Source: Aquihabitans sp. | GTDB taxonomy: Bacteria; Actinomycetota; Acidimicrobiia; Acidimicrobiales; Iamiaceae | DNA length: 59,985 nt | NCBI GenBank assembly: GCA_025353965.1 | Contig: JANXNS010000221.1 | Location: forward strand, 1 to 59,985 | Direction: 5' to 3' | Shown: positions 1 through 59,985 of the stretch, piece after piece | How the letters are laid out: every line of letters begins with the position of its first letter | Position numbering within the stretch: the first letter of the stretch is position 1 | Position numbers and translations under genes: made by a program | The notes under the pieces: generated by a model | What the model was told of the DNA's origin: nothing | Databases searched by the model: none | Seen by the model: the letters and a program-made list of their open reading frames with translations, nothing else

Positions 1-312
1 GACGACAGCGATGCTTGAGAGGGACCAACCGGCCACCGTGAAGATCCAGAACGGGAGCACCTCACGACGCATGTGAGCCCGGCCTCGCTTGCCCCACACC
101 CAGTACTTGTTCAGCATGAACGCAGGGACCGAGATCAAGGTGACGGCAACAAAGTTCGCCCCCAGCGGTTTCCAGTCGAGCACATGCAGGAAAATGGCCA
201 ACAAGATCTGGGTGGAGACCACACCAAAGCCAGAGGTGGCCACATAACGCATAGCCCGCCGGCCAGCCTCGGTACGGCTATGTGCGAGTAGGGCGTTCGG
301 CGTCAGGTCCAC
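1..312 (-). CDS. GtrA-like membrane protein, N-terminal part (runs off window edge)
   Basis: Reverse strand from GTG at 312 reads MDLTPNALLAHSRTEAGRRAMRYVATSGFGVVSTQILLAIFLHVLDWKPLGANFVAVTLISVPAFMLNKYWVWGKRGR..., GtrA-like FxxNKYWVW pattern; not in the supplied ORF track. Confidence 0.7.
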   Translation of the reverse strand, partial: MDLTPNALLAHSRTEAGRRAMRYVATSGFGVVSTQILLAIFLHVLDWKPLGANFVAVTLISVPAFMLNKYWVWGKRGRAHMRREVLPFWIFTVAGWSLSSIAVV

Positions 313-337
313 GAGGATCAGATGGTAAACGGCGGCG

Positions 338-1261
338 ATGGTGACGAGGAACTCATCGAAACGGGCCCGCGGGCCAACGCGCGACGATAGAGCGGTGCAA
401 CAGGCCGCAGTCGACGAACTCATCAGCCTCCTTGACCTCGAAAACATTGAGGTAAATGTGTTCCGGGGGCTGAGCCCGGACATAGATCTCCAGCGGGTGT
501 TCGGAGGCCAGGTCGCGGGCCAGGCGCTGGTGGCCGCGTCCCGAACGGTGGACCCAGACCGGACCATCAACTCCCTCCACGCCTACTTTCTGCGCCCAGG
601 AGACCCGAAGGTACCGATCCTTTACGAGGTGGATCGCCTTCGTGACGGGCGCTCGTTCACTACCCGGCGCGTGGTCGCCATCCAGCACGGTCGGCCAATT
701 TTCAATCTTTCGGCCTCGTTCCATGTCCCCGAGGGCGGCTACTCCCACCAGTTCGAGATGCCCACCGATATCACCCCACCCGAGGGGCTCGGTGATTTCG
801 CCACCCGGTGGGCGCCTTATGCGGAGCAGCTCGGAGACTGGTACCACCGCCCCCGCCCGATTGATGTCCGCTATGTCGACTGGAACCCAGAGGACCGCAG
901 CAAGCCGCTCCCGCCCCGTCACCGCGTGTGGGCCAAGGCCAATGGCGTGCTCCCCGATGACCCCGTTCTGCATGCCTGCATCGTCACGTACCTGTCGGAC
1001 ATGACCCTGCTCGACACCGCGCTACTCCCTCACCCCGGCACGTTCATGAACCAGGGCGTGCAGATGGCCAGCCTCGATCACGCCATGTGGTTCCACCGGC
1101 CCTTCCGGGCCGACGACTGGCTTCTCTACGACCAGGACACGCCGTCCGCCTCCGACGGCCGCGGCATTGCTCGTGGCGTCTTCTTCACGTCCGCCGGAGA
1201 CCTCGCCATCTCCGTGGTTCAAGAAGGCCTTATCCGCCCTACCGACCGGACCCCCGCATGA
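338..1261 (+). CDS. tesB: acyl-CoA thioesterase II
   Basis: RVFGGQVAGQALVAASRTV...SLHAYFLRPGDPKVPILYEVDRLRDGRSFTTRRVVA is typical of TesB. Confidence 0.9.
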   Translation: MVTRNSSKRARGPTRDDRAVQQAAVDELISLLDLENIEVNVFRGLSPDIDLQRVFGGQVAGQALVAASRTVDPDRTINSLHAYFLRPGDPKVPILYEVDRLRDGRSFTTRRVVAIQHGRPIFNLSASFHVPEGGYSHQFEMPTDITPPEGLGDFATRWAPYAEQLGDWYHRPRPIDVRYVDWNPEDRSKPLPPRHRVWAKANGVLPDDPVLHACIVTYLSDMTLLDTALLPHPGTFMNQGVQMASLDHAMWFHRPFRADDWLLYDQDTPSASDGRGIARGVFFTSAGDLAISVVQEGLIRPTDRTPA

Positions 1262-2472
1262 GCGCCCGACCCAACCAAGCCCGCCGGACCATCGCGTTTG
1301 TTGCTGGCCTTGCCCTCGTATCGCTTGGGATCGTCGCGTGCGGAAGCGATGAGGCCACCTCGGGCCTCCCGGCCTCGACACCCCAAACATCCGCCAACAA
1401 CTCCACCACCACGGCGCCCGGGAGCAAGCCCAGCGCCAAACCGCCGACGGGAAAGCCAACTGTCGAATCAACCACCGCAATCGCCCTCGACGAACCAATA
1501 GATCTGGTTGTGCGCCCCGGCGACGATCGCCTGTGGGTTGCCGAGCGGGCGGGCACGGTGCGGCGGCTCACCCTGGCCGACAACGGCCTCACCCTGCGTC
1601 GCGACGGTGATCCCGTACTGGACATCACCGATCAGACCACCACCGACGCCGAACGCGGCCTACTAGGGATTGCCTTCTCCGAGAACGGCGACACACTGTT
1701 CGTGAGCCACACGGACCTCAACGGCAACAGCCGCCTCGCGTCCTACGCCATCCAAGACGACGCCGTGCAGGCCAGCACTCGCAAGGTTCTCCTGGCGGTA
1801 AACCAGCCGTACCCGAACCACAACGGTGGCCACATCGCGCTGGGCCCGGACGGGAAGCTTTGGTTCGGTCTCGGCGACGGCGGCGCTGCCGACGACCCCC
1901 AAGCCCGGGCGCAAAACCCCAGCACGCTGCTCGGCAAGGTAGTGCGGCTGGACCCAACCGGCGGAGATCCGGAGATCGTGATCAGCGGCGTGCGCAACCC
2001 GTGGCGTTTCTCGTTCGATACCGATGGCAGTCTCTGGATCGGCGATGTCGGCCAGAACCGGTGGGAAGAAGTGGACCACCTCCAGGCGGGCGACATCGAC
2101 GGCACCAACCTCGGATGGAGCGGGCTGGAGGGCACCCACGACAACCCCAATGTGGACACCGCCGGCCGCTCGGGCGAGAACCCAATTCCCCCCGTATTCG
2201 AGTACTCCCACGACGACGGAAACTGCTCCATCACCGGTGGCTTCGTCTACCGAGGCAAGGACATTCCGAGCCTGCTGGGGGCCTACCTTTTCGCCGACTA
2301 CTGCGCGGGGAGGGTCCGAGCCCTGCGGGTCGGGTCAGACAACAGGTTGGCCGCGGAGTATGACCTGGACGTGAGCGTGAGCGCGCCGGTCTCGTTTGGG
2401 GCCGATGCTCGGGGCGAGGCCTACGTGCTCTCGGGCGACGGAACCATTGTTCGCCTGGTGGACGCGGGCTGA
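1258..2472 (+). CDS. PQQ-dependent glucose/sorbosone dehydrogenase-like lipoprotein
   Basis: Start ATG 1258 overlaps tesB stop; lipobox-like LGIVACGS; NHNGGHIALGPDGKLWFGLGDGG and VRNPWRFSFD motifs. Confidence 0.88.
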   Translation: MSARPNQARRTIAFVAGLALVSLGIVACGSDEATSGLPASTPQTSANNSTTTAPGSKPSAKPPTGKPTVESTTAIALDEPIDLVVRPGDDRLWVAERAGTVRRLTLADNGLTLRRDGDPVLDITDQTTTDAERGLLGIAFSENGDTLFVSHTDLNGNSRLASYAIQDDAVQASTRKVLLAVNQPYPNHNGGHIALGPDGKLWFGLGDGGAADDPQARAQNPSTLLGKVVRLDPTGGDPEIVISGVRNPWRFSFDTDGSLWIGDVGQNRWEEVDHLQAGDIDGTNLGWSGLEGTHDNPNVDTAGRSGENPIPPVFEYSHDDGNCSITGGFVYRGKDIPSLLGAYLFADYCAGRVRALRVGSDNRLAAEYDLDVSVSAPVSFGADARGEAYVLSGDGTIVRLVDAG

Positions 2473-2480
2473 AAACGAAA

Positions 2481-2510
2481 CGAGCCGCCAGCCCGAAGGC
2501 TGGCGGCTCG
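2481..2510 (-). terminator. terminator hairpin for cspA
   Basis: CGAGCCGCCAGCC-CGAA-GGCTGGCGGCTCG, perfect 13-bp stem, followed on the minus strand by TTTCGTTTTC. Confidence 0.85.
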
Positions 2511-2533
2511 TGCAGGTAATCAGACCGAGAAGG

Positions 2534-2734
2534 TCAGACTACGCGAACGTTTTGGGCTTCTTCGCCCTTGCGCCCGGGAGCGACGTCGAATTCGACGTTC
2601 TGCCCTTCGTCGAGGGACTTGTAGCCCTCGCCTTGGATGTTGGAGAAGTGGACGAACACGTCGTCACCCTGCTCCCGGGAGATGAAGCCGAAGCCCTTCT
2701 CAGCGTTGAAGAACTTGACGGTACCAGTTGCCAT
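2534..2734 (-). CDS. cspA: cold shock protein
   Basis: [31 protein letters not shown], full-length CSD. Confidence 0.97.
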
Positions 2735-2867
2735 TTTTTATCTCTTTCAAAGTGGAGCCGTCCCTTTTTGGACCGCCCTCACACTCCACCCTAGGGTCTC
2801 CCACCGCTCGGTGGGGAAATTTCCTGTTTTTTGTCCGATACCCCCGGACCGGACATGAAGTGACAGG

Positions 2868-4622
2868 GTGCAGGGCGTGAGTGCCTCAAGCGTGGTGGAG
2901 GAACTCCGGCGTGCAGGCGTTCAACGCGGCAGCCTCCTTGCGCTGGCGATTTTCTCCGAGGTCGGGGTTGGCTTCGCCAGCCCGGGTTTCACCGCGTCGG
3001 TTGCCACCTCCGCGTCGGACCCCGCCGCGCTGGTCCAGGCGATCGAGGACGAGCTGCGGCCCCGATGGGTCGAGTGGTCCGGAGACACCGCCAGTGCGCT
3101 GGTGCGAGCGGGCGTACGGGTGGCCACGGCATGGGATTTGGTCGCCGTCCACCGGCTCCTGTTTGGCGGCTGGCGGGCGGACCCGGCACGGGTCTGGGCC
3201 CAAGTTCACGAGCTACCGCTGCAGACCATTCCAACAGCAGGACCACGGAACCTTTTCAGCCTCCCAAGCAACGACGAAGCAGACCCGGAAGGTCCCCGCC
3301 AGCCCGACGGGCACCTGCGAGCCGAGTGGACCGCTGGGGGCTGGCACACCACACCCGAGCACCTAGCGCGATGGGCCCAGCTGGCGCTGGAAGTGGCCCA
3401 GCGTCAGCAGGCACAGCTGGCCCAGATGGCGAACCCAGAACGAGCGGCGGCGACGGCCCGGGCGGAATCCACCGCAGAACTGCTGTGCGCAGAACTGGCG
3501 GTAGACGGGCTGCCGATGGACCGCGCCATCGCCGAATCCATCATTGGCTCGATCATCGGTGAACGGCCCCGCACCGAAGCCGAAGCGGTGTCCCAGCGGG
3601 GCCAACGCGATGGTGAGGTCCTAGGCCATGCGCCACCCGGCGGGCAGTTCGACCTCCGCAGCCCCGGCCAGGTGAAATCACTCCTCAGGTTCGTGGGCAT
3701 CGAAGTGCCCGACACTCGGGCGTGGCGGCTGGAAGCGCTACGGGACCGTCACCCCCTGGTGGAAGCGCTGCTGGTGTGGCGCAAGGCCGAGCGGGTGTCG
3801 ACCACCTATGGGTATGGGTGGCTCGACGAGAATCTCGGGGCTTCGGGTCGGCTGCGCGGAACGTGGTCCGGTTCCGATGGCGCCGCAGGGCGCATGACGG
3901 CTTCGGCCGGGCTCCACAACATGCCCGCCGACATGCGGCCCGCGGTTGTGGCCGAACCAGGACACGTCTTCGTTCGGGCCGACCTCGGCCAGATCGAACC
4001 ACGCGTGCTCGCGGCCATCTCCGGCGACCCACAACTGGCACGGGCCACGCAGGAACCGGACCTCTATGCGCCCGTCGCGGCCCAACTCGGCGTCGACCGG
4101 GCCACGGCCAAGGTCGCGGTCCTCGGTGCCATGTACGGCCAAACCACCGGACACGGCGCACAAGTGCTGCCGCGGCTTCGGAGCTCGTACCCCGTCGCCA
4201 TGGCCTACCTAGACGCAGGCGACCGGTCGGGGCAGGCCAGTCAGGATCTGCGGACCTACGGCGGTCGCCTCATCCGGATGGGTACCAGCAACCCCAACGA
4301 GGTCGGCGAACGAGAAGCACGCTCACAGGAGGCGGCACGAGGGCGGTACGGGCGAAACGCACTCGTGCAGGGTGCAGCCGCCGAATTGTTCAAGGTTTGG
4401 GCGGCCATCGTCCGGGCCCGAGGGTCTGCCCTCGACGCCCGAATCGTGCTCTGCCTCCACGATGAACTCCTGGTGCACGCCTCCGCCGACCATGCCGAAG
4501 CAGCGGCCCAACTGGTAGACGATGCCCTGCAGGAGGCGGCTCATCGGTGGGCCCCAGACGGCTCAGTCCGGTTTGTGGCCGACACCTCGGTAATCCCCCG
4601 CTGGTCCGATGCCAAGGACTGA
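2868..4622 (+). CDS. family A DNA polymerase (bifunctional 3'-5' exonuclease/polymerase type)
   Basis: Pol A motif A-like FVRADLGQIEPRVLAAISGD, motif B-like AKVAVLGAMYGQTTG, motif C CLHDELLVHA. Confidence 0.85.
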   Translation: MQGVSASSVVEELRRAGVQRGSLLALAIFSEVGVGFASPGFTASVATSASDPAALVQAIEDELRPRWVEWSGDTASALVRAGVRVATAWDLVAVHRLLFGGWRADPARVWAQVHELPLQTIPTAGPRNLFSLPSNDEADPEGPRQPDGHLRAEWTAGGWHTTPEHLARWAQLALEVAQRQQAQLAQMANPERAAATARAESTAELLCAELAVDGLPMDRAIAESIIGSIIGERPRTEAEAVSQRGQRDGEVLGHAPPGGQFDLRSPGQVKSLLRFVGIEVPDTRAWRLEALRDRHPLVEALLVWRKAERVSTTYGYGWLDENLGASGRLRGTWSGSDGAAGRMTASAGLHNMPADMRPAVVAEPGHVFVRADLGQIEPRVLAAISGDPQLARATQEPDLYAPVAAQLGVDRATAKVAVLGAMYGQTTGHGAQVLPRLRSSYPVAMAYLDAGDRSGQASQDLRTYGGRLIRMGTSNPNEVGEREARSQEAARGRYGRNALVQGAAAELFKVWAAIVRARGSALDARIVLCLHDELLVHASADHAEAAAQLVDDALQEAAHRWAPDGSVRFVADTSVIPRWSDAKD

Positions 4623-4649
4623 CCGCCGCCCCGCTATAGGGTCGCCGCC

Positions 4650-5534
4650 GTGATCGCCACCGCACCGTTCGGACGCACGGGCCACCACAGCAGCCAAGTG
4701 ATATTTGGCGCGGCCGCGCTTGGGGGCATGCGCCAAGAACGGGCCGACGAGGTGCTGGAGGTGCTCCTCGAGTTCGGCGTCAACCACCTCGACGCCGCCG
4801 CCAGCTACGGCGACGCAGAACTACGCATTGCCCCCTGGATGCCTGCGCATCGCAACAAGTTTTTCCTGGCCACAAAAACGGGCGAGCGCACTGCGGACGG
4901 GGCACGCGCCGAGCTCGAGCGGTCGCTCGAGAGGCTGGGTGTGGACTCCGTCGACCTCATCCAGTTGCACAACCTGGTTGAGCCGGACGAGTGGGAAATC
5001 GCTCATGGCAAGGGCGGTGCCATCGAAGCCCTGGTTCGGGCTCGCGACGAAGGGCTGGTGCGCTTCATCGGCGTGACCGGTCACGGCACCCGGATTGCCA
5101 ACATGCACCTACGCAGCCTGGAACGCTTCGACGCGGACTCCGTGTTGCTCCCCTACAACTTCAGCCTGCTCGGCAACGACCAGTACCGCGATGATGTAGA
5201 TCATTTGCTGGCGGTCTGCGAGGCGCGCAACGTGGCCGTCCAGACCATCAAATCGGTGGCTCGGGGCCGCTGGTCCCCAGAGATCACCCGCCGATTCAGC
5301 TGGTACGAACCAATCACCGACCCTGAAGCGCTTGGCCGGGCCGTTCGCTTCGTGCTGGCCCGGCCGGGTTTGTTCCTGAACTCGTCGAGCGATGCCCGCC
5401 TGCTGCGCCCCACCCTGGAAGCGGCCGCCGGTGCAAGCGCCCAGCCAACCCCCACCGACGCCGACATGGCCGCCGACCTCGACAGCCAAGGCATCACTCC
5501 GCTCTTCGACGGCGCCGACCTCGAACGTATTTGA
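4650..5534 (+). CDS. aldo/keto reductase
   Basis: GVNHLDAAASYGDAE, LGVDSVDLIQLHNL, RFIGVTGHG motifs. Confidence 0.9.
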   Translation: MIATAPFGRTGHHSSQVIFGAAALGGMRQERADEVLEVLLEFGVNHLDAAASYGDAELRIAPWMPAHRNKFFLATKTGERTADGARAELERSLERLGVDSVDLIQLHNLVEPDEWEIAHGKGGAIEALVRARDEGLVRFIGVTGHGTRIANMHLRSLERFDADSVLLPYNFSLLGNDQYRDDVDHLLAVCEARNVAVQTIKSVARGRWSPEITRRFSWYEPITDPEALGRAVRFVLARPGLFLNSSSDARLLRPTLEAAAGASAQPTPTDADMAADLDSQGITPLFDGADLERI

Positions 5535-5579
5535 CCGAATCGGGCGCAACCTTGGTGGCGCGCCTCTATCGTCTTCGGC

Positions 5580-6557
5580 GTGACCAAGCTCGGCTATCAA
5601 ATCCCCAACTTCACGTACCCGAACACGGCTCCAGCCGACCTGTTCGGGACGGTGATTCGCCAGGCAACCGAAGCCGACTCCAGCGGCTTCGACACGATGA
5701 TGGTGATGGATCACTTCTATCAATTGCCCATGCTCGGCCCGCCCGAGCTGGAAATGCTGGAGTGCTACTCCGTGCTCGCGGCCCTGGCGCAGCACACCAA
5801 GAACGTGCGCCTCTCCGCATTGGTCACCGGCAACACGTATCGGAACCCCACACTGCTGGCCAAGACGCTCACCACCCTCGACATCGTCTCCGGCGGTCGA
5901 GCTCAACTGGGAATTGGCGCCGGTTGGTTTGAGCAAGAACACGACGCGCTCGGTTTCGAGTTCGGCACGTTCACCCAGCGGTTCGAGAAATTAGAAGAAG
6001 CGCTCCAGATCATCAAGGGCATGTTTGCCGGGGAGAAGCCCACGCTCAACGGCACCTGGTACCAGGTGAACGAGGCAATCAACTCGCCGGCACCGCTCGG
6101 GCCCATCCCGATCATGATCGGCGGTGGCGGCGAGAAAAAGACGCTGCGCTTGGTGGCGCAGTACGCAGACGAGTCGAACCTCATCTGTGGTGTCGACGAG
6201 ATCCCCCGTAAATTGGAAGCGCTGGCGGGCCATTGCGAGCGCCTCGGCCGTGACCGATCCGAGATCACCGTGTCGTACCAAGGTTTGGCCTGTATGGCGC
6301 CCACCCACGATGAGGCCGTGGCCGAGCTGGACGCATTATTCGCCAGCCGGGGTATGGATGTCTCGTCCATGTCGGCCGACGACGCTGCCGCGATGCGCTC
6401 CATGGTTCCCCATGGCGATCCCGACGAGGTCGGCGAACTGTTCTCCACCTACCTGGTCGAAGGGGTAGATGGATTCACGGTCAGCGCCCCGGCAAATGGC
6501 CATATCGAAGGCCGGGTCACGCTGCTCGGAGAGACGCTCGCCCGCGTCATTTCCTGA
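5580..6557 (+). CDS. LLM class F420-dependent oxidoreductase
   Basis: luciferase-like fold: TLDIVSGGRAQLGIGAGWFEQEHDALGFEFG, PIMIGGGGEKKTLRLVAQYAD. Confidence 0.9.
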   Translation: MTKLGYQIPNFTYPNTAPADLFGTVIRQATEADSSGFDTMMVMDHFYQLPMLGPPELEMLECYSVLAALAQHTKNVRLSALVTGNTYRNPTLLAKTLTTLDIVSGGRAQLGIGAGWFEQEHDALGFEFGTFTQRFEKLEEALQIIKGMFAGEKPTLNGTWYQVNEAINSPAPLGPIPIMIGGGGEKKTLRLVAQYADESNLICGVDEIPRKLEALAGHCERLGRDRSEITVSYQGLACMAPTHDEAVAELDALFASRGMDVSSMSADDAAAMRSMVPHGDPDEVGELFSTYLVEGVDGFTVSAPANGHIEGRVTLLGETLARVIS

Positions 6558-6571
6558 CCCGCCGGGTCAGG
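6553..6571. terminator. hairpin overlapping the LLM gene stop codon
   Basis: CCTGACCC-GCC-GGGTCAGG, 8-bp perfect stem between convergent genes. Confidence 0.6.
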
Positions 6572-6575
6572 CCGG

Positions 6576-6936
6576 CTATGTCCAGGGGTGGATGATCGGC
6601 GCGGCCTGGCCCATGCAGCCGGCTATCTCGTTGAGGTCGTCCGGGTCACCGGTCAGGACCGCATCATTGAGGCGAACGGCAAGCACCACTAGGTGAGCAT
6701 CCACCAGGTCGCTCGTTTCAGCGTGGCCAAGGATCTGGCCGACGGCACGGCCATCGTCGAACGAATGGACTGCGACGGTCTTTAGGAATGCGGCGAGCCC
6801 CGTTGCGCCACGCCTGGGGGACCACTGTGTGCGTGGTGTGGAGCGGCGTGCGGGACCGTTGGAGCGCGGTGAGCAAGGATCGAGCCGCCTCATCGCCTCG
6901 GTCGACAGAAATCAAAAATCCGGCGTCGAGAATCAC
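6576..6936 (-). pseudogene. PIN-domain (VapC-like) toxin, frameshifted
   Basis: Frame 1 (6936->) MILDAGFLISVDRGDEAARSLLTALQRSRTPLHTTHTVVPQAWRNGAR; frame 2 continues LAAFLKTVAVHSFDDGRAVGQILGHAETSDLVDAHLVVLAVRLNDAVLTGDPDDLNEIAG. Confidence 0.75.
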
Positions 6937-7106
6937 AATCCGTAGCGCACTGCCATTGCTTCAACCGCGGCTTCGTCGACCGGTCCAGTTTGGTTCTGCC
7001 AGTCAGCGAGAAATCCATCAAGGGCTTCCTGCCGGTCCAGCTCGAGCGACATCAGGCCGGCGCCGAGGCGACCTCCCTGCCTGCTCTCTGATTTGTGGCT
7101 CGCCAT
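6933..7106 (-). CDS. small putative antitoxin upstream of the PIN pseudogene
   Basis: Reverse-strand ORF MASHKSESRQGGRLGAGLMSLELDRQEALDGFLADWQNQTGPVDEAAVEAMAVRYGL*; stop overlaps GTG start of PIN gene (GTGA). Not in ORF track. Confidence 0.55.
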   Translation of the reverse strand: MASHKSESRQGGRLGAGLMSLELDRQEALDGFLADWQNQTGPVDEAAVEAMAVRYGL

Positions 7107-7116
7107 TCTCGACCAT

Positions 7117-7138
7117 CATGACTATAATAATAGTCATG
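7117..7138. promoter_or_regulatory. palindromic operator between divergent TA modules
   Basis: CATGACTAT-AATA-ATAGTCATG, perfect 9-bp arms, overlaps Phd start codon. Confidence 0.65.
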
Positions 7139-7408
7139 CCTGAGACGCTCTCGCTCGCCTTTGTGAAGTCAAAGTTCTCCGAGATGGTCGACCGCGTCGA
7201 ACACACCCAGGACAGAATCGTCGTGACCCGCAACGGTCGCCCTGCCGCTGTTCTCATCAGTCCAGACGAGCTTGAGTCGCTTGAAGACACGCTTGAGTTG
7301 TTGTCTGACTCAGAGGCCATGCGACAACTGAAGGAATCTCGCGTTGCCTACGGGGACGGGGACTTCGTAACCGGCGATGAATTGAGACTCAAGTACCAGA
7401 AGCCGTGA
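7136..7408 (+). CDS. Phd/YefM-family antitoxin
   Basis: MPETLSLAFVKSKFSEMVDRVEHTQDRIVVTRNGRPAAVLISPDELESLEDTLELL. Confidence 0.9.
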   Translation: MPETLSLAFVKSKFSEMVDRVEHTQDRIVVTRNGRPAAVLISPDELESLEDTLELLSDSEAMRQLKESRVAYGDGDFVTGDELRLKYQKP

Positions 7409-7686
7409 GCAGCCCAGAAGGGCGCTTCGAACTCCGGGTCACCGGACCAGCCGAGCGGCAACTCAATCGCCTACCCGAAGGAACTGCCGCAGCGATTGTG
7501 GAGTTCATGCTCGGGGCACTGATTGAGAACCCCCATCGGGTCGGCGGGTTGCTGCGGAAGGAGCTCGCTGGGCTCCGCTCGGCTCGCCGCGGCTCGTACC
7601 GAATTATCTACGAGGTAGAGGAAAACGAGCACCTGGTGATCGTGCTGCGGATCGACCATCGAGCATCGGTCTATCGACCGCACTAG
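7405..7686 (+). CDS. RelE/ParE-family toxin
   Basis: GPAERQLNRLPEG...NPHRVGGLLRKELAGLRSARRGSYRIIYEVEENEHLVIVLRIDHRASVY; overlaps antitoxin by 4 nt. Confidence 0.92.
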   Translation: MSSPEGRFELRVTGPAERQLNRLPEGTAAAIVEFMLGALIENPHRVGGLLRKELAGLRSARRGSYRIIYEVEENEHLVIVLRIDHRASVYRPH

Positions 7687-7740
7687 TCCACACAAATTCA
7701 GGCGCCCGTCTGGGACGGAACGTGCAAGCCTGCCGCCTTG

Positions 7741-7909
7741 ACCTCAGGCGCCGATTTCTATACCGGTCTCGTGGCTCGCATCTACGGGCCACTGCGTTCG
7801 GCGGTCCCGGATCCTCGACCTGCGGGCTCGCGGGGTCGACGTGGAGGGCCTTGATTCGTCGGCGGACATGCTCGACGGATGCCGGCGGCCGATCGCGGCC
7901 TTGAGGTAA
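7741..7909 (+). pseudogene. decayed class I SAM-dependent methyltransferase fragment
   Basis: One frame GADFYTGLVARIYGPLRS, shifted frame ILDLRARGVDVEGLDSSADMLDGCRRPIAALR*; SAM-binding GCGTG segment missing. Confidence 0.55.
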
Positions 7910-8002
7910 CCCTTCACCGGCCGGTTTCCCGATGATCCCGACGGCGGCCTAGACGACCTGCTCACGGCCGGACTGATCGAGCGTGTCCGGGTCGGCCTCC
8001 TC

Positions 8003-8185
8003 ATGGACGAAGCCGCAACCCGGGCTGCCATCGAAGACTCAAGTGAGGCGATCAAGACGCTCGCCATAGGTCAAGGCCACGTCCACCCCGATGACATCGC
8101 CTATGCCCTTGACGTGGACCGGTTCGACTTTGCCATGAGGATCGATCGCGTCTCCGGCCGGCTTCGGCTCACCCGCCAAGGCTGA
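8003..8185 (+). CDS. small hypothetical protein or gene remnant
   Basis: 60-aa ORF MDEAATRAAIEDSSEAIKTLAIGQGHVHPDDIAYALDVDRFDFAMRIDRVSGRLRLTRQG; no recognised family. Confidence 0.3.
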   Translation: MDEAATRAAIEDSSEAIKTLAIGQGHVHPDDIAYALDVDRFDFAMRIDRVSGRLRLTRQG

Positions 8186-8227
8186 CGGTACCGAGCAGGG
8201 ATGACCCCAGTGGGAGATCATTGAACG

Positions 8228-8593
8228 ATGCAGATCCGAAGATTGGACCACGTACAGCTGGCCATGCCAGCGGGCGGAGAGGACGAGGCGGTGGCGTTCT
8301 ACCGCGGCCTGCTCGGTATCCCGCTCATCCACAAGCCTCTGCATCTGGCGGCCCGAGGCGGCTGTTGGTTCGAACGTGATGATCTCAAGGTTCACCTGGG
8401 CGTAGATGCTCAGTTCCGCCCGGCCACCAAGGCCCATCCGGCGTTCATCGTCGAGGATGTCCAAGGCCTGGGGGCGGCGCTCGCCGCTGCGGGCCACCGC
8501 GTCGTGAGCGACGAGCCACTTGAGGGATACGACCGCATCTACGTGGACGATCCGTTCGGCAACCGGATCGAACTCATGGAGCCCCTGCCCTAA
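8228..8593 (+). CDS. VOC/glyoxalase family protein
   Basis: LDHVQLAMPAGGEDEAVAFYRGLLG...YDRIYVDDPFGNRIELMEP. Confidence 0.9.
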   Translation: MQIRRLDHVQLAMPAGGEDEAVAFYRGLLGIPLIHKPLHLAARGGCWFERDDLKVHLGVDAQFRPATKAHPAFIVEDVQGLGAALAAAGHRVVSDEPLEGYDRIYVDDPFGNRIELMEPLP

Positions 8594-8596
8594 AAT

Positions 8597-8611
8597 CTGA
8601 CGGTCCGTCAG
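8597..8611. promoter_or_regulatory. 15-bp palindrome, putative TetR-type operator, copy 1
   Basis: CTGACGG-T-CCGTCAG; identical arms at 50478-50492. Confidence 0.65.
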
Positions 8612-8666
8612 GACGGATGTGCTCGGGCTGGGCGTGGGCAGCCAGACTTCTAGTCGGAGGAAGACC

Positions 8667-10478
8667 TTGCCCCAGAACACCGAGAACTCGTCTCCTGAAG
8701 AGGACCGCATTGCCGAGGCGCGCCAGCGCTACCGGATCGAGCGTAAGAAGCGGCTTCGGGCCGACGGGCAGGCGCAGTACTCCCAGCTCGCCGACACCTA
8801 CGAGGAGTTCGACCACGACCCGTGGGTGGAACCCGGCTTCACTCGCGGGCCAGTGGTGGAAGAAGTCCAAGTCGTCATCGTGGGTGGCGGGTTTGCAGGC
8901 ATGCTCACCGCAATTGGATTGCTCGAGCGGGGCATCACCGACTTCCGCGTCGTGGACAAGGCGGGGGACTTTGGAGGTACCTGGTACTGGAACCGCTACC
9001 CCGGCTGCATGTGCGATGTCGAGTCGCTGATCTACCTCCCGCTGCTGGAAGAGACCGGCTACAAGCCCACCATGAAGTACACCCCGGCGCCCGAAATTTT
9101 TGAGCACTGCCAGCGCATTGGGCGCCAGTTCAAGCTCTACCCGCAGGCGCTGTTTCAAACCGAGATCGACACCGCAACGTGGGACGAAGCCGCCTCCCGC
9201 TGGCGGGTCACCACCTCTCGGGGCGATGAGCTTTCCGCCCGGTTCCTCATCACTGCCGGCGGAATTCTTCACAAGGCCAAACTGCCCGCCATCGAAGGCA
9301 TCACCGACTTTGAGGGCCGCGCTTTCCACACGGCCCGCTGGGACTACAGCTACACGGGCGGCAGCCCGACCGTGCCAATGGACAACTTGGCCGACAAGCG
9401 AGTCGGCATCATCGGCACCGGCGCCACGTCTATCCAGCTCGTCCCCCAGCTGGCCCGAGCGGCCAAGGAGGTCTACGTCTTCCAGCGGACGCCATCCGCC
9501 GTAGGCGTGCGCGCCAACGGCCCGATCGACCCTGCGTGGTTCGAGACGCAGAAGCCGGGCTGGCAGGCCGAGCGCATGCTCAACTTCACCGCAGCCGTCT
9601 CCGGCGACCAGCCCGAGCAGGACCTGGTCGAAGATGGCTGGACTACCGTGATGTGGCAGAACACCCAGATAGAAGCCGGCGATCCCGAGCGGGCCACCGA
9701 ACTCGAGCGAGCGGACTTCGAGACTATGGAATCCATGCGGGCGCGGATCGACGACGTGATCGACGACCCCGCAACCGCCGAGGCCCTCAAGCCCTGGTAC
9801 GGCAAGCACTGCAAAAGAATCTGCTTCCACGATGACTACCTCGCCGCGTTCAACCAGCCCAACGTGCACCTGGTCGACACCGAAGGCCAAGGCGTCCGGG
9901 AGGTCACTGCGCAAGGCCCAGTGGTAAATGGCAAGCAGTACGAACTGGATCTGCTGGTCTACGCGTCGGGCTTCGAGGTGACCACCGGCCTCGTCAGCAG
10001 GCTTGGCTTCGACCCCGTCGGGCGAGAGGGCGTGAGACTTAGCGAGCGGTGGGCCGATGGCGCCCACACACTGCACGGTGTCCTGACCAACGGGTTCCCA
10101 AACCTTCTCGTCTGCCACTTCCTCCAGGCTGGGTACGGCCTGAACTTCCACCACTACTTGAATGAGCTCACCGCTCACCTCGTGTCGATCGTGGCCACCG
10201 CCGTGGACGACGACATCACCTCCATCGAGGCGACCGTAGAAGCCGAGGACGCCTGGCTCGCCCTGCTCTGGGAGGCCGGAAAAGGTTTTGGCCGCTACTC
10301 CGCCTCGTGCACCCCCAGCTTCCACAACAGCGAAGGCGACCGCACCATGGCGGCAGCCCGCAACGTCGTCCACCCCGGCAATCTCATGCTCTACGCAGCT
10401 CACCTTGAACGCTGGCGTGAAGCTGGCGACCTACCCGGCACCACCGTCGTCCGAGCGGTTACCGCCGGGGCCGACTGA
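8667..10478 (+). CDS. Baeyer-Villiger-type FAD-dependent monooxygenase
   Basis: [58 protein letters not shown] start preceded by GGAGG. Confidence 0.92.
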
Positions 10479-10560
10479 ACGGACCGATCGACACCGCAAC
10501 ATCGTGTTCTTACGATCCGGTGATGCTCTTCAGCGCCCCATCTCGCCGAGGCTGGCACGT

Positions 10561-10575
10561 GCTACGGTATGCTAC
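10561..10575. promoter_or_regulatory. direct repeats upstream of phd (autoregulatory operator candidate)
   Basis: GCTAC-GGTAT-GCTAC directly abutting ATG at 10576. Confidence 0.35.
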
Positions 10576-10842
10576 ATGAATGAGATCACGCATCGCCAAA
10601 TGCGAAACGAGAGCGGCGAGGTGCTCCGTCGGGTCGCCTCTGGCGAGACGATCCTGGTCACCAACAGCGGTCAGCCTGCGGCCATAATTAGCCCACCCCC
10701 AAGCGACATGCTCTCGTTTCTATCGGCCCAGGGCCAGCTGCGCGAGGCGCTTGACTCGCCAGCCACTCTTCGGTCGGTCAAGCGGAAGAAGTCGACCAAA
10801 ACCACCGCAGAGATTGTTGCTGACATCCAGGGCCGCTGGTGA
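10576..10842 (+). CDS. Phd/YefM-family antitoxin
   Basis: MNEITHRQMRNESGEVLRRVASGETILVTNSGQPAAIISP. Confidence 0.9.
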   Translation: MNEITHRQMRNESGEVLRRVASGETILVTNSGQPAAIISPPPSDMLSFLSAQGQLREALDSPATLRSVKRKKSTKTTAEIVADIQGRW

Positions 10843-11231
10843 AACTGTCGTACGTCGACACATCAGCGGCCATGAAGCTCGTGGTTGCTGAAACCGAGTC
10901 GGTCGCACTCGCCAAGGGCCTGTCTGCCGATCGGCGTTTGGTCGCCTCTTGGCTTCTCCACACCGAGATGCACTGCGCCGCAGGCCGACACCCCGATGAC
11001 GTCGATATTGCAACGGTGCAGCAGGTGCTGAATACGGTCAACCTCGTCGACCTCACACGCGGCGACATGATCGCCGCCGGGACGCACACCCCACTGAGGT
11101 CGAACGACGCCATCCACCTCGCAGTTGCAATCCGGCTCGGCGCCGACGAGATGGTGACCTATGACGCCGAGCTTGCCGAGGCGGCGAAGGCTGCCGGTCT
11201 GGCCGTCCTAGCCCCATCGGGGCATCCCTGA
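10839..11231 (+). CDS. PIN-domain (VapC-like) toxin
   Basis: MKLSYVDTSAAMKLVVAETES...LRSNDAIHLAVAIRLGADEMVTYDAELAEAA; 4-nt overlap with antitoxin. Confidence 0.92.
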   Translation: MKLSYVDTSAAMKLVVAETESVALAKGLSADRRLVASWLLHTEMHCAAGRHPDDVDIATVQQVLNTVNLVDLTRGDMIAAGTHTPLRSNDAIHLAVAIRLGADEMVTYDAELAEAAKAAGLAVLAPSGHP

Positions 11232-11265
11232 ACTCAGATACTGGGTAGCCGCCGGGTGCGTGTCG

Positions 11266-11613
11266 CTACAGACCTAGGTGGAGTCGTAGCGCGTCGTCTA
11301 CCTCGCCCATGAGTTCCCCGGTGAGCGCCCCTAGACGATCACCTATGCGCTCGACCGCGACGGAGCGCACCTGTTCGGCCTGAGCCTTGCAGTCCCGGCT
11401 CAGGCCCGTCGTCGCTGCATCGAGCAGGACCTGGAACGGGAAAATCCGTTCCGTGTTGGAGGTGATTGGGACGACAGTGATGACACCACGACCCAACCGG
11501 GTTGCGGTGGCGTTGGCCCCATCGTTGCTAACGATGACCGACGGCCGTCGCTTGCTTGCCTCCGCACCGCGCACCGGATCAAGGTCCGCCCAGCGGACCT
11601 CGCCTCGGCGCAT
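11266..11613 (-). CDS. MazF/PemK-family endoribonuclease toxin
   Basis: MRRGEVRWADLDPVRGAEASKRRPSVIVSNDGANATATRLGRGVITVVPITSNTERIFPFQVLL. Confidence 0.93.
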   Translation of the reverse strand: MRRGEVRWADLDPVRGAEASKRRPSVIVSNDGANATATRLGRGVITVVPITSNTERIFPFQVLLDAATTGLSRDCKAQAEQVRSVAVERIGDRLGALTGELMGEVDDALRLHLGL

Positions 11614-11831
11614 CAGGCGACACCATCGCCCGATGTTGCATCCCACAAGTCACCGTCGTCGCTCGCGGTCCAGTCGGCCCAAGCACTCTCATAGGCAGCA
11701 TCTAACTCAGAGGCGCGGAGAAGCTTGATCGCCTTGTGAACGGCCGCCGACCGTGAGCTCATCCGCTGGGCAACGGCGTAGTTATCGAGGAACGAAACGT
11801 CCTCATCCGGCAGACTAACGCTGAGTTTCAT
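11613..11831 (-). CDS. ribbon-helix-helix antitoxin (MazE-like)
   Basis: MKLSVSLPDEDVSFLDNYAVAQRMSSRSAAVHKAIKLLR; stop overlaps MazF start. Confidence 0.88.
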   Translation of the reverse strand: MKLSVSLPDEDVSFLDNYAVAQRMSSRSAAVHKAIKLLRASELDAAYESAWADWTASDDGDLWDATSGDGVA

Positions 11832-11838
11832 ACCAAAA

Positions 11839-11868
11839 TACTACCTGAAATACTACCTATTTACTACC
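11839..11868. promoter_or_regulatory. three direct repeats upstream of RHH antitoxin
   Basis: TACTACC at 11839, 11851 and 11862 (spacing 12 and 11 bp). Confidence 0.5.
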
Positions 11869-11926
11869 AGGCCCACCCTGCGCACTGCCCAGACGGTTTC
11901 GGGACCGAACCCGGACCCGATCGAGA

Positions 11927-12361
11927 TCAGCTTTGGTAGCGGTAGACGTTGGTGTCTCGGGGTTCGAAGCCGAGTCTGCGGTAGAGGCGGTTGGCGGCTT
12001 CTCGGCTGGGGCGCGACGTGAGGTCTACCGAGCGGGCGCCATGCTCGGCGGCCACGTCGATCGCGTAGCGGTTGAGGGCTTCGCCGACCCCTTGACCTCG
12101 GGCCGCGTCGTCGACCACCACGTCCTCAATCCAGGCCCGCAGACCCGTGGGGATGCGGAACAGGACGAGCGTGAGCGAGCCGAGCATCGTGCCGTCGTCG
12201 CCCCGGGCCAGCAACAGGTGGGTTGCCGGTGAGGCAACAATCTCGCCGAGGACCGACGCGTCTGGCGCTGGTGAAGAGCGCGAGAGCTGGGGGATGAGGC
12301 GGGCGAACGCATCGACCAGCTCGGTTGTCACCTCGGTGGCGATCTCTACGGTCACAGACAC
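11927..12361 (-). CDS. GNAT N-acetyltransferase
   Basis: IEDVVVDDAARGQGVGEALNRYAID...ANRLYRRLGFEPRDTNVYRY. Confidence 0.9.
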   Translation of the reverse strand: MSVTVEIATEVTTELVDAFARLIPQLSRSSPAPDASVLGEIVASPATHLLLARGDDGTMLGSLTLVLFRIPTGLRAWIEDVVVDDAARGQGVGEALNRYAIDVAAEHGARSVDLTSRPSREAANRLYRRLGFEPRDTNVYRYQS

Positions 12362-12484
12362 GGCGGCGAGCGTAGGCGCCCGCCAGCCACCCGCCGGGTG
12401 CGACAGCAACGGTTCAGCCGATGGTCACGTGCCGTGAACCTGGCCGACGACAGGCAGCAACACCGCTGTCGTACCCTCACAGCC

Positions 12485-12670
12485 ATGCGACGGTTCACCC
12501 TCTTCATCAGTGGCTTCGGCGCTGCCGGAGCCGCCGCCAACGCCCGGGCCGAACTGGAATCAGCCCATGACACGCACCTGCAGGCCGCCCTGATGGTCCG
12601 GCGGGTACAGCAGAGCGTCGGCCCTGCTGGCGTTCCCCTGACGCCAGCGGCCGAAGCACGGGTCGCCTGA
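12485..12670 (+). CDS. small hypothetical protein
   Basis: 61-aa ORF MRRFTLFISGFGAAGAAANARAELESAHDTHLQAALMVRRVQQS..., followed by a strong hairpin. Confidence 0.4.
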   Translation: MRRFTLFISGFGAAGAAANARAELESAHDTHLQAALMVRRVQQSVGPAGVPLTPAAEARVA

Positions 12671-12682
12671 CGGCCCGCCGTA

Positions 12683-12723
12683 CCGTCGCTGGGCCTGGAT
12701 GTCCCCCCAGGCCCAGCGTACGG
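12683..12723. terminator. very strong hairpin (terminator-like)
   Basis: CCGTCGCTGGGCCTGG-ATGTCCCC-CCAGGCCCAGCG(T)ACGG, 16 bp with one bulged T. Confidence 0.65.
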
Positions 12724-12757
12724 ATCGGTCTCCACGTACCTCGGCCGCCTCGATAGC

Positions 12758-13627
12758 GTGAACGACGTGAGTCCGCTTCACTGGCACCATCGTCCCGAGC
12801 TACGCAGCCCCGTCCTGGTGGCCGCGTTTGAAGGTTGGAACGATGCCGGCGATGCCGCTTCCGGGGCCGCCCGGTGGCTGGCCGACCGGTACCAGGCCGA
12901 GCTGTTGGCCACCATCGATGCCGAGGACTTCTTCGACTTCACCACCACCCGCCCGATCGTGGAGATCGGCGGCAACGGCCGCCGTCACATCACCTGGCCG
13001 GACACTGAACTGTGGTCCGCCACCACCGACGGCGGAACCGACCTCATCGTCCTGGTGGGCCACGAACCACATTTGCGCTGGCGTACCTATTGCCAGGCCG
13101 TCCTGGAGGCGGCCAGCGAACTGGATTGTTCGCTGGTGCTCACCCTCGGCTCGCTCCTCTCCGACGTGCCCCACACCCGGCCCACCGCGGTGACCGGAAC
13201 CGCTGATGACCCCGCTTTGATCGAGCGGCTGGACCTCTCCCGCTCCACCTACGAGGGCCCAACCGGCATCGTCGGCGTGCTTCACGCCACCTGCAACCAG
13301 GTCGACCAGCCATCGGCGTCGCTCTGGGCCGCCGTACCCACCTACGTGTCCGGCGCCCCCTCCCCCAAGGCCACCCTGGCCCTGGTCGAACGGGCCGCCG
13401 CCGTTCTCGGCCTCACGCTCCCCACCCTGGACCTCCAAATCGCCACCGCTGCCTACGAGCGCCAAATCGACGAGTTGGTCGCCGACGACGACGACACTGC
13501 GGCCTACGTCGCCCGCCTGGAAGAAGAAGCCAGTCGCCAACCCGACGACGATGATCTGGAAGCCCTGGCCGCCTCAGACCCTGCCGTCCTGGTAGAAGAG
13601 GTTGAGCGGTTCCTGCGTGGCGACTGA
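12758..13627 (+). CDS. PAC2 family protein
   Basis: PVLVAAFEGWNDAGDAASGAARWL...LVGHEPHLRWRTYC. Confidence 0.88.
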   Translation: MNDVSPLHWHHRPELRSPVLVAAFEGWNDAGDAASGAARWLADRYQAELLATIDAEDFFDFTTTRPIVEIGGNGRRHITWPDTELWSATTDGGTDLIVLVGHEPHLRWRTYCQAVLEAASELDCSLVLTLGSLLSDVPHTRPTAVTGTADDPALIERLDLSRSTYEGPTGIVGVLHATCNQVDQPSASLWAAVPTYVSGAPSPKATLALVERAAAVLGLTLPTLDLQIATAAYERQIDELVADDDDTAAYVARLEEEASRQPDDDDLEALAASDPAVLVEEVERFLRGD

Positions 13628-13663
13628 CTTGGCCCAGAACAAGGGCCGGTAAGGTTCGCACCC

Positions 13664-14386
13664 ATGGCCGGCACCGCAAGACGCGTCCGCGAACTGGTGA
13701 ACGGGTCCCCGTTCCTGAACCAAACCACCCAGTCCGGCTGGATTGTGGCCCAACGGGCCATGCGGTCCAGCAAGATCAAACGCCATATGGCGGCCAACGA
13801 CCGGCTGCGGGTGATGATCGGCTCGGGGCCGACCAAGGTCGACGGATGGCTGTCGACCGACCTCATCCCGTCCCGCTCGGATGTGGTTTTCCTCGACGCT
13901 TCTGAGCCGTTCCCGTTTGAGACCAACTCGGTGGACCGCATCCACACCGAGCACATGATCGAGCACGTGGACCACCCCATTGGCCGCAACATACTGGCCG
14001 AATGCGCCCGCGTGCTGAAGCCCGACGGCCGCATCCGTATTGCCACCCCGGACTTTGACCGGGTCATAGCGCTGGCCGGGCCGGTGGGAGACGACGTGGC
14101 CGATTTGGTCCGCCAGTCCAACCTGCGCAACGGCATCGATCCCGACCACGCCTCGGACCCCATCTGGGCCGTCAACCGCCTCTTCTCCGGGTACGGCCAC
14201 CAGTTCCTCTACACAGAAGCCATGCTCACCCGGGAACTCGCCACCGCTGGTCTCACCAACATTGCCCGGTACGAAGTCGGCCACTCCGAAGACCCGGAAC
14301 TGGCCGAGGCCGACCACCACGGAGAACAGATCAACGCCGGCTGGAACCGTTACCAAACGCTGGTACTAGAGGCCACCAAGCCCTGA
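13664..14386 (+). CDS. class I SAM-dependent methyltransferase-like protein
   Basis: VMIGSGPTKVDGWLSTDLIP...HMIEHVDHPIGRNILAECARVLKPDGRIRIATPDFD. Confidence 0.85.
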   Translation: MAGTARRVRELVNGSPFLNQTTQSGWIVAQRAMRSSKIKRHMAANDRLRVMIGSGPTKVDGWLSTDLIPSRSDVVFLDASEPFPFETNSVDRIHTEHMIEHVDHPIGRNILAECARVLKPDGRIRIATPDFDRVIALAGPVGDDVADLVRQSNLRNGIDPDHASDPIWAVNRLFSGYGHQFLYTEAMLTRELATAGLTNIARYEVGHSEDPELAEADHHGEQINAGWNRYQTLVLEATKP

Positions 14387-14412
14387 CCTGGGCACCCACC
14401 CAAGGAGCACAC

Positions 14413-14850
14413 ATGATTGAGAAAACCGTGGCGAACTGGCACCAACACCTGCGTGGCCAACTCCCCGGCGGGCTGGACGAACTCCTGCACGACGACGTCG
14501 TATTCCACTCACCGATCGTCTATACGCCCCAAAAGGGCAAGGCCATCACCAAGCTGTACCTCGACGCTGCGGGCCAAACACTGCCGGGCGAGCGCCCCGC
14601 GGGCGACCGCGACGTGAGCAATGGCGCAGGCGGTTTCCACTACACCAAACAAGTCCTGTCCGGACACCAAGCCGTCCTCGAATTCGAGACGACTGTCGAG
14701 GGCAAGTACGTCAACGGCGTCGACATCATTGAGTGCGACGACGACGGGCGCATCATCGAATTTCGAGTGATGATCCGCCCACTCCAAGCGGTGAACCTGG
14801 TCCACCGCCAAATGGGGGCAATGCTCGAATCGATGAAGCCCACCGCCTAG
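14413..14850 (+). CDS. SnoaL/NTF2-like protein
   Basis: LLHDDVVFHSPIVYTPQKGKAITKLYL...VDIIECDDDGRIIEFRVMIRPLQAVN. Confidence 0.8.
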   Translation: MIEKTVANWHQHLRGQLPGGLDELLHDDVVFHSPIVYTPQKGKAITKLYLDAAGQTLPGERPAGDRDVSNGAGGFHYTKQVLSGHQAVLEFETTVEGKYVNGVDIIECDDDGRIIEFRVMIRPLQAVNLVHRQMGAMLESMKPTA

Positions 14851-14866
14851 CGGGCGCGCGTCGGGT

Positions 14867-15541
14867 CTAGCTATTCCACGGTGGGTCGCGGGGCTCGTCG
14901 AACCAGACCGGCCCGCCGTTGCCCTCGATGGCGGAGAACGCCAGCTCGCCCCACTGTTCGAAACCCGCCAACGGCGTAGGCAACGAATCCCGGCCGAACC
15001 AACCCGCATCCAACGTCTCCAACGGATGCGGGGCTAGCTCCCCTCCCACCGCCCGGCACAGAAATACCAGCGAATACAACGGCACCCGGGTGAACCCGAG
15101 CCGTAGCCCGTCGAGCACCGCGATCAGCCCGATGACCTCGCAATGGATCCCCGTCTCCTCGGCCACTTCCTTGACCGCAACCTCCGCGGGTGAATACCCC
15201 ACATCGGCCCAGCCGGTTGGATACAGCCAGATGCCAGAATCTGAGCGCTGGATCAACAACAGCTCTCCGGCGTCGTTGCCGACCACGGCACCCACCGCCA
15301 CCTTCGGGGTCACGTAGCCAGGAACGCCCTGGCCCACGCCTTTGAGCCACTCGTCTACCAGCGCCTCTCGATCCACATCGGTGTCAATGGCGTGGCGAAT
15401 ATCGGCGGCCACCGCCAACACTTCTTCGAAGCGCTCCTGCTCGTAGAGGCTCTCGGTAAAACCGAGGCCAGTGCGGGCGATGCCCGACAGGGCCTCCGCC
15501 CAACGGAGCAGGTCTGTTTCTGTGATGGGCGGTCGCGCCAT
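14867..15541 (-). CDS. NUDIX hydrolase with N-terminal hydrolase-associated domain
   Basis: LYPTGWADVGYSPAEVAVKEVAEETGIHCEV (Nudix box variant). Confidence 0.88.
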   Translation of the reverse strand: MARPPITETDLLRWAEALSGIARTGLGFTESLYEQERFEEVLAVAADIRHAIDTDVDREALVDEWLKGVGQGVPGYVTPKVAVGAVVGNDAGELLLIQRSDSGIWLYPTGWADVGYSPAEVAVKEVAEETGIHCEVIGLIAVLDGLRLGFTRVPLYSLVFLCRAVGGELAPHPLETLDAGWFGRDSLPTPLAGFEQWGELAFSAIEGNGGPVWFDEPRDPPWNS

Positions 15542-15579
15542 AGCGAGATCTTAGGTGCGGCCCACCACGGCGCAGGCCG

Positions 15580-17871
15580 CTAGCTCACGGCGTGGAGTAG
15601 CGCCCGTTCCAGCTCCGCCCGAGCCGCTGGATTAATGAGCAGCGAACCGTCGGATCTGGTCACGTAGAAGGCGTCGACCACGATGTCTCCGAGGGTATGG
15701 ATCTTGGCCATGCGCACGTCCACATCGAACTCTGCGAACGCACGCGAAACCCGATACAGCAGGCCCATACGATCCGGCGCGTGGACCTCCACCACCGTGG
15801 CGGTGAGCGACGCGGCGTCGTCGAAATGCACCGACGGCGGGGGCAGGCGAGGCGTGACCGTTCGCGACTGGTAGGTGCGAATCCGGTCAGCCAGCCGGGC
15901 CTCAATGGCGAGGCGCTCCTCCAACGCGGCATGAACCAAATCCTCCACCCGGTCCCACGCGATCATCGGCCCGAACTTGGAGATGACCTTGAACTGCTCG
16001 ATGGCCATACCCCCCTCAGTGGCCGCATCGGCCGCCCGCACCCCGAGCCCATTGATGGCCAAGACGCCAGCGACCCGGCTGAACAACCCACGGCGGTCCG
16101 CGGTGATAACGACAATCGTGTCTCCCTCGCCGTGCACCACCGTCTCCCCTGCGGCCATGAGCGCCCGCTGCTCGGCATCGGGGAACTCCGGCATGACCAG
16201 GGAGGCAAGATCCCCACCCCCAAGATGGTGATCCACTCGCCGCACGAGGTCCCGAACCAACTCCGCCTTCCACGTCCCCCACGCCGCCGGGCCGGTAGCC
16301 AGCGAGTCCGCCTCGGTGAGGGCGGCCAGCAGGTACAGGCGGGTCGGATCACCGACCGCATCGGCCACCGACGCAATGGTGGTCTCGTCGGAAATGTCGC
16401 GCCGGGTGGCCACATCGGGCAGCAACAAATGCAGCCGGACCATGTCGACCAAAATCGCCGTGTCGGCCGCGTCGAAACCCATCCGGGGCCCGATCACTGC
16501 GACCAACTCCATGCCCACCTCGGTGTGGTCGCCGGGCAAGCCTTTGCCAATGTCGTGCAACAACGCACCCACCAACAACAAATCTGGCCGCTCCACTCGA
16601 TCGGTCAGCGCCGCCGCATTGGCCGTTGCCTCCAACAGGTGACGGTCCACCGTGAAGCGGTGATAGGCGTTGCGCTGCGGACGATTCCGCACTGCGGCCC
16701 ACTCCGGCAAGTACCGCTCCCACAACCCGGTGTGATCCAGCGCTTCGATCACCCGGATTGCCTCGTGGCCGCCGGCCAAGACGTCCACGAACCGAGCCCG
16801 GAGGTCCGCCGGCCATACCGCCGGCGGCATTGGTGCTCGAGCAGCAAGTTGCGCATGAGCAGCCCGGCTGATCCGTGCGTGCTTGCGGGTGGCGAGAATG
16901 GCCGCCGACAAGATCAGCTCCGGGTGGGTCGACGGGTCGCAGTTCGATTCGAGCTGTACCTGCCCATCACGCACCAGCAACCCCGGGGCCCGATCACGGC
17001 TACGCCACCCCAACAGGCTGGAACCCGCGCTCATAGAGGCGCCCACCCGGTCCCAGGTCTCGTCGGCAATCCAGGCCACCGTGCGCGCCGCTTGGGCCAG
17101 GCCAGCCATGAGCTCGTCGGCCGTACAACCAAGCACCTCGGCCACGCTGTCCTGGTCTTGCAGGGTGAGCCGTTCTGTGGCCCGCTTGGTGAGGCGATGC
17201 AGCTCCACGCGCGCATCGAACAGCACGTGCTCCGCGGCGGACAATGCCTCGGTGTCGCCTTCCTGCAGTACCCCTCGCCCCTGTTCTGCCCACCGGAGCG
17301 CATGGATGTCTCGCAACCCGCCGCGGCCCTCCTTGAGGTCCGGCTCAAGCAGGAAGGCCACCTCCCCGGCCTGCTCCTGACGGGCGGCCACCGACGTGCG
17401 CAACATCGCCAGGTAGCGCTTCGCCTTCTTCCGCCACTGGGCGCGGGCCAACGTGGCCAGCTCCGCGGTGAGTTCTGCGTCACCGGCCAGGTGTCGACAG
17501 GAAAGCAGCGAGGTGGCGGTATCGAGATCGTCGCTGGCTAGCTCCAACGCCTCGGCCACCGTCCGGACCGCGTGGCCCAGCTTGAGGCCTTCGTCCCAAA
17601 CTGGGTACCAGAGCTTCTCTGCTACTTCTGCCGGCACCGTCTTTGAGCGGTGCAGGAGCAAAAGGTCCAGATCGGAAGCCGGAGCGAGATCTCCCCGTCC
17701 GAACCCGCCGACGGCCACCAGGGCCAGGCCCTCCGCCCCCACCTCGGCCGCCGCCGCGTCGAACCGCTCGATCAGCCAGGGGTCCACCGCACCCCGCCAG
17801 GCATCGGAGAACGCCATACCTCGAAGGCTCGTGTCGGCACGAAATCGGTCAAGGTCGTCGGCGAGGGTCAC
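15580..17871 (-). CDS. glnD: [protein-PII] uridylyltransferase
   Basis: GGFGRGDLAPASDLDLLLLH NTase, HD motif GALLHDIGKGLPGDHTEVG, C-terminal ACT domains. Confidence 0.93.
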   Translation of the reverse strand: MTLADDLDRFRADTSLRGMAFSDAWRGAVDPWLIERFDAAAAEVGAEGLALVAVGGFGRGDLAPASDLDLLLLHRSKTVPAEVAEKLWYPVWDEGLKLGHAVRTVAEALELASDDLDTATSLLSCRHLAGDAELTAELATLARAQWRKKAKRYLAMLRTSVAARQEQAGEVAFLLEPDLKEGRGGLRDIHALRWAEQGRGVLQEGDTEALSAAEHVLFDARVELHRLTKRATERLTLQDQDSVAEVLGCTADELMAGLAQAARTVAWIADETWDRVGASMSAGSSLLGWRSRDRAPGLLVRDGQVQLESNCDPSTHPELILSAAILATRKHARISRAAHAQLAARAPMPPAVWPADLRARFVDVLAGGHEAIRVIEALDHTGLWERYLPEWAAVRNRPQRNAYHRFTVDRHLLEATANAAALTDRVERPDLLLVGALLHDIGKGLPGDHTEVGMELVAVIGPRMGFDAADTAILVDMVRLHLLLPDVATRRDISDETTIASVADAVGDPTRLYLLAALTEADSLATGPAAWGTWKAELVRDLVRRVDHHLGGGDLASLVMPEFPDAEQRALMAAGETVVHGEGDTIVVITADRRGLFSRVAGVLAINGLGVRAADAATEGGMAIEQFKVISKFGPMIAWDRVEDLVHAALEERLAIEARLADRIRTYQSRTVTPRLPPPSVHFDDAASLTATVVEVHAPDRMGLLYRVSRAFAEFDVDVRMAKIHTLGDIVVDAFYVTRSDGSLLINPAARAELERALLHAVS

Positions 17872-17888
17872 GAGTGTCCAGCGAGAAG

Positions 17889-19244
17889 TCAGGAACGGGT
17901 GGGACGTGCCGTCAGCGCAGCGGCGGCCTCTTGTGCGGCCACCTGGAACGGGTCCCACAACGGCGACGCTGATGGCGCATAGGCGAGGTCGAGGTCGAGC
18001 ATGTCGGCCGCGCTGAGGCGACCAACAATGGCCGCCGCCATGGTGTCGATGCGCTTGCCCACGCGATCAGCCCCAATGATCTGGGCGCCGACCAGGCGGC
18101 CGGTCCCTCGCTCGGCCAACACCCTCGCGGTAACGGCGAGGTTGCCCGGGAAGTACCCAGCTCGGCTGGTGGACTCGGCCGTGCCGACCACAACGTCTAT
18201 GCCGGCCGCCTTGGCCTCCACCTGACTCAGGCCGGTCCGGGCCACCTCGACCTCGCAGATGCGAGTGATCGCCGTGCCCAACACCCCCGGGAATGAGGCG
18301 TAGCCGCCACCCAAGTTGGCGCCGGCCACCCGACCCGTCTTGTTGGCCACGGTGCCCAACGCAATGTGGACCCGTTCCCGGCTGACCAGATGGAACGTGT
18401 CGGCACAATCACCGGCCGAATAGACGCCCTGAGCACTGGTCCGCTGACGATGGTCCACCCGAATGGCGCCTTTGACACCAAGGTCCAACCCGGCGTCCGC
18501 CGCCAAACCCGAAGCCGGAGCGACACCAAGGCCAAGGACCACGAGATCGGCGGGAATGTTCCCATTGGCGGTGTGGACCACGTGGTCCCCGAAACCCTCC
18601 ACCGCGGTACCGCAGCGCACATCGACCCCATAGCGGCGCAGCACGTCAGCCAGCTTGGCGCCAAGGTCTTCATCGACGGTCCGCATGGGCTGCGGGGCAC
18701 CGTCGACGAGGGTGACCTGAGCCCCCCGGTCCACGAACGCCTCCGCCATCTCGAGCCCGATGTAGCCACCGCCAACCACAACAACCTGCCGGGGCTTGTC
18801 CTTTACGGCTTCGAGCAACCGGGCGGCATCGGTGAGGTTCTGCACGCCGTAGATCCAGGGGGCATCTATGCCCGGAAGATCTGGCCGAATGGGCTTGGCC
18901 CCGGTGGCAATGTGCAGCAGATCGAAGCCCAAGTTGAACGTGCGGCTCTGATCCAGGGCCCGCACCTCAACCCGGCGGGCGTCCAGGTCAACGCCCATCA
19001 CCTGATGACGGATACGCACGTCTATGCGGTGCCGATCGCGGAATTCCTGGGGGGTGCGCACCACCAGATCGTTCAGCGCCTCAACCGCCCCGCCGACGAG
19101 GTATGGAATCCCACAGGCAGAGTACGAGGTGTAGGACCCCTGCTCGAGGGCAACAATCTCAAGGTCCGGGCGCCCCCGCCGCGCACTGGTGGCCGCTGTC
19201 ATCCCGGCCGCGTCGCCACCGATCACCACCAAACGATCTGCCAT
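17889..19244 (-). CDS. FAD-dependent NAD(P)-disulfide oxidoreductase (CoA-disulfide reductase-like)
   Basis: VIGGDAAGMTAATSARR, YTSYSACGIPYLVGG, VVGGGYIGLEMAEAF, VYSAGDCAD. Confidence 0.9.
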   Translation of the reverse strand: MADRLVVIGGDAAGMTAATSARRGRPDLEIVALEQGSYTSYSACGIPYLVGGAVEALNDLVVRTPQEFRDRHRIDVRIRHQVMGVDLDARRVEVRALDQSRTFNLGFDLLHIATGAKPIRPDLPGIDAPWIYGVQNLTDAARLLEAVKDKPRQVVVVGGGYIGLEMAEAFVDRGAQVTLVDGAPQPMRTVDEDLGAKLADVLRRYGVDVRCGTAVEGFGDHVVHTANGNIPADLVVLGLGVAPASGLAADAGLDLGVKGAIRVDHRQRTSAQGVYSAGDCADTFHLVSRERVHIALGTVANKTGRVAGANLGGGYASFPGVLGTAITRICEVEVARTGLSQVEAKAAGIDVVVGTAESTSRAGYFPGNLAVTARVLAERGTGRLVGAQIIGADRVGKRIDTMAAAIVGRLSAADMLDLDLAYAPSASPLWDPFQVAAQEAAAALTARPTRS

Positions 19245-19315
19245 GCGCGCACAGTAGTGGGGTGAGGCCCGGCATCGGCGCGCCGGGCGTTGGGCCGGCG
19301 TGCGAGACTCCGTAC

Positions 19316-19492
19316 ATGGCTGTTCGCCAGGACTGTCGCCACTACTCCACCCGCACCACCCCAACCGGGGAACAGATCCAGCGGTGCCGCGTCGATGCCA
19401 ACGAAAAGACGCCGTTCGCCTGCCCCGATTTTTGCCTGTTCTTCGAGCCGAGGTCGATCACTGACGCCGGCTGGCAGCGCTTCGACAGCTAG
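19316..19492 (+). CDS. small Cys-rich conserved hypothetical protein
   Basis: MAVRQDCRHYSTRTTPTGEQIQRCRVDANEKTPFACPDFCLFFEPRSITDAGWQRFDS; resembles a short actinobacterial family. Confidence 0.7.
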   Translation: MAVRQDCRHYSTRTTPTGEQIQRCRVDANEKTPFACPDFCLFFEPRSITDAGWQRFDS

Positions 19493-19507
19493 GACTGCAC
19501 CCGTCAG

Positions 19508-19981
19508 ATGCGCACCACCGCCAAGGTCGACTACGCCGTCCGGGCCGCTATCGAACTAGCCCGGGCCTACCCCACCGGGGACGACCGGCCCACCCCGCTG
19601 ACCCGCCAAGCCATTGCCGACGCCCAAGCGATCCCGTCCAAATTCCTTGAACACATCCTGGCGGACCTCAAACGCAGCCAACTCGTAGGCAGCGTCCGCG
19701 GGGCCGACGGCGGCTACTGGCTGGCCCGCCCACCCGACGAAATCACCATGGCCGACATCATCCGCGCCGCAGAAGGCCCCCTGGCCGACGTGCGGGGTGA
19801 ACGCCCCGACGCCCTCGACTACCCCGATGACCTCCAAGTACTCCAACGAGCCTGGGTGGCCGTGCGAGCCAACCTCCGGGCCGTTCTTGAACGGGTCACC
19901 TTGGCCGACCTACGCGACGGCCAACTGGTGGCCGACGTGGAAGCGTTGGCCGCCGAGCCAGACTCCTGGGTCACTCGCTAA
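19508..19981 (+). CDS. Rrf2 family transcriptional regulator
   Basis: MRTTAKVDYAVRAAIELARA...IPSKFLEHILADLKRSQLVGSVRGADGGYWLARPPDEITMADIIRA. Confidence 0.93.
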   Translation: MRTTAKVDYAVRAAIELARAYPTGDDRPTPLTRQAIADAQAIPSKFLEHILADLKRSQLVGSVRGADGGYWLARPPDEITMADIIRAAEGPLADVRGERPDALDYPDDLQVLQRAWVAVRANLRAVLERVTLADLRDGQLVADVEALAAEPDSWVTR

Positions 19982-20321
19982 CGCCACCAACCCGACCGGC
20001 GAGGGTGGCGAAGAACCGCGACCGGGGCAACACCTCGGCGCAACCCGCCGCCCGCGCCCGTTCCAGCAGCTCGGTGTCGACGTGGCTGGCGAAGGCCACG
20101 ATCTCCCCCGCAACCTGACCAAGTCCTTCGATCACGCCCGGCCGAGACAGGTCGACCACAACAAGGTCGCCATCTCGGGCCTCCGCGGCCAGAGCCGCGG
20201 GGCCGGACACGTGCACAACTGGGATCGCACCTAGCCGGCCGAGGCGGGACCGGTCCATGAGGTCCGGCACGAACGCCACCACCCGGTTTGGCCGGCGCCG
20301 CTGGTCCTCCGATTCAATCAT
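19971..20321 (-). CDS. hypothetical protein, response-regulator-receiver-like fold
   Basis: VVAFVPDLMDRSRLG...GDLVVVDLSRPGVIEGLGQVAGEIVAFASHVDTELLERARAAGCAEVLPRSRF. Confidence 0.65.
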   Translation of the reverse strand: MIESEDQRRRPNRVVAFVPDLMDRSRLGRLGAIPVVHVSGPAALAAEARDGDLVVVDLSRPGVIEGLGQVAGEIVAFASHVDTELLERARAAGCAEVLPRSRFFATLAGRVGGVSE

Positions 20322-20803
20322 CGGAGACCCTCCTGCCGGCGCCGGGCCAGCACCACATGGGCCTTGGCCGCGCCCCAAACCAAACCCGGCTCGTGCAGCG
20401 CAGGGTCCAAATCCGCAAACGATGCAACCGCCAACTCATACACGTCGCCGGGAAACGCCCGCTCCAAAAACTCATCACGCACGACCGCTGGCACCCCCGC
20501 ACCGACCAGAACCGCAGTGGGAAATCGCACCGCACCACGCAGCACCGCCAAAGGCCCGGTGCGTTGCTGGTCCACATCGGTGGCCAGGAGGTCCCGCAAT
20601 TCCTGGCCGACCTCACGGGCAGCTCGCTCACCAGCCGCGGCCGCCGCCTCCGCCAACGGCGCCGCCGAACCCGGGCGCCACTGATCGGCCCGCAAGGCAA
20701 CGCAGCGAGACACCCATGGCCCGAGCGCCGCACAAACCCCATCGGCCAGCAGGGTGCCATAGCCCGCCAGGAACTCGGCATCGGAGTTGGCATCGCGGCC
20801 CAT
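20318..20803 (-). CDS. conserved hypothetical protein
   Basis: 161-aa ORF overlapping the downstream gene by 4 nt; no recognised catalytic motif. Confidence 0.65.
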   Translation of the reverse strand: MGRDANSDAEFLAGYGTLLADGVCAALGPWVSRCVALRADQWRPGSAAPLAEAAAAAGERAAREVGQELRDLLATDVDQQRTGPLAVLRGAVRFPTAVLVGAGVPAVVRDEFLERAFPGDVYELAVASFADLDPALHEPGLVWGAAKAHVVLARRRQEGLR

Positions 20804-20921
20804 GGGGACGAACCTACTGCCATGACCTGGAACGAGGGCCCGTGATCATCCGGGCGTTCTCGGTGTTCGAATCGATCGACCGGGCCAAACCTGAGACGCC
20901 GCCGCGGTAACCTGGCCTGCG

Positions 20922-22409
20922 ATGCGTCGCTCCCCCCACCTCATTGCAACCACCCTGATCCTCACCATCACCTTGGCGGTGGCCAACACGGTCGCCGCCC
21001 AAAGCCCACCACCCGTTTCCCCTCGGGTTGTCGGCGGGTCCATCACCACGCAGGGTCAATTTCCCTGGGCTGCCGCCGTGATCTACCGGGGGGCGAGCCG
21101 CACCCAAGGGTTCCATTGCGGGGCGACGGTGCTCTCTCGATCTTGGCTGCTCACCGCCGCCCACTGCGTGGTCGTTGCCAGCACGCTTGAGCCGCTGGAT
21201 CCAAACACCTTCGATGTGCTCACCGGCACCAACTCGCTCCTCGAGAACAGTGGCGGTCAGCGGCTGCCCGTGGCCGCCGTCTACCGCCACCCGGGCTACA
21301 CGGGGGAGGCCAACGACTTTGACTTCGCCCTCCTTCGGCTCACCCATCCCACCAATGCCCCGGCCATCACCGTCATCGGCCTGTCGCCCAGCGAGCAGGC
21401 TCTAGACAATGCCGGCGTCACTGCCACCGCGATCGGCTGGGGTATCACCGCCGAGCAGGCGCAATCGGTAGAGCCGGTGGCGCGCTTCGTCGGTGTGCCG
21501 ATCCAGCCCGACGAAACCTGCGCCAGCGCCTACCCGCAATCGCCGGATCCCGACGCGTTGGAGGGATACGAATTCCGCGCCGAATCGATGTTTTGCGCGG
21601 GGCCACTGAGCGGCGGCATGGACACCTGTCAGGGAGACTCGGGCGGGCCAATCGTCGTGCCCGTTGGCAACAGCGTGCGCCTGGCGGGCGTGGTCTCGTG
21701 GGGCCTCGGCTGTGCCCGTCCCAGCAAACCCGGCGTCTATGGCCGCCTCACGTCGGCCAGCAGTTGGATCGGGCTGGAACGGCGCTTCGGACCCTTCAAC
21801 CCCACCGGCACTGCCTTCATCCGACGCCAATACGCGGACTTCCTCAACCGAAACCCGTCCGGCTCAGAGTCCATTGGCTGGACCATTGCGCTCCGCAACT
21901 CGGCCCCCTCCACCCTCATCACCCAACTAGCCGCGAACCGGGCATGGCAAGACAATGCGGGAGCGATCACCCGCCTCTACCAATCCGGGCTGGGCCGCAA
22001 CCCCTCAACATCCAGCTTGCGGATCTCCGTGGGGCTCCGTTGGCACACCAGCCTGGCCAACATTGCCCCGTACTTCTCGGCCAGCTACGCCAACCTGAGC
22101 GACGACGCCTACGTGGCCCGGCTGTACTCCACTGCCCTCGGCCAGGCATCCACCCCCACCCAGCGGGCACGGTGGGTAAACCTCCTGACCCACGGCACCA
22201 CCCGGGGGGACGTGCTGGTGTTCTTCACTGAATCCACCGGATCCAAGACCCGGACGGCCACCGATGTGCGGGTCATCAGCACCTGGTTCGGGCTCCTCCG
22301 CGAGGCGCCCACCCCCGGCGAGATCAGCGCCAGCCAGGCCAAGAGCCAGGTCGCCCTGGTCGACTATCTCCGCACCAGTTACCCCTACGCCTCCCGCTTT
22401 ACCGGGTGA
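20922..22409 (+). CDS. secreted trypsin-like serine protease with DUF4214-like C-terminus
   Basis: Signal peptide, [56 protein letters not shown]. Confidence 0.9.
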
Positions 22410-22499
22410 CCGACACCGCCGCCTACCGGGCCGCAAGCCTTCAGGGTCGACAGATGCCCGCCGATAGGCTCCACGCACTTTGACCAGACAGGAGCTCGG

Positions 22500-23435
22500 G
22501 TGACCAGCGGGACAACGGGATATGACCAGGCACCGTTCGCCTTGAGCGTGGTCATCTCCACCCACAGCCGCCCGGTTCAGCTGCGCGAAGCCATCTCGGC
22601 CATTCGCAATCAGGACCTTGCCGAGCCCATCGAGATTCTGGTGGTGTGGGACAAGACCGAGCCTGAGTGGGATCTCGCCTCTGATGATCCGCACCGAACC
22701 GTCCGAATCCTGGCCAACAGCCGTACCCCGGGGCTGCCCGGAAGCCGCAACTGTGGCGCCGCTGCCGCCACCGCGGCCTTTCTGGGATTCTGCGACGATG
22801 ACGACCTCTGGCTCCCGGCGAAAGCCCGTACCCAACTCGCCCTGCTAGCGGCCACCGGGGCCGACGTCTGCTCATCGGGACTGGAAGTCCTCATCGACGG
22901 GCAGATCATCCCCCGCCGCGGGGTAGACGGGGTACTCCACCACGTTGATCTGCTCCGCACCCGACGGATGGAGGCCTATATGGGCACGGCCATGGTTCGA
23001 GCCACGGCCTTCTGGGGGGCCATCGGCCCACTCGACGAGCACATCCCCGGCGGCTACGCCGAGGACTACGAGTGGATGCTACGGGCCACCCGCAACGCCC
23101 CGGTCCCCGTCTCGCCCGAACCGCTGCTGCAGATGCGCTGGATTGGGCAATCGCATTTCCGCGACCAATGGCCCGACTGGGAAGCGGCCCTGAGCCAAGT
23201 GTTGGCCGACAACCCCGAGTTCTCCACCGAACCGCGAGGTCGGGCCCGAGTAGAAGGCCAAATCGCCGTGGCCATCGCCGCCCAGGGACGACGAGCCGAT
23301 GCCCTGCGCCAGATCCGCACCACACTTAAATGGTCGGGGCGCGAGCCGCGTGCGGCCATTGCGCTCGCCGTGGTGGCCGGGGTTCCCGCCGCCAAAGTCT
23401 CCGCCTTCTTGAATAAGCGCGGGCGGGGTATCTGA
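22500..23435 (+). CDS. glycosyltransferase family 2
   Basis: ALSVVISTHSRPVQLREAISAIRNQ...LPGSRNCGAAAATAAFLGFCDDDDLWLP. Confidence 0.9.
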   Translation: MTSGTTGYDQAPFALSVVISTHSRPVQLREAISAIRNQDLAEPIEILVVWDKTEPEWDLASDDPHRTVRILANSRTPGLPGSRNCGAAAATAAFLGFCDDDDLWLPAKARTQLALLAATGADVCSSGLEVLIDGQIIPRRGVDGVLHHVDLLRTRRMEAYMGTAMVRATAFWGAIGPLDEHIPGGYAEDYEWMLRATRNAPVPVSPEPLLQMRWIGQSHFRDQWPDWEAALSQVLADNPEFSTEPRGRARVEGQIAVAIAAQGRRADALRQIRTTLKWSGREPRAAIALAVVAGVPAAKVSAFLNKRGRGI

Positions 23436-23437
23436 CC

Positions 23438-25036
23438 ATGGCAACCACCGAGCCGGGGGACCTCCGTCCGGCACCGGGTGCCTCCGCGTCCCTCGTCGCC
23501 GGTGTGGCCCGTGGTGGTGCCGCCAACCTCATTGGGGCCGTGATCTACGGCCTGTCCGGGTTCGTCCTGCTCATCGTCCTCAACCGCTCCCTCGGGGTAC
23601 GCGCCGCAGGCGTGGTGGTGGTGGCCATCGCCACCTTCAACATCGTCACCGTGATGGCTGGTATTGGTACTTCCACTGGCTTGGTGCGCGCTATCAGCCA
23701 CCTCAGGGCCACCAACCGGGCTCAAGACATTCCGGCCGCTATCCACATTGCCCTCGTCCCCGTCGCCATGCTGAGCCTGGCAGTCACCGCCGTGCTGTGG
23801 GTTTCTGCGCCGCAGCTCGCCGAGATCTTTGCCAGCGGTACCCGGGCCGACGAAGTCACCGGTGTCCTGCGAACCATGGTGATCTTCGTCCCCTTTGCCA
23901 CGCTCCACGCCGTGGTGGTCCAGGCCACACGCGGCTTCGACACCATGCTGCCGCAGGTCCTGATCGAGAAGATTGGCCGTTCCCTTTCGCTCCCGATCGT
24001 GGCCGGCGGGGCGGCCGCCCTGGGTATGGGACCCCGCGGGGTAGGGGCCGCATGGGCCGCCAGCAACGTGCCCGCCCTGGCTCTGTCCAGCCTGTCGCTG
24101 TATCGGCGAGTCCAACGGGCCGTGGCTGCATCGGGGGCACCCCCCACCCCGGCCACTCCGATCATGCGCCGAGAATTCTGGGCCTATACCGGGCCCCGAG
24201 CAGTGGCCCAATCATCCAATGTGATCATCAACTGGTTCGACACGGTGCTGGTGGGCGCCATCATGTCAACCACTGCGGCGGGCATCTACGCCTCCGGCAC
24301 CCGATATCTCCTGCCCGGCCTGTTCGCAGCCGATGCATTGGTCCAGGTGATCTCTCCTCGCCTCAGCGGACTGTTGGCCGTAGGCAAACGGTCCGAAGCC
24401 GCATCTCTGGTCCAGGTGGTGGGCGGTTGGCAGGTGGCCGTGATGTGGCCGATCTACCTGATCACGTTGCTGTTCCCCACCCCGCTGCTCACGGTGTTTG
24501 GCCCCGAGGTCATCCAGGCCAAGGGGGCACTCATCGCTCTATCGATTGCCATGCTGATCAGCACCCCAACGGGCCCAGCTGGAGCGGTGATCCTGATGGC
24601 CGGCAGGAGCCGCCAGGCCATGATCGTCACCCTGATAGTGCTCGTGGTGAACATTGGCGGCAACCTCATCTTCGTTCCCCGCTATGGCCTCACCGCCGCC
24701 GGGATCGTGTGGGGAGCCAGCATCGTGGTGGCGGCAATCATCCACACGTACCAAACCAACTGGTCTATGGGCCTACGCACGATTGGCCGCCCTGCCTTCT
24801 TGGGCGTGGCCATCTCGGCGCTCACCGTCGGTGCCGTTGGCGTGGCCGCTCGCCTCACCCATGGAGATGACCTCGTCGGCCTCCTGGCCACTTGTAGCAT
24901 CGGCGGCGTCCTGTACGGGGCTGGGCTCTGGATTTTCAGGTCCCCAATGCACCTGGATTCCTGGTGGTCCGGCATCCGCCGCCGATCAACCCCTGGGCCC
25001 AACGACGCGGCACTGCCCGCACAAGGATCTGTCTGA
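23438..25036 (+). CDS. oligosaccharide flippase (Wzx/MATE-like)
   Basis: Multi-TM protein with polysaccharide-export-flippase pattern, in an EPS gene context. Confidence 0.85.
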   Translation: MATTEPGDLRPAPGASASLVAGVARGGAANLIGAVIYGLSGFVLLIVLNRSLGVRAAGVVVVAIATFNIVTVMAGIGTSTGLVRAISHLRATNRAQDIPAAIHIALVPVAMLSLAVTAVLWVSAPQLAEIFASGTRADEVTGVLRTMVIFVPFATLHAVVVQATRGFDTMLPQVLIEKIGRSLSLPIVAGGAAALGMGPRGVGAAWAASNVPALALSSLSLYRRVQRAVAASGAPPTPATPIMRREFWAYTGPRAVAQSSNVIINWFDTVLVGAIMSTTAAGIYASGTRYLLPGLFAADALVQVISPRLSGLLAVGKRSEAASLVQVVGGWQVAVMWPIYLITLLFPTPLLTVFGPEVIQAKGALIALSIAMLISTPTGPAGAVILMAGRSRQAMIVTLIVLVVNIGGNLIFVPRYGLTAAGIVWGASIVVAAIIHTYQTNWSMGLRTIGRPAFLGVAISALTVGAVGVAARLTHGDDLVGLLATCSIGGVLYGAGLWIFRSPMHLDSWWSGIRRRSTPGPNDAALPAQGSV

Positions 25037-26508
25037 TGAGCGAACTCGAATCCGGCTTTCGCCTGGCCGACGTGGTCGGCCTGCTTCGGCGCCGGTCCGC
25101 CATCATGCTCGGCGCGGTCATCCTCGGCTTGGTGACCGGGTACCTCGTGTTCAGTGCGGCGCCGCCCAACTACAGCGCCACCGCCCGCGTTGAGGTCGAG
25201 ATACTGAAGTCGGACCCCAGCAGTGCGAGCTCGACACCCGCGCTCCAAACCATCGACCTCGGAACCGAATCCGACAAGATGAAGGCCGACGGGGTCGGCG
25301 ATGCGGTGCGAAGGAAACTCAAACTCCCGGGCGACAATCGCAGTCTGTTCGGCCCGCTCGTCGTTACCAGCAAAGACAACTCACGCGTGCTGGAACTCAC
25401 CTACCAGTCCGCCTCGGCCACCAAGGCCCGAGACATCGTGAACGCCATCGCCCAGTCCTACATTGACGTAGGTACCGCCGAGGCCACCGCGAGCCGAGAT
25501 AAAAAGCTGGCCGCGTTGGCGGAAGACATCTCCCAGGCCAAGGACGTGCTCGACGCCGCCAACACCACACTGAACGGCACCGAATCCGGTACCCCAGAGC
25601 GCACGGCCGCCGCCACGGCCGCCGGGGAAGCCCAGCAGGCCTACAACGCGTTGCTGGACAAGAAGGCCGGCTACGAGGACCTCGCCATTACCTCCGGGAC
25701 CCTCGTTCGCAAGGCGCTGCTCCCCAAGACAGTCCTGTCCAAGAAGGCCCTCGGCATGGGCGTTGGCGTCTTTGGCCTCGTGGTCATCATGGGTCTAGTC
25801 GTTGCCCTGATCGTGGACCGGCGGGACAGCCGTGGCGGGGGCCGCCGCACCGTGGAGAAGCTCGCCCCCGGTGCCAACATGCGGGTCATGCCCACCGCGA
25901 CGGGGGCCAAGGCTGGCCCTGCGGAAGTAGACGCCGCCATAGACCGCCTCGCCGTGGAATTGGCAGGCAACAGCTCCAAGGGGCGCGCCGCATCCGTCCT
26001 CGTTGTTGGTACCCGCAGGGAACCACCGGTCGCCTTGGCCGAAGAATTGGCCTCCAGCCTCACCTTTGCCGGGATCCCCACCTTGTTCGTGCTGGCCGGA
26101 TCATCCGAACGCGAGCTTCGACAGGCTCATGTGATCACGTCGTTCACCGATCTCATTACCGGACCGTCCATCACCGGACCCGCCAGCCTTCCCGATGTCG
26201 CCGGTGCGGGCGTCGGCCTAGCCGCTCCCATGGTCACCTGGCTGCGGCCCCGTGGCTCAGCTGAGGCCTCCGGTCTCTTGCGCCGAGCCGTGGTGGAAGC
26301 GCTGATCACCCGGGCTGGACGAGAAGGCTTCGACGCCGTGGTATTCGTTGCGGCCACCCCCATCCACAATGCCGCCGGAGCCGCCCTCGGTCAATGGGTG
26401 GCCAAGACGGCTGTCATCGTCGAAGGCAACGACACCCAAGAGATCGAGCACACCGTTCGGGCCTTGACGGAGGCCGACGTCACCATCACCGAGGTCGTCT
26501 GGACGTGA
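25036..26508 (+). CDS. Wzz-like chain-length determinant with degenerate kinase-like C-terminus
   Basis: FRLADVVGLLRRRSAIMLGAVILGLVTGYLVFSAAPPNYSATARVEV; two flanking TMs; C-terminal RAASVLVVGTRREPPVALAEELASSLTFAGIPTLFVLA. Confidence 0.82.
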   Translation: MSELESGFRLADVVGLLRRRSAIMLGAVILGLVTGYLVFSAAPPNYSATARVEVEILKSDPSSASSTPALQTIDLGTESDKMKADGVGDAVRRKLKLPGDNRSLFGPLVVTSKDNSRVLELTYQSASATKARDIVNAIAQSYIDVGTAEATASRDKKLAALAEDISQAKDVLDAANTTLNGTESGTPERTAAATAAGEAQQAYNALLDKKAGYEDLAITSGTLVRKALLPKTVLSKKALGMGVGVFGLVVIMGLVVALIVDRRDSRGGGRRTVEKLAPGANMRVMPTATGAKAGPAEVDAAIDRLAVELAGNSSKGRAASVLVVGTRREPPVALAEELASSLTFAGIPTLFVLAGSSERELRQAHVITSFTDLITGPSITGPASLPDVAGAGVGLAAPMVTWLRPRGSAEASGLLRRAVVEALITRAGREGFDAVVFVAATPIHNAAGAALGQWVAKTAVIVEGNDTQEIEHTVRALTEADVTITEVVWT

Positions 26509-27806
26509 CCACTGCGCGGCCCCTGGACCTCCCCGAGGCCGGGGTTCCCGTGGCCAGGCCTAACCGGCGAACCCTGCGACCTAACCGAGCGACTTGGCCG
26601 CTGTGGGCCATAACCGTGGGCATGCCGCTGGCGTTTCTGTTCGGTGTCCACGGCGTCGTGTGGCCCATTGCCGCGGTGGTGTTCTCGGCGCGAATCTTCC
26701 TTCACCGCGAGACCCGCTTTCCGTGGTCCACCGTCCCGCTGGTCCTCTTCGTCTTGTGGATCCCGCTCAGTTTCTCCGTGGTCTTCTCACTCAGTGCCCT
26801 GCCCATTTTCGCCTACCGCTTCTCGCTCTTTCTGGGCTGTCTGGCCGCGGTGGTTTGGGTGGCCAACATCAGCGAGAAGCAGGTGCCCACCTCGCAGATC
26901 GTGGACTGGCTAGCGGCACTCTGGATCACCACCATCGCCTTTGGGTACCTCGCCCAAGTGTTGCCCCATCTGGACATGCCGTCACCGTTCAGCATGCTCC
27001 TCGGCCCGATCGGGAGGATCGACTTCCTGGCGCGCATCAGCGATTGGCACCTGGCCGATAACCAGGACTTCCTACAGCGAGCCTTCTCTCGGCCGGCAGC
27101 ACCGTGGGCCGCGGCCAACAGTTGGGGCGCGGCCGTCGGCATCCTGACCCCGTTTTTCGTACGGTCCTGGCTCATCGACGTCAACGCCAAACGTCGGAAA
27201 ATTGGGCTGGCCCTGCTGGCCGCCAGCGTGATCCCGATTTTGACCTCGGCCAACCGCGGCCTTTGGATCGGGCTGATCGTGGGCCTCGTCTACTTCGCCG
27301 CCCGTAAGGCCCTCCGCGGCCGGTTCGGCGCGTTGGCTGTGCTCTTCGGTGCCGTCGTCATCGTGGGCATCTTGCTCGTCGTCACGCCGGCGGGATCGCT
27401 GGTGCAGGACCGCCTCGGCGGGTCGGGAAACTCCAACGAAGCCCGGTCTGAGCTCTACGTAGACGCCTGGAGGGGCGCGGTGGAATCACCACTCGTGGGC
27501 AACGGCGTCCCGCGGAAAACGAACTACTACAAGAACTCGCCCCCCGTCGGCACCCACGGCTTGCTCTGGTACTTGATGTTCATCCACGGCTTTGTGGGCC
27601 TCGCCTTGTTTCTCGGATGGCTGGCCATCGAGACGTTTCGCTCCGGCATGGTCCGCACACCGCTGGGGTGGTGGGCCCACCTGAGCATCGTGATCGCCGT
27701 GATCGAGGTGCCGTACTACGGGATGTTGCCGCACGTGATCGTGCTCGGCTTGGCCGTGGGCATCTCGCACCGCGAGGGGCGTCAGCGCCCGTCCAGCACC
27801 GCCTGA
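26505..27806 (+). CDS. O-antigen ligase-like membrane protein
   Basis: Multi-TM, central TSANRGLWIGLIVG and NEARSELYVDAWRGAVESPLVGNG typical of Wzy/WaaL family. Confidence 0.82.
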   Translation: MTTARPLDLPEAGVPVARPNRRTLRPNRATWPLWAITVGMPLAFLFGVHGVVWPIAAVVFSARIFLHRETRFPWSTVPLVLFVLWIPLSFSVVFSLSALPIFAYRFSLFLGCLAAVVWVANISEKQVPTSQIVDWLAALWITTIAFGYLAQVLPHLDMPSPFSMLLGPIGRIDFLARISDWHLADNQDFLQRAFSRPAAPWAAANSWGAAVGILTPFFVRSWLIDVNAKRRKIGLALLAASVIPILTSANRGLWIGLIVGLVYFAARKALRGRFGALAVLFGAVVIVGILLVVTPAGSLVQDRLGGSGNSNEARSELYVDAWRGAVESPLVGNGVPRKTNYYKNSPPVGTHGLLWYLMFIHGFVGLALFLGWLAIETFRSGMVRTPLGWWAHLSIVIAVIEVPYYGMLPHVIVLGLAVGISHREGRQRPSSTA

Positions 27807-28213
27807 AGTACCTCGCGGAGCATGGTGCTCGACGTGCGTTGTGTGTACGGGAGGTAGGCAACCTCGACACCGACGCTGGCAAAGTCTGCTTCGAGCTTGT
27901 CGCCCTTGTCGGTCCCTCTCCAGTCGTCGCCCTTGATGATCACGTCGAACTTGAGGCGCTCCCACATCTCCAGCTTGTGAGGTACGTCCTCCACCACAGC
28001 TTCGTCGACAAAGCGAATGCTGCTCACGATGTCGAGCCGCTCCGCCAACGGAATGACCGGAAGGCCACCCTTGGACCGTTGGGCCATCTCGTCGGAGATC
28101 ACCCCGGCTATGAGGTGATCGCAGAACTGGCGGCTTTCCCGGAAGATATTGAGATGTCCGACGTGGAAGATGTCGTAAACACCGGGTGCGTACCCGACTC
28201 GTGGTGCAGCCAT
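27782..28213 (-). CDS. nucleotidyltransferase (cytidylyltransferase-like)
   Basis: VGYAPGVYDIFHVGHLNIFRES, IIKGDDWRGTDKGDKL, YTQRTSSTMLRE. Confidence 0.88.
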   Translation of the reverse strand: MAAPRVGYAPGVYDIFHVGHLNIFRESRQFCDHLIAGVISDEMAQRSKGGLPVIPLAERLDIVSSIRFVDEAVVEDVPHKLEMWERLKFDVIIKGDDWRGTDKGDKLEADFASVGVEVAYLPYTQRTSSTMLREVLQAVLDGR

Positions 28214-28265
28214 GGCCCAGAACCCTAGGGTCAGGAGCCACCCAGGCCTGACCTACGCTCGCCGG

Positions 28266-29027
28266 ATGACTGGTGGCCCAGCAGACGAGTTCACGCAGGC
28301 GCAGGGGTTCCGCCTGCGTGTTCAGCACGCGCTGGGCGAACTCTCTGGCGCCCAGAAGAGCACCGTCGGGGTCCCCGCATACCTGCGGTTCGTGAATCGG
28401 CGCATGGGCGGGTGGCTCGCTGCCATCGGCTATGGGTTCGGACTCACCCCAAACCTCCTTACCGCGCTCAGCGCTGGCTTCTCCTTTCTGGCCATTGGTG
28501 CGCTCAGCGTGGTGCGCCCAACATGGTTTGTTGCGGTGGCCATAGCGTGCTCGCTCCTTCTGGGCTACGCCTTCGACTCGGCCGACGGTCAGCTAGCGCG
28601 AGTGCGCGGCGGGGCAAAGCCGTCCGGCGAATGGCTCGATCACGTGGTCGACGTGGCCAAGACCTCGTCGCTTCATGCCGCCGTGGCGGTGTCGCTGTTC
28701 CGCTTCGGCCACCTCGGCAGCAACCGCTGGTTAGCCATCCCCCTAGCCTTCGGCGTCGTGAACATCACGTTCTTCTTCGGGATGATGCTCCGCGACCAAC
28801 TTGGCGCCAAGCCTGCTCGGGGAACAGGGCCGGCAAGGACAACTGGGGCCGGGTCGGTGTTGCGCTCCTGGGTGCTGCTGCCCATGGACTACGGCACACT
28901 TTGCCTGGTCTTTCTCACGCTGGCGGTGCCCAAGATGTTCCTTGGGCTCTACGGCGCGCTCTTGGTGATAATGGTGGCGTTCACCACGCAATCGTTCGTC
29001 AAGGCTTACCGGACACTGGCCGCATAA
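28266..29027 (+). CDS. CDP-alcohol phosphatidyltransferase family protein
   Basis: DSADGQLARVRGGAKPSGEWLDHVVDVAK signature. Confidence 0.92.
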   Translation: MTGGPADEFTQAQGFRLRVQHALGELSGAQKSTVGVPAYLRFVNRRMGGWLAAIGYGFGLTPNLLTALSAGFSFLAIGALSVVRPTWFVAVAIACSLLLGYAFDSADGQLARVRGGAKPSGEWLDHVVDVAKTSSLHAAVAVSLFRFGHLGSNRWLAIPLAFGVVNITFFFGMMLRDQLGAKPARGTGPARTTGAGSVLRSWVLLPMDYGTLCLVFLTLAVPKMFLGLYGALLVIMVAFTTQSFVKAYRTLAA

Positions 29028-29123
29028 CGCATCCAACCACACTCCGTCACCAAGACGGGTGGGTTGTCACGTTGCGTGATCTTCTCTAAGCTCTAGGCGC
29101 CTCGACGGACAGAGAGTCCTTGT

Positions 29124-32100
29124 ATGCGCGTTTCCAATCGAAAGTGGACTATCGCCGGCATCGCCTTCCTGGCGTTACTGGCGGTGGTCCCGGTCACCGC
29201 GGCACTGCGCTCCGACCAAGCCAACGCCACCACTGCGTTGGCCGGAGACGGCACCACCTCCACCACCGCTGGCGCCTCCTGCTGGGGTATCAAACAGCAC
29301 TACCCCACCAGCACCAACGGCACCTACTGGCTCCTCACCCCCGCCCAAGACCGCCCCGCCCAGTACTACTGCGACATGACCACCAACGGCGGTGGCTGGG
29401 TCCTCATCGCACGAGGCCGCAAGGGCTGGACCTTCAGCCCCAGCGGCCAAGGCAGCCCTGCCACCATCCGCGACACCCCCAACGGCCCCAACGCCTTCGC
29501 CCCGGCCGCCCTCGACACCACCACCATCAACGGCCTCATCAACAACACCAACCTCTCCACCCTCCCCGACGGCATCCGCCTCGAACGCGCCACCACCACC
29601 GACGGCACCGCCCGTCAGGACTACCGCCTCTACCCCAAAGCCCGCACTTGGACCTGGAACCTCTCCGCCGCCCAAATACTCAACAAGATTGTCATCGACG
29701 GCACCACGTTCAACGGCTCCAATACCTACGACACGGCGTCCAGCGTTACCGGACAAAGCACCAACCAACTGAGCACCACCGAGGGCACGAAACGCCTCTT
29801 TACCTTCCGGTGGACCAGCCACCAGAACCAGGCTGGCTTCTCGTTTGGCACCGGCGTCAACGGTGGATCCAACCGTGCAAGCAACTACCTCTGGACCGCG
29901 GGTACCGAGGGCTCGCCGCTGCCCTTTACCCAGGTATGGCTGCGCCCGCAGATCGACAACTCTGTCGCTGGGTTCGCTCCTATCCCGGTGACCGGCTTCG
30001 CCCCCGAGGCCAAGGTGCCTTCGCTCAAGAATCGCTCCGAGCTCGCCCCTTGGGGCGTAACTGGCTACAACCACACCGACGAGGCGTCGGTCACCCCGTG
30101 GCAAGCCAACGTGATGGCGGTCAAGGCCTACGGAGACCGGGTCTACGTAGGCGGCCGCTTTACCGGCGTCCAACAAGGCCCCACCGCTACCCCCATCGCT
30201 CAGCGCACCCTGGCGGCCTTCGACCTTGACGGCAACTGGATCTCCACCTTCCGACCCACCATCGACGGCCGGGTCTGGGACATGACCATGACCGACGACG
30301 GCAAGCTCATCATCGGCGGAGACTTCACCTCCGTCGACGGCGTTGCCGGCACCAGCGGGCTTGCCGCGCTCGACCCCATCACCGGCGCAGTCAGCAATAC
30401 ATGGAACGTCAATCTCGGCAGCACCAATGGACGGGCACTGGTGCGCGGGCTCGACCTTCACGACGGCTGGATCTATGCCACCGGCCGATTCAACACCGTC
30501 AAAGGCGGGACCTCCAACGTCACCACCACCACCAATGCCATCAACGTGTCCGCCGCAACCGGCAACCCCGGGAACTGGCGCCCACAGATCTTCGCCTCCG
30601 CCGTTCGCGTGCGGGCGGCAGCTGCCGGGGACCGGGTCTACCTGGCTGGCTTCTTCAACTCCGTCAACGGCGACACCAACCAAGGCTTCTACGGCATCAC
30701 TGATGCAACCACCGGGGCCGTGGTCCCGGGTATCGGGCCCTACCTCCGGTCCACGGGAACCCCGAGCACCAACGCCTACCAGCAGGCGGTGGCCGAGTCA
30801 GGCGACAACATCTTGGTCGGCGGCGCCCAACACACGTTCCAGATGTATGACCACAATCGGACCAACCTGATCGACTCGCACATCACCAAGAGCGGCGGCG
30901 ATTTCCAAGCGATCGAGACGTACGACGGCTACGCCTACGCCTCCTGCCATTGCATGAACCGGACCTACTCCGGCACCAATAACTGGAGCAGCCCACAAGA
31001 CTTCCGGGCGGTGGACCCGATCCGCATGATCGGTCGTTGGAATGCCACGACCTTCGAGTACGACACCACGTGGTACCCCAACGGCACCAAGGGCACCAAC
31101 GACGATGGCATTTGGACCATCTCCCAAGACTCCCGGAAATGCCTGTGGGTCGGCGGAGACCTCGTGCGCGGTGCCTACTCCGGCAATGCCGCCACCGACT
31201 ACCTCGGCGGGTTCGCCCGCTTCTGCCCCACCGATGCCGTCGTGCCCACCACACCAACCAACCTGTCCGCCACGGTCAGCGGAAGCGAAGTCGGGCTCGC
31301 GTGGGGCGCCTCCACCGATAGCGGCGGCACCATCTCCTACGACGTGTACCGCAACGACCGGGTGATCGCCACGGTCTACGGAACCTCCTACACCGATACC
31401 ACGACCTCGAGCGATGGTGGGCCCTCCCGATACACCGTGCGAGCAGCCGACCCCCGCGGCAATCGCTCGGCTAGCCCGGCCCCCATCACGATCAACGGCT
31501 CTGCCTCCATACTGGCCACGCCGATTGCCTTCGGTTCCTCCTGGAGGTACCTGGCCAACGGCACCGACCTTGGTACCGGATGGCGGAACCGCTCATTCGA
31601 CGACAGCGCGTTCTCCACCGGGGCCGCTGCGCTCGGTTGGGATGGCACCCAGGCAACCACCATCGGTGGTGGCCTCCGCCCGGTTACCTCCTACTTCCGG
31701 ACGACCTTCGACGTGGTCGACGCATCCCAGGTGAAGCTCCTTGAGCTCCAGGCCCGAGTAGCCCAGGGCGCCGCGTTGTACGTCAATGGCGTAGAAGTTG
31801 GCCGCACCAACCTGCCTGCGGGAGCACTGCAGGCGACGACATCGGCGTCCTCCCTGATGAGCGCCGCCGAGGAAGCCCGGGCCAAGGCCTACGGCGTCCC
31901 CGGCAGCCTCCTGGTGACCGGTCAAAACACGCTTGCGGTCGAGGTGCACAGCTGGACCGCAGCCACCAGCAAGGTCTTCCTCGACCTTCAGGCCACTACC
32001 CGCGGCTCCACCACTGACCAACTGGCGCCCTCGGCCCCCACCCTCTCGCTCACCGGGGTTACGGCCGCGGTCGCCTTGTCCTGGACCCCGTCCACCGATG

Positions 32101-32789
32101 AAACGGGCGTCGCCGGTTACCAAGTAGTCCGAGACGGGACCATCATCGCCATCGTGGGCCCGCTGGCCACCACCTACACCGATGCCGTCGACACGACCGT
32201 GAACTACGCCTACGTGGTCAGGGCCTTCGACGCCGCCGGAAACCTGGCGACATCCAACACACGGGAGACCTTGGTTGCCGTCAACCCGAACTTGTTGGCA
32301 TTCGGGAGTACCTGGACATGGTGGTACCAAACTGCCGCCCCCATCGTCGGCTGGAAAGGCGAGAACTACGACACCACCGGCTGGCAAAGCGGCCCCGGCG
32401 AACTCGGCTTCGGTGATACCCCCAAAGCCACCCTCACCACCACAACAACCGGCAGCCACCCCCTCACCAGCTACTACCGGGCCAACATCAACATCGACAA
32501 TCCCACCGACTTCTCCACCATGGCCCTCGACCTCATTCGCAACGCCGGAGCCGTCGTTTACGTCAACGGAGTAGAAGTCGGCCGCTCCAACATGCCCACC
32601 GGCCCCATCACCAGCGAGACCTATGCCGGGGTCGCTCCCGCCACGACCCTCAGGCACATACCGGTCCGCCTCATCGTCGCCTCCAGCGCCTTCCGCACCG
32701 GCGCCAACACCATCGCCGTCGAGGTTCACCTCAACTACAGGTCGCAACCCACCAGCGGCTTCGACCTCAAGATCACCGGCCTTCCGTAA
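29124..32789 (+). CDS. large secreted protein: fibrinogen-like domain, repeats, two FN3 plus beta-sandwich modules
   Basis: Signal peptide; SCWGIKQHYPTSTNGTYWLLTPAQDRPAQYYCDMTTNGGGWVLIARG; GGDFTSVDG-type repeats; duplicated ALYVNGVEVGR.../VVYVNGVEVGR... modules. Confidence 0.85.
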   Translation: MRVSNRKWTIAGIAFLALLAVVPVTAALRSDQANATTALAGDGTTSTTAGASCWGIKQHYPTSTNGTYWLLTPAQDRPAQYYCDMTTNGGGWVLIARGRKGWTFSPSGQGSPATIRDTPNGPNAFAPAALDTTTINGLINNTNLSTLPDGIRLERATTTDGTARQDYRLYPKARTWTWNLSAAQILNKIVIDGTTFNGSNTYDTASSVTGQSTNQLSTTEGTKRLFTFRWTSHQNQAGFSFGTGVNGGSNRASNYLWTAGTEGSPLPFTQVWLRPQIDNSVAGFAPIPVTGFAPEAKVPSLKNRSELAPWGVTGYNHTDEASVTPWQANVMAVKAYGDRVYVGGRFTGVQQGPTATPIAQRTLAAFDLDGNWISTFRPTIDGRVWDMTMTDDGKLIIGGDFTSVDGVAGTSGLAALDPITGAVSNTWNVNLGSTNGRALVRGLDLHDGWIYATGRFNTVKGGTSNVTTTTNAINVSAATGNPGNWRPQIFASAVRVRAAAAGDRVYLAGFFNSVNGDTNQGFYGITDATTGAVVPGIGPYLRSTGTPSTNAYQQAVAESGDNILVGGAQHTFQMYDHNRTNLIDSHITKSGGDFQAIETYDGYAYASCHCMNRTYSGTNNWSSPQDFRAVDPIRMIGRWNATTFEYDTTWYPNGTKGTNDDGIWTISQDSRKCLWVGGDLVRGAYSGNAATDYLGGFARFCPTDAVVPTTPTNLSATVSGSEVGLAWGASTDSGGTISYDVYRNDRVIATVYGTSYTDTTTSSDGGPSRYTVRAADPRGNRSASPAPITINGSASILATPIAFGSSWRYLANGTDLGTGWRNRSFDDSAFSTGAAALGWDGTQATTIGGGLRPVTSYFRTTFDVVDASQVKLLELQARVAQGAALYVNGVEVGRTNLPAGALQATTSASSLMSAAEEARAKAYGVPGSLLVTGQNTLAVEVHSWTAATSKVFLDLQATTRGSTTDQLAPSAPTLSLTGVTAAVALSWTPSTDETGVAGYQVVRDGTIIAIVGPLATTYTDAVDTTVNYAYVVRAFDAAGNLATSNTRETLVAVNPNLLAFGSTWTWWYQTAAPIVGWKGENYDTTGWQSGPGELGFGDTPKATLTTTTTGSHPLTSYYRANINIDNPTDFSTMALDLIRNAGAVVYVNGVEVGRSNMPTGPITSETYAGVAPATTLRHIPVRLIVASSAFRTGANTIAVEVHLNYRSQPTSGFDLKITGLP

Positions 32790-32816
32790 AGCCCGGACGC
32801 CAGGCCATGCACCGCG

Positions 32817-33782
32817 TCAGGGCCGGACGAACACCCGCACATAGTCGATGGCGTAGGTGGCATCGGCGTGATCGGCCCAATCGACTCGGTTGATCCCGGT
32901 CGTAGTACAGCCCGTCGGCGCGGCACCGCTGATGGAACACCGGTTCAGGTTGGCCAGGTAGCCCAACCTGTCATCGGGCCCGCCCACCCAGTCGCCTCCG
33001 ACCGCCTGGTTGATGGCAATGTCCCAGGTGGCCGATGGGTCGGCCGAGGCCCAGTTGTGTTGCGTGTCGACGTAGCTATGGAACTTGGTGCCATCCATGA
33101 AGAAGTCGAATCGCACCCCGCTGGGGTCCGGAGAAATCTCAACGGCCCAGGTGTGCCAGCCGGACACCGATGACGGCGACTCGAAACCGACACTGCCCTT
33201 GGACAGGTTCTTGCGGCCATCGAGGTGGAGGGTTGCGTACCCCTTGCCTGGGTGTTGGGAGTGGAAGTACTCGAACACGTCGACCTCGGCCACGCTGGCA
33301 CCATTTCGGTGCCGTAGCCAGAACGCCGGCCACAGTCCCTGGGCGTGGGGCACCTTGGCCCTGATCTCGAAGCGGGCATAGCGGGGGAAGTACTTCCCAA
33401 CATCGCGGGAGCCAATGAAGCCTGAGGTGTACTGCCGGACGCTGCCACCGGGGCAGGTCACCTGCTCCTTCTTGGCCGTGATGCTCAGGGCGCCGCCGCT
33501 CTCCACCACGTTGTTCGGCGTAAGGCACGCCAGTTCGTGGTTCCCATCGCCGTACGTGTTGTGGTACGGCTTCCAGTTGGTCGAGTTGACCGCGTTGCCG
33601 TTGAATTCATCGCCGCCCACCAGGGCCCAGCCGCTTGTTGGAGGCACAACAGTTGTGGTGGTCGCGGTGGTAGTAGCCCCAATGCCAAGCGAGGTCGTGG
33701 GCGGTACCGGCTGGCACGCCCCCAGCCCCATCGCTCCGACCACGACCAACGCCGCGATTTTTCCCGTGCCTCGATAAGCCAT
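32817..33782 (-). CDS. secreted glycoside hydrolase family 16 lipoprotein
   Basis: Lipobox-like LGACQP; GLWPAFWLRHRNGASVAEVDVFEYFH (GH16 ExDxxE). Confidence 0.92.
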   Translation of the reverse strand: MAYRGTGKIAALVVVGAMGLGACQPVPPTTSLGIGATTTATTTTVVPPTSGWALVGGDEFNGNAVNSTNWKPYHNTYGDGNHELACLTPNNVVESGGALSITAKKEQVTCPGGSVRQYTSGFIGSRDVGKYFPRYARFEIRAKVPHAQGLWPAFWLRHRNGASVAEVDVFEYFHSQHPGKGYATLHLDGRKNLSKGSVGFESPSSVSGWHTWAVEISPDPSGVRFDFFMDGTKFHSYVDTQHNWASADPSATWDIAINQAVGGDWVGGPDDRLGYLANLNRCSISGAAPTGCTTTGINRVDWADHADATYAIDYVRVFVRP

Positions 33783-33871
33783 TGCCAGGGGTATCGGCGG
33801 GCCAGGCGGGCACCTAAAGCGCGAATAGCGGTCAGATGACCATACTGAGCGAGAAATCGCAGAAAACCACG

Positions 33872-34747
33872 TTACGTATCGTTCTCGTCACGCAGAGCGG
33901 CGTTAAGGTTGCCGGATCGCAGCCCCTCGAGATCGAGGGTCACGTACCGATACCCTGCAGCCTGAACCGCGTCCACCACCTCTGAGCGCGCCGCGACGAC
34001 ATCAGCCAGCCGGTCGAGCGGGACCTCCAAGCGCGCCATGTCGCGGTAGTGACGCACTCTGAGCTCACCGAACCCGAGACGCCGAAGTGCTGACTCCGCC
34101 GCCTCGACCTCGCGGAGCACGCCCAGCGTGACCGGGGTGCCGTACGGAACACGAGAAGCCAAACAGGCCGCCGCTGGCTTGTCTGCGGTGCGGAGGCCAA
34201 GGCCCCGAGAAACCTCACGGACCATGGCCTTCGTGAAGCCAGCGGTGACCAAGGGGAACACCGCACCGTGCTCAACCGCCGCCCGTTGCCCCGGCCGGTG
34301 GTCGCCCAAGTCGTCCAGGTTCACACCGAGCGCAATGGTTGCCTCGGCCGCAGCTGCGATTGGTTCCAAGGCCACCGACAGCGCCTCTTTGCAGTGGTAA
34401 CAACGATCGCCGTCATTGGCCTGATAGTCCGGCATGTCCAACTCGGTCGTGGTCACGGTGTCCCAGGCCAGGCCCCATTCTGCAGCCAGAGCCGAGCAGT
34501 CCGAGAGCTCGTCGGCCGGGAGCGATGGGGAGACGGCGGTGATACAGCGCACCCGGTCAGCGCCCAGCTCATCGGTAGCCACCCAGGCCAGAAGGGCGGA
34601 GTCCGCTCCGCCAGAAAAAGCCACCACCAACGACCCAAGTCGCCGCAGTTCGGTCCGCAACACAACGAGGGCCTCATCTGTCGACACGGCCGCCATCGTT
34701 ACACCCGACCCTGACCGCGACACAGTTTCAGGCCGGGAGGCCGACAA
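33872..34747 (-). CDS. larE: ATP-dependent sacrificial sulfur transferase
   Basis: VVAFSGGADSALLAWVA, DRCYHCKEAL, ACLASRVPYGTPVT. Confidence 0.92.
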   Translation of the reverse strand: MSASRPETVSRSGSGVTMAAVSTDEALVVLRTELRRLGSLVVAFSGGADSALLAWVATDELGADRVRCITAVSPSLPADELSDCSALAAEWGLAWDTVTTTELDMPDYQANDGDRCYHCKEALSVALEPIAAAAEATIALGVNLDDLGDHRPGQRAAVEHGAVFPLVTAGFTKAMVREVSRGLGLRTADKPAAACLASRVPYGTPVTLGVLREVEAAESALRRLGFGELRVRHYRDMARLEVPLDRLADVVAARSEVVDAVQAAGYRYVTLDLEGLRSGNLNAALRDENDT

Positions 34748-35414
34748 CCTCTAGCACCTCGGCCAGCGAGCCGACCGCGCCCGTGACGAACGGCCCGAAC
34801 TCGGCGAAGTCCGTCGATGCCTTGTCGAAACGCATGGTGTAGACGACCTCTTTGAGATCATCTGGCTTCTGGGCGAAGAGGGTGACACCCCACTCGTAGT
34901 CGTCTATCCCGGCGGAGCCGGTGATGAGCTGAATGATCCGTCCCGCAAACTTCCGGCCCGACACGCCGTGCTCGTGCATCAATTCTTTGCGCTCATCAAA
35001 CGGCAGCGCAAACCAGTTCTGCTGCGGATCGCGCCGCTTGGACATGGGGTAGAAACACCATGCCGTCATCCCTTCCGGCGGAAGCACCGGATAGAGCCGG
35101 GCCTGCGCCATCTGCTCCGGCAAGCCCTTGGCGTACTCCGACAATTCGGTGAGCGACACGTAAGAGTCGACCAGATCTAGCCCCGCACCCGTCAGGGCAG
35201 CCTGAAATGCCCGAAGGCGCCAGAGGTCCTTGCCGAGAGCCATAAAGGCAAGATCCGCCTTATGGCCGAGCACAGCAACCGGGACGACCTGCAGATCGTC
35301 GGCTTCCGCTGATTTCACCGCGGCCTCGACCGCGGCACGATCAGTGAGGGGGGTGAGGGTGCAGAAAAGGTGGAGCACCCCGAGACCAGTGGAAGGCACG
35401 AGGGGATCAGGCAT
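34728..35414 (-). CDS. hemQ: coproheme decarboxylase/chlorite dismutase-like
   Basis: YPMSKRRDPQQNWFALPFDERKELMHEHGVSGRKFAGRIIQLITGSAGIDDYEWGVTLF. Confidence 0.92.
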   Translation of the reverse strand: MPDPLVPSTGLGVLHLFCTLTPLTDRAAVEAAVKSAEADDLQVVPVAVLGHKADLAFMALGKDLWRLRAFQAALTGAGLDLVDSYVSLTELSEYAKGLPEQMAQARLYPVLPPEGMTAWCFYPMSKRRDPQQNWFALPFDERKELMHEHGVSGRKFAGRIIQLITGSAGIDDYEWGVTLFAQKPDDLKEVVYTMRFDKASTDFAEFGPFVTGAVGSLAEVLEVVGLPA

Positions 35415-35470
35415 GGCATCAACGATACCGTGTTATCGGCCCCAACCATCCGTCGGCCCAGGCCAGGCGC

Positions 35471-35500
35471 GCCGGTGGCCGGCCCCGAAAGACCGGCCAC
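35471..35500 (-). terminator. groEL terminator hairpin
   Basis: CGGTGGCCGG-CCCCGAAAGA-CCGGCCACCG, perfect 10-bp stem downstream of groEL. Confidence 0.65.
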
Positions 35501-35533
35501 CGTTTGATCAAACAGCCTGAACGGCTTGGCCGA

Positions 35534-37189
<1,656 letters not shown>

Positions 37190-37216
37190 TTAGCACTCTC
37201 GGGAAGAGAGTGCTAA
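37190..37216. promoter_or_regulatory. CIRCE element (HrcA operator)
   Basis: TTAGCACTC-TCGGGAAGA-GAGTGCTAA, exact consensus with 9-nt spacer. Confidence 0.97.
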
Positions 37217-37239
37217 CAGCAAACCATCTCCACGCGCCG

Positions 37240-37266
37240 TTAGCAACCGGAGGGCGAGACTGCTAA
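37240..37266. promoter_or_regulatory. second, degenerate CIRCE-like element
   Basis: TTAGCAACC-GGAGGGCGA-GACTGCTAA, same 9-9-9 layout. Confidence 0.6.
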
Positions 37267-37282
37267 CGCAGGACCCAATCTC

Positions 37283-37564
37283 TCAGGCCGCGCCACCGGC
37301 CACGGCGGGGATGATGGAGACCGTGTCTCCGTCGGCCACGGCGGTTTCCAGCCCCTCACGGAACCGAACATCGTCGTCGGCCACGTAGAGGTTCACGAAC
37401 CGCCGCAGCCCGCCCTCTGCGTCCAGGAGACGCTCCTTGAAACCAGGGTGGACCCCTTCGAGCTGGTCCAGCACCTGGCTGACCGTTGTTCCTTCTACGG
37501 CTACCTCGGACGCGCCGCCGGTGAGGGTACGAAGGGTGGTGGGCACTCGGATGGTGACGCTCAT
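37283..37564 (-). CDS. MoaD/ThiS-family ubiquitin-like protein
   Basis: MSVTIRVPTTLRTLTGGASEVAVEG...VADGDTVSIIPAVAGGAA, C-terminal GG. Confidence 0.9.
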   Translation of the reverse strand: MSVTIRVPTTLRTLTGGASEVAVEGTTVSQVLDQLEGVHPGFKERLLDAEGGLRRFVNLYVADDDVRFREGLETAVADGDTVSIIPAVAGGAA

Positions 37565-37706
37565 GACCAGGACCTCGGGACGTGCTGACCGCCCGGCGGC
37601 TGCCGGGACACGGGCGAGCGTAATCCCAGAGCCAGGTCGTTCCACCACCGTCCGGTCTCGGGCGGCGTCCGCCGTCAGCTTGCTCCGAGCGGACCCACCG
37701 GGGACG

Positions 37707-38597
37707 ATGACGGCTATGACGAACCGGGGCCTCATGTCGTTGCCCGCCGGGGCCTTCGCCGTGCCCGCGCTGCTTGACGCCAAAGCGCGCACCGGCACCA
37801 CCGTGTCGGTCTGCGTGCCGGCCCGCAACGAGGAAGCAACCGTCGCCGACGTGGTGACCGCCATACGGTCCGCCCTCCTCGAAACGGCATCACTGGTCGA
37901 CGAGATCGTGGTGATTGACGACCATTCCACCGACCGCACCGCCGAGCGGGCCGCCGGAGCCGGAGCCCGCGTGGTCGATGCCAGCACGGTGCTTACCGAC
38001 CACGGCGAAGGCCACGGCAAGGGCGAAGCGTTGTGGAAGTCCGTTCACGTATCCACCGGAGACCTCGTCGTGTGGGTCGATGCCGACATCGTGGACTTCG
38101 ACCCCGGCTTTGTCATCGGGCTCCTCGGCCCCCTCCTGACCGACCCCGACATCGACTTCGTGAAGGGGCACTATCACCGCCCCGAAGCCAACGGTGTCGG
38201 TGGCGGTCGCGTCACCGAGCTCCTGGCACGACCCCTGCTGGCACAGTTCTTTCCTGAGCTCACCGCCATCGCCCAGCCGCTGAGCGGCGAATACGCCGCC
38301 CGGCGATCACTCCTTGAACGCCTGCCCTTTGTGGTCGGCTACGGCGTCGACGTCGCCCTGCTCATAGACGCGGCCCGTACCGTCGGCATTGGCCACCTGG
38401 CCCAAGTCGACCTCGGTACTCGCAACCACCGCAACCGATCACTCGAAGAACTCGGCCCACAAGCGTTGGCCGTGAGCCAAGCCATCCTGGACCGCGCCGG
38501 CGTCGGCCCGGCCGGGCCCGCCGTGCTGCGCCGCCCCGGCAAGGAGCCGCTCACCCTCGCCCTCCACCAGCGCCCCCCGCTCGCTTCGCTGGCCTAA
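37707..38597 (+). CDS. gpgS: glucosyl-3-phosphoglycerate synthase
   Basis: VSVCVPARNEEATVADVV...DFVKGHYHRP...GGGRVTELLARPLLAQFFPELTAIAQPLSGEYAARRSLLERLPFVVGYGVD. Confidence 0.93.
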   Translation: MTAMTNRGLMSLPAGAFAVPALLDAKARTGTTVSVCVPARNEEATVADVVTAIRSALLETASLVDEIVVIDDHSTDRTAERAAGAGARVVDASTVLTDHGEGHGKGEALWKSVHVSTGDLVVWVDADIVDFDPGFVIGLLGPLLTDPDIDFVKGHYHRPEANGVGGGRVTELLARPLLAQFFPELTAIAQPLSGEYAARRSLLERLPFVVGYGVDVALLIDAARTVGIGHLAQVDLGTRNHRNRSLEELGPQALAVSQAILDRAGVGPAGPAVLRRPGKEPLTLALHQRPPLASLA

Positions 38598-38688
38598 CTT
38601 TCGGCTTCTGGGCCTACTTTCGCTTCTGGGTTCAGATCCAGCCAGCCAGTGCTGAATCTGCAGCCAGAAACGATTGACCCCTCGCCAA

Positions 38689-39141
38689 TCAGGCCACGGT
38701 GAGGCGGGCCTTGACGATGGCCGACACGGCCTTGCCGTCGGCCCGGCCGGCCACTTTGGCCACTGCGGCCTTCATGGCCAGGCCCATCTGCGACGGCTCC
38801 GTGAAGCCGCCCTCATCCAGCGCCTCGTGCACGATGCCCGCCAGTTCTTCGTCGGTCATTTTGGCCGGAAGATACCGGGCCAGGATCTCCCGCTCCGCCA
38901 GTTCCTTGGCGGCGCTCTCGGTTCGACCACCAGCGGTGAACGCCTCGGCCGCCTCCTCGCGCCGCTTGGCTTCCTTGGCGAGAATGGCGAGAACGTCATC
39001 GTCGGTGACCTCATGAGCACCGACACCCGACACCCGAGCCTCCTTGATGCCAGCAATGGCCAAACGCAACACCGAAACGGTGAGCTGGTCTCGGGCCTTC
39101 ATGGCGGTGGTCAGGTCGGTCTGAATCTGCTCAGCGAGCAT
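38689..39141 (-). CDS. GatB/YqeY domain-containing protein
   Basis: MLAEQIQTDLTTAMKARDQLTVSVLRLAIAGIKEARV...LPAKMTDEELAGIVHEAL. Confidence 0.93.
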   Translation of the reverse strand: MLAEQIQTDLTTAMKARDQLTVSVLRLAIAGIKEARVSGVGAHEVTDDDVLAILAKEAKRREEAAEAFTAGGRTESAAKELAEREILARYLPAKMTDEELAGIVHEALDEGGFTEPSQMGLAMKAAVAKVAGRADGKAVSAIVKARLTVA

Positions 39142-39245
39142 TGGGGTCTCCCACAGTCGTGTCAGCCCCCACTTTGGCCGACACGGCCACAACACACACG
39201 CCGATTCGGATCGGAACCGCTCGTATCCTCGGTACATTGGTCCGG

Positions 39246-42152
39246 ATGTCCGACGTCACGGCGCTCCTCTGCAGTGCCGGTGTGGAGTGCACGTTCATCC
39301 CCGGTGACCTGGCCCGTTCGGGCCGCTTGGCCGTCTGGTACGGCCGCGATATCCCGCGCCGAAACGACGTTGCCGAAGGTTCCACCGGCCACGTCGACAT
39401 GATCTTGCCGACGGGGGAAACCCTGCGCCGGGTCAACATTCCCGTCATGTGGGTTCCGGTGGCCGACGCCATCGATGCCCTCGTCGCCTTGCCCGCCGGA
39501 GCACCCTCGGCCCGATCTACCCATGCCTGGGCCCATGCCACTCGCGCTGCGCTCCAACTGGTTGCCCGCGGCCGCCTGCTGCCCACTGCTGACGCCGATG
39601 GCACCGACGTCTGGCGGGTCGGCCCTCTCGACACCACCGATGTGGCGTACTGGAACAACCTCGCCGCCGCGCTCCCCCCGCACGCCCATGCCACCGAGGT
39701 CCACGACAGCGCACCGCGGCGAGTGGCTTCGCCGCCATGGCTCCTGGCCCGCTACCGCGATGCCGTGGCCGACGCCTACGTCCGCACCGCGGGGGCGGCC
39801 GCCGCGGCCGGGCACACGCCGTTCGCCGCCCAGGAACGGGTGACCGTCGCCGGGTCCGCCACCTGGCTGGTGGCCACGGCCACCGCCACTACCACCGAGA
39901 TCACCGTCGCCCTTCGGGTCGATACCGGCGAGGAACCCGCTCCGACCGAGGCAGACCCCGAGTCCGAACCCGACGACCCCGACACCCCGGCGATCAGCCC
40001 CCCGATGGCGGCCGCTCATGCCCCCGACGAGATCGGCTCCGGCGGTGGGTTCCGGGCCGTCCTACAAATCGGGAGCCACCGCGATCCGAGCCTGGTACTC
40101 GATGCCGCCGAACTCTGGGCGGCTCCCCATGCTGTGGCCGCCCGGTTCGGGCCCGGAGTGGAGGACGAAGTGCTCTTGGCCCTGCGGCGCGGTGCCCGGG
40201 TGTGGGAGCCCATGAGCCGGCTCTTAGCGGAGGCAAAACCTCACACGCTCGACCTCAGCGCCGCCGAAGTCGACGACCTGCTGGGTCCGCTGGCCGACGA
40301 TTTGGCCGGCAGCGGGATCGACGTGCTCTGGCCCGCAGGCCTGCTCACCCCCGTCAAGGTCGCACCCACAGTTACCAGCGCGGCGCCCACCGCGGACCGG
40401 GCCGCCGGGCTCGGGCTCGACGGTCTGTGCGAGCTCCGGTGGACCGCAACAGTGGACGGCGAACAACTCACCGACGACGAACTCCACGAACTAGCCACGG
40501 CCAAGCGTTCCGTCATCCGGCTCCGAGGCCGATGGGTCCGGGCCGATCCCGAGCGACTCAGCCGCCTACGCAAGCGCCACAAAGTCACTGCCGGCGCGGC
40601 CCTCGCCGCCGCCCTAGGCGGCGATCTGCTGATCGACGGCGAGACCGTGTCCGCCACCGTCGAAGGCCCGATCGCCACGTTGGCCGAGCGGCTCAAGCGG
40701 GCCGAGGAACAACGCGAAGTTGAGCCACCCGAAGATCTCAAGGCTGTGCTTCGGCCCTACCAACGCCAAGGCCTGTCGTGGTTGGCCAACATGGCCGACA
40801 TCGGGTTCGGCGGGATCCTGGCCGACGACATGGGCCTGGGCAAGACCGTCCAACTGCTCGCCCTGCACCTCCTGCGGCGGCCCACCGCCAAGCCCACGTT
40901 GGTGGTGTGCCCGGTGTCAGTCGTGGCCAACTGGTCCCGGGAATCCGCCCGGTTTGCCCCATCGGTGCCGATCGTTCGCTTCCACGGCAGCAGCCGCAAC
41001 CTGAGCGATCTTCCTCTCGACGCCATCGTGCTCACCACCTACGGCGTCGTTCGGCGCCAGGCTGCGGCCCTGGCCGAGGTGGGCTGGGGGCTGGTAGCGG
41101 CGGACGAGGCCCAGAACATCAAGAACCCCATGTCCCGCACGGCTCGGGCCATCCGTACCATCCCGGCCGATGCTCGCTTTGCGCTCACCGGTACGCCGGT
41201 GGAGAACCGCCTCGTGGACCTCTGGGCCCTGCTGGACTGGACAACGCCCGGCCTGCTCGGCCCCCTGGAGCGGTTCCGCCATGAGATGGCGGTCCCTGTC
41301 GAGCGGGACCAGGACCCCGAGGCGGCGGCCGCGCTGGCCCGGCTGGTGCGGCCGTTTGTGCTGCGTCGGCGCAAGATCGACCCGGGCATTGCCCCCGAAC
41401 TCCCACCCAAGACTGAAACCGACCGGGTGGTGCCGCTCACCGCGGAGCAGGCAACGCTCTATGCCGCAATGGTCGACGAGATCATGGATCAGGTCGAGAA
41501 GGCCGAGGGCATGTCCCGCCGGGGCCTCGTGCTGAAACTGCTCAGCGGCCTCAAACAGATCTGCAACCACCCGGCCCAATTCCTGCACCAACCAGGGCCG
41601 CTTTCGGGCCGATCCGGCAAGTTCGACGCCGTCTCGGAACTCATCGACACGATCGTGGCCGGAGGCGAATCGGTCCTGGTCTTCACCCAGTTCGTGACCA
41701 TGGGCAAGCTGCTCGAAAAACACCTGGCCCGGCCCGATCGACCGGTCGAATTTCTCCACGGGTCGGTGGCCATGACCAAGCGCCAGGACATGGTCGATCG
41801 CCTTCAATCTGGCCAAACCCCGGTCCTCGTGATCTCGGTAAAGGCCGGCGGGACCGGCCTCAACCTGACCAAGGCCACCCATGTCATCCATTACGACCGG
41901 TGGTGGAACCCGGCCGTGGAAGACCAAGCCAGCGACCGCGCCTGGCGCATTGGCCAGGATCGCCCCGTGCAGATCCACCGCATGATTTGCGAGGGCACGG
42001 TCGAGGACCGGATCGCGCAGATGCTCACCGCCAAGCGGACCCTGGCCGATGCCGTCGTCACCACCGGCGAGGGCTGGGTCGGCGAACTCGGCGACGATGA
42101 CTTGCGGGCCTTGGTGGCCCTCAGCGCCGATGACGGCGAGGGCTGGTCATGA
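39246..42152 (+). CDS. SNF2/DEAD-box family helicase
   Basis: GGILADDMGLGKTVQLLALHLLRR, VAADEAQNIKNP, ALTGTPVENRLVDLWALLDW, LVFTQFVTMGKLLEKHL, DRAWRIGQDRPVQIHRMI. Confidence 0.96.
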   Translation: MSDVTALLCSAGVECTFIPGDLARSGRLAVWYGRDIPRRNDVAEGSTGHVDMILPTGETLRRVNIPVMWVPVADAIDALVALPAGAPSARSTHAWAHATRAALQLVARGRLLPTADADGTDVWRVGPLDTTDVAYWNNLAAALPPHAHATEVHDSAPRRVASPPWLLARYRDAVADAYVRTAGAAAAAGHTPFAAQERVTVAGSATWLVATATATTTEITVALRVDTGEEPAPTEADPESEPDDPDTPAISPPMAAAHAPDEIGSGGGFRAVLQIGSHRDPSLVLDAAELWAAPHAVAARFGPGVEDEVLLALRRGARVWEPMSRLLAEAKPHTLDLSAAEVDDLLGPLADDLAGSGIDVLWPAGLLTPVKVAPTVTSAAPTADRAAGLGLDGLCELRWTATVDGEQLTDDELHELATAKRSVIRLRGRWVRADPERLSRLRKRHKVTAGAALAAALGGDLLIDGETVSATVEGPIATLAERLKRAEEQREVEPPEDLKAVLRPYQRQGLSWLANMADIGFGGILADDMGLGKTVQLLALHLLRRPTAKPTLVVCPVSVVANWSRESARFAPSVPIVRFHGSSRNLSDLPLDAIVLTTYGVVRRQAAALAEVGWGLVAADEAQNIKNPMSRTARAIRTIPADARFALTGTPVENRLVDLWALLDWTTPGLLGPLERFRHEMAVPVERDQDPEAAAALARLVRPFVLRRRKIDPGIAPELPPKTETDRVVPLTAEQATLYAAMVDEIMDQVEKAEGMSRRGLVLKLLSGLKQICNHPAQFLHQPGPLSGRSGKFDAVSELIDTIVAGGESVLVFTQFVTMGKLLEKHLARPDRPVEFLHGSVAMTKRQDMVDRLQSGQTPVLVISVKAGGTGLNLTKATHVIHYDRWWNPAVEDQASDRAWRIGQDRPVQIHRMICEGTVEDRIAQMLTAKRTLADAVVTTGEGWVGELGDDDLRALVALSADDGEGWS

Positions 42153-43381
42153 CCCAGCAATTCGGCCACACGTGGTGGGGGCGAGCCTGGGTCGACGCCT
42201 TGGAGAAGCGCGCCTCGCTCGATCCGAACCGCCTGCCGCGGGGCCGGACCTACGCCCGCCAAGACCGCGTCACCAGCCTCACCCTCGAGCCAGGAATGGT
42301 GGCCGCCTCAGTCCGCGGCAGCCGACGGCTCAACTACCGAACCCACATTGAGGTTCGGATCTACGGGGACGAAGAGTGGGCCAAGGTGGTGGCCACCATT
42401 GCCAGCCGAGCGGGCCATACCGCCGCGCTGCTGGACGGAGATCTTGACCCCGGCGTGGTGGACGACGCGCGGGAGGCCGGCATCGAGCTACTCCCCGCCA
42501 AGGGAGACCTCAAACCGCGCTGCTCGTGCCCCGACGCCGCCAAGACCTGCAAGCACGCCGCCGCCGTCTGTTACCTGGTGGCCGAAGCACTCGACGATGA
42601 CCCGTTCATGCTGTTCACACTGCGCGGCCGGACCAAAGAACAGCTCCTGGCCGAGCTGCGCGCGCACCGTTGCGGGCTCGGGGCCGAAACCCGCGGTGAC
42701 GGCCTCGATCCCGATGCCGATGCCCTCGCCGCGCTGGTGGCCGCCGGGCCCCAAGGCGCGGGGGCGGACCCAGGCGTGGTCGCACGCGAGGCCTGGGCCC
42801 AGCCCCCGGGGCCGGTCCCGCCCGTTCCCGACGCACCGGCCCGGCCCGGGAGCCCGGCAGCATGGCCCGCTGACCCACCCCCCGGTGCGCCGTTCGATAC
42901 GCCCGGACTGCTGATCCTGGCCACCGATGCGGCCCGCCGAGCGTGGACGCAGCTCCGCGGCGACGGCGACAGCGCGCTGGCCCTCAGCCGAGACGCCGAC
43001 CAAGCCCGCCGCGGGGCTGACCGACTTGATGGCGGCACCAACGCTGATCCGTCGACCGACGAAGCACCACGAAACCGGGGCGACCTCACCCACCGTGCCC
43101 TCGCCTGGCGCTATGGCAACGAAGCCGGGCTGGCCGTACTGGACGAAGCCCCGTGGCGTCCGCCGTTGGCTATCATGGCCGCCGCCCGAGCCGCCGTGGA
43201 AGAAGCGGGCGTATCGCCGTCGGTCATCACCGTGAACAACAACCGGATCACCGGCCCCGGCTTCCAACTTCGCCTCTCCCGAGCCGGTTCCTGGTGGCGG
43301 TTCGAGAAACACAAGAACCGGTGGGAAGTTGCTTCCCCACCGGCCGAATCACCCGACGATCTCTTCTCCCCCACCAACTAA
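42149..43381 (+). CDS. SWIM zinc finger protein
   Basis: CSCPDAAKTCKHAAAVCYLVAEALDDDPFMLFTLRGR; ATGA overlap with helicase. Confidence 0.93.
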   Translation: MTQQFGHTWWGRAWVDALEKRASLDPNRLPRGRTYARQDRVTSLTLEPGMVAASVRGSRRLNYRTHIEVRIYGDEEWAKVVATIASRAGHTAALLDGDLDPGVVDDAREAGIELLPAKGDLKPRCSCPDAAKTCKHAAAVCYLVAEALDDDPFMLFTLRGRTKEQLLAELRAHRCGLGAETRGDGLDPDADALAALVAAGPQGAGADPGVVAREAWAQPPGPVPPVPDAPARPGSPAAWPADPPPGAPFDTPGLLILATDAARRAWTQLRGDGDSALALSRDADQARRGADRLDGGTNADPSTDEAPRNRGDLTHRALAWRYGNEAGLAVLDEAPWRPPLAIMAAARAAVEEAGVSPSVITVNNNRITGPGFQLRLSRAGSWWRFEKHKNRWEVASPPAESPDDLFSPTN

Positions 43382-44149
43382 CTGACGAGCGTTCGTGGTG
43401 AAGTGGCGGGTGAGCGCTTGTCTGGTCTCTGTGCCCAAAACGACCGGGGTGAGCATGGGCTCAACGAGGTGGCGACGCCAGGTGATCGTTGTCCCATCGA
43501 GCACGAACGGCGCGGTCACCCAACCGGGCTGAACCATCTCGAAACACAACACACCACGGACCACCACCGCCGTGAACTCCGATGCTTGCAGAAGCGATGC
43601 CACCCCGTTGGTCCGCTCCTGGCTCGCCGCCAGCAGATCCGACCGGTCGGCGTCAGCGATAAAGAGACGCTGGTCCGAGGTGAACCAGTCTCCTAGATCA
43701 CGCCGTTCGAGCTTGCCGTCCAGCGCGGGCACCGCGTGCACCACCCACACGCCATTGGCAGCGATGACCAAGTGGTCCACGACCACCTGTGGGGGGCTGA
43801 CAGTGAGACCGTGCAGAACCTCGATCCCATGGATGCGAGCCGCTTCCAGCATCTGGCCAATTCGCCCCTCGCCCATGTCGCCACGGTCGAGCACCTCGGC
43901 CGCCTCCGGCTCGGCGTCATGGGCCGAGGTGAGGAGCAGCCCGGAGTGACCGAGTTCATGAAGCGACCTCTTTCCCATTCCGGGCGGGGCCAGCCTGAGC
44001 ACCGGCGCTTCGACCGCTTGCCCGAGACGTCGGCAGGTCGAGCAGGTTGCTTCCGCAGTGGATTCATCCCACCAGGCCTCTGTGCGTGGGGGCAACTTGC
44101 TCCTACAGCTCTGGCACAAGGCCCGGGAGCGGAGGACGATCAACTGCAT
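43349..44149 (-). CDS. zinc-ribbon plus NERD (nuclease-related) domain protein
   Basis: CQSC...CSTC pair; GEGRIGQMLEAARIHGIEVLHGLTVSPPQVVVDHLVIAANGVWVVHA. Confidence 0.75.
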   Translation of the reverse strand: MQLIVLRSRALCQSCRSKLPPRTEAWWDESTAEATCSTCRRLGQAVEAPVLRLAPPGMGKRSLHELGHSGLLLTSAHDAEPEAAEVLDRGDMGEGRIGQMLEAARIHGIEVLHGLTVSPPQVVVDHLVIAANGVWVVHAVPALDGKLERRDLGDWFTSDQRLFIADADRSDLLAASQERTNGVASLLQASEFTAVVVRGVLCFEMVQPGWVTAPFVLDGTTITWRRHLVEPMLTPVVLGTETRQALTRHFTTNARQLVGGGEEIVG

Positions 44150-44306
44150 CCACCCCTATCGGATCGAGCTGTCCATTTTGAATGTGATCGGATCGATCCG
44201 GTCCCAGTTCTTCGATTGCCGCGGCGAGCCGGGCCAGCGGGGTCACGACCAGTGGTAGAAATCGGCGGTCCGGCGCGGCCGGGCACCCCCACCCAGGAGA
44301 CGGCTC

Positions 44307-45269
44307 ATGAGCGACGCACCGCGGACCGATGACGGCAAGCCCATCGGCGGATGGGTGCTCAAGGCGGACCCCTCCGTGTTCGACGTGAGCCAGATGCTTC
44401 AGGATTTTGGGCAGGTATTCCGTTATCCGGTCGAACCCGGCGCCCGGGCGGACCTCATGGACGCGGGCCAGCCCTGCTTCCTGTTTCAGAGTGATACCTC
44501 ACGGGTCGTGGGTATTTGGGCGGTGGGCGAGGTGGTGGCCACCTGCTTCTCCGCCCCGCTTGACCCCGACGACGTAGCAGCGGGCGAGCAGCTGTTCGCT
44601 GAGGTCGAGCTGGTGCCGCTGGAGAAGGGCATCTCGATCGACAAGATCAAGGCCCACAAGGTGTTGGCCCAGAGCGAGCTGGTGTCTGACCCGAAACACG
44701 CCAACCCAATCGTGCTTCGGCCTGAAGAGGTCCGAGCCCTGGAAGAATTTGACTTCGCGTTCGTGGAGCCGACCGAGGAGCAAGCCGAGAACCTGGCCGA
44801 GGCCCTCGACGAAGAAACCGGGCTCATCTTCCAGCTCGTTGGGGTGGACCGAAGCTTCGGCATTCTCGATGACGGCAGTGACGACGGACTGCTGTCGGTG
44901 GTGACCGTAAACGATGAAGGCGCCTACGAACTCGGTCGATACCAAGAGTTTGGCGACGCGTTGGATCTGATCCTCCTCCAGGCCCCAGACCTTGAGCTGG
45001 AAGACCCCATCCCTGCAACCGATGGTCTCCCCGACGGCAACCCCGTCGCCGTCCTCCAAACCGATGACGGCATGCTCGGCCTCTATCTCACGGCACCAGA
45101 CACGTTCGACCTCTACGACCCCGATGAACCCGAAGAGAACGGCGTTCTGGCCCCCATAGGCCGATTCGATTCACTCGCCGCGGCCCTGGCGGGCCTGATC
45201 GAAGCCATCGAGGAGGTCGACGAAGAGTTCGCCGATGACGATGACGATGCGGCACCGACCGAGGATTGA
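44307..45269 (+). CDS. protein with EVE/PUA-like N-terminal domain and acidic C-terminus
   Basis: GGWVLKADPSVFDVSQMLQDFGQ...GQPCFLFQSDTSRVVGIWAVGEVV...; C-terminus EEFADDDDDAAPTED. Confidence 0.6.
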   Translation: MSDAPRTDDGKPIGGWVLKADPSVFDVSQMLQDFGQVFRYPVEPGARADLMDAGQPCFLFQSDTSRVVGIWAVGEVVATCFSAPLDPDDVAAGEQLFAEVELVPLEKGISIDKIKAHKVLAQSELVSDPKHANPIVLRPEEVRALEEFDFAFVEPTEEQAENLAEALDEETGLIFQLVGVDRSFGILDDGSDDGLLSVVTVNDEGAYELGRYQEFGDALDLILLQAPDLELEDPIPATDGLPDGNPVAVLQTDDGMLGLYLTAPDTFDLYDPDEPEENGVLAPIGRFDSLAAALAGLIEAIEEVDEEFADDDDDAAPTED

Positions 45270-45272
45270 CGG

Positions 45273-46331
45273 TCAGCCCGGCACCGCCGGGAGGTCAGGC
45301 CGCAAAGCCACGACATGCTTGGGGTCCAACCTGACCCAGAGGCGATTGCCGACCGCTGGCGGGCTCCCAACGTGGACCCGCAGCAACACGTCCGGCGCTC
45401 CGACAACGGCAACGCCCAGGGTGATCTGCGACGTTGCCCCCCGGAACTGCACCGCGGTCACCACCGCGCGGCGGCCGGCGACCCCAGGCGCACCTGGACC
45501 AGGGCTGGCCTCCAGCGAAATGGCCGCCTCCCGAACGACCACCGAATGGGTGCCATCACCGATACCCAGAGCCGCCGCCACTGCCGGGCCAAGCACGTTC
45601 TCATGGCCTAGGAACGCAGCCGTGAACTCGGTTTGCGGGTCCGCCCAAACCTGGGCGGCCGGGCCATCGCGAACGATTCGGCCGGACCGCATGACCACCA
45701 GGCGGTCCGCCACTGCGTAGGCCTCCTCCTGATCATGGGTGACGTGAATGGCCGCCAACCCGAGCCCGGTCAATACGGCCCGAAGATCGCGGGCCAACCG
45801 GTCTCGAAGCGTTCGGTCCAGCGACCCGAGCGGCTCATCAAGCAGAAGGAGCCGCGGCGCAGGCGCCAGCGAACGAGCCAGCGCCACCCGCTGCGCTTCA
45901 CCTCCCGACAACGTCTCGACCGTTCTGGCCTCGAACCCACCCAGGCCCACCAACTCCAGAACCTCTGCCACCCGCCGCTCCCGCCCCGCCCGATCCGCCC
46001 CCTGCATCCGCACACCAAAGCCCACGTTGTCCCCCACACAACGATGTGGGAACAGAGCATGGTCTTGGAACATCAGGCCGAAGGAACGTTCGTGAACAGC
46101 CCGGCGAGTGAGGTCGGCGCCGTCCCACGCCACCCGCCCCGCGTCAGCGATCTCCAGCCCCGCCAGCACGCGAAGCAACGTGCTTTTCCCGCAACCGCTT
46201 GGCCCCACCAAGGCAACGATCTCGCCGGGGCCCACCGATAGCGAAACATCGTCGACCGCAACCGTCGTTCCAAACCGCACGGTAAGGCGCTCCGCCACCA
46301 GCCCCGGCCCATATACACGCGCGGTCACCAT
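45273..46331 (-). CDS. ABC transporter ATP-binding protein (thiamine/iron-type)
   Basis: LVGPSGCGKSTLLRVLAG, LSGGEAQRVALARSLAPAPRLLLLDEPLGSLD. Confidence 0.93.
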   Translation of the reverse strand: MVTARVYGPGLVAERLTVRFGTTVAVDDVSLSVGPGEIVALVGPSGCGKSTLLRVLAGLEIADAGRVAWDGADLTRRAVHERSFGLMFQDHALFPHRCVGDNVGFGVRMQGADRAGRERRVAEVLELVGLGGFEARTVETLSGGEAQRVALARSLAPAPRLLLLDEPLGSLDRTLRDRLARDLRAVLTGLGLAAIHVTHDQEEAYAVADRLVVMRSGRIVRDGPAAQVWADPQTEFTAAFLGHENVLGPAVAAALGIGDGTHSVVVREAAISLEASPGPGAPGVAGRRAVVTAVQFRGATSQITLGVAVVGAPDVLLRVHVGSPPAVGNRLWVRLDPKHVVALRPDLPAVPG

Positions 46332-47980
46332 CCGAGCGCGTCCTTGGGGCGCAATCGTTCGATGACCAACACGCTCACGGCGGTGAGCCCAGCGAGCAGC
46401 GTGCCCAGAGCCATGGCCTGGCCCCGCAACACGGCTCCGGGCTGGCCCAACAGCCGGAACATCGCCACCGGCACCGTCGGCGCATCCGGTCGAGTCAAAA
46501 AGGATGTTGCCCCGAACTCACCCAACGAAATGGCGAACGAAAACGCCGCCCCCACCAGCAGGCTGCGGGCCGCGATCGGGAGGTCCACCTCTCGCCGGGC
46601 TCGTGTCGGCGACGCCCCAAGCACCGCAGCCGCCTCCCGCTGGCGGGGGTCGACCGCCCGCAACGACGGAACCAGCGACCGCACCACAAACGGAATACCA
46701 ACCAACGCTTGGGCAATGGGGACGATGATCCGAGACGTCCGCAAGTCCAGCGGTGGCGAATCCAGGGCAATCAACATGCCGAAACCCAAGGTGACTGCCG
46801 ACGTGCCCAACGGGATCATCAAGGCAAGGTGAAGGCCACGACCCGAGCGGCGCCCGGCGTGGACAACCACCACAGAAGCCAGGCCACCAACCAGTACCGC
46901 CAACGCGGTGGCCACCGCCGCATAGGCGAGCGAATTGCGCACCGCAGCCAACGGCGACACGAACAACCCATTGGCACCGCTGGTGCCGAGGCCCCGGTAA
47001 TTTCCGAAGCCGTGGCCGCCACCAACGGCGAGGGAACGCTCGACCAACACGCCCAGAGGGACCACAACCAGCACCAACGCCGGCAGCAGGGCAGCAGCCA
47101 CCCCCAGCGCTTGGCGGACGGAGCGAACGGCTCGGGCCGGAACCGGGCGTCGAGCCACCGCGCCCGACGCCGTGCGCCGTTCCAACCGGTTGATCATCAC
47201 GAGCAGCGCGACCACCGTGAGCAACTGCAAGATGGCCAAGGCGGCCGCGGTGGTGAAGTCCGTCCGCTGGGTGGCATAGCGCCAGATCTCCGTCTCCACC
47301 GTGGGATGCGTTGGGCCCCCCACCGTGAGAATCACGCCAAACGACGTGAAGCAGAACAAGAAAACAATGCCAGCCGCGCTCCAGAGCGCAGGAGCAAGCC
47401 GCGGAATCAGCACCTCCCACGCCACCCGCCAACGATTGGCGCCCAGGACCCGCGCCGCTTCTTCAACCCGGGGGTCCAACAACGCCCAATACCCACCGAC
47501 GATCCGAACGACTACCGCGACGTTGAACACCACGTGGGCTAGCAAGATCGCCCAGACGGTGCCCTGCAGACGCAAGCCGCCATCGGGATCATCCAGCCCG
47601 AACCGTTCGAACGTGGCCTGGAGCGCGGCGCCCACCACCAGCGTCGGCAACACGAACGGAACGATCAACAGGGCACGAAGGAAGCGGCGGCCAGGCACTT
47701 GCACCCTGGCAACCACCCAGGCGGCGGGCAGCCCAGCCAACAAGGTGAGGACCGTTGATGCCACTGCCTGCCACACGGTGAACCACAAGAGCCGGCCCGT
47801 GGAACGGCGACGGATCACCTCGAGCACCGAGCCATCCGAGATGCCCCGGCCAAGGATGGACACCACCGGGTACGCAAAGAACACGCCAAGAAACAGCACC
47901 GGAATGGCGCCTACCAGGAGCCAGGCCAAAGCTGGGCGGGTCCCGACCCGCCGGGTCATCGCAGGACGATCTCGGTCCAC
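46325..47980 (-). CDS. ABC transporter permease, two-fold permease (thiamine-type)
   Basis: Two EAA-like loops: EEAARVLGANRWRVAWEVLIPRLAPAL and REAAAVLGASPTRARREVDLPIAARSLL. Confidence 0.92.
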   Translation of the reverse strand: MDRDRPAMTRRVGTRPALAWLLVGAIPVLFLGVFFAYPVVSILGRGISDGSVLEVIRRRSTGRLLWFTVWQAVASTVLTLLAGLPAAWVVARVQVPGRRFLRALLIVPFVLPTLVVGAALQATFERFGLDDPDGGLRLQGTVWAILLAHVVFNVAVVVRIVGGYWALLDPRVEEAARVLGANRWRVAWEVLIPRLAPALWSAAGIVFLFCFTSFGVILTVGGPTHPTVETEIWRYATQRTDFTTAAALAILQLLTVVALLVMINRLERRTASGAVARRPVPARAVRSVRQALGVAAALLPALVLVVVPLGVLVERSLAVGGGHGFGNYRGLGTSGANGLFVSPLAAVRNSLAYAAVATALAVLVGGLASVVVVHAGRRSGRGLHLALMIPLGTSAVTLGFGMLIALDSPPLDLRTSRIIVPIAQALVGIPFVVRSLVPSLRAVDPRQREAAAVLGASPTRARREVDLPIAARSLLVGAAFSFAISLGEFGATSFLTRPDAPTVPVAMFRLLGQPGAVLRGQAMALGTLLAGLTAVSVLVIERLRPKDALGW

Positions 47981-49125
47981 TTCGCGGTCCAGCCATCTCG
48001 ACCAGCCTCAATCTCGGCCGGGCTCAAGATGAGGGGATGAGCGACGACCGTACGGTTGGCCTGAAACACCGCGGGTACGTGAGCCTGATCGTTGACCGGT
48101 TCCACAAACATGTTCAGCGGGATGTCTTCCTGGAACCGAGGCGACAGCAAATAGTCGAGAAGCTTGGCCGCCGCCTGCGGGTGCTCCGTGCCCCGCAGCA
48201 CCCCGGCAAACTCCACCTGACGGAAGCACGCATCGGCCACCACTCCAATGGCTGGCACCGTCCGGGCCGGATCGGAATACACGACATCGGCCACCGGGCT
48301 CGTGGCATAGGACGTGACGATCGAACGGTCCCCCGAACCGGCCCCGAAAGATCCCTCGTAGGCCTCCTCCCACCCGGCAACGACCTTCACGCCGTTGCTC
48401 CGAAGCTGCTTCCAGTAGTCCTGCCACCCGTCCTCGCCGTACTTGGCGATGGTGGCCAGCAAGAAGGCAAACCCCGGCGATGACGTCTCCGGGTTCTCCG
48501 TCACGAAGTCGTTGGCATACGCCTTCTTGGTCAGATCGTTGAGGCTCGCGGGAGCGGCGCCCGGTTTGGGGAACGCGGCCTTGGAGTAGTTCAGGCAAAC
48601 GTCGCCTACATCGATGGGCGTCACGAGGTGATCGCCATCTTGCTCATAGGCATTCGGCACATGCTTCAAAGCAGCCGGCGCGTAGGGCGTGAAGAGGCCC
48701 GCCCTGGTGCCCCGGCAAAGGAACGTGGTATCGATGCCGAACAGCACGTCGGCCACGGGCTTGCCCGCGGTGAGAATCGACTGGCTCACCAGTGTTCCCG
48801 CATCTCCGCTGGACAGCAGCTTGACCTTGATGCCCGTGTCCTTGGTGAACTGGTCGAAGATTCCGTCCGACACCGCGAAGGAATCGTGGGTAACGAGCTT
48901 GAGGGTGATACCCGAGGTGTCGGCCTTGCTCACCGCGGCCGCGCTGATGGCCTTGGGCACCTGCCCGGGGCGACAGGCGGCTGCTTCGCCGCCTGCAAGC
49001 TCGGCGGTGGGACCAGACGCCACCCCCGGGTCTGGGTCGCTAGTACAACCGGTGAGGAGCGCACCGACGGCGGCGACGGCCACCAGGGCCGACCACGAAC
49101 GGCGGGAAAGGGGGGACGGGCTCAT
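47956..49125 (-). CDS. thiamine ABC transporter substrate-binding lipoprotein
   Basis: LLTGCTSD lipobox; ITLKLVTHDSFAVSDGIFDQFTKDTGIKVKLLSSGDAGTLVSQSILT; preceded by TPP riboswitch. Confidence 0.92.
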   Translation of the reverse strand: MSPSPLSRRSWSALVAVAAVGALLTGCTSDPDPGVASGPTAELAGGEAAACRPGQVPKAISAAAVSKADTSGITLKLVTHDSFAVSDGIFDQFTKDTGIKVKLLSSGDAGTLVSQSILTAGKPVADVLFGIDTTFLCRGTRAGLFTPYAPAALKHVPNAYEQDGDHLVTPIDVGDVCLNYSKAAFPKPGAAPASLNDLTKKAYANDFVTENPETSSPGFAFLLATIAKYGEDGWQDYWKQLRSNGVKVVAGWEEAYEGSFGAGSGDRSIVTSYATSPVADVVYSDPARTVPAIGVVADACFRQVEFAGVLRGTEHPQAAAKLLDYLLSPRFQEDIPLNMFVEPVNDQAHVPAVFQANRTVVAHPLILSPAEIEAGRDGWTAKWTEIVLR

Positions 49126-49128
49126 GAG

Positions 49129-49222
49129 CTACCTCCGCTGGCATTACCCAGATCAGGTTCGCGGGTCGACGGCAAGGGCCACTGGCCAGCCGTCCTCTCA
49201 GCCCGATAGCTCTCGAGCTCCC
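49129..49222 (-). promoter_or_regulatory. TPP riboswitch (THI element)
   Basis: Minus strand: GGGAGCTCGAGAGCTATCGGGCTGAGAGGACGGC...ACCCGCGAACCTGATCTGGGTAATGCCAGCGGAGGTAG, immediately 5' of the ATG. Confidence 0.95.
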
Positions 49223-49291
49223 CGGTTTCGGTTGTTGCTGTGACCCTACCGCCTTCGGGAAAGTCGCGAGCCACCCGATTGGCGGCCCAGC

Positions 49292-50380
49292 TCAGGTACC
49301 AAAAGTATCGGCGGCATCCAGATCCAAGGCGTGGCGCGCATGGCGAGCGGCCATCGTGAGAAACATCTGATCACCGCGCTCGGTGCGTTCCACCAGCATG
49401 CTGGCGGCGATCGCCATGACAAGACCCGATGGTGTGCCCCGGCGGTAGTCATGCCAGCACCGCTCCCAGGGATAGTCGGCCACGCCGCTCGCCACGAGGC
49501 CCGCGTGATAGCCGCGGACTAAGCCCTCTTCCACCTCACGACGCTCATCGAGAAGCAACCCCGCCCCAATGAAATAGGCCACGTCTTGAAGCGCGGGTGC
49601 ATGCGTGCAGGTCTGCCAATCGACCACCGAAACGCGGCCACTCCCCGGCTCAGGATCAAACAGCAGATTGTCCAGCCGGTAGTCGCCATGAGCGATCGAC
49701 CACGGTTGCGTATCGGCGTAGAGGAAGGTCTCAAGGTCCGCAAACAGCGCGCCGCCCGCATGGTGGACATCCGGGCCCAGGTCGGCGCCATAGCGATCAC
49801 GAAACCCGTCCCAGAGAAAGGGGAGCAACGAAAGCATGAATTCCCGCCGAGCCTCGAAATCGCGGTTGAGCCACTCGAACGAATGGAGAACCGGATCGCC
49901 CCAAAACGGGGCATGGAGCTTGACCAACTCGTCCACCGCTACCTTGGCCAACTGGGGGCTACAGCCCACCAACTGATCGCCTTGTCGGGCCGGCGCGAGA
50001 TCCTCCAACAGCAGCACGAACGCGGCGGTCTCCACCTCGATATCGGCGTGGAAGACGCGCGGGGTTCGCATGGGCAGGCGGGGGGCTAACTCTTGATAAA
50101 AGCGGACTTCTATCTCGTAGCTCCGCAGCGATTTGCCGGTATCACGGGTACCCGAATCCGCCGACGGGAGCTTGGCCACCAACGTGGCCGGTGCGGCAAC
50201 TTCGCGGTCATAGCGAACGCCGAGCCGGATGCTGTCGGACATCTGCCCAGTACCAACCGGGGTAACGGAGATCTCGGTGACCATGCCCTCGTCAAGGTGA
50301 CCAGATGCCTGCAGCGCGCCCGTGAGCCACGCAGGGGTGAGCTTGTCCAGGGTGTCAGCAATGGTGATCTTCGGGTTCAT
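49292..50380 (-). CDS. phosphotransferase family protein (APH/ecdysteroid-kinase-like)
   Basis: VLLLEDLAPARQGDQ, SIAHGDYRLDNLLFDPEPG, VSVVDWQTC. Confidence 0.9.
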   Translation of the reverse strand: MNPKITIADTLDKLTPAWLTGALQASGHLDEGMVTEISVTPVGTGQMSDSIRLGVRYDREVAAPATLVAKLPSADSGTRDTGKSLRSYEIEVRFYQELAPRLPMRTPRVFHADIEVETAAFVLLLEDLAPARQGDQLVGCSPQLAKVAVDELVKLHAPFWGDPVLHSFEWLNRDFEARREFMLSLLPFLWDGFRDRYGADLGPDVHHAGGALFADLETFLYADTQPWSIAHGDYRLDNLLFDPEPGSGRVSVVDWQTCTHAPALQDVAYFIGAGLLLDERREVEEGLVRGYHAGLVASGVADYPWERCWHDYRRGTPSGLVMAIAASMLVERTERGDQMFLTMAARHARHALDLDAADTFGT

Positions 50381-50477
50381 AGTGGCAGCGTCCCTTCGAC
50401 GATCGTGTCGGGAACGTAGCGGTCTCCCTTGATCGGCGCCGCAGGACTGGCCCATGCGGCAGGATTGGGGTTCTCAT

Positions 50478-50492
50478 CTGACGGGCCGTCAG
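50478..50492. promoter_or_regulatory. 15-bp palindrome, putative TetR-type operator, copy 2
   Basis: CTGACGG-G-CCGTCAG between divergent genes. Confidence 0.65.
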
Positions 50493-50521
50493 GTATGCGT
50501 CGATACAAGGGGACAACCGCC

Positions 50522-51664
50522 ATGGAGTTCGGGATTTTCAACGGGGCCTACGTGCCCGCCTCCATGACCGACGCCGAAGGCCCAGCCGCGGAGGTTCGGC
50601 GATTCAAAGAAGAAATCGAATGGGTGAAGGCGGCGGACCGGTCGGGCTTCAAATATCTCTGGGCCACCGAACACCATTTCCTGGAGGAGTACTCGCACCT
50701 CTCCGCCAACGAAAGTTTCCTGGGCTACTGCGCCGCCATCACCGAACGCATCCACCTTGGTTCTGGGATTATGAACGTGACCCCACCGGTGAACCACCCG
50801 GCTCGCGTGGCCGAGCGGGCCGCCATGCTCGACATCTTGAGCGACGGGCGGTTTGAGTTGGGCATGGGCCGCGGCTCGTCGACCACCGAGCAAGCCGGGT
50901 TCGGCATCACCGACCCCGAACTGACCAAGGCCATGTTCGACGAAACGGTGCCCGAAATCGTGAAAATGTGGCGGCCTGGTATCTACCCCGGGTTCGACGG
51001 TCAGTTCTTCACCATGCCGCCCCGCAACGTGCTTCCCAAGCCACTCACCCAACCTCACCCGCCCTTGTGGGTGGCGGCGGGGAGCCCCTCAACCTTTGAG
51101 AAAGCTGCCCGCCTCGGGGTGGGCGTGCTGTGCTTCACCACCGGGCTCAGCGAACAACTCGCCCCCCTCATCGAGCTCTACAAACGCGAAGTGGTCAACG
51201 CCGATCCCGTTGGTGAATACATCAACGACAATGTGATGGTCACCTCATCCATGCTCTGCCTGGAAGACGGAAACCGTGCCCGCCAACTCATGGGCGACGC
51301 CCGCGGGAATTACCACAAGAGCCTGCTTTTCCGCTACCTCGACACGTTCCCCCGCCCCGAAGGAACACCCGAGTGGCCCGAACTTTGCGACCCGTACACC
51401 CAGGAGGAAATTGCCCTCGCGGTGGACATGGGTGAATGGGCTATCGGCGACCCCGACGAATGCAGCCGGGTAGTCCAGCGCTGGACCGATGTCGGTGCCG
51501 ACCAGTTGACCTTCGGGATGATGTCGCAAGAGGTTCCGATCGACGTGATCATCGAAGCGACCGAGTTGTTCGGGCGTGAGGTCATCCCTCGCTTCGATAC
51601 CGACCCCATCCACCGCACCACCCGCCTACGCACCCAACAACTCGCAGCCGGAAGCGCTGTCTAA
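50522..51664 (+). CDS. LLM class flavin-dependent oxidoreductase
   Basis: WATEHHFLEEYSHLS, MLDILSDGRFELGMGRGSSTTEQAGFGI. Confidence 0.93.
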   Translation: MEFGIFNGAYVPASMTDAEGPAAEVRRFKEEIEWVKAADRSGFKYLWATEHHFLEEYSHLSANESFLGYCAAITERIHLGSGIMNVTPPVNHPARVAERAAMLDILSDGRFELGMGRGSSTTEQAGFGITDPELTKAMFDETVPEIVKMWRPGIYPGFDGQFFTMPPRNVLPKPLTQPHPPLWVAAGSPSTFEKAARLGVGVLCFTTGLSEQLAPLIELYKREVVNADPVGEYINDNVMVTSSMLCLEDGNRARQLMGDARGNYHKSLLFRYLDTFPRPEGTPEWPELCDPYTQEEIALAVDMGEWAIGDPDECSRVVQRWTDVGADQLTFGMMSQEVPIDVIIEATELFGREVIPRFDTDPIHRTTRLRTQQLAAGSAV

Positions 51665-51708
51665 ACCGCGACTTCTCCACCTGGTGGGCAACGGCGGCTA
51701 GAGGCGCC

Positions 51709-53157
51709 CTATCGCTGACCGGCCCAGACCGGCGGGCGGCGCGATGCCCAGGGTTGGGCTTCTTCCAGCTGAGACGCCAAGCGAATCAAGACGTCCTCTC
51801 GGGTTGGGGCGCCAACGAACTGCATCCCAATGGGTAGACCCTCCGCACTTTGATGGAGCGGGAGCGAGATTGCGGGCTGGCCCGTGATGTTGAACGGTGC
51901 GGTGAAGCTCACCATTGGCGTCGCCCGGAACAACCCCGCCAGCGGGTTGTTCGGCGTCGGCGAAAACTCACCGAGCAGCGGCGGTAGTTCAGGGATGGTT
52001 GGGGTGAGCAACAGGTCAAACCCGTCGACCTCCCACCAGGCCACCGTCGCACGGGTCATGGCGTGCAGGCCATCGAGCGCCTTCAGGTACTGCGAGGCGG
52101 TAATCGCCCGGCCCGCTTCAGCGATGGCCCAGGTGCCGGGTTCGAAGCCGTCCTCGGTGAGCGGTGCCCCTACGAGTTCGCTCAGGTGGTCCAGTTCCCT
52201 GGCCACCCACGCGCTGTAGGTCACTAGGAAATGATCGATGTGCCCGGCGTCGGCCAGGGATGCCGGGTAGGCCTCGCGCGTCCGGTGGCCGAGGGACTCA
52301 AGCAGCGTCACCGTTGCTTCGGTGGCGGCCAGAACCTGCGGGTCCGTCTCGAACGATCCGTCAGGAAGACTGGCCACCCAACCAATGCGCAGACTTCCCA
52401 CCTCGGCGCCGACTTCGTCCGCATACGGGCGGGCCTGAAGCGGAGCCCAGTACGGGTCCCCAACGCCCGGACCAGCCACCGCATCCAGCAAGGCCGCTGT
52501 ATCCCGGACGGTATGGGTGACGGCCAAGCGAGAAACCAGCCCGGCCCAGGCCTCCCCCACCTCGGGTCCGGCCGTGATCCGGCCTCGGCTTGGCTTCAAC
52601 CCCACCAGGCCACACTCACCTGCGGGGATCCGGATTGATCCGCCGCCGTCGCCGGCATGGGCCATGGGGACAATGCCAGCGGCGGCGGCCGCCGCCGAGC
52701 CACCGCTCGAGCCACCAGTGGAGCGGGCCGTATCCCACGGATTCCGGGTGGGGCCGTAGGAGAGCGGCTCGGTGGTGGTGACCAAGCCCAACTCCGGGGT
52801 ATTGGTGCGACCAATAACCACGAGGCCGGCCTGACGGAACCGGGTCGTGAGCTCGGAGTCTGCCGGCGCGATATAACCGTGATCCTTTAAGAACCGCGTG
52901 CCAGCGTGGAGGGGCTCGCCCGCCGCGGTGCCATCGAGGTCCTTAAGGACGAACGGCACCCCCGCGAACGGTCCTGACAATGGACCCGCCGCTTCCTCCA
53001 GTGCCCGTTCGTAGCGGGGATGGATGATCGCGTTCAGCTCACCGTTGACCTGCTCGGCCCGATCAACGGCGGACTGCACCAGTTCGGTGGCGCTGATCTC
53101 CCCGGAACGGACAAGGGCGGCCTGGTCGGTGGCATCGAGGGCAGCAATATCGGTCAT
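51709..53157 (-). CDS. amidase (amidase signature family)
   Basis: [81 protein letters not shown]. Confidence 0.96.
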
Positions 53158-53166
53158 TTCGGAACC

Positions 53167-54159
53167 CTAGGACCGAACGGCTCTCAGGTAGTCAGCCACC
53201 ACCTCAGAGACGCACGCCAAGGTGTCGGTCATGGCCCGTTCCCGACCAAAGCGTTCCACCAGGCTCACTGTCTCCGCGCGGTCCCCTACCCCGTCAAACA
53301 CTTCGCCCGCCACCACGAGGATGGGCACCTGGAACTCGGCCGCTAGCTCAACCAGACCACCGACGACCTTGCCGTGGAACGAGGCCTCGTCGACAAACCC
53401 TTCGCCCGTGACCACCAGGTCTGCGTGCTCCACGGCCTCGGCCAAGTCCAGCTCCACGGAAATCAGCTCGAAGCCCGATTCGATGGTTGCCCCGATCGTC
53501 ACCAAACCGCCCGCCAAGCCTCCGGCCGCACCGGTGCCAGCGATGACCTTGACATCGACGCCGTAATCCTCGAGGTACACCTGCGCCAAGCGCTCCAGCC
53601 GACGCCGCAGGAGGGCAATTTGGCTGGCAGAGGCGCCCTTTTGCGCGCCGAACACGTCGGCGGCGTCCAGAAACGGGGTAGACACATCGACGGCGGCGAC
53701 CAGCTCGACTCCTTTGAGGCGAGCTGCGGGGAAAAGGGCGCGCAAGGCCGCTAGGCCACCATCGGTGGTGGCCGACCCGCCGTGGCCGACGAAGATCCGC
53801 TTGGCGCCAGCATCCAGCGCGGCGACGATCAGCTCACCGGTACCGGCAGTTGACGCGGCGATGGGGTCGTTCTCGTCGGCTCCTCCGACGAGGGCCAAGC
53901 CCGAGGCTTGCGCCATCTCGATCACCGCGGTCCGACCGGTGAGTCGCCAACCGGCGTCCACCGCTTCACCGAGCGGTCCGGTCACCACCGTCGATCGGTT
54001 GGCCCCGCCGAACACCTCCAGAAACCCCTCACCGCCATCGCTCAATGCCATCTCGCGCGTGGTAGCGCCGATGGAACGACCCGCCGAGGCAATGGCCCCA
54101 GCGACCTCCGCGGCGGTGGCGGTCCCGCGGAACTTGTCGGGGGCGGCCAGGATGCGCAC
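53167..54159 (-). CDS. glycerate kinase
   Basis: ILAAPDKFRGTATAAEVAGAI, ALSDGGEGFLEV, FVGHGGSATTDGGLAALRAL. Confidence 0.92.
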   Translation of the reverse strand: MRILAAPDKFRGTATAAEVAGAIASAGRSIGATTREMALSDGGEGFLEVFGGANRSTVVTGPLGEAVDAGWRLTGRTAVIEMAQASGLALVGGADENDPIAASTAGTGELIVAALDAGAKRIFVGHGGSATTDGGLAALRALFPAARLKGVELVAAVDVSTPFLDAADVFGAQKGASASQIALLRRRLERLAQVYLEDYGVDVKVIAGTGAAGGLAGGLVTIGATIESGFELISVELDLAEAVEHADLVVTGEGFVDEASFHGKVVGGLVELAAEFQVPILVVAGEVFDGVGDRAETVSLVERFGRERAMTDTLACVSEVVADYLRAVRS

Positions 54160-54176
54160 CCTTCTATGGTGCCCGA

Positions 54177-55556
54177 TCAGCCCGCCGCGGTCAGCTGATC
54201 GGCCAGCCAGTGGGCGGGGGTCCGGGCCAACGATGCATGGCGTAAGGCTCGGGAGCGGTGAATTCGTTCCTCTGGCGAGGCATCGAGAGCCGCAGCGATC
54301 GCCGCGGCCGTGCTGCCAATATCGAACGGGTCGGCCCGCCATGCGGCCACGCCGAGCTCGTCCCATGCCCCGGCTTCCGGGGATAACACCAGCTGGCCGT
54401 TCCGGTCGTTGACCACCATGGCCTCCTTGGCCACCAGGTTGAGTCCATCGCGGATGGGGTTCACCAGCACCACATCTGCCCGGGCCAGCGCGGCTATCGA
54501 GCGCGGGTAGTCGTCGTGGGGGTCGTAGTGGATCGGGGTCCAGTCCTGGGTGCCGAATCGCTCGTTGATCGCAGCCACCCGTTGGAGAACCGCGTCCCGG
54601 TAGCGGTCGTAGTCGGCTACCCCTTGCCGAGATGGGTACACGAAGGCCCCGAACACCACCCGGCCGCATCGGCTCGGGTCGGCTTCGAGCATGGCTTCGT
54701 ACGCGTCGAAGCCCCGCAGCACGTTCTTCGACAACTCGATCCGATCAACCCGCACGAGGAACTGGCGATCGCCAACCAACTGATCAAGTTCGGCGGCAGC
54801 CGCGGTACAGGCATCCGAGCCGGTGGTGGCGGCCAGATCGTCGGGGTCGGGACCAAGCGGCGCGACGAAGCAGGTCGGGGCGGACACACCGGTGTCGATG
54901 CAGGAGGCGCGGAAGTCGTCGGCCCAACGGTCCGTGTGGAATCCACATGCGTGATGGGCGGCGAGCCCAGCGATCAGTTCGCGGCGGACCTCTACTGGCA
55001 AGGTGCGCAACCACAGCGGGGTGGCAAACGGCGTATGCGAGAAATGCACGAGGCGGAGGTCTGGCCGGCGTTCCCTCACCGACGGCGCCAGCAGGCACAG
55101 GTGGTAGTCCTGGATGAGCACCACCGCTCCCAACGGGGCATCTTCCACCAGCGCGTCGGCGAAGGCCTGGTTCACTCGGCGATGGGCCGCCCAGGGTCCA
55201 TCTACCCATCCGGCCGGCCAAGCGGGCTGGTACACCGGATCGAACAGGCCGTGGTGGGCGAACCAAAGGGCCTCGTTGCAAACCGTGTCGTAATGGGCCG
55301 CCCACGTCTCGTCGTCGAAGGCCAGGAGCCGCACCTTGAAACCCTCGGCCACCGTTGCCCCCTGGGTGGCCATAAACCGATCCCCGTCGGTCATGGCCGC
55401 CGCCATCCACATGGTGGCCGTGTCGCGCACCAGGGGGGCCAGCCCAGAGACCAGGCCCCCGGCGCCCCGCTTGGCCACGGCCGTTCCCGTTGTATCGAGC
55501 TCGAAGGAGACCGGGCCCCGGTTGGAGACGATCACGATCGGGCGCTCTTCAACCAT
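54177..55556 (-). CDS. otsA: alpha,alpha-trehalose-phosphate synthase
   Basis: GT20: VIVSNRGPVSFE, VVLIQDYHLCLL, RVDRIELSKNVLRGFDAYEAML, DGLNLVAKEAMVVNDRNGQLVLSPEAGAWDEL. Confidence 0.92.
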   Translation of the reverse strand: MVEERPIVIVSNRGPVSFELDTTGTAVAKRGAGGLVSGLAPLVRDTATMWMAAAMTDGDRFMATQGATVAEGFKVRLLAFDDETWAAHYDTVCNEALWFAHHGLFDPVYQPAWPAGWVDGPWAAHRRVNQAFADALVEDAPLGAVVLIQDYHLCLLAPSVRERRPDLRLVHFSHTPFATPLWLRTLPVEVRRELIAGLAAHHACGFHTDRWADDFRASCIDTGVSAPTCFVAPLGPDPDDLAATTGSDACTAAAAELDQLVGDRQFLVRVDRIELSKNVLRGFDAYEAMLEADPSRCGRVVFGAFVYPSRQGVADYDRYRDAVLQRVAAINERFGTQDWTPIHYDPHDDYPRSIAALARADVVLVNPIRDGLNLVAKEAMVVNDRNGQLVLSPEAGAWDELGVAAWRADPFDIGSTAAAIAAALDASPEERIHRSRALRHASLARTPAHWLADQLTAAG

Positions 55557-55603
55557 CAGGCCACCCTAGGAGCCGAGCCCGTGGGCTCCGGCAGGGACCC
55601 TGT

Positions 55604-56371
55604 TCAGGGGAGTAACGCCCGCAGGAGATCGGTCACGCCAGCCGGGCCGGCCACCAGCCCGTCAGCCACTGAGCGTACCTCCGCTGGCAGTTCCGGGGTC
55701 TCGACCGCGATGCCCACCGTGGTCGCCCCGTCGGCCCGCAGGCCGCCAAGGGCGCCGAAGGCCGGAAGATCGCCCACATCGTCGCCGACATAGAGCACGG
55801 CCCGGGCGCCCAAAGCAAGCTCCCGGACCACAACGCCCTTGTCGGCGGCAACCGGGGGGTGGAGTTCGATCGACATCTTGGCGGGCCGCGTTTCAAGCCC
55901 GGTCGCGACGGCCAAGTCGGCGGCCAAGCGCGTGACCGCCGCCGCCGCCCGGGGCCGGTTTCGAAAATGCAGCGTGACGGACAGGCCCTTCGGCTCGACC
56001 AGCACGCCATCGATCGCCGCCTGCTCAGCCTGCAGGGCGGCCTCAGCCACCGCCGCCCGCCACTGCTCGACACCGGGCCGCACGTGAACCACGCCATCCA
56101 CGCGCCACTCCAACCCGTACAGGCCGGACAACGTGATCGATGGCGGAAGGTGCTCGGCCAAGAACGCCACCGGCCGCCCCGAGACGGCCGCAATCACGCC
56201 GTAGTGGCCCACCAGCTGGCTCAGGAGATCGACTATGCCCGCAGCGGGCCGCGCCGCCGACGGAACGTCGACGATGGGTGACAACGTCCCGTCGAAATCA
56301 AACAGGAGCGCTGACCCCGCCGGGTCAGCGCGTAGCGGGGCAACCAGATCCGTGAGGATCGTGGAGATCAG
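55604..56371 (-). CDS. otsB: trehalose-6-phosphate phosphatase (no ATG/GTG/TTG start before catalytic motif)
   Basis: LRADPAGSALLFDFDGTLSPIVDVPS..., VSGRPVAFLAEHL, VLYVGDDVGDLPAF; CTG at 56371 overlaps the upstream stop. ORF track starts at 56284, after DFDGT. Confidence 0.8.
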   Translation of the reverse strand: MISTILTDLVAPLRADPAGSALLFDFDGTLSPIVDVPSAARPAAGIVDLLSQLVGHYGVIAAVSGRPVAFLAEHLPPSITLSGLYGLEWRVDGVVHVRPGVEQWRAAVAEAALQAEQAAIDGVLVEPKGLSVTLHFRNRPRAAAAVTRLAADLAVATGLETRPAKMSIELHPPVAADKGVVVRELALGARAVLYVGDDVGDLPAFGALGGLRADGATTVGIAVETPELPAEVRSVADGLVAGPAGVTDLLRALLP

Positions 56372-56958
56372 TTGGCCGCCGTAGTGCTAGTGGTGGTGGT
56401 ACCGGACGGGGCGGTGTCCTTGCCCAAGACAACAACAACGTTGGCCTTGTCTGCGCCCGGTCCGGGCACAGGCGACGGCATGGGCTGGACCGTGCTGGCG
56501 GCCTTGCCCAACACCAGCGCAACCGCAGTGGCTTCGGCCTGGAAACCCTCCGCGTAATAGACGGCGGAGGTGGCCAGGGTGACCGTCGAATTGGCGTTGG
56601 TGGCCGTACCCATCTTGTAACCGGCGGCGCCGATTTTGGTGCTGGCCTCAACGGCCGACCCAGCTGGCCCATCGGCATTGAGCACTAGGACCAACACATC
56701 TCCAGGCTTCCGATCGCCCGGTGCCGCGGTGGTCGTGGTTCCACCCGCGGCGGTGGTGCTACTCACGCCTAGGCCCGACGTATCGATGGTTGTCGTCGTC
56801 TTGGAACCGACCGTGGGAGAGGCAGTATCACCACCACCGCCCATTTTGAAGAGCAGGAGAAACCCGATCACGACGGCTGCGGCCATCACGGCAATCCCTC
56901 GGGTTTTGGCATCGAGCCCACCGGCTCGTTTCTGTGGTGCGGTCATCGGCTCCGCCAT
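56368..56958 (-). CDS. membrane-anchored LytR C-terminal domain protein
   Basis: N-terminal TM; GDVLVLVLNADGPAGSAVEASTKIGAAGYKMGTATNA...AVYYAEGFQAEATAVA. Confidence 0.78.
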   Translation of the reverse strand: MAEPMTAPQKRAGGLDAKTRGIAVMAAAVVIGFLLLFKMGGGGDTASPTVGSKTTTTIDTSGLGVSSTTAAGGTTTTAAPGDRKPGDVLVLVLNADGPAGSAVEASTKIGAAGYKMGTATNANSTVTLATSAVYYAEGFQAEATAVALVLGKAASTVQPMPSPVPGPGADKANVVVVLGKDTAPSGTTTTSTTAAN

Positions 56959-57140
56959 TCCTTGTCGGCTCGGGGGTCGAATTGCCCACCAGGATCACTC
57001 GGATTCGAGGATCGCTTGTCACTTTCGGGAAAGGCCATTCGGACCAGCGTGGTCGGCTGGCCCAGCCGATGCAAGCACCCTCCCTCCCGGCCATCCCAAT
57101 CGGCGCCGAATCAGGGCCCAGAATCACGGTCTGCTGGCGC

Positions 57141-58856
57141 TTACGGGACCGAAGGAACCACCATGCCGTAGGGCAGTTCGAGACGGTGAGAAGCCATGAG
57201 GTCGCGGTTCGCGAGCAGGCCATTGGTGGGGCCGTCGGCGGCGATCCGACCACCGTTCAGCACCACCGATCGAGGACACAGCTCAAGCGCAAGGGCGAGA
57301 TCATGGGTGACCACGAGGGTGGTGACTGCCAGCCCGCGGACCACCTCCACCAAATCTCTGCGGGAGGCCGGGTCAAGATTGGCGGTGGGCTCGTCCAGCA
57401 CCAACACCTCCGGGTGCATGGCCAAGACGCCCGCCAACGCGGCCCGACGACGTTCTCCCAGGCTGAGCTGATGCGGGGCACGATCGGCCAAGTCGGTCAG
57501 GCCAACCACCTCGAGTGCGGCGGCAACGCGGGCCTGGAGCCCGTCACCGACCAGGCCCTGGGCCGCCGGGCCAAAGGCAACGTCGTCGCGCACTGTCGGC
57601 AGGAACAGTTGATCGTCCGGGTCTTGGAACACCAGGCCGACCCGGCGGCGCACATCCACCAGGTTGGGTTTGGTCACCGGCGTACCACCAATGGCAATCG
57701 TGCCCGCCGAGCGATCCAAGGCGCCCACCAAATGCAAGACGAGCGTGGTCTTGCCGGACCCATTGGGTCCGAGAATGGCCACTCGCTCGCGGTTGGACAC
57801 CGTGAGGTCGACGCCGGCCAATGCCACCGTGCCATCAGGCCAGGTGTGACGGAGTCCGGTGATCTCCACTGCTGGCGCGTTGCGATCCGGCGAGGGCGGC
57901 GCGCCTAGCCGACGCCCGAGCCCAACCCGGGGCCGCTCCCGTTTTTCCGCCGCTCGGGCCGCCGACTGATTGGCGGCCCGACGGGCCCGCCAACCGCGCG
58001 TGGCCTGATCCGGCGGGGCCAACGACAACGGCGTGCCCACTTTGTCCTCGAAACCGGGGAGCCGCACCCGGTAGGCACAGACATCGCAGTTCATGCGGAC
58101 ATCGCCCTCACGCGCCTCCCGCTGGCGCTCCACGACCAGGGCCGCCAACCGCTGGTCGATACCGAGGTGAGCGGCCATGGTGACCACAACATCGGGATGG
58201 TGGATCGCCCACGTCTCCGCCTTCTCACCAATGCGCTCCACCAAGACACCGGCAAACAAGAACAACGGAAGGACCGTGATATCGGTAGCCCCGAGGAGCC
58301 GACACCGTTCCAACGCCTGATCCAGCGAGGGAGCAGTCATGGCCTGAAACGCGGGCTCGACCGTGCCCAGCGCACGGCCATCGCCCAGGAGCCGCACCAG
58401 CTTGACCTGGTCCGCGCAGGCATCGGGGTCGGTTGAGCCGCGCCCAATCACCACGACAGCGGTGGTTTCTGCGGGCTTGGGTTCCCCTTGGGAATCGCGC
58501 ACCCGGGCTTCGGCCACATCGAGCACCGCCGGGTGGACCCCTAGGTCGCGTGCCAGGCGGAACTGCACGTGGGGATGGCGCCGACGGGCCCGGTCGAGCA
58601 CCGCCGGCCCATCGTCTTTGAGGTGACCGGCGCCGAACAAGACATACGGCACCGCAACAATGTCCGTCGCTCCATCTGCAACCAGCGCGTCTACCGCCTC
58701 ATCGATCGGTGGGTCGGCCAACTCCAGAAATCCGCCACCAACCAATTGATCGACTGCGGCCACCCGGACCATGTCCAACAATGCGTGGAACTCCTCCGCG
58801 GCCCGCGGATCGCGACTGCCATGACCGATGAGAACCAGCCCCGGCTTGGTCGTCAC
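57141..58856 (-). CDS. fusion: sirohydrochlorin cobaltochelatase (CbiX) + ECF cobalt transporter ATPase (CbiO)
   Basis: N-half VLIGHGSRDPRAAEEF...MNCDVCAYRVRLPGFEDKVG; C-half GPNGSGKTTLVLHLVG, LSLGERRRAALAGVLAMHPEVLVLDEPTANLD; single uninterrupted ORF. Confidence 0.9.
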   Translation of the reverse strand: MTTKPGLVLIGHGSRDPRAAEEFHALLDMVRVAAVDQLVGGGFLELADPPIDEAVDALVADGATDIVAVPYVLFGAGHLKDDGPAVLDRARRRHPHVQFRLARDLGVHPAVLDVAEARVRDSQGEPKPAETTAVVVIGRGSTDPDACADQVKLVRLLGDGRALGTVEPAFQAMTAPSLDQALERCRLLGATDITVLPLFLFAGVLVERIGEKAETWAIHHPDVVVTMAAHLGIDQRLAALVVERQREAREGDVRMNCDVCAYRVRLPGFEDKVGTPLSLAPPDQATRGWRARRAANQSAARAAEKRERPRVGLGRRLGAPPSPDRNAPAVEITGLRHTWPDGTVALAGVDLTVSNRERVAILGPNGSGKTTLVLHLVGALDRSAGTIAIGGTPVTKPNLVDVRRRVGLVFQDPDDQLFLPTVRDDVAFGPAAQGLVGDGLQARVAAALEVVGLTDLADRAPHQLSLGERRRAALAGVLAMHPEVLVLDEPTANLDPASRRDLVEVVRGLAVTTLVVTHDLALALELCPRSVVLNGGRIAADGPTNGLLANRDLMASHRLELPYGMVVPSVP

Positions 58857-59641
58857 GCGAACACCCCAACCAGGAGTACAACCGTGGCCAGCGTCGCCGG
58901 AACCGCGGCCCAGACCCACTGCCGACCGGTTGCCCCCGGAGACGAACCAACCCCGACCGGAGCGAGGACCAACGGCCCCGAACCAGGGCCCGCAGAACGC
59001 ACGGCAACCGACGTGGCCAGACGCTCGGCTCGGGCCGCGCCCTGCACGAACAAGGTGCCCAGGCTCCGAGAAACCGCCCGCCAAGTGTCCGCCCGCCCCG
59101 GACTTCCCCTCAACTCCGCGGCCAACCGGACCCGGGCCGCCTCCGCCCGCAACACCTCAACCTGGCGGGCCGACAAGGCAACCAAATCACAGAACCAAGC
59201 AGGCACGCGTAGCCGAGCCAAGCCCCGGACCAGTTCTGTTGTGGTGGTCGAAGCGGCCACGACCGACACCGCCACTACACCAATGGTGGCCTTGGACAGA
59301 ACCCCAAACGCAACGGTGAGGCCGGGCCGGGAAAGCGTGAAACCAGCTAGCACCTCAACCCGCGGGGGACGGCCGAAAATGGCGTAGGTCACCGCTAGGG
59401 CCAGCACCGGAATCTCGAAGACCACGCGCGTGCCCAGCGTGCGCAACGGAACCAAGGCCACGACGGCAACCGTCAGCACCACCGTGGCGTGAACCGCGAA
59501 CGCCCACGGCCACTGCGGCGGGGTGAGGGCAACTGCCATCAGAAACGCGACCAGGGCCACCACCTTCACCTCGGGCGCCAGACGAGTGAGTGGCGACTCC
59601 AAGCGATCACCGGCGGGCTGGGATCCATGGGCGGAACTCAT
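58853..59641 (-). CDS. cbiQ: ECF transporter T component (CbiQ-like)
   Basis: Multi-TM, LTRLAPEVKVVALVAFLMAVALTP...LPVPAWF-type coupling region, AELRGSP; overlaps CbiX-CbiO start. Confidence 0.85.
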   Translation of the reverse strand: MSSAHGSQPAGDRLESPLTRLAPEVKVVALVAFLMAVALTPPQWPWAFAVHATVVLTVAVVALVPLRTLGTRVVFEIPVLALAVTYAIFGRPPRVEVLAGFTLSRPGLTVAFGVLSKATIGVVAVSVVAASTTTTELVRGLARLRVPAWFCDLVALSARQVEVLRAEAARVRLAAELRGSPGRADTWRAVSRSLGTLFVQGAARAERLATSVAVRSAGPGSGPLVLAPVGVGSSPGATGRQWVWAAVPATLATVVLLVGVFA

Positions 59642-59985
59642 CGACGGCCACCCTCGCCGTGATCCACCGTCTCGCTCTGGTCGGCCGATTCCTGGTCGGC
59701 CGATTCCTGGTCCGCCGGTACCTCGGCTGGCGTCCGGGCCAGGGTTAGAAGGTCCGGACGGAGACGCATAATGGTGGCCACGATGCCCGCGGTGAGCAGC
59801 GCCTCGATCACCGCAACACAGCGTGGGCCCCACCGAGGGTGGCCACCACGGTGGCCCGTGACACCACATCGGTCCCACCCACCACCAACACCGCGGCAGC
59901 GGACAATCCTCCGGCCAGCGCGGCCATGGCTGCAGCCACACCGGCAACGGCCGCGAACCGGTCGGTCCGGCGGCCCATCAACGGC
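59638..59985 (-). pseudogene. cbiM: CbiM-like ECF substrate-specific component, C-terminal part, frameshifted or split
   Basis: PLMGRRTDRFAAVAGVAAAMAALAGGLSAAAVLVVGGTDVVSRATVVATLGGAHAVLR* then +1 frame AVIEALLTAGIVATIMRLRPDLLTLARTPAEV... Confidence 0.7.
59679..59708. repeat. 15-bp tandem duplication in the CbiM tail
   Basis: GGTCGGCCGATTCCT x2. Confidence 0.8.

What the first reader, a model, noticed from the sequence alone, without database searches (positions are those of the whole stretch)
57141..58856. Natural fusion of cobaltochelatase CbiX with cobalt-transport ATPase CbiO
One ORF of about 571 codons carries a complete CbiX-type chelatase (ending in the CDVCAYRVRLPGFEDKVG tail) followed by a ~60-aa basic/Ala-rich linker and a full CbiO/EcfA ATPase with Walker A, signature and Walker B motifs. 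Import energisation and metal insertion into sirohydrochlorin would be on one polypeptide, which raises the possibility of Co2+ channelling from transporter to chelatase. I do not recall this as a described architecture.
Basis: partly seen in the sequence, partly recalled or inferred. Interest (0 to 1): 0.68.

Follow-up and report, generated by a model that had tools for sequence, protein, structure and literature searches.

The report
Cobalt importer ATPase fused to cobaltochelatase
In some actinobacteria the enzyme thought to put cobalt into the vitamin B12 ring is built into the same protein as the motor of the cobalt uptake pump, a conserved arrangement I found described nowhere, which suggests that cobalt may be handed over where it enters the cell.

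Summary
Confirmed and extended. Window 57141-58856 (minus strand) is one 571-codon ORF: a long-type CbiX chelatase (both PF01903 halves, His12/His78, MNCDVC motif), a 54-residue Arg/Ala-rich linker, and a complete CbiO ATPase. It is no assembly error: the same one-frame fusion occurs in 20 further actinobacterial genomes, four of them single-contig. In one family all 16 CbiX-bearing genomes sampled have it (15 complete, one cut by a contig end). The linker is under purifying selection (dN/dS 0.12). The gene follows cbiM and cbiQ with a 4-nt overlap, behind cobN-chlID-cobI-cobM-cbiETG/cobJ-cbiC, and is the genome's only CbiO. Unfused relatives keep CbiX alone in the B12 operon, usually with a His-rich tail; in the fusions linker and ATPase replace that tail. 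Trees allow one origin. Best reading: CbiX is tethered, two per transporter, to the cytoplasmic face of the CbiMQO cobalt importer, favouring cobalt in a chelatase class that lacks metal specificity. Channelling is inferred, not shown. CobN co-occurs and CbiD is missing in several carriers, so when cobalt is inserted is open. New variant of known families; no description in the literature searched.

The parts
57141..58856 (-). cbiX::cbiO fusion gene, GTG start, 571 aa
58035..58856 (-). CbiX long-type chelatase domain (residues 1-274; His12 and His78 as the presumed catalytic pair)
   Evidence: Pfam PF01903 x2; genome search with PF01903; motifs; folded in the AlphaFold2 model
58077..58094 (-). 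MNCDVC, an MXCXXC motif as in the 4Fe-4S site of B. megaterium CbiXL
   Evidence: literature
57873..58034 (-). 54-residue Arg/Ala-rich linker replacing the His-rich tail of stand-alone CbiX; dN/dS 0.12 against G003
   Evidence: pLDDT below 50 at residues 252-322
57144..57872 (-). CbiO/EcfA-type ABC ATPase domain (residues 329-571) with Walker A, Q-loop, signature, Walker B and H-loop
   Evidence: Pfam, NCBIfam, motifs, best fold match CbiO of CbiMQO 5x3x/5x41
58853..59641 (-). cbiQ, ECF T component; start ATG at about 59641 is inferred; 4-nt GTGA overlap with the fusion gene
   Evidence: PF02361 E 3.7e-19; TIGR02454
59638..59985 (-). 3' part of cbiM with an apparent 1-nt frameshift near 59814; the 5' part ends contig C198, which shares 19 nt with this contig end

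Best explanation
The gene encodes a two-function subunit. Its C-terminal half is the ATPase of the genome's single CbiMQO-type cobalt importer. Its N-terminal half is a long-type CbiX sirohydrochlorin chelatase on a flexible basic linker. Because CbiMQO uses two CbiO copies, each importer would carry two chelatases at its cytoplasmic face. The proposed mechanism is proximity: incoming Co2+ is offered to a chelatase class that does not itself discriminate well between Co, Ni and Fe, so position supplies the metal choice that the active site lacks. The linker and ATPase take the place of the His-rich tail that, in stand-alone CbiX, has been proposed to store and deliver metal. Shown here: the architecture, its conservation, linker selection, operon context and sole-CbiO status. 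Inferred: assembly with CbiM and CbiQ, chelatase activity, and any local supply of cobalt.
For: Domains and motifs intact. One-frame fusion in 21 genomes, four of the others single-contig. Linker dN/dS 0.12 against G003, close to CbiX 0.11 and CbiO 0.09. cbiM-cbiQ lie directly upstream and B12 genes precede them. It is the only CbiO-like gene at E 1e-40 here, in G701 and in the L066 and L067 genomes, each with one CbiM. Fused CbiX is one side of a branch (SH-aLRT 85-87) and one origin of fused CbiO is not rejected. Stand-alone CbiX tails have a median of 5 His in 24 residues; the seven fusions compared have 0-2 His in the first 60. Both domains fold in AlphaFold2 and the ATPase matches CbiO of CbiMQO. 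Class II chelatases mostly lack metal specificity and CbiMQO is 1:1:2 (PMC7689651).
Against: No biochemistry. CobN and ChlID head the same operon and CobN is present in all seven carriers tested, so cobalt could be inserted late by CobN. CbiD was not found in this genome, G003, G701 or the L067 genome. Some unfused CbiX proteins also lack the His-rich tail, so its loss is not unique to fusions. A GTG at residue 273 preceded by GAGG could allow a separate CbiO to be made. No complex was modelled.
Confidence: 0.55

Rival explanations
1. Operon-streamlining fusion: two neighbouring cobalt genes merged and persisted because fusion fixes co-expression and stoichiometry, with no effect on cobalt flow.
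For: The genes are functionally linked, and other B12 genes here are fused too (cbiE-cbiT-cbiG-cobJ in one 830-aa ORF; cbiC-cbiX in another family). No evidence of channelling exists.
Against: Long retention across distant actinobacterial families with a selected linker suggests some benefit, though co-expression could be that benefit.
Confidence: 0.27
2. The CbiX domain does not make cobalt-sirohydrochlorin for B12 but serves siroheme synthesis or acts as a cobalt reservoir, while CobN-ChlID inserts cobalt late.
For: CobN present in all carriers tested, cobN and chlID in the same operon, CbiD missing in four of seven. Sub-threshold CobG matches in about 600-aa frames look like sulfite/nitrite reductases needing siroheme (this reading is my inference).
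Against: No carrier has a CobG match over the family cut-off. The gene sits with cobalt transport and B12 genes, and a second small CbiX homologue (contig C61) could serve siroheme. CobN and CbiX also coexist in Frankia (PMC4531530).
Confidence: 0.13
3. The ORF is read as two products in the cell, through internal initiation near Val273 or proteolysis in the linker.
For: A GTG with upstream GAGG at residue 273; low-confidence, probably flexible linker.
Against: That GAGG encodes part of a motif also conserved in unfused proteins, so it may be incidental; linker sequence beyond it is conserved between G000, G003 and G063.
Confidence: 0.04
4. Sequencing or assembly artefact joining two genes.
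For: The window genome is a 264-contig draft and the neighbouring cbiM has an apparent frameshift at the contig end.
Against: The same fusion in 20 other genomes, four of them single-contig, and a linker under purifying selection.
Confidence: 0.01

Closest known systems
CbiXL, long-type sirohydrochlorin cobaltochelatase (Bacillus megaterium type)
   Same: Two CbiX halves, catalytic-type histidines in the N-terminal half (His12/His78 here; His14/His79 there), MXCXXC motif after the second half
   Different: Linker and CbiO ATPase follow in place of the His-rich C-terminal tail
CbiO of the cobalt ECF importer CbiMQO (PDB 5x3x, 5x40, 5x41)
   Same: 41-44% identical over the ATPase, all ATPase motifs, next to cbiM and cbiQ
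   Different: Carries a 274-residue chelatase plus linker at its N-terminus; TIGR01166 score 196.5 bits, below the family cut-off of 211.8
CbiX-CbiC bifunctional protein (NCBIfam NF004449/PRK05782)
   Same: A CbiX chelatase fused to another B12-pathway protein
   Different: Partner is a biosynthetic mutase, not a transporter ATPase

Membership tests
CbiXL chelatase | Two tandem CbiX (PF01903) halves | tested here: met
   Two stretches, 166.5 bits, cut-off 22
CbiXL chelatase | Catalytic histidine pair in the N-terminal half | tested here: met
   His12 in LIGHGSRD and His78 in GAGHLKDD; second half reads GRGS (compare PMC7689651)
CbiXL chelatase | MXCXXC motif | tested here: met
   MNCDVC at 255-260
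CbiXL chelatase | His-rich C-terminal tail | tested here: not met
   No His in the 60 residues after the motif. The tail is dispensable for the reaction in B. megaterium and absent from some unfused homologues, so it is a typical rather than an essential feature
CbiXL chelatase | Inserts Co2+ into sirohydrochlorin | not testable with these tools
   Needs an enzyme assay
CbiO / cobalt ECF A component | ABC ATPase with Walker A, signature, Walker B and H-loop | tested here: met
CbiO / cobalt ECF A component | NCBIfam TIGR01166 (cbiO) cut-off of 211.8 bits | tested here: inconclusive
   196.5 bits here, the family's second-tier score; the fused CbiO of the L065, L066 and L067 genomes pass at 216.6-219.1 bits
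CbiO / cobalt ECF A component | Encoded with CbiM and CbiQ | tested here: met
   CbiQ adjacent, CbiM across the contig join; intact in G003 and G063
CbiO / cobalt ECF A component | Energises Co2+ uptake in a CbiMQO complex | not testable with these tools
   Needs a transport assay
CbiX-CbiC bifunctional protein | CbiC mutase domain in the same chain | tested here: not met
   No CbiC match in the fusion; cbiC is a separate gene in the operon

The most novel reading that the evidence does not exclude
A membrane-anchored import-and-insert machine: Co2+ passes from CbiMQO to the tethered CbiX without equilibrating with the cytosol, so that metal specificity of the chelatase comes from the transporter, possibly with chelatase state feeding back on ATPase activity.
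Probability: 0.25. Interest if true: 0.82.

Novelty: new variant of a known kind. Interest (0 to 1): 0.6.

Why it matters
How a chelatase with little metal selectivity receives scarce cobalt rather than iron or nickel is an open question in metal biology. A conserved physical link between a cobalt importer and the chelatase makes direct hand-over testable: express the fused and the split forms and compare cobalt insertion at limiting metal. It also offers a natural scaffold for B12 production strains.

Tried and rejected
Assembly artefact: rejected by independent genomes. Stand-alone neighbours with a stop at the linker: none seen. Recent single-species fusion: rejected, it spans several lineages. 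Cobalamin riboswitch over the operon: no Rfam match at gathering threshold in the window or in seven loci. CobG as marker of the late pathway: only sub-threshold matches, probably sulfite/nitrite reductases. Several long CbiX-bearing frames in other genomes (e.g. L157, L158, L238): mostly chelatase-type matches alone in the NCBIfam scan; probably overlong open frames at high G+C. Plasmid collection: no record covering 80% of the query.

Full report
OBSERVATION. The minus strand of window 57141-58856 holds one uninterrupted reading frame of 571 codons. Its GTG start overlaps the stop of the upstream gene as GTGA, and the same overlap is seen in G003, which supports this start and translational coupling. 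Pfam finds CbiX twice and ABC_tran once. NCBIfam's best matches for the C-terminal half are cobalt/ECF ATPases, and none of the 25 models shown spans both halves. The expected active-site and ATPase motifs are intact.

NOT AN ARTEFACT. The nearest relative with the gene, G003 (single 4.9-Mb contig), has the same uninterrupted frame at 85% identity. A phylum sample added G701, a single-contig genome. A sample of G701's order found 16 genomes with a strong CbiX match, all in family f125 and in five genera. Fifteen carry CbiX and CbiO in one frame; the sixteenth is cut by its contig end inside the linker. That makes 21 genomes with the complete fusion; L255 and L256 gave identical results and may be near-duplicates. 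Pfam confirmed both domains in eight of them. Single-contig carriers are G003, G701, G965 and G1049.

LINKER. Between G000 and G003 the 54-residue linker has dN/dS 0.12, against 0.11 for CbiX and 0.09 for CbiO. dS is about 1, so these are approximate. The linker is coding and constrained. Its start (KVG[TLM]P[LI]SL.P, then a run rich in Arg) is shared by all carriers examined.

WHAT THE FUSION REPLACED. Stand-alone CbiX homologues share the MNCD.C.YR..LPG.E motif and mostly end in a short His-rich tail: 52 distinct tails, median length 24, median 5 His, 35 with at least two. In seven fusions compared, the first 60 residues after the motif hold 0-2 His. In B. megaterium CbiXL this extension is not needed for cobalt insertion and was proposed to store and deliver metal (PMC7689651). 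Some unfused proteins also lack it, so the correlation is suggestive only.

SURROUNDINGS. Upstream is cbiQ. The contig ends inside cbiM. The missing 5' part is at the end of contig C198, which shares an exact 19-nt end overlap with this contig at the matching codon of cbiM. C198 carries, in order, cobN, a ChlID-type cobaltochelatase subunit, cobI/cbiL, cobM/cbiF, a SUMT-like methylase, a cbiE-cbiT-cbiG-cobJ multidomain gene, cbiC/cobH and a second SUMT-like gene. The operon thus runs from cobN to cbiX::cbiO; the join is inferred. G003, G063 and G701 have the fusion beside cbiQ and near cobI/cobM. In most unfused relatives CbiX sits near cobI, cobM and cbiD with no cbiMQO matches in the fetched stretch. 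Several relatives without CbiX have an ordinary cbiM-cbiQ-cbiO set.

SOLE ATPASE. In this genome, G701 and the L066 and L067 genomes there is one CbiM match and one CbiO-like match at E 1e-40, the fused one. G003 has a second, unfused set. The fused ATPase must therefore serve the importer in several carriers if the importer works at all; this is inference from gene content.

ORIGIN. In the CbiX tree the fused proteins form one side of a branch (SH-aLRT 87 with 7 rows, 85 with 21; below the program's 95 mark). In the CbiO tree, one clade is not rejected (p-AU 0.62 and 0.57). A single old fusion with later inheritance or transfer is the simplest reading but is not proven.

STRUCTURE. AlphaFold2 gives mean pLDDT 77.9 and pTM 0.50. 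The two domains are confident and 252-322 is below 50. The relative placement of the domains is therefore not informative. Foldseek's best PDB match is CbiO of CbiMQO. phmmer relates the N-terminal half to a sirohydrochlorin ferrochelatase, 6jv6.

MECHANISM. From PMC7689651: CbiMQO assembles 1:1:2, and most class II chelatases appear to lack metal specificity. Combining these with the architecture, each importer would hold two CbiX domains at its cytoplasmic side, raising the chance that incoming cobalt meets this chelatase. Proximity follows if the complex assembles; faster or more selective insertion is the testable inference. True channelling is a further step with no evidence yet.

CAUTION ON THE PATHWAY. 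CobN is present in all seven carriers tested and in three unfused relatives. CbiD was found in only three of seven carriers. CobG matches are all below the curated cut-off. Whether cobalt goes in early through CbiX or late through CobN cannot be settled from sequence. Coexistence of CobN and CbiX is known in Frankia (PMC4531530).

NOVELTY. The cobalt review and the Ni/Co comparative-genomics paper do not mention this fusion in the passages searched. The library covers open-licence papers only, so an earlier description elsewhere is possible. CbiX fused to CbiC is a named precedent for CbiX fusions (NF004449). I rate this a new variant of known families: a new domain architecture with a specific, testable functional suggestion.

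Noticed in passing
window 59800-59830, minus strand: The 3' part of cbiM shows an apparent 1-nt frameshift relative to G003, about 170 nt from the contig end; sequencing error or true lesion not distinguished.
   Followed up: partly
window 59967-59985 and contig G000:C198 end (L247): Exact 19-nt overlap between the two contig ends inside cbiM; the contigs are very probably adjacent.
   Followed up: yes
L160:7831-9432 and L161:8298-10013: In another family of the same order, CbiC (N-terminal) and CbiX (C-terminal) are fused in one frame, the reverse order of the named CbiX-CbiC fusion.
   Followed up: partly
L242:6461-8953 (contig G000:C198): One 830-aa frame holds CbiE, CbiT, CbiG C-terminal and CobJ domains.
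   Followed up: no
contig G000:C61 (L146:11964-12515); G003 counterpart L148:8942-9337: A second, small CbiX-like protein, possibly a siroheme chelatase; its context was not decisive.
   Followed up: partly
G000, G003, G701, L067 genome: CbiD not found although other B12 ring-synthesis genes were seen in this genome, G003 and G701; a replacement enzyme or a late-cobalt route is possible.
   Followed up: partly
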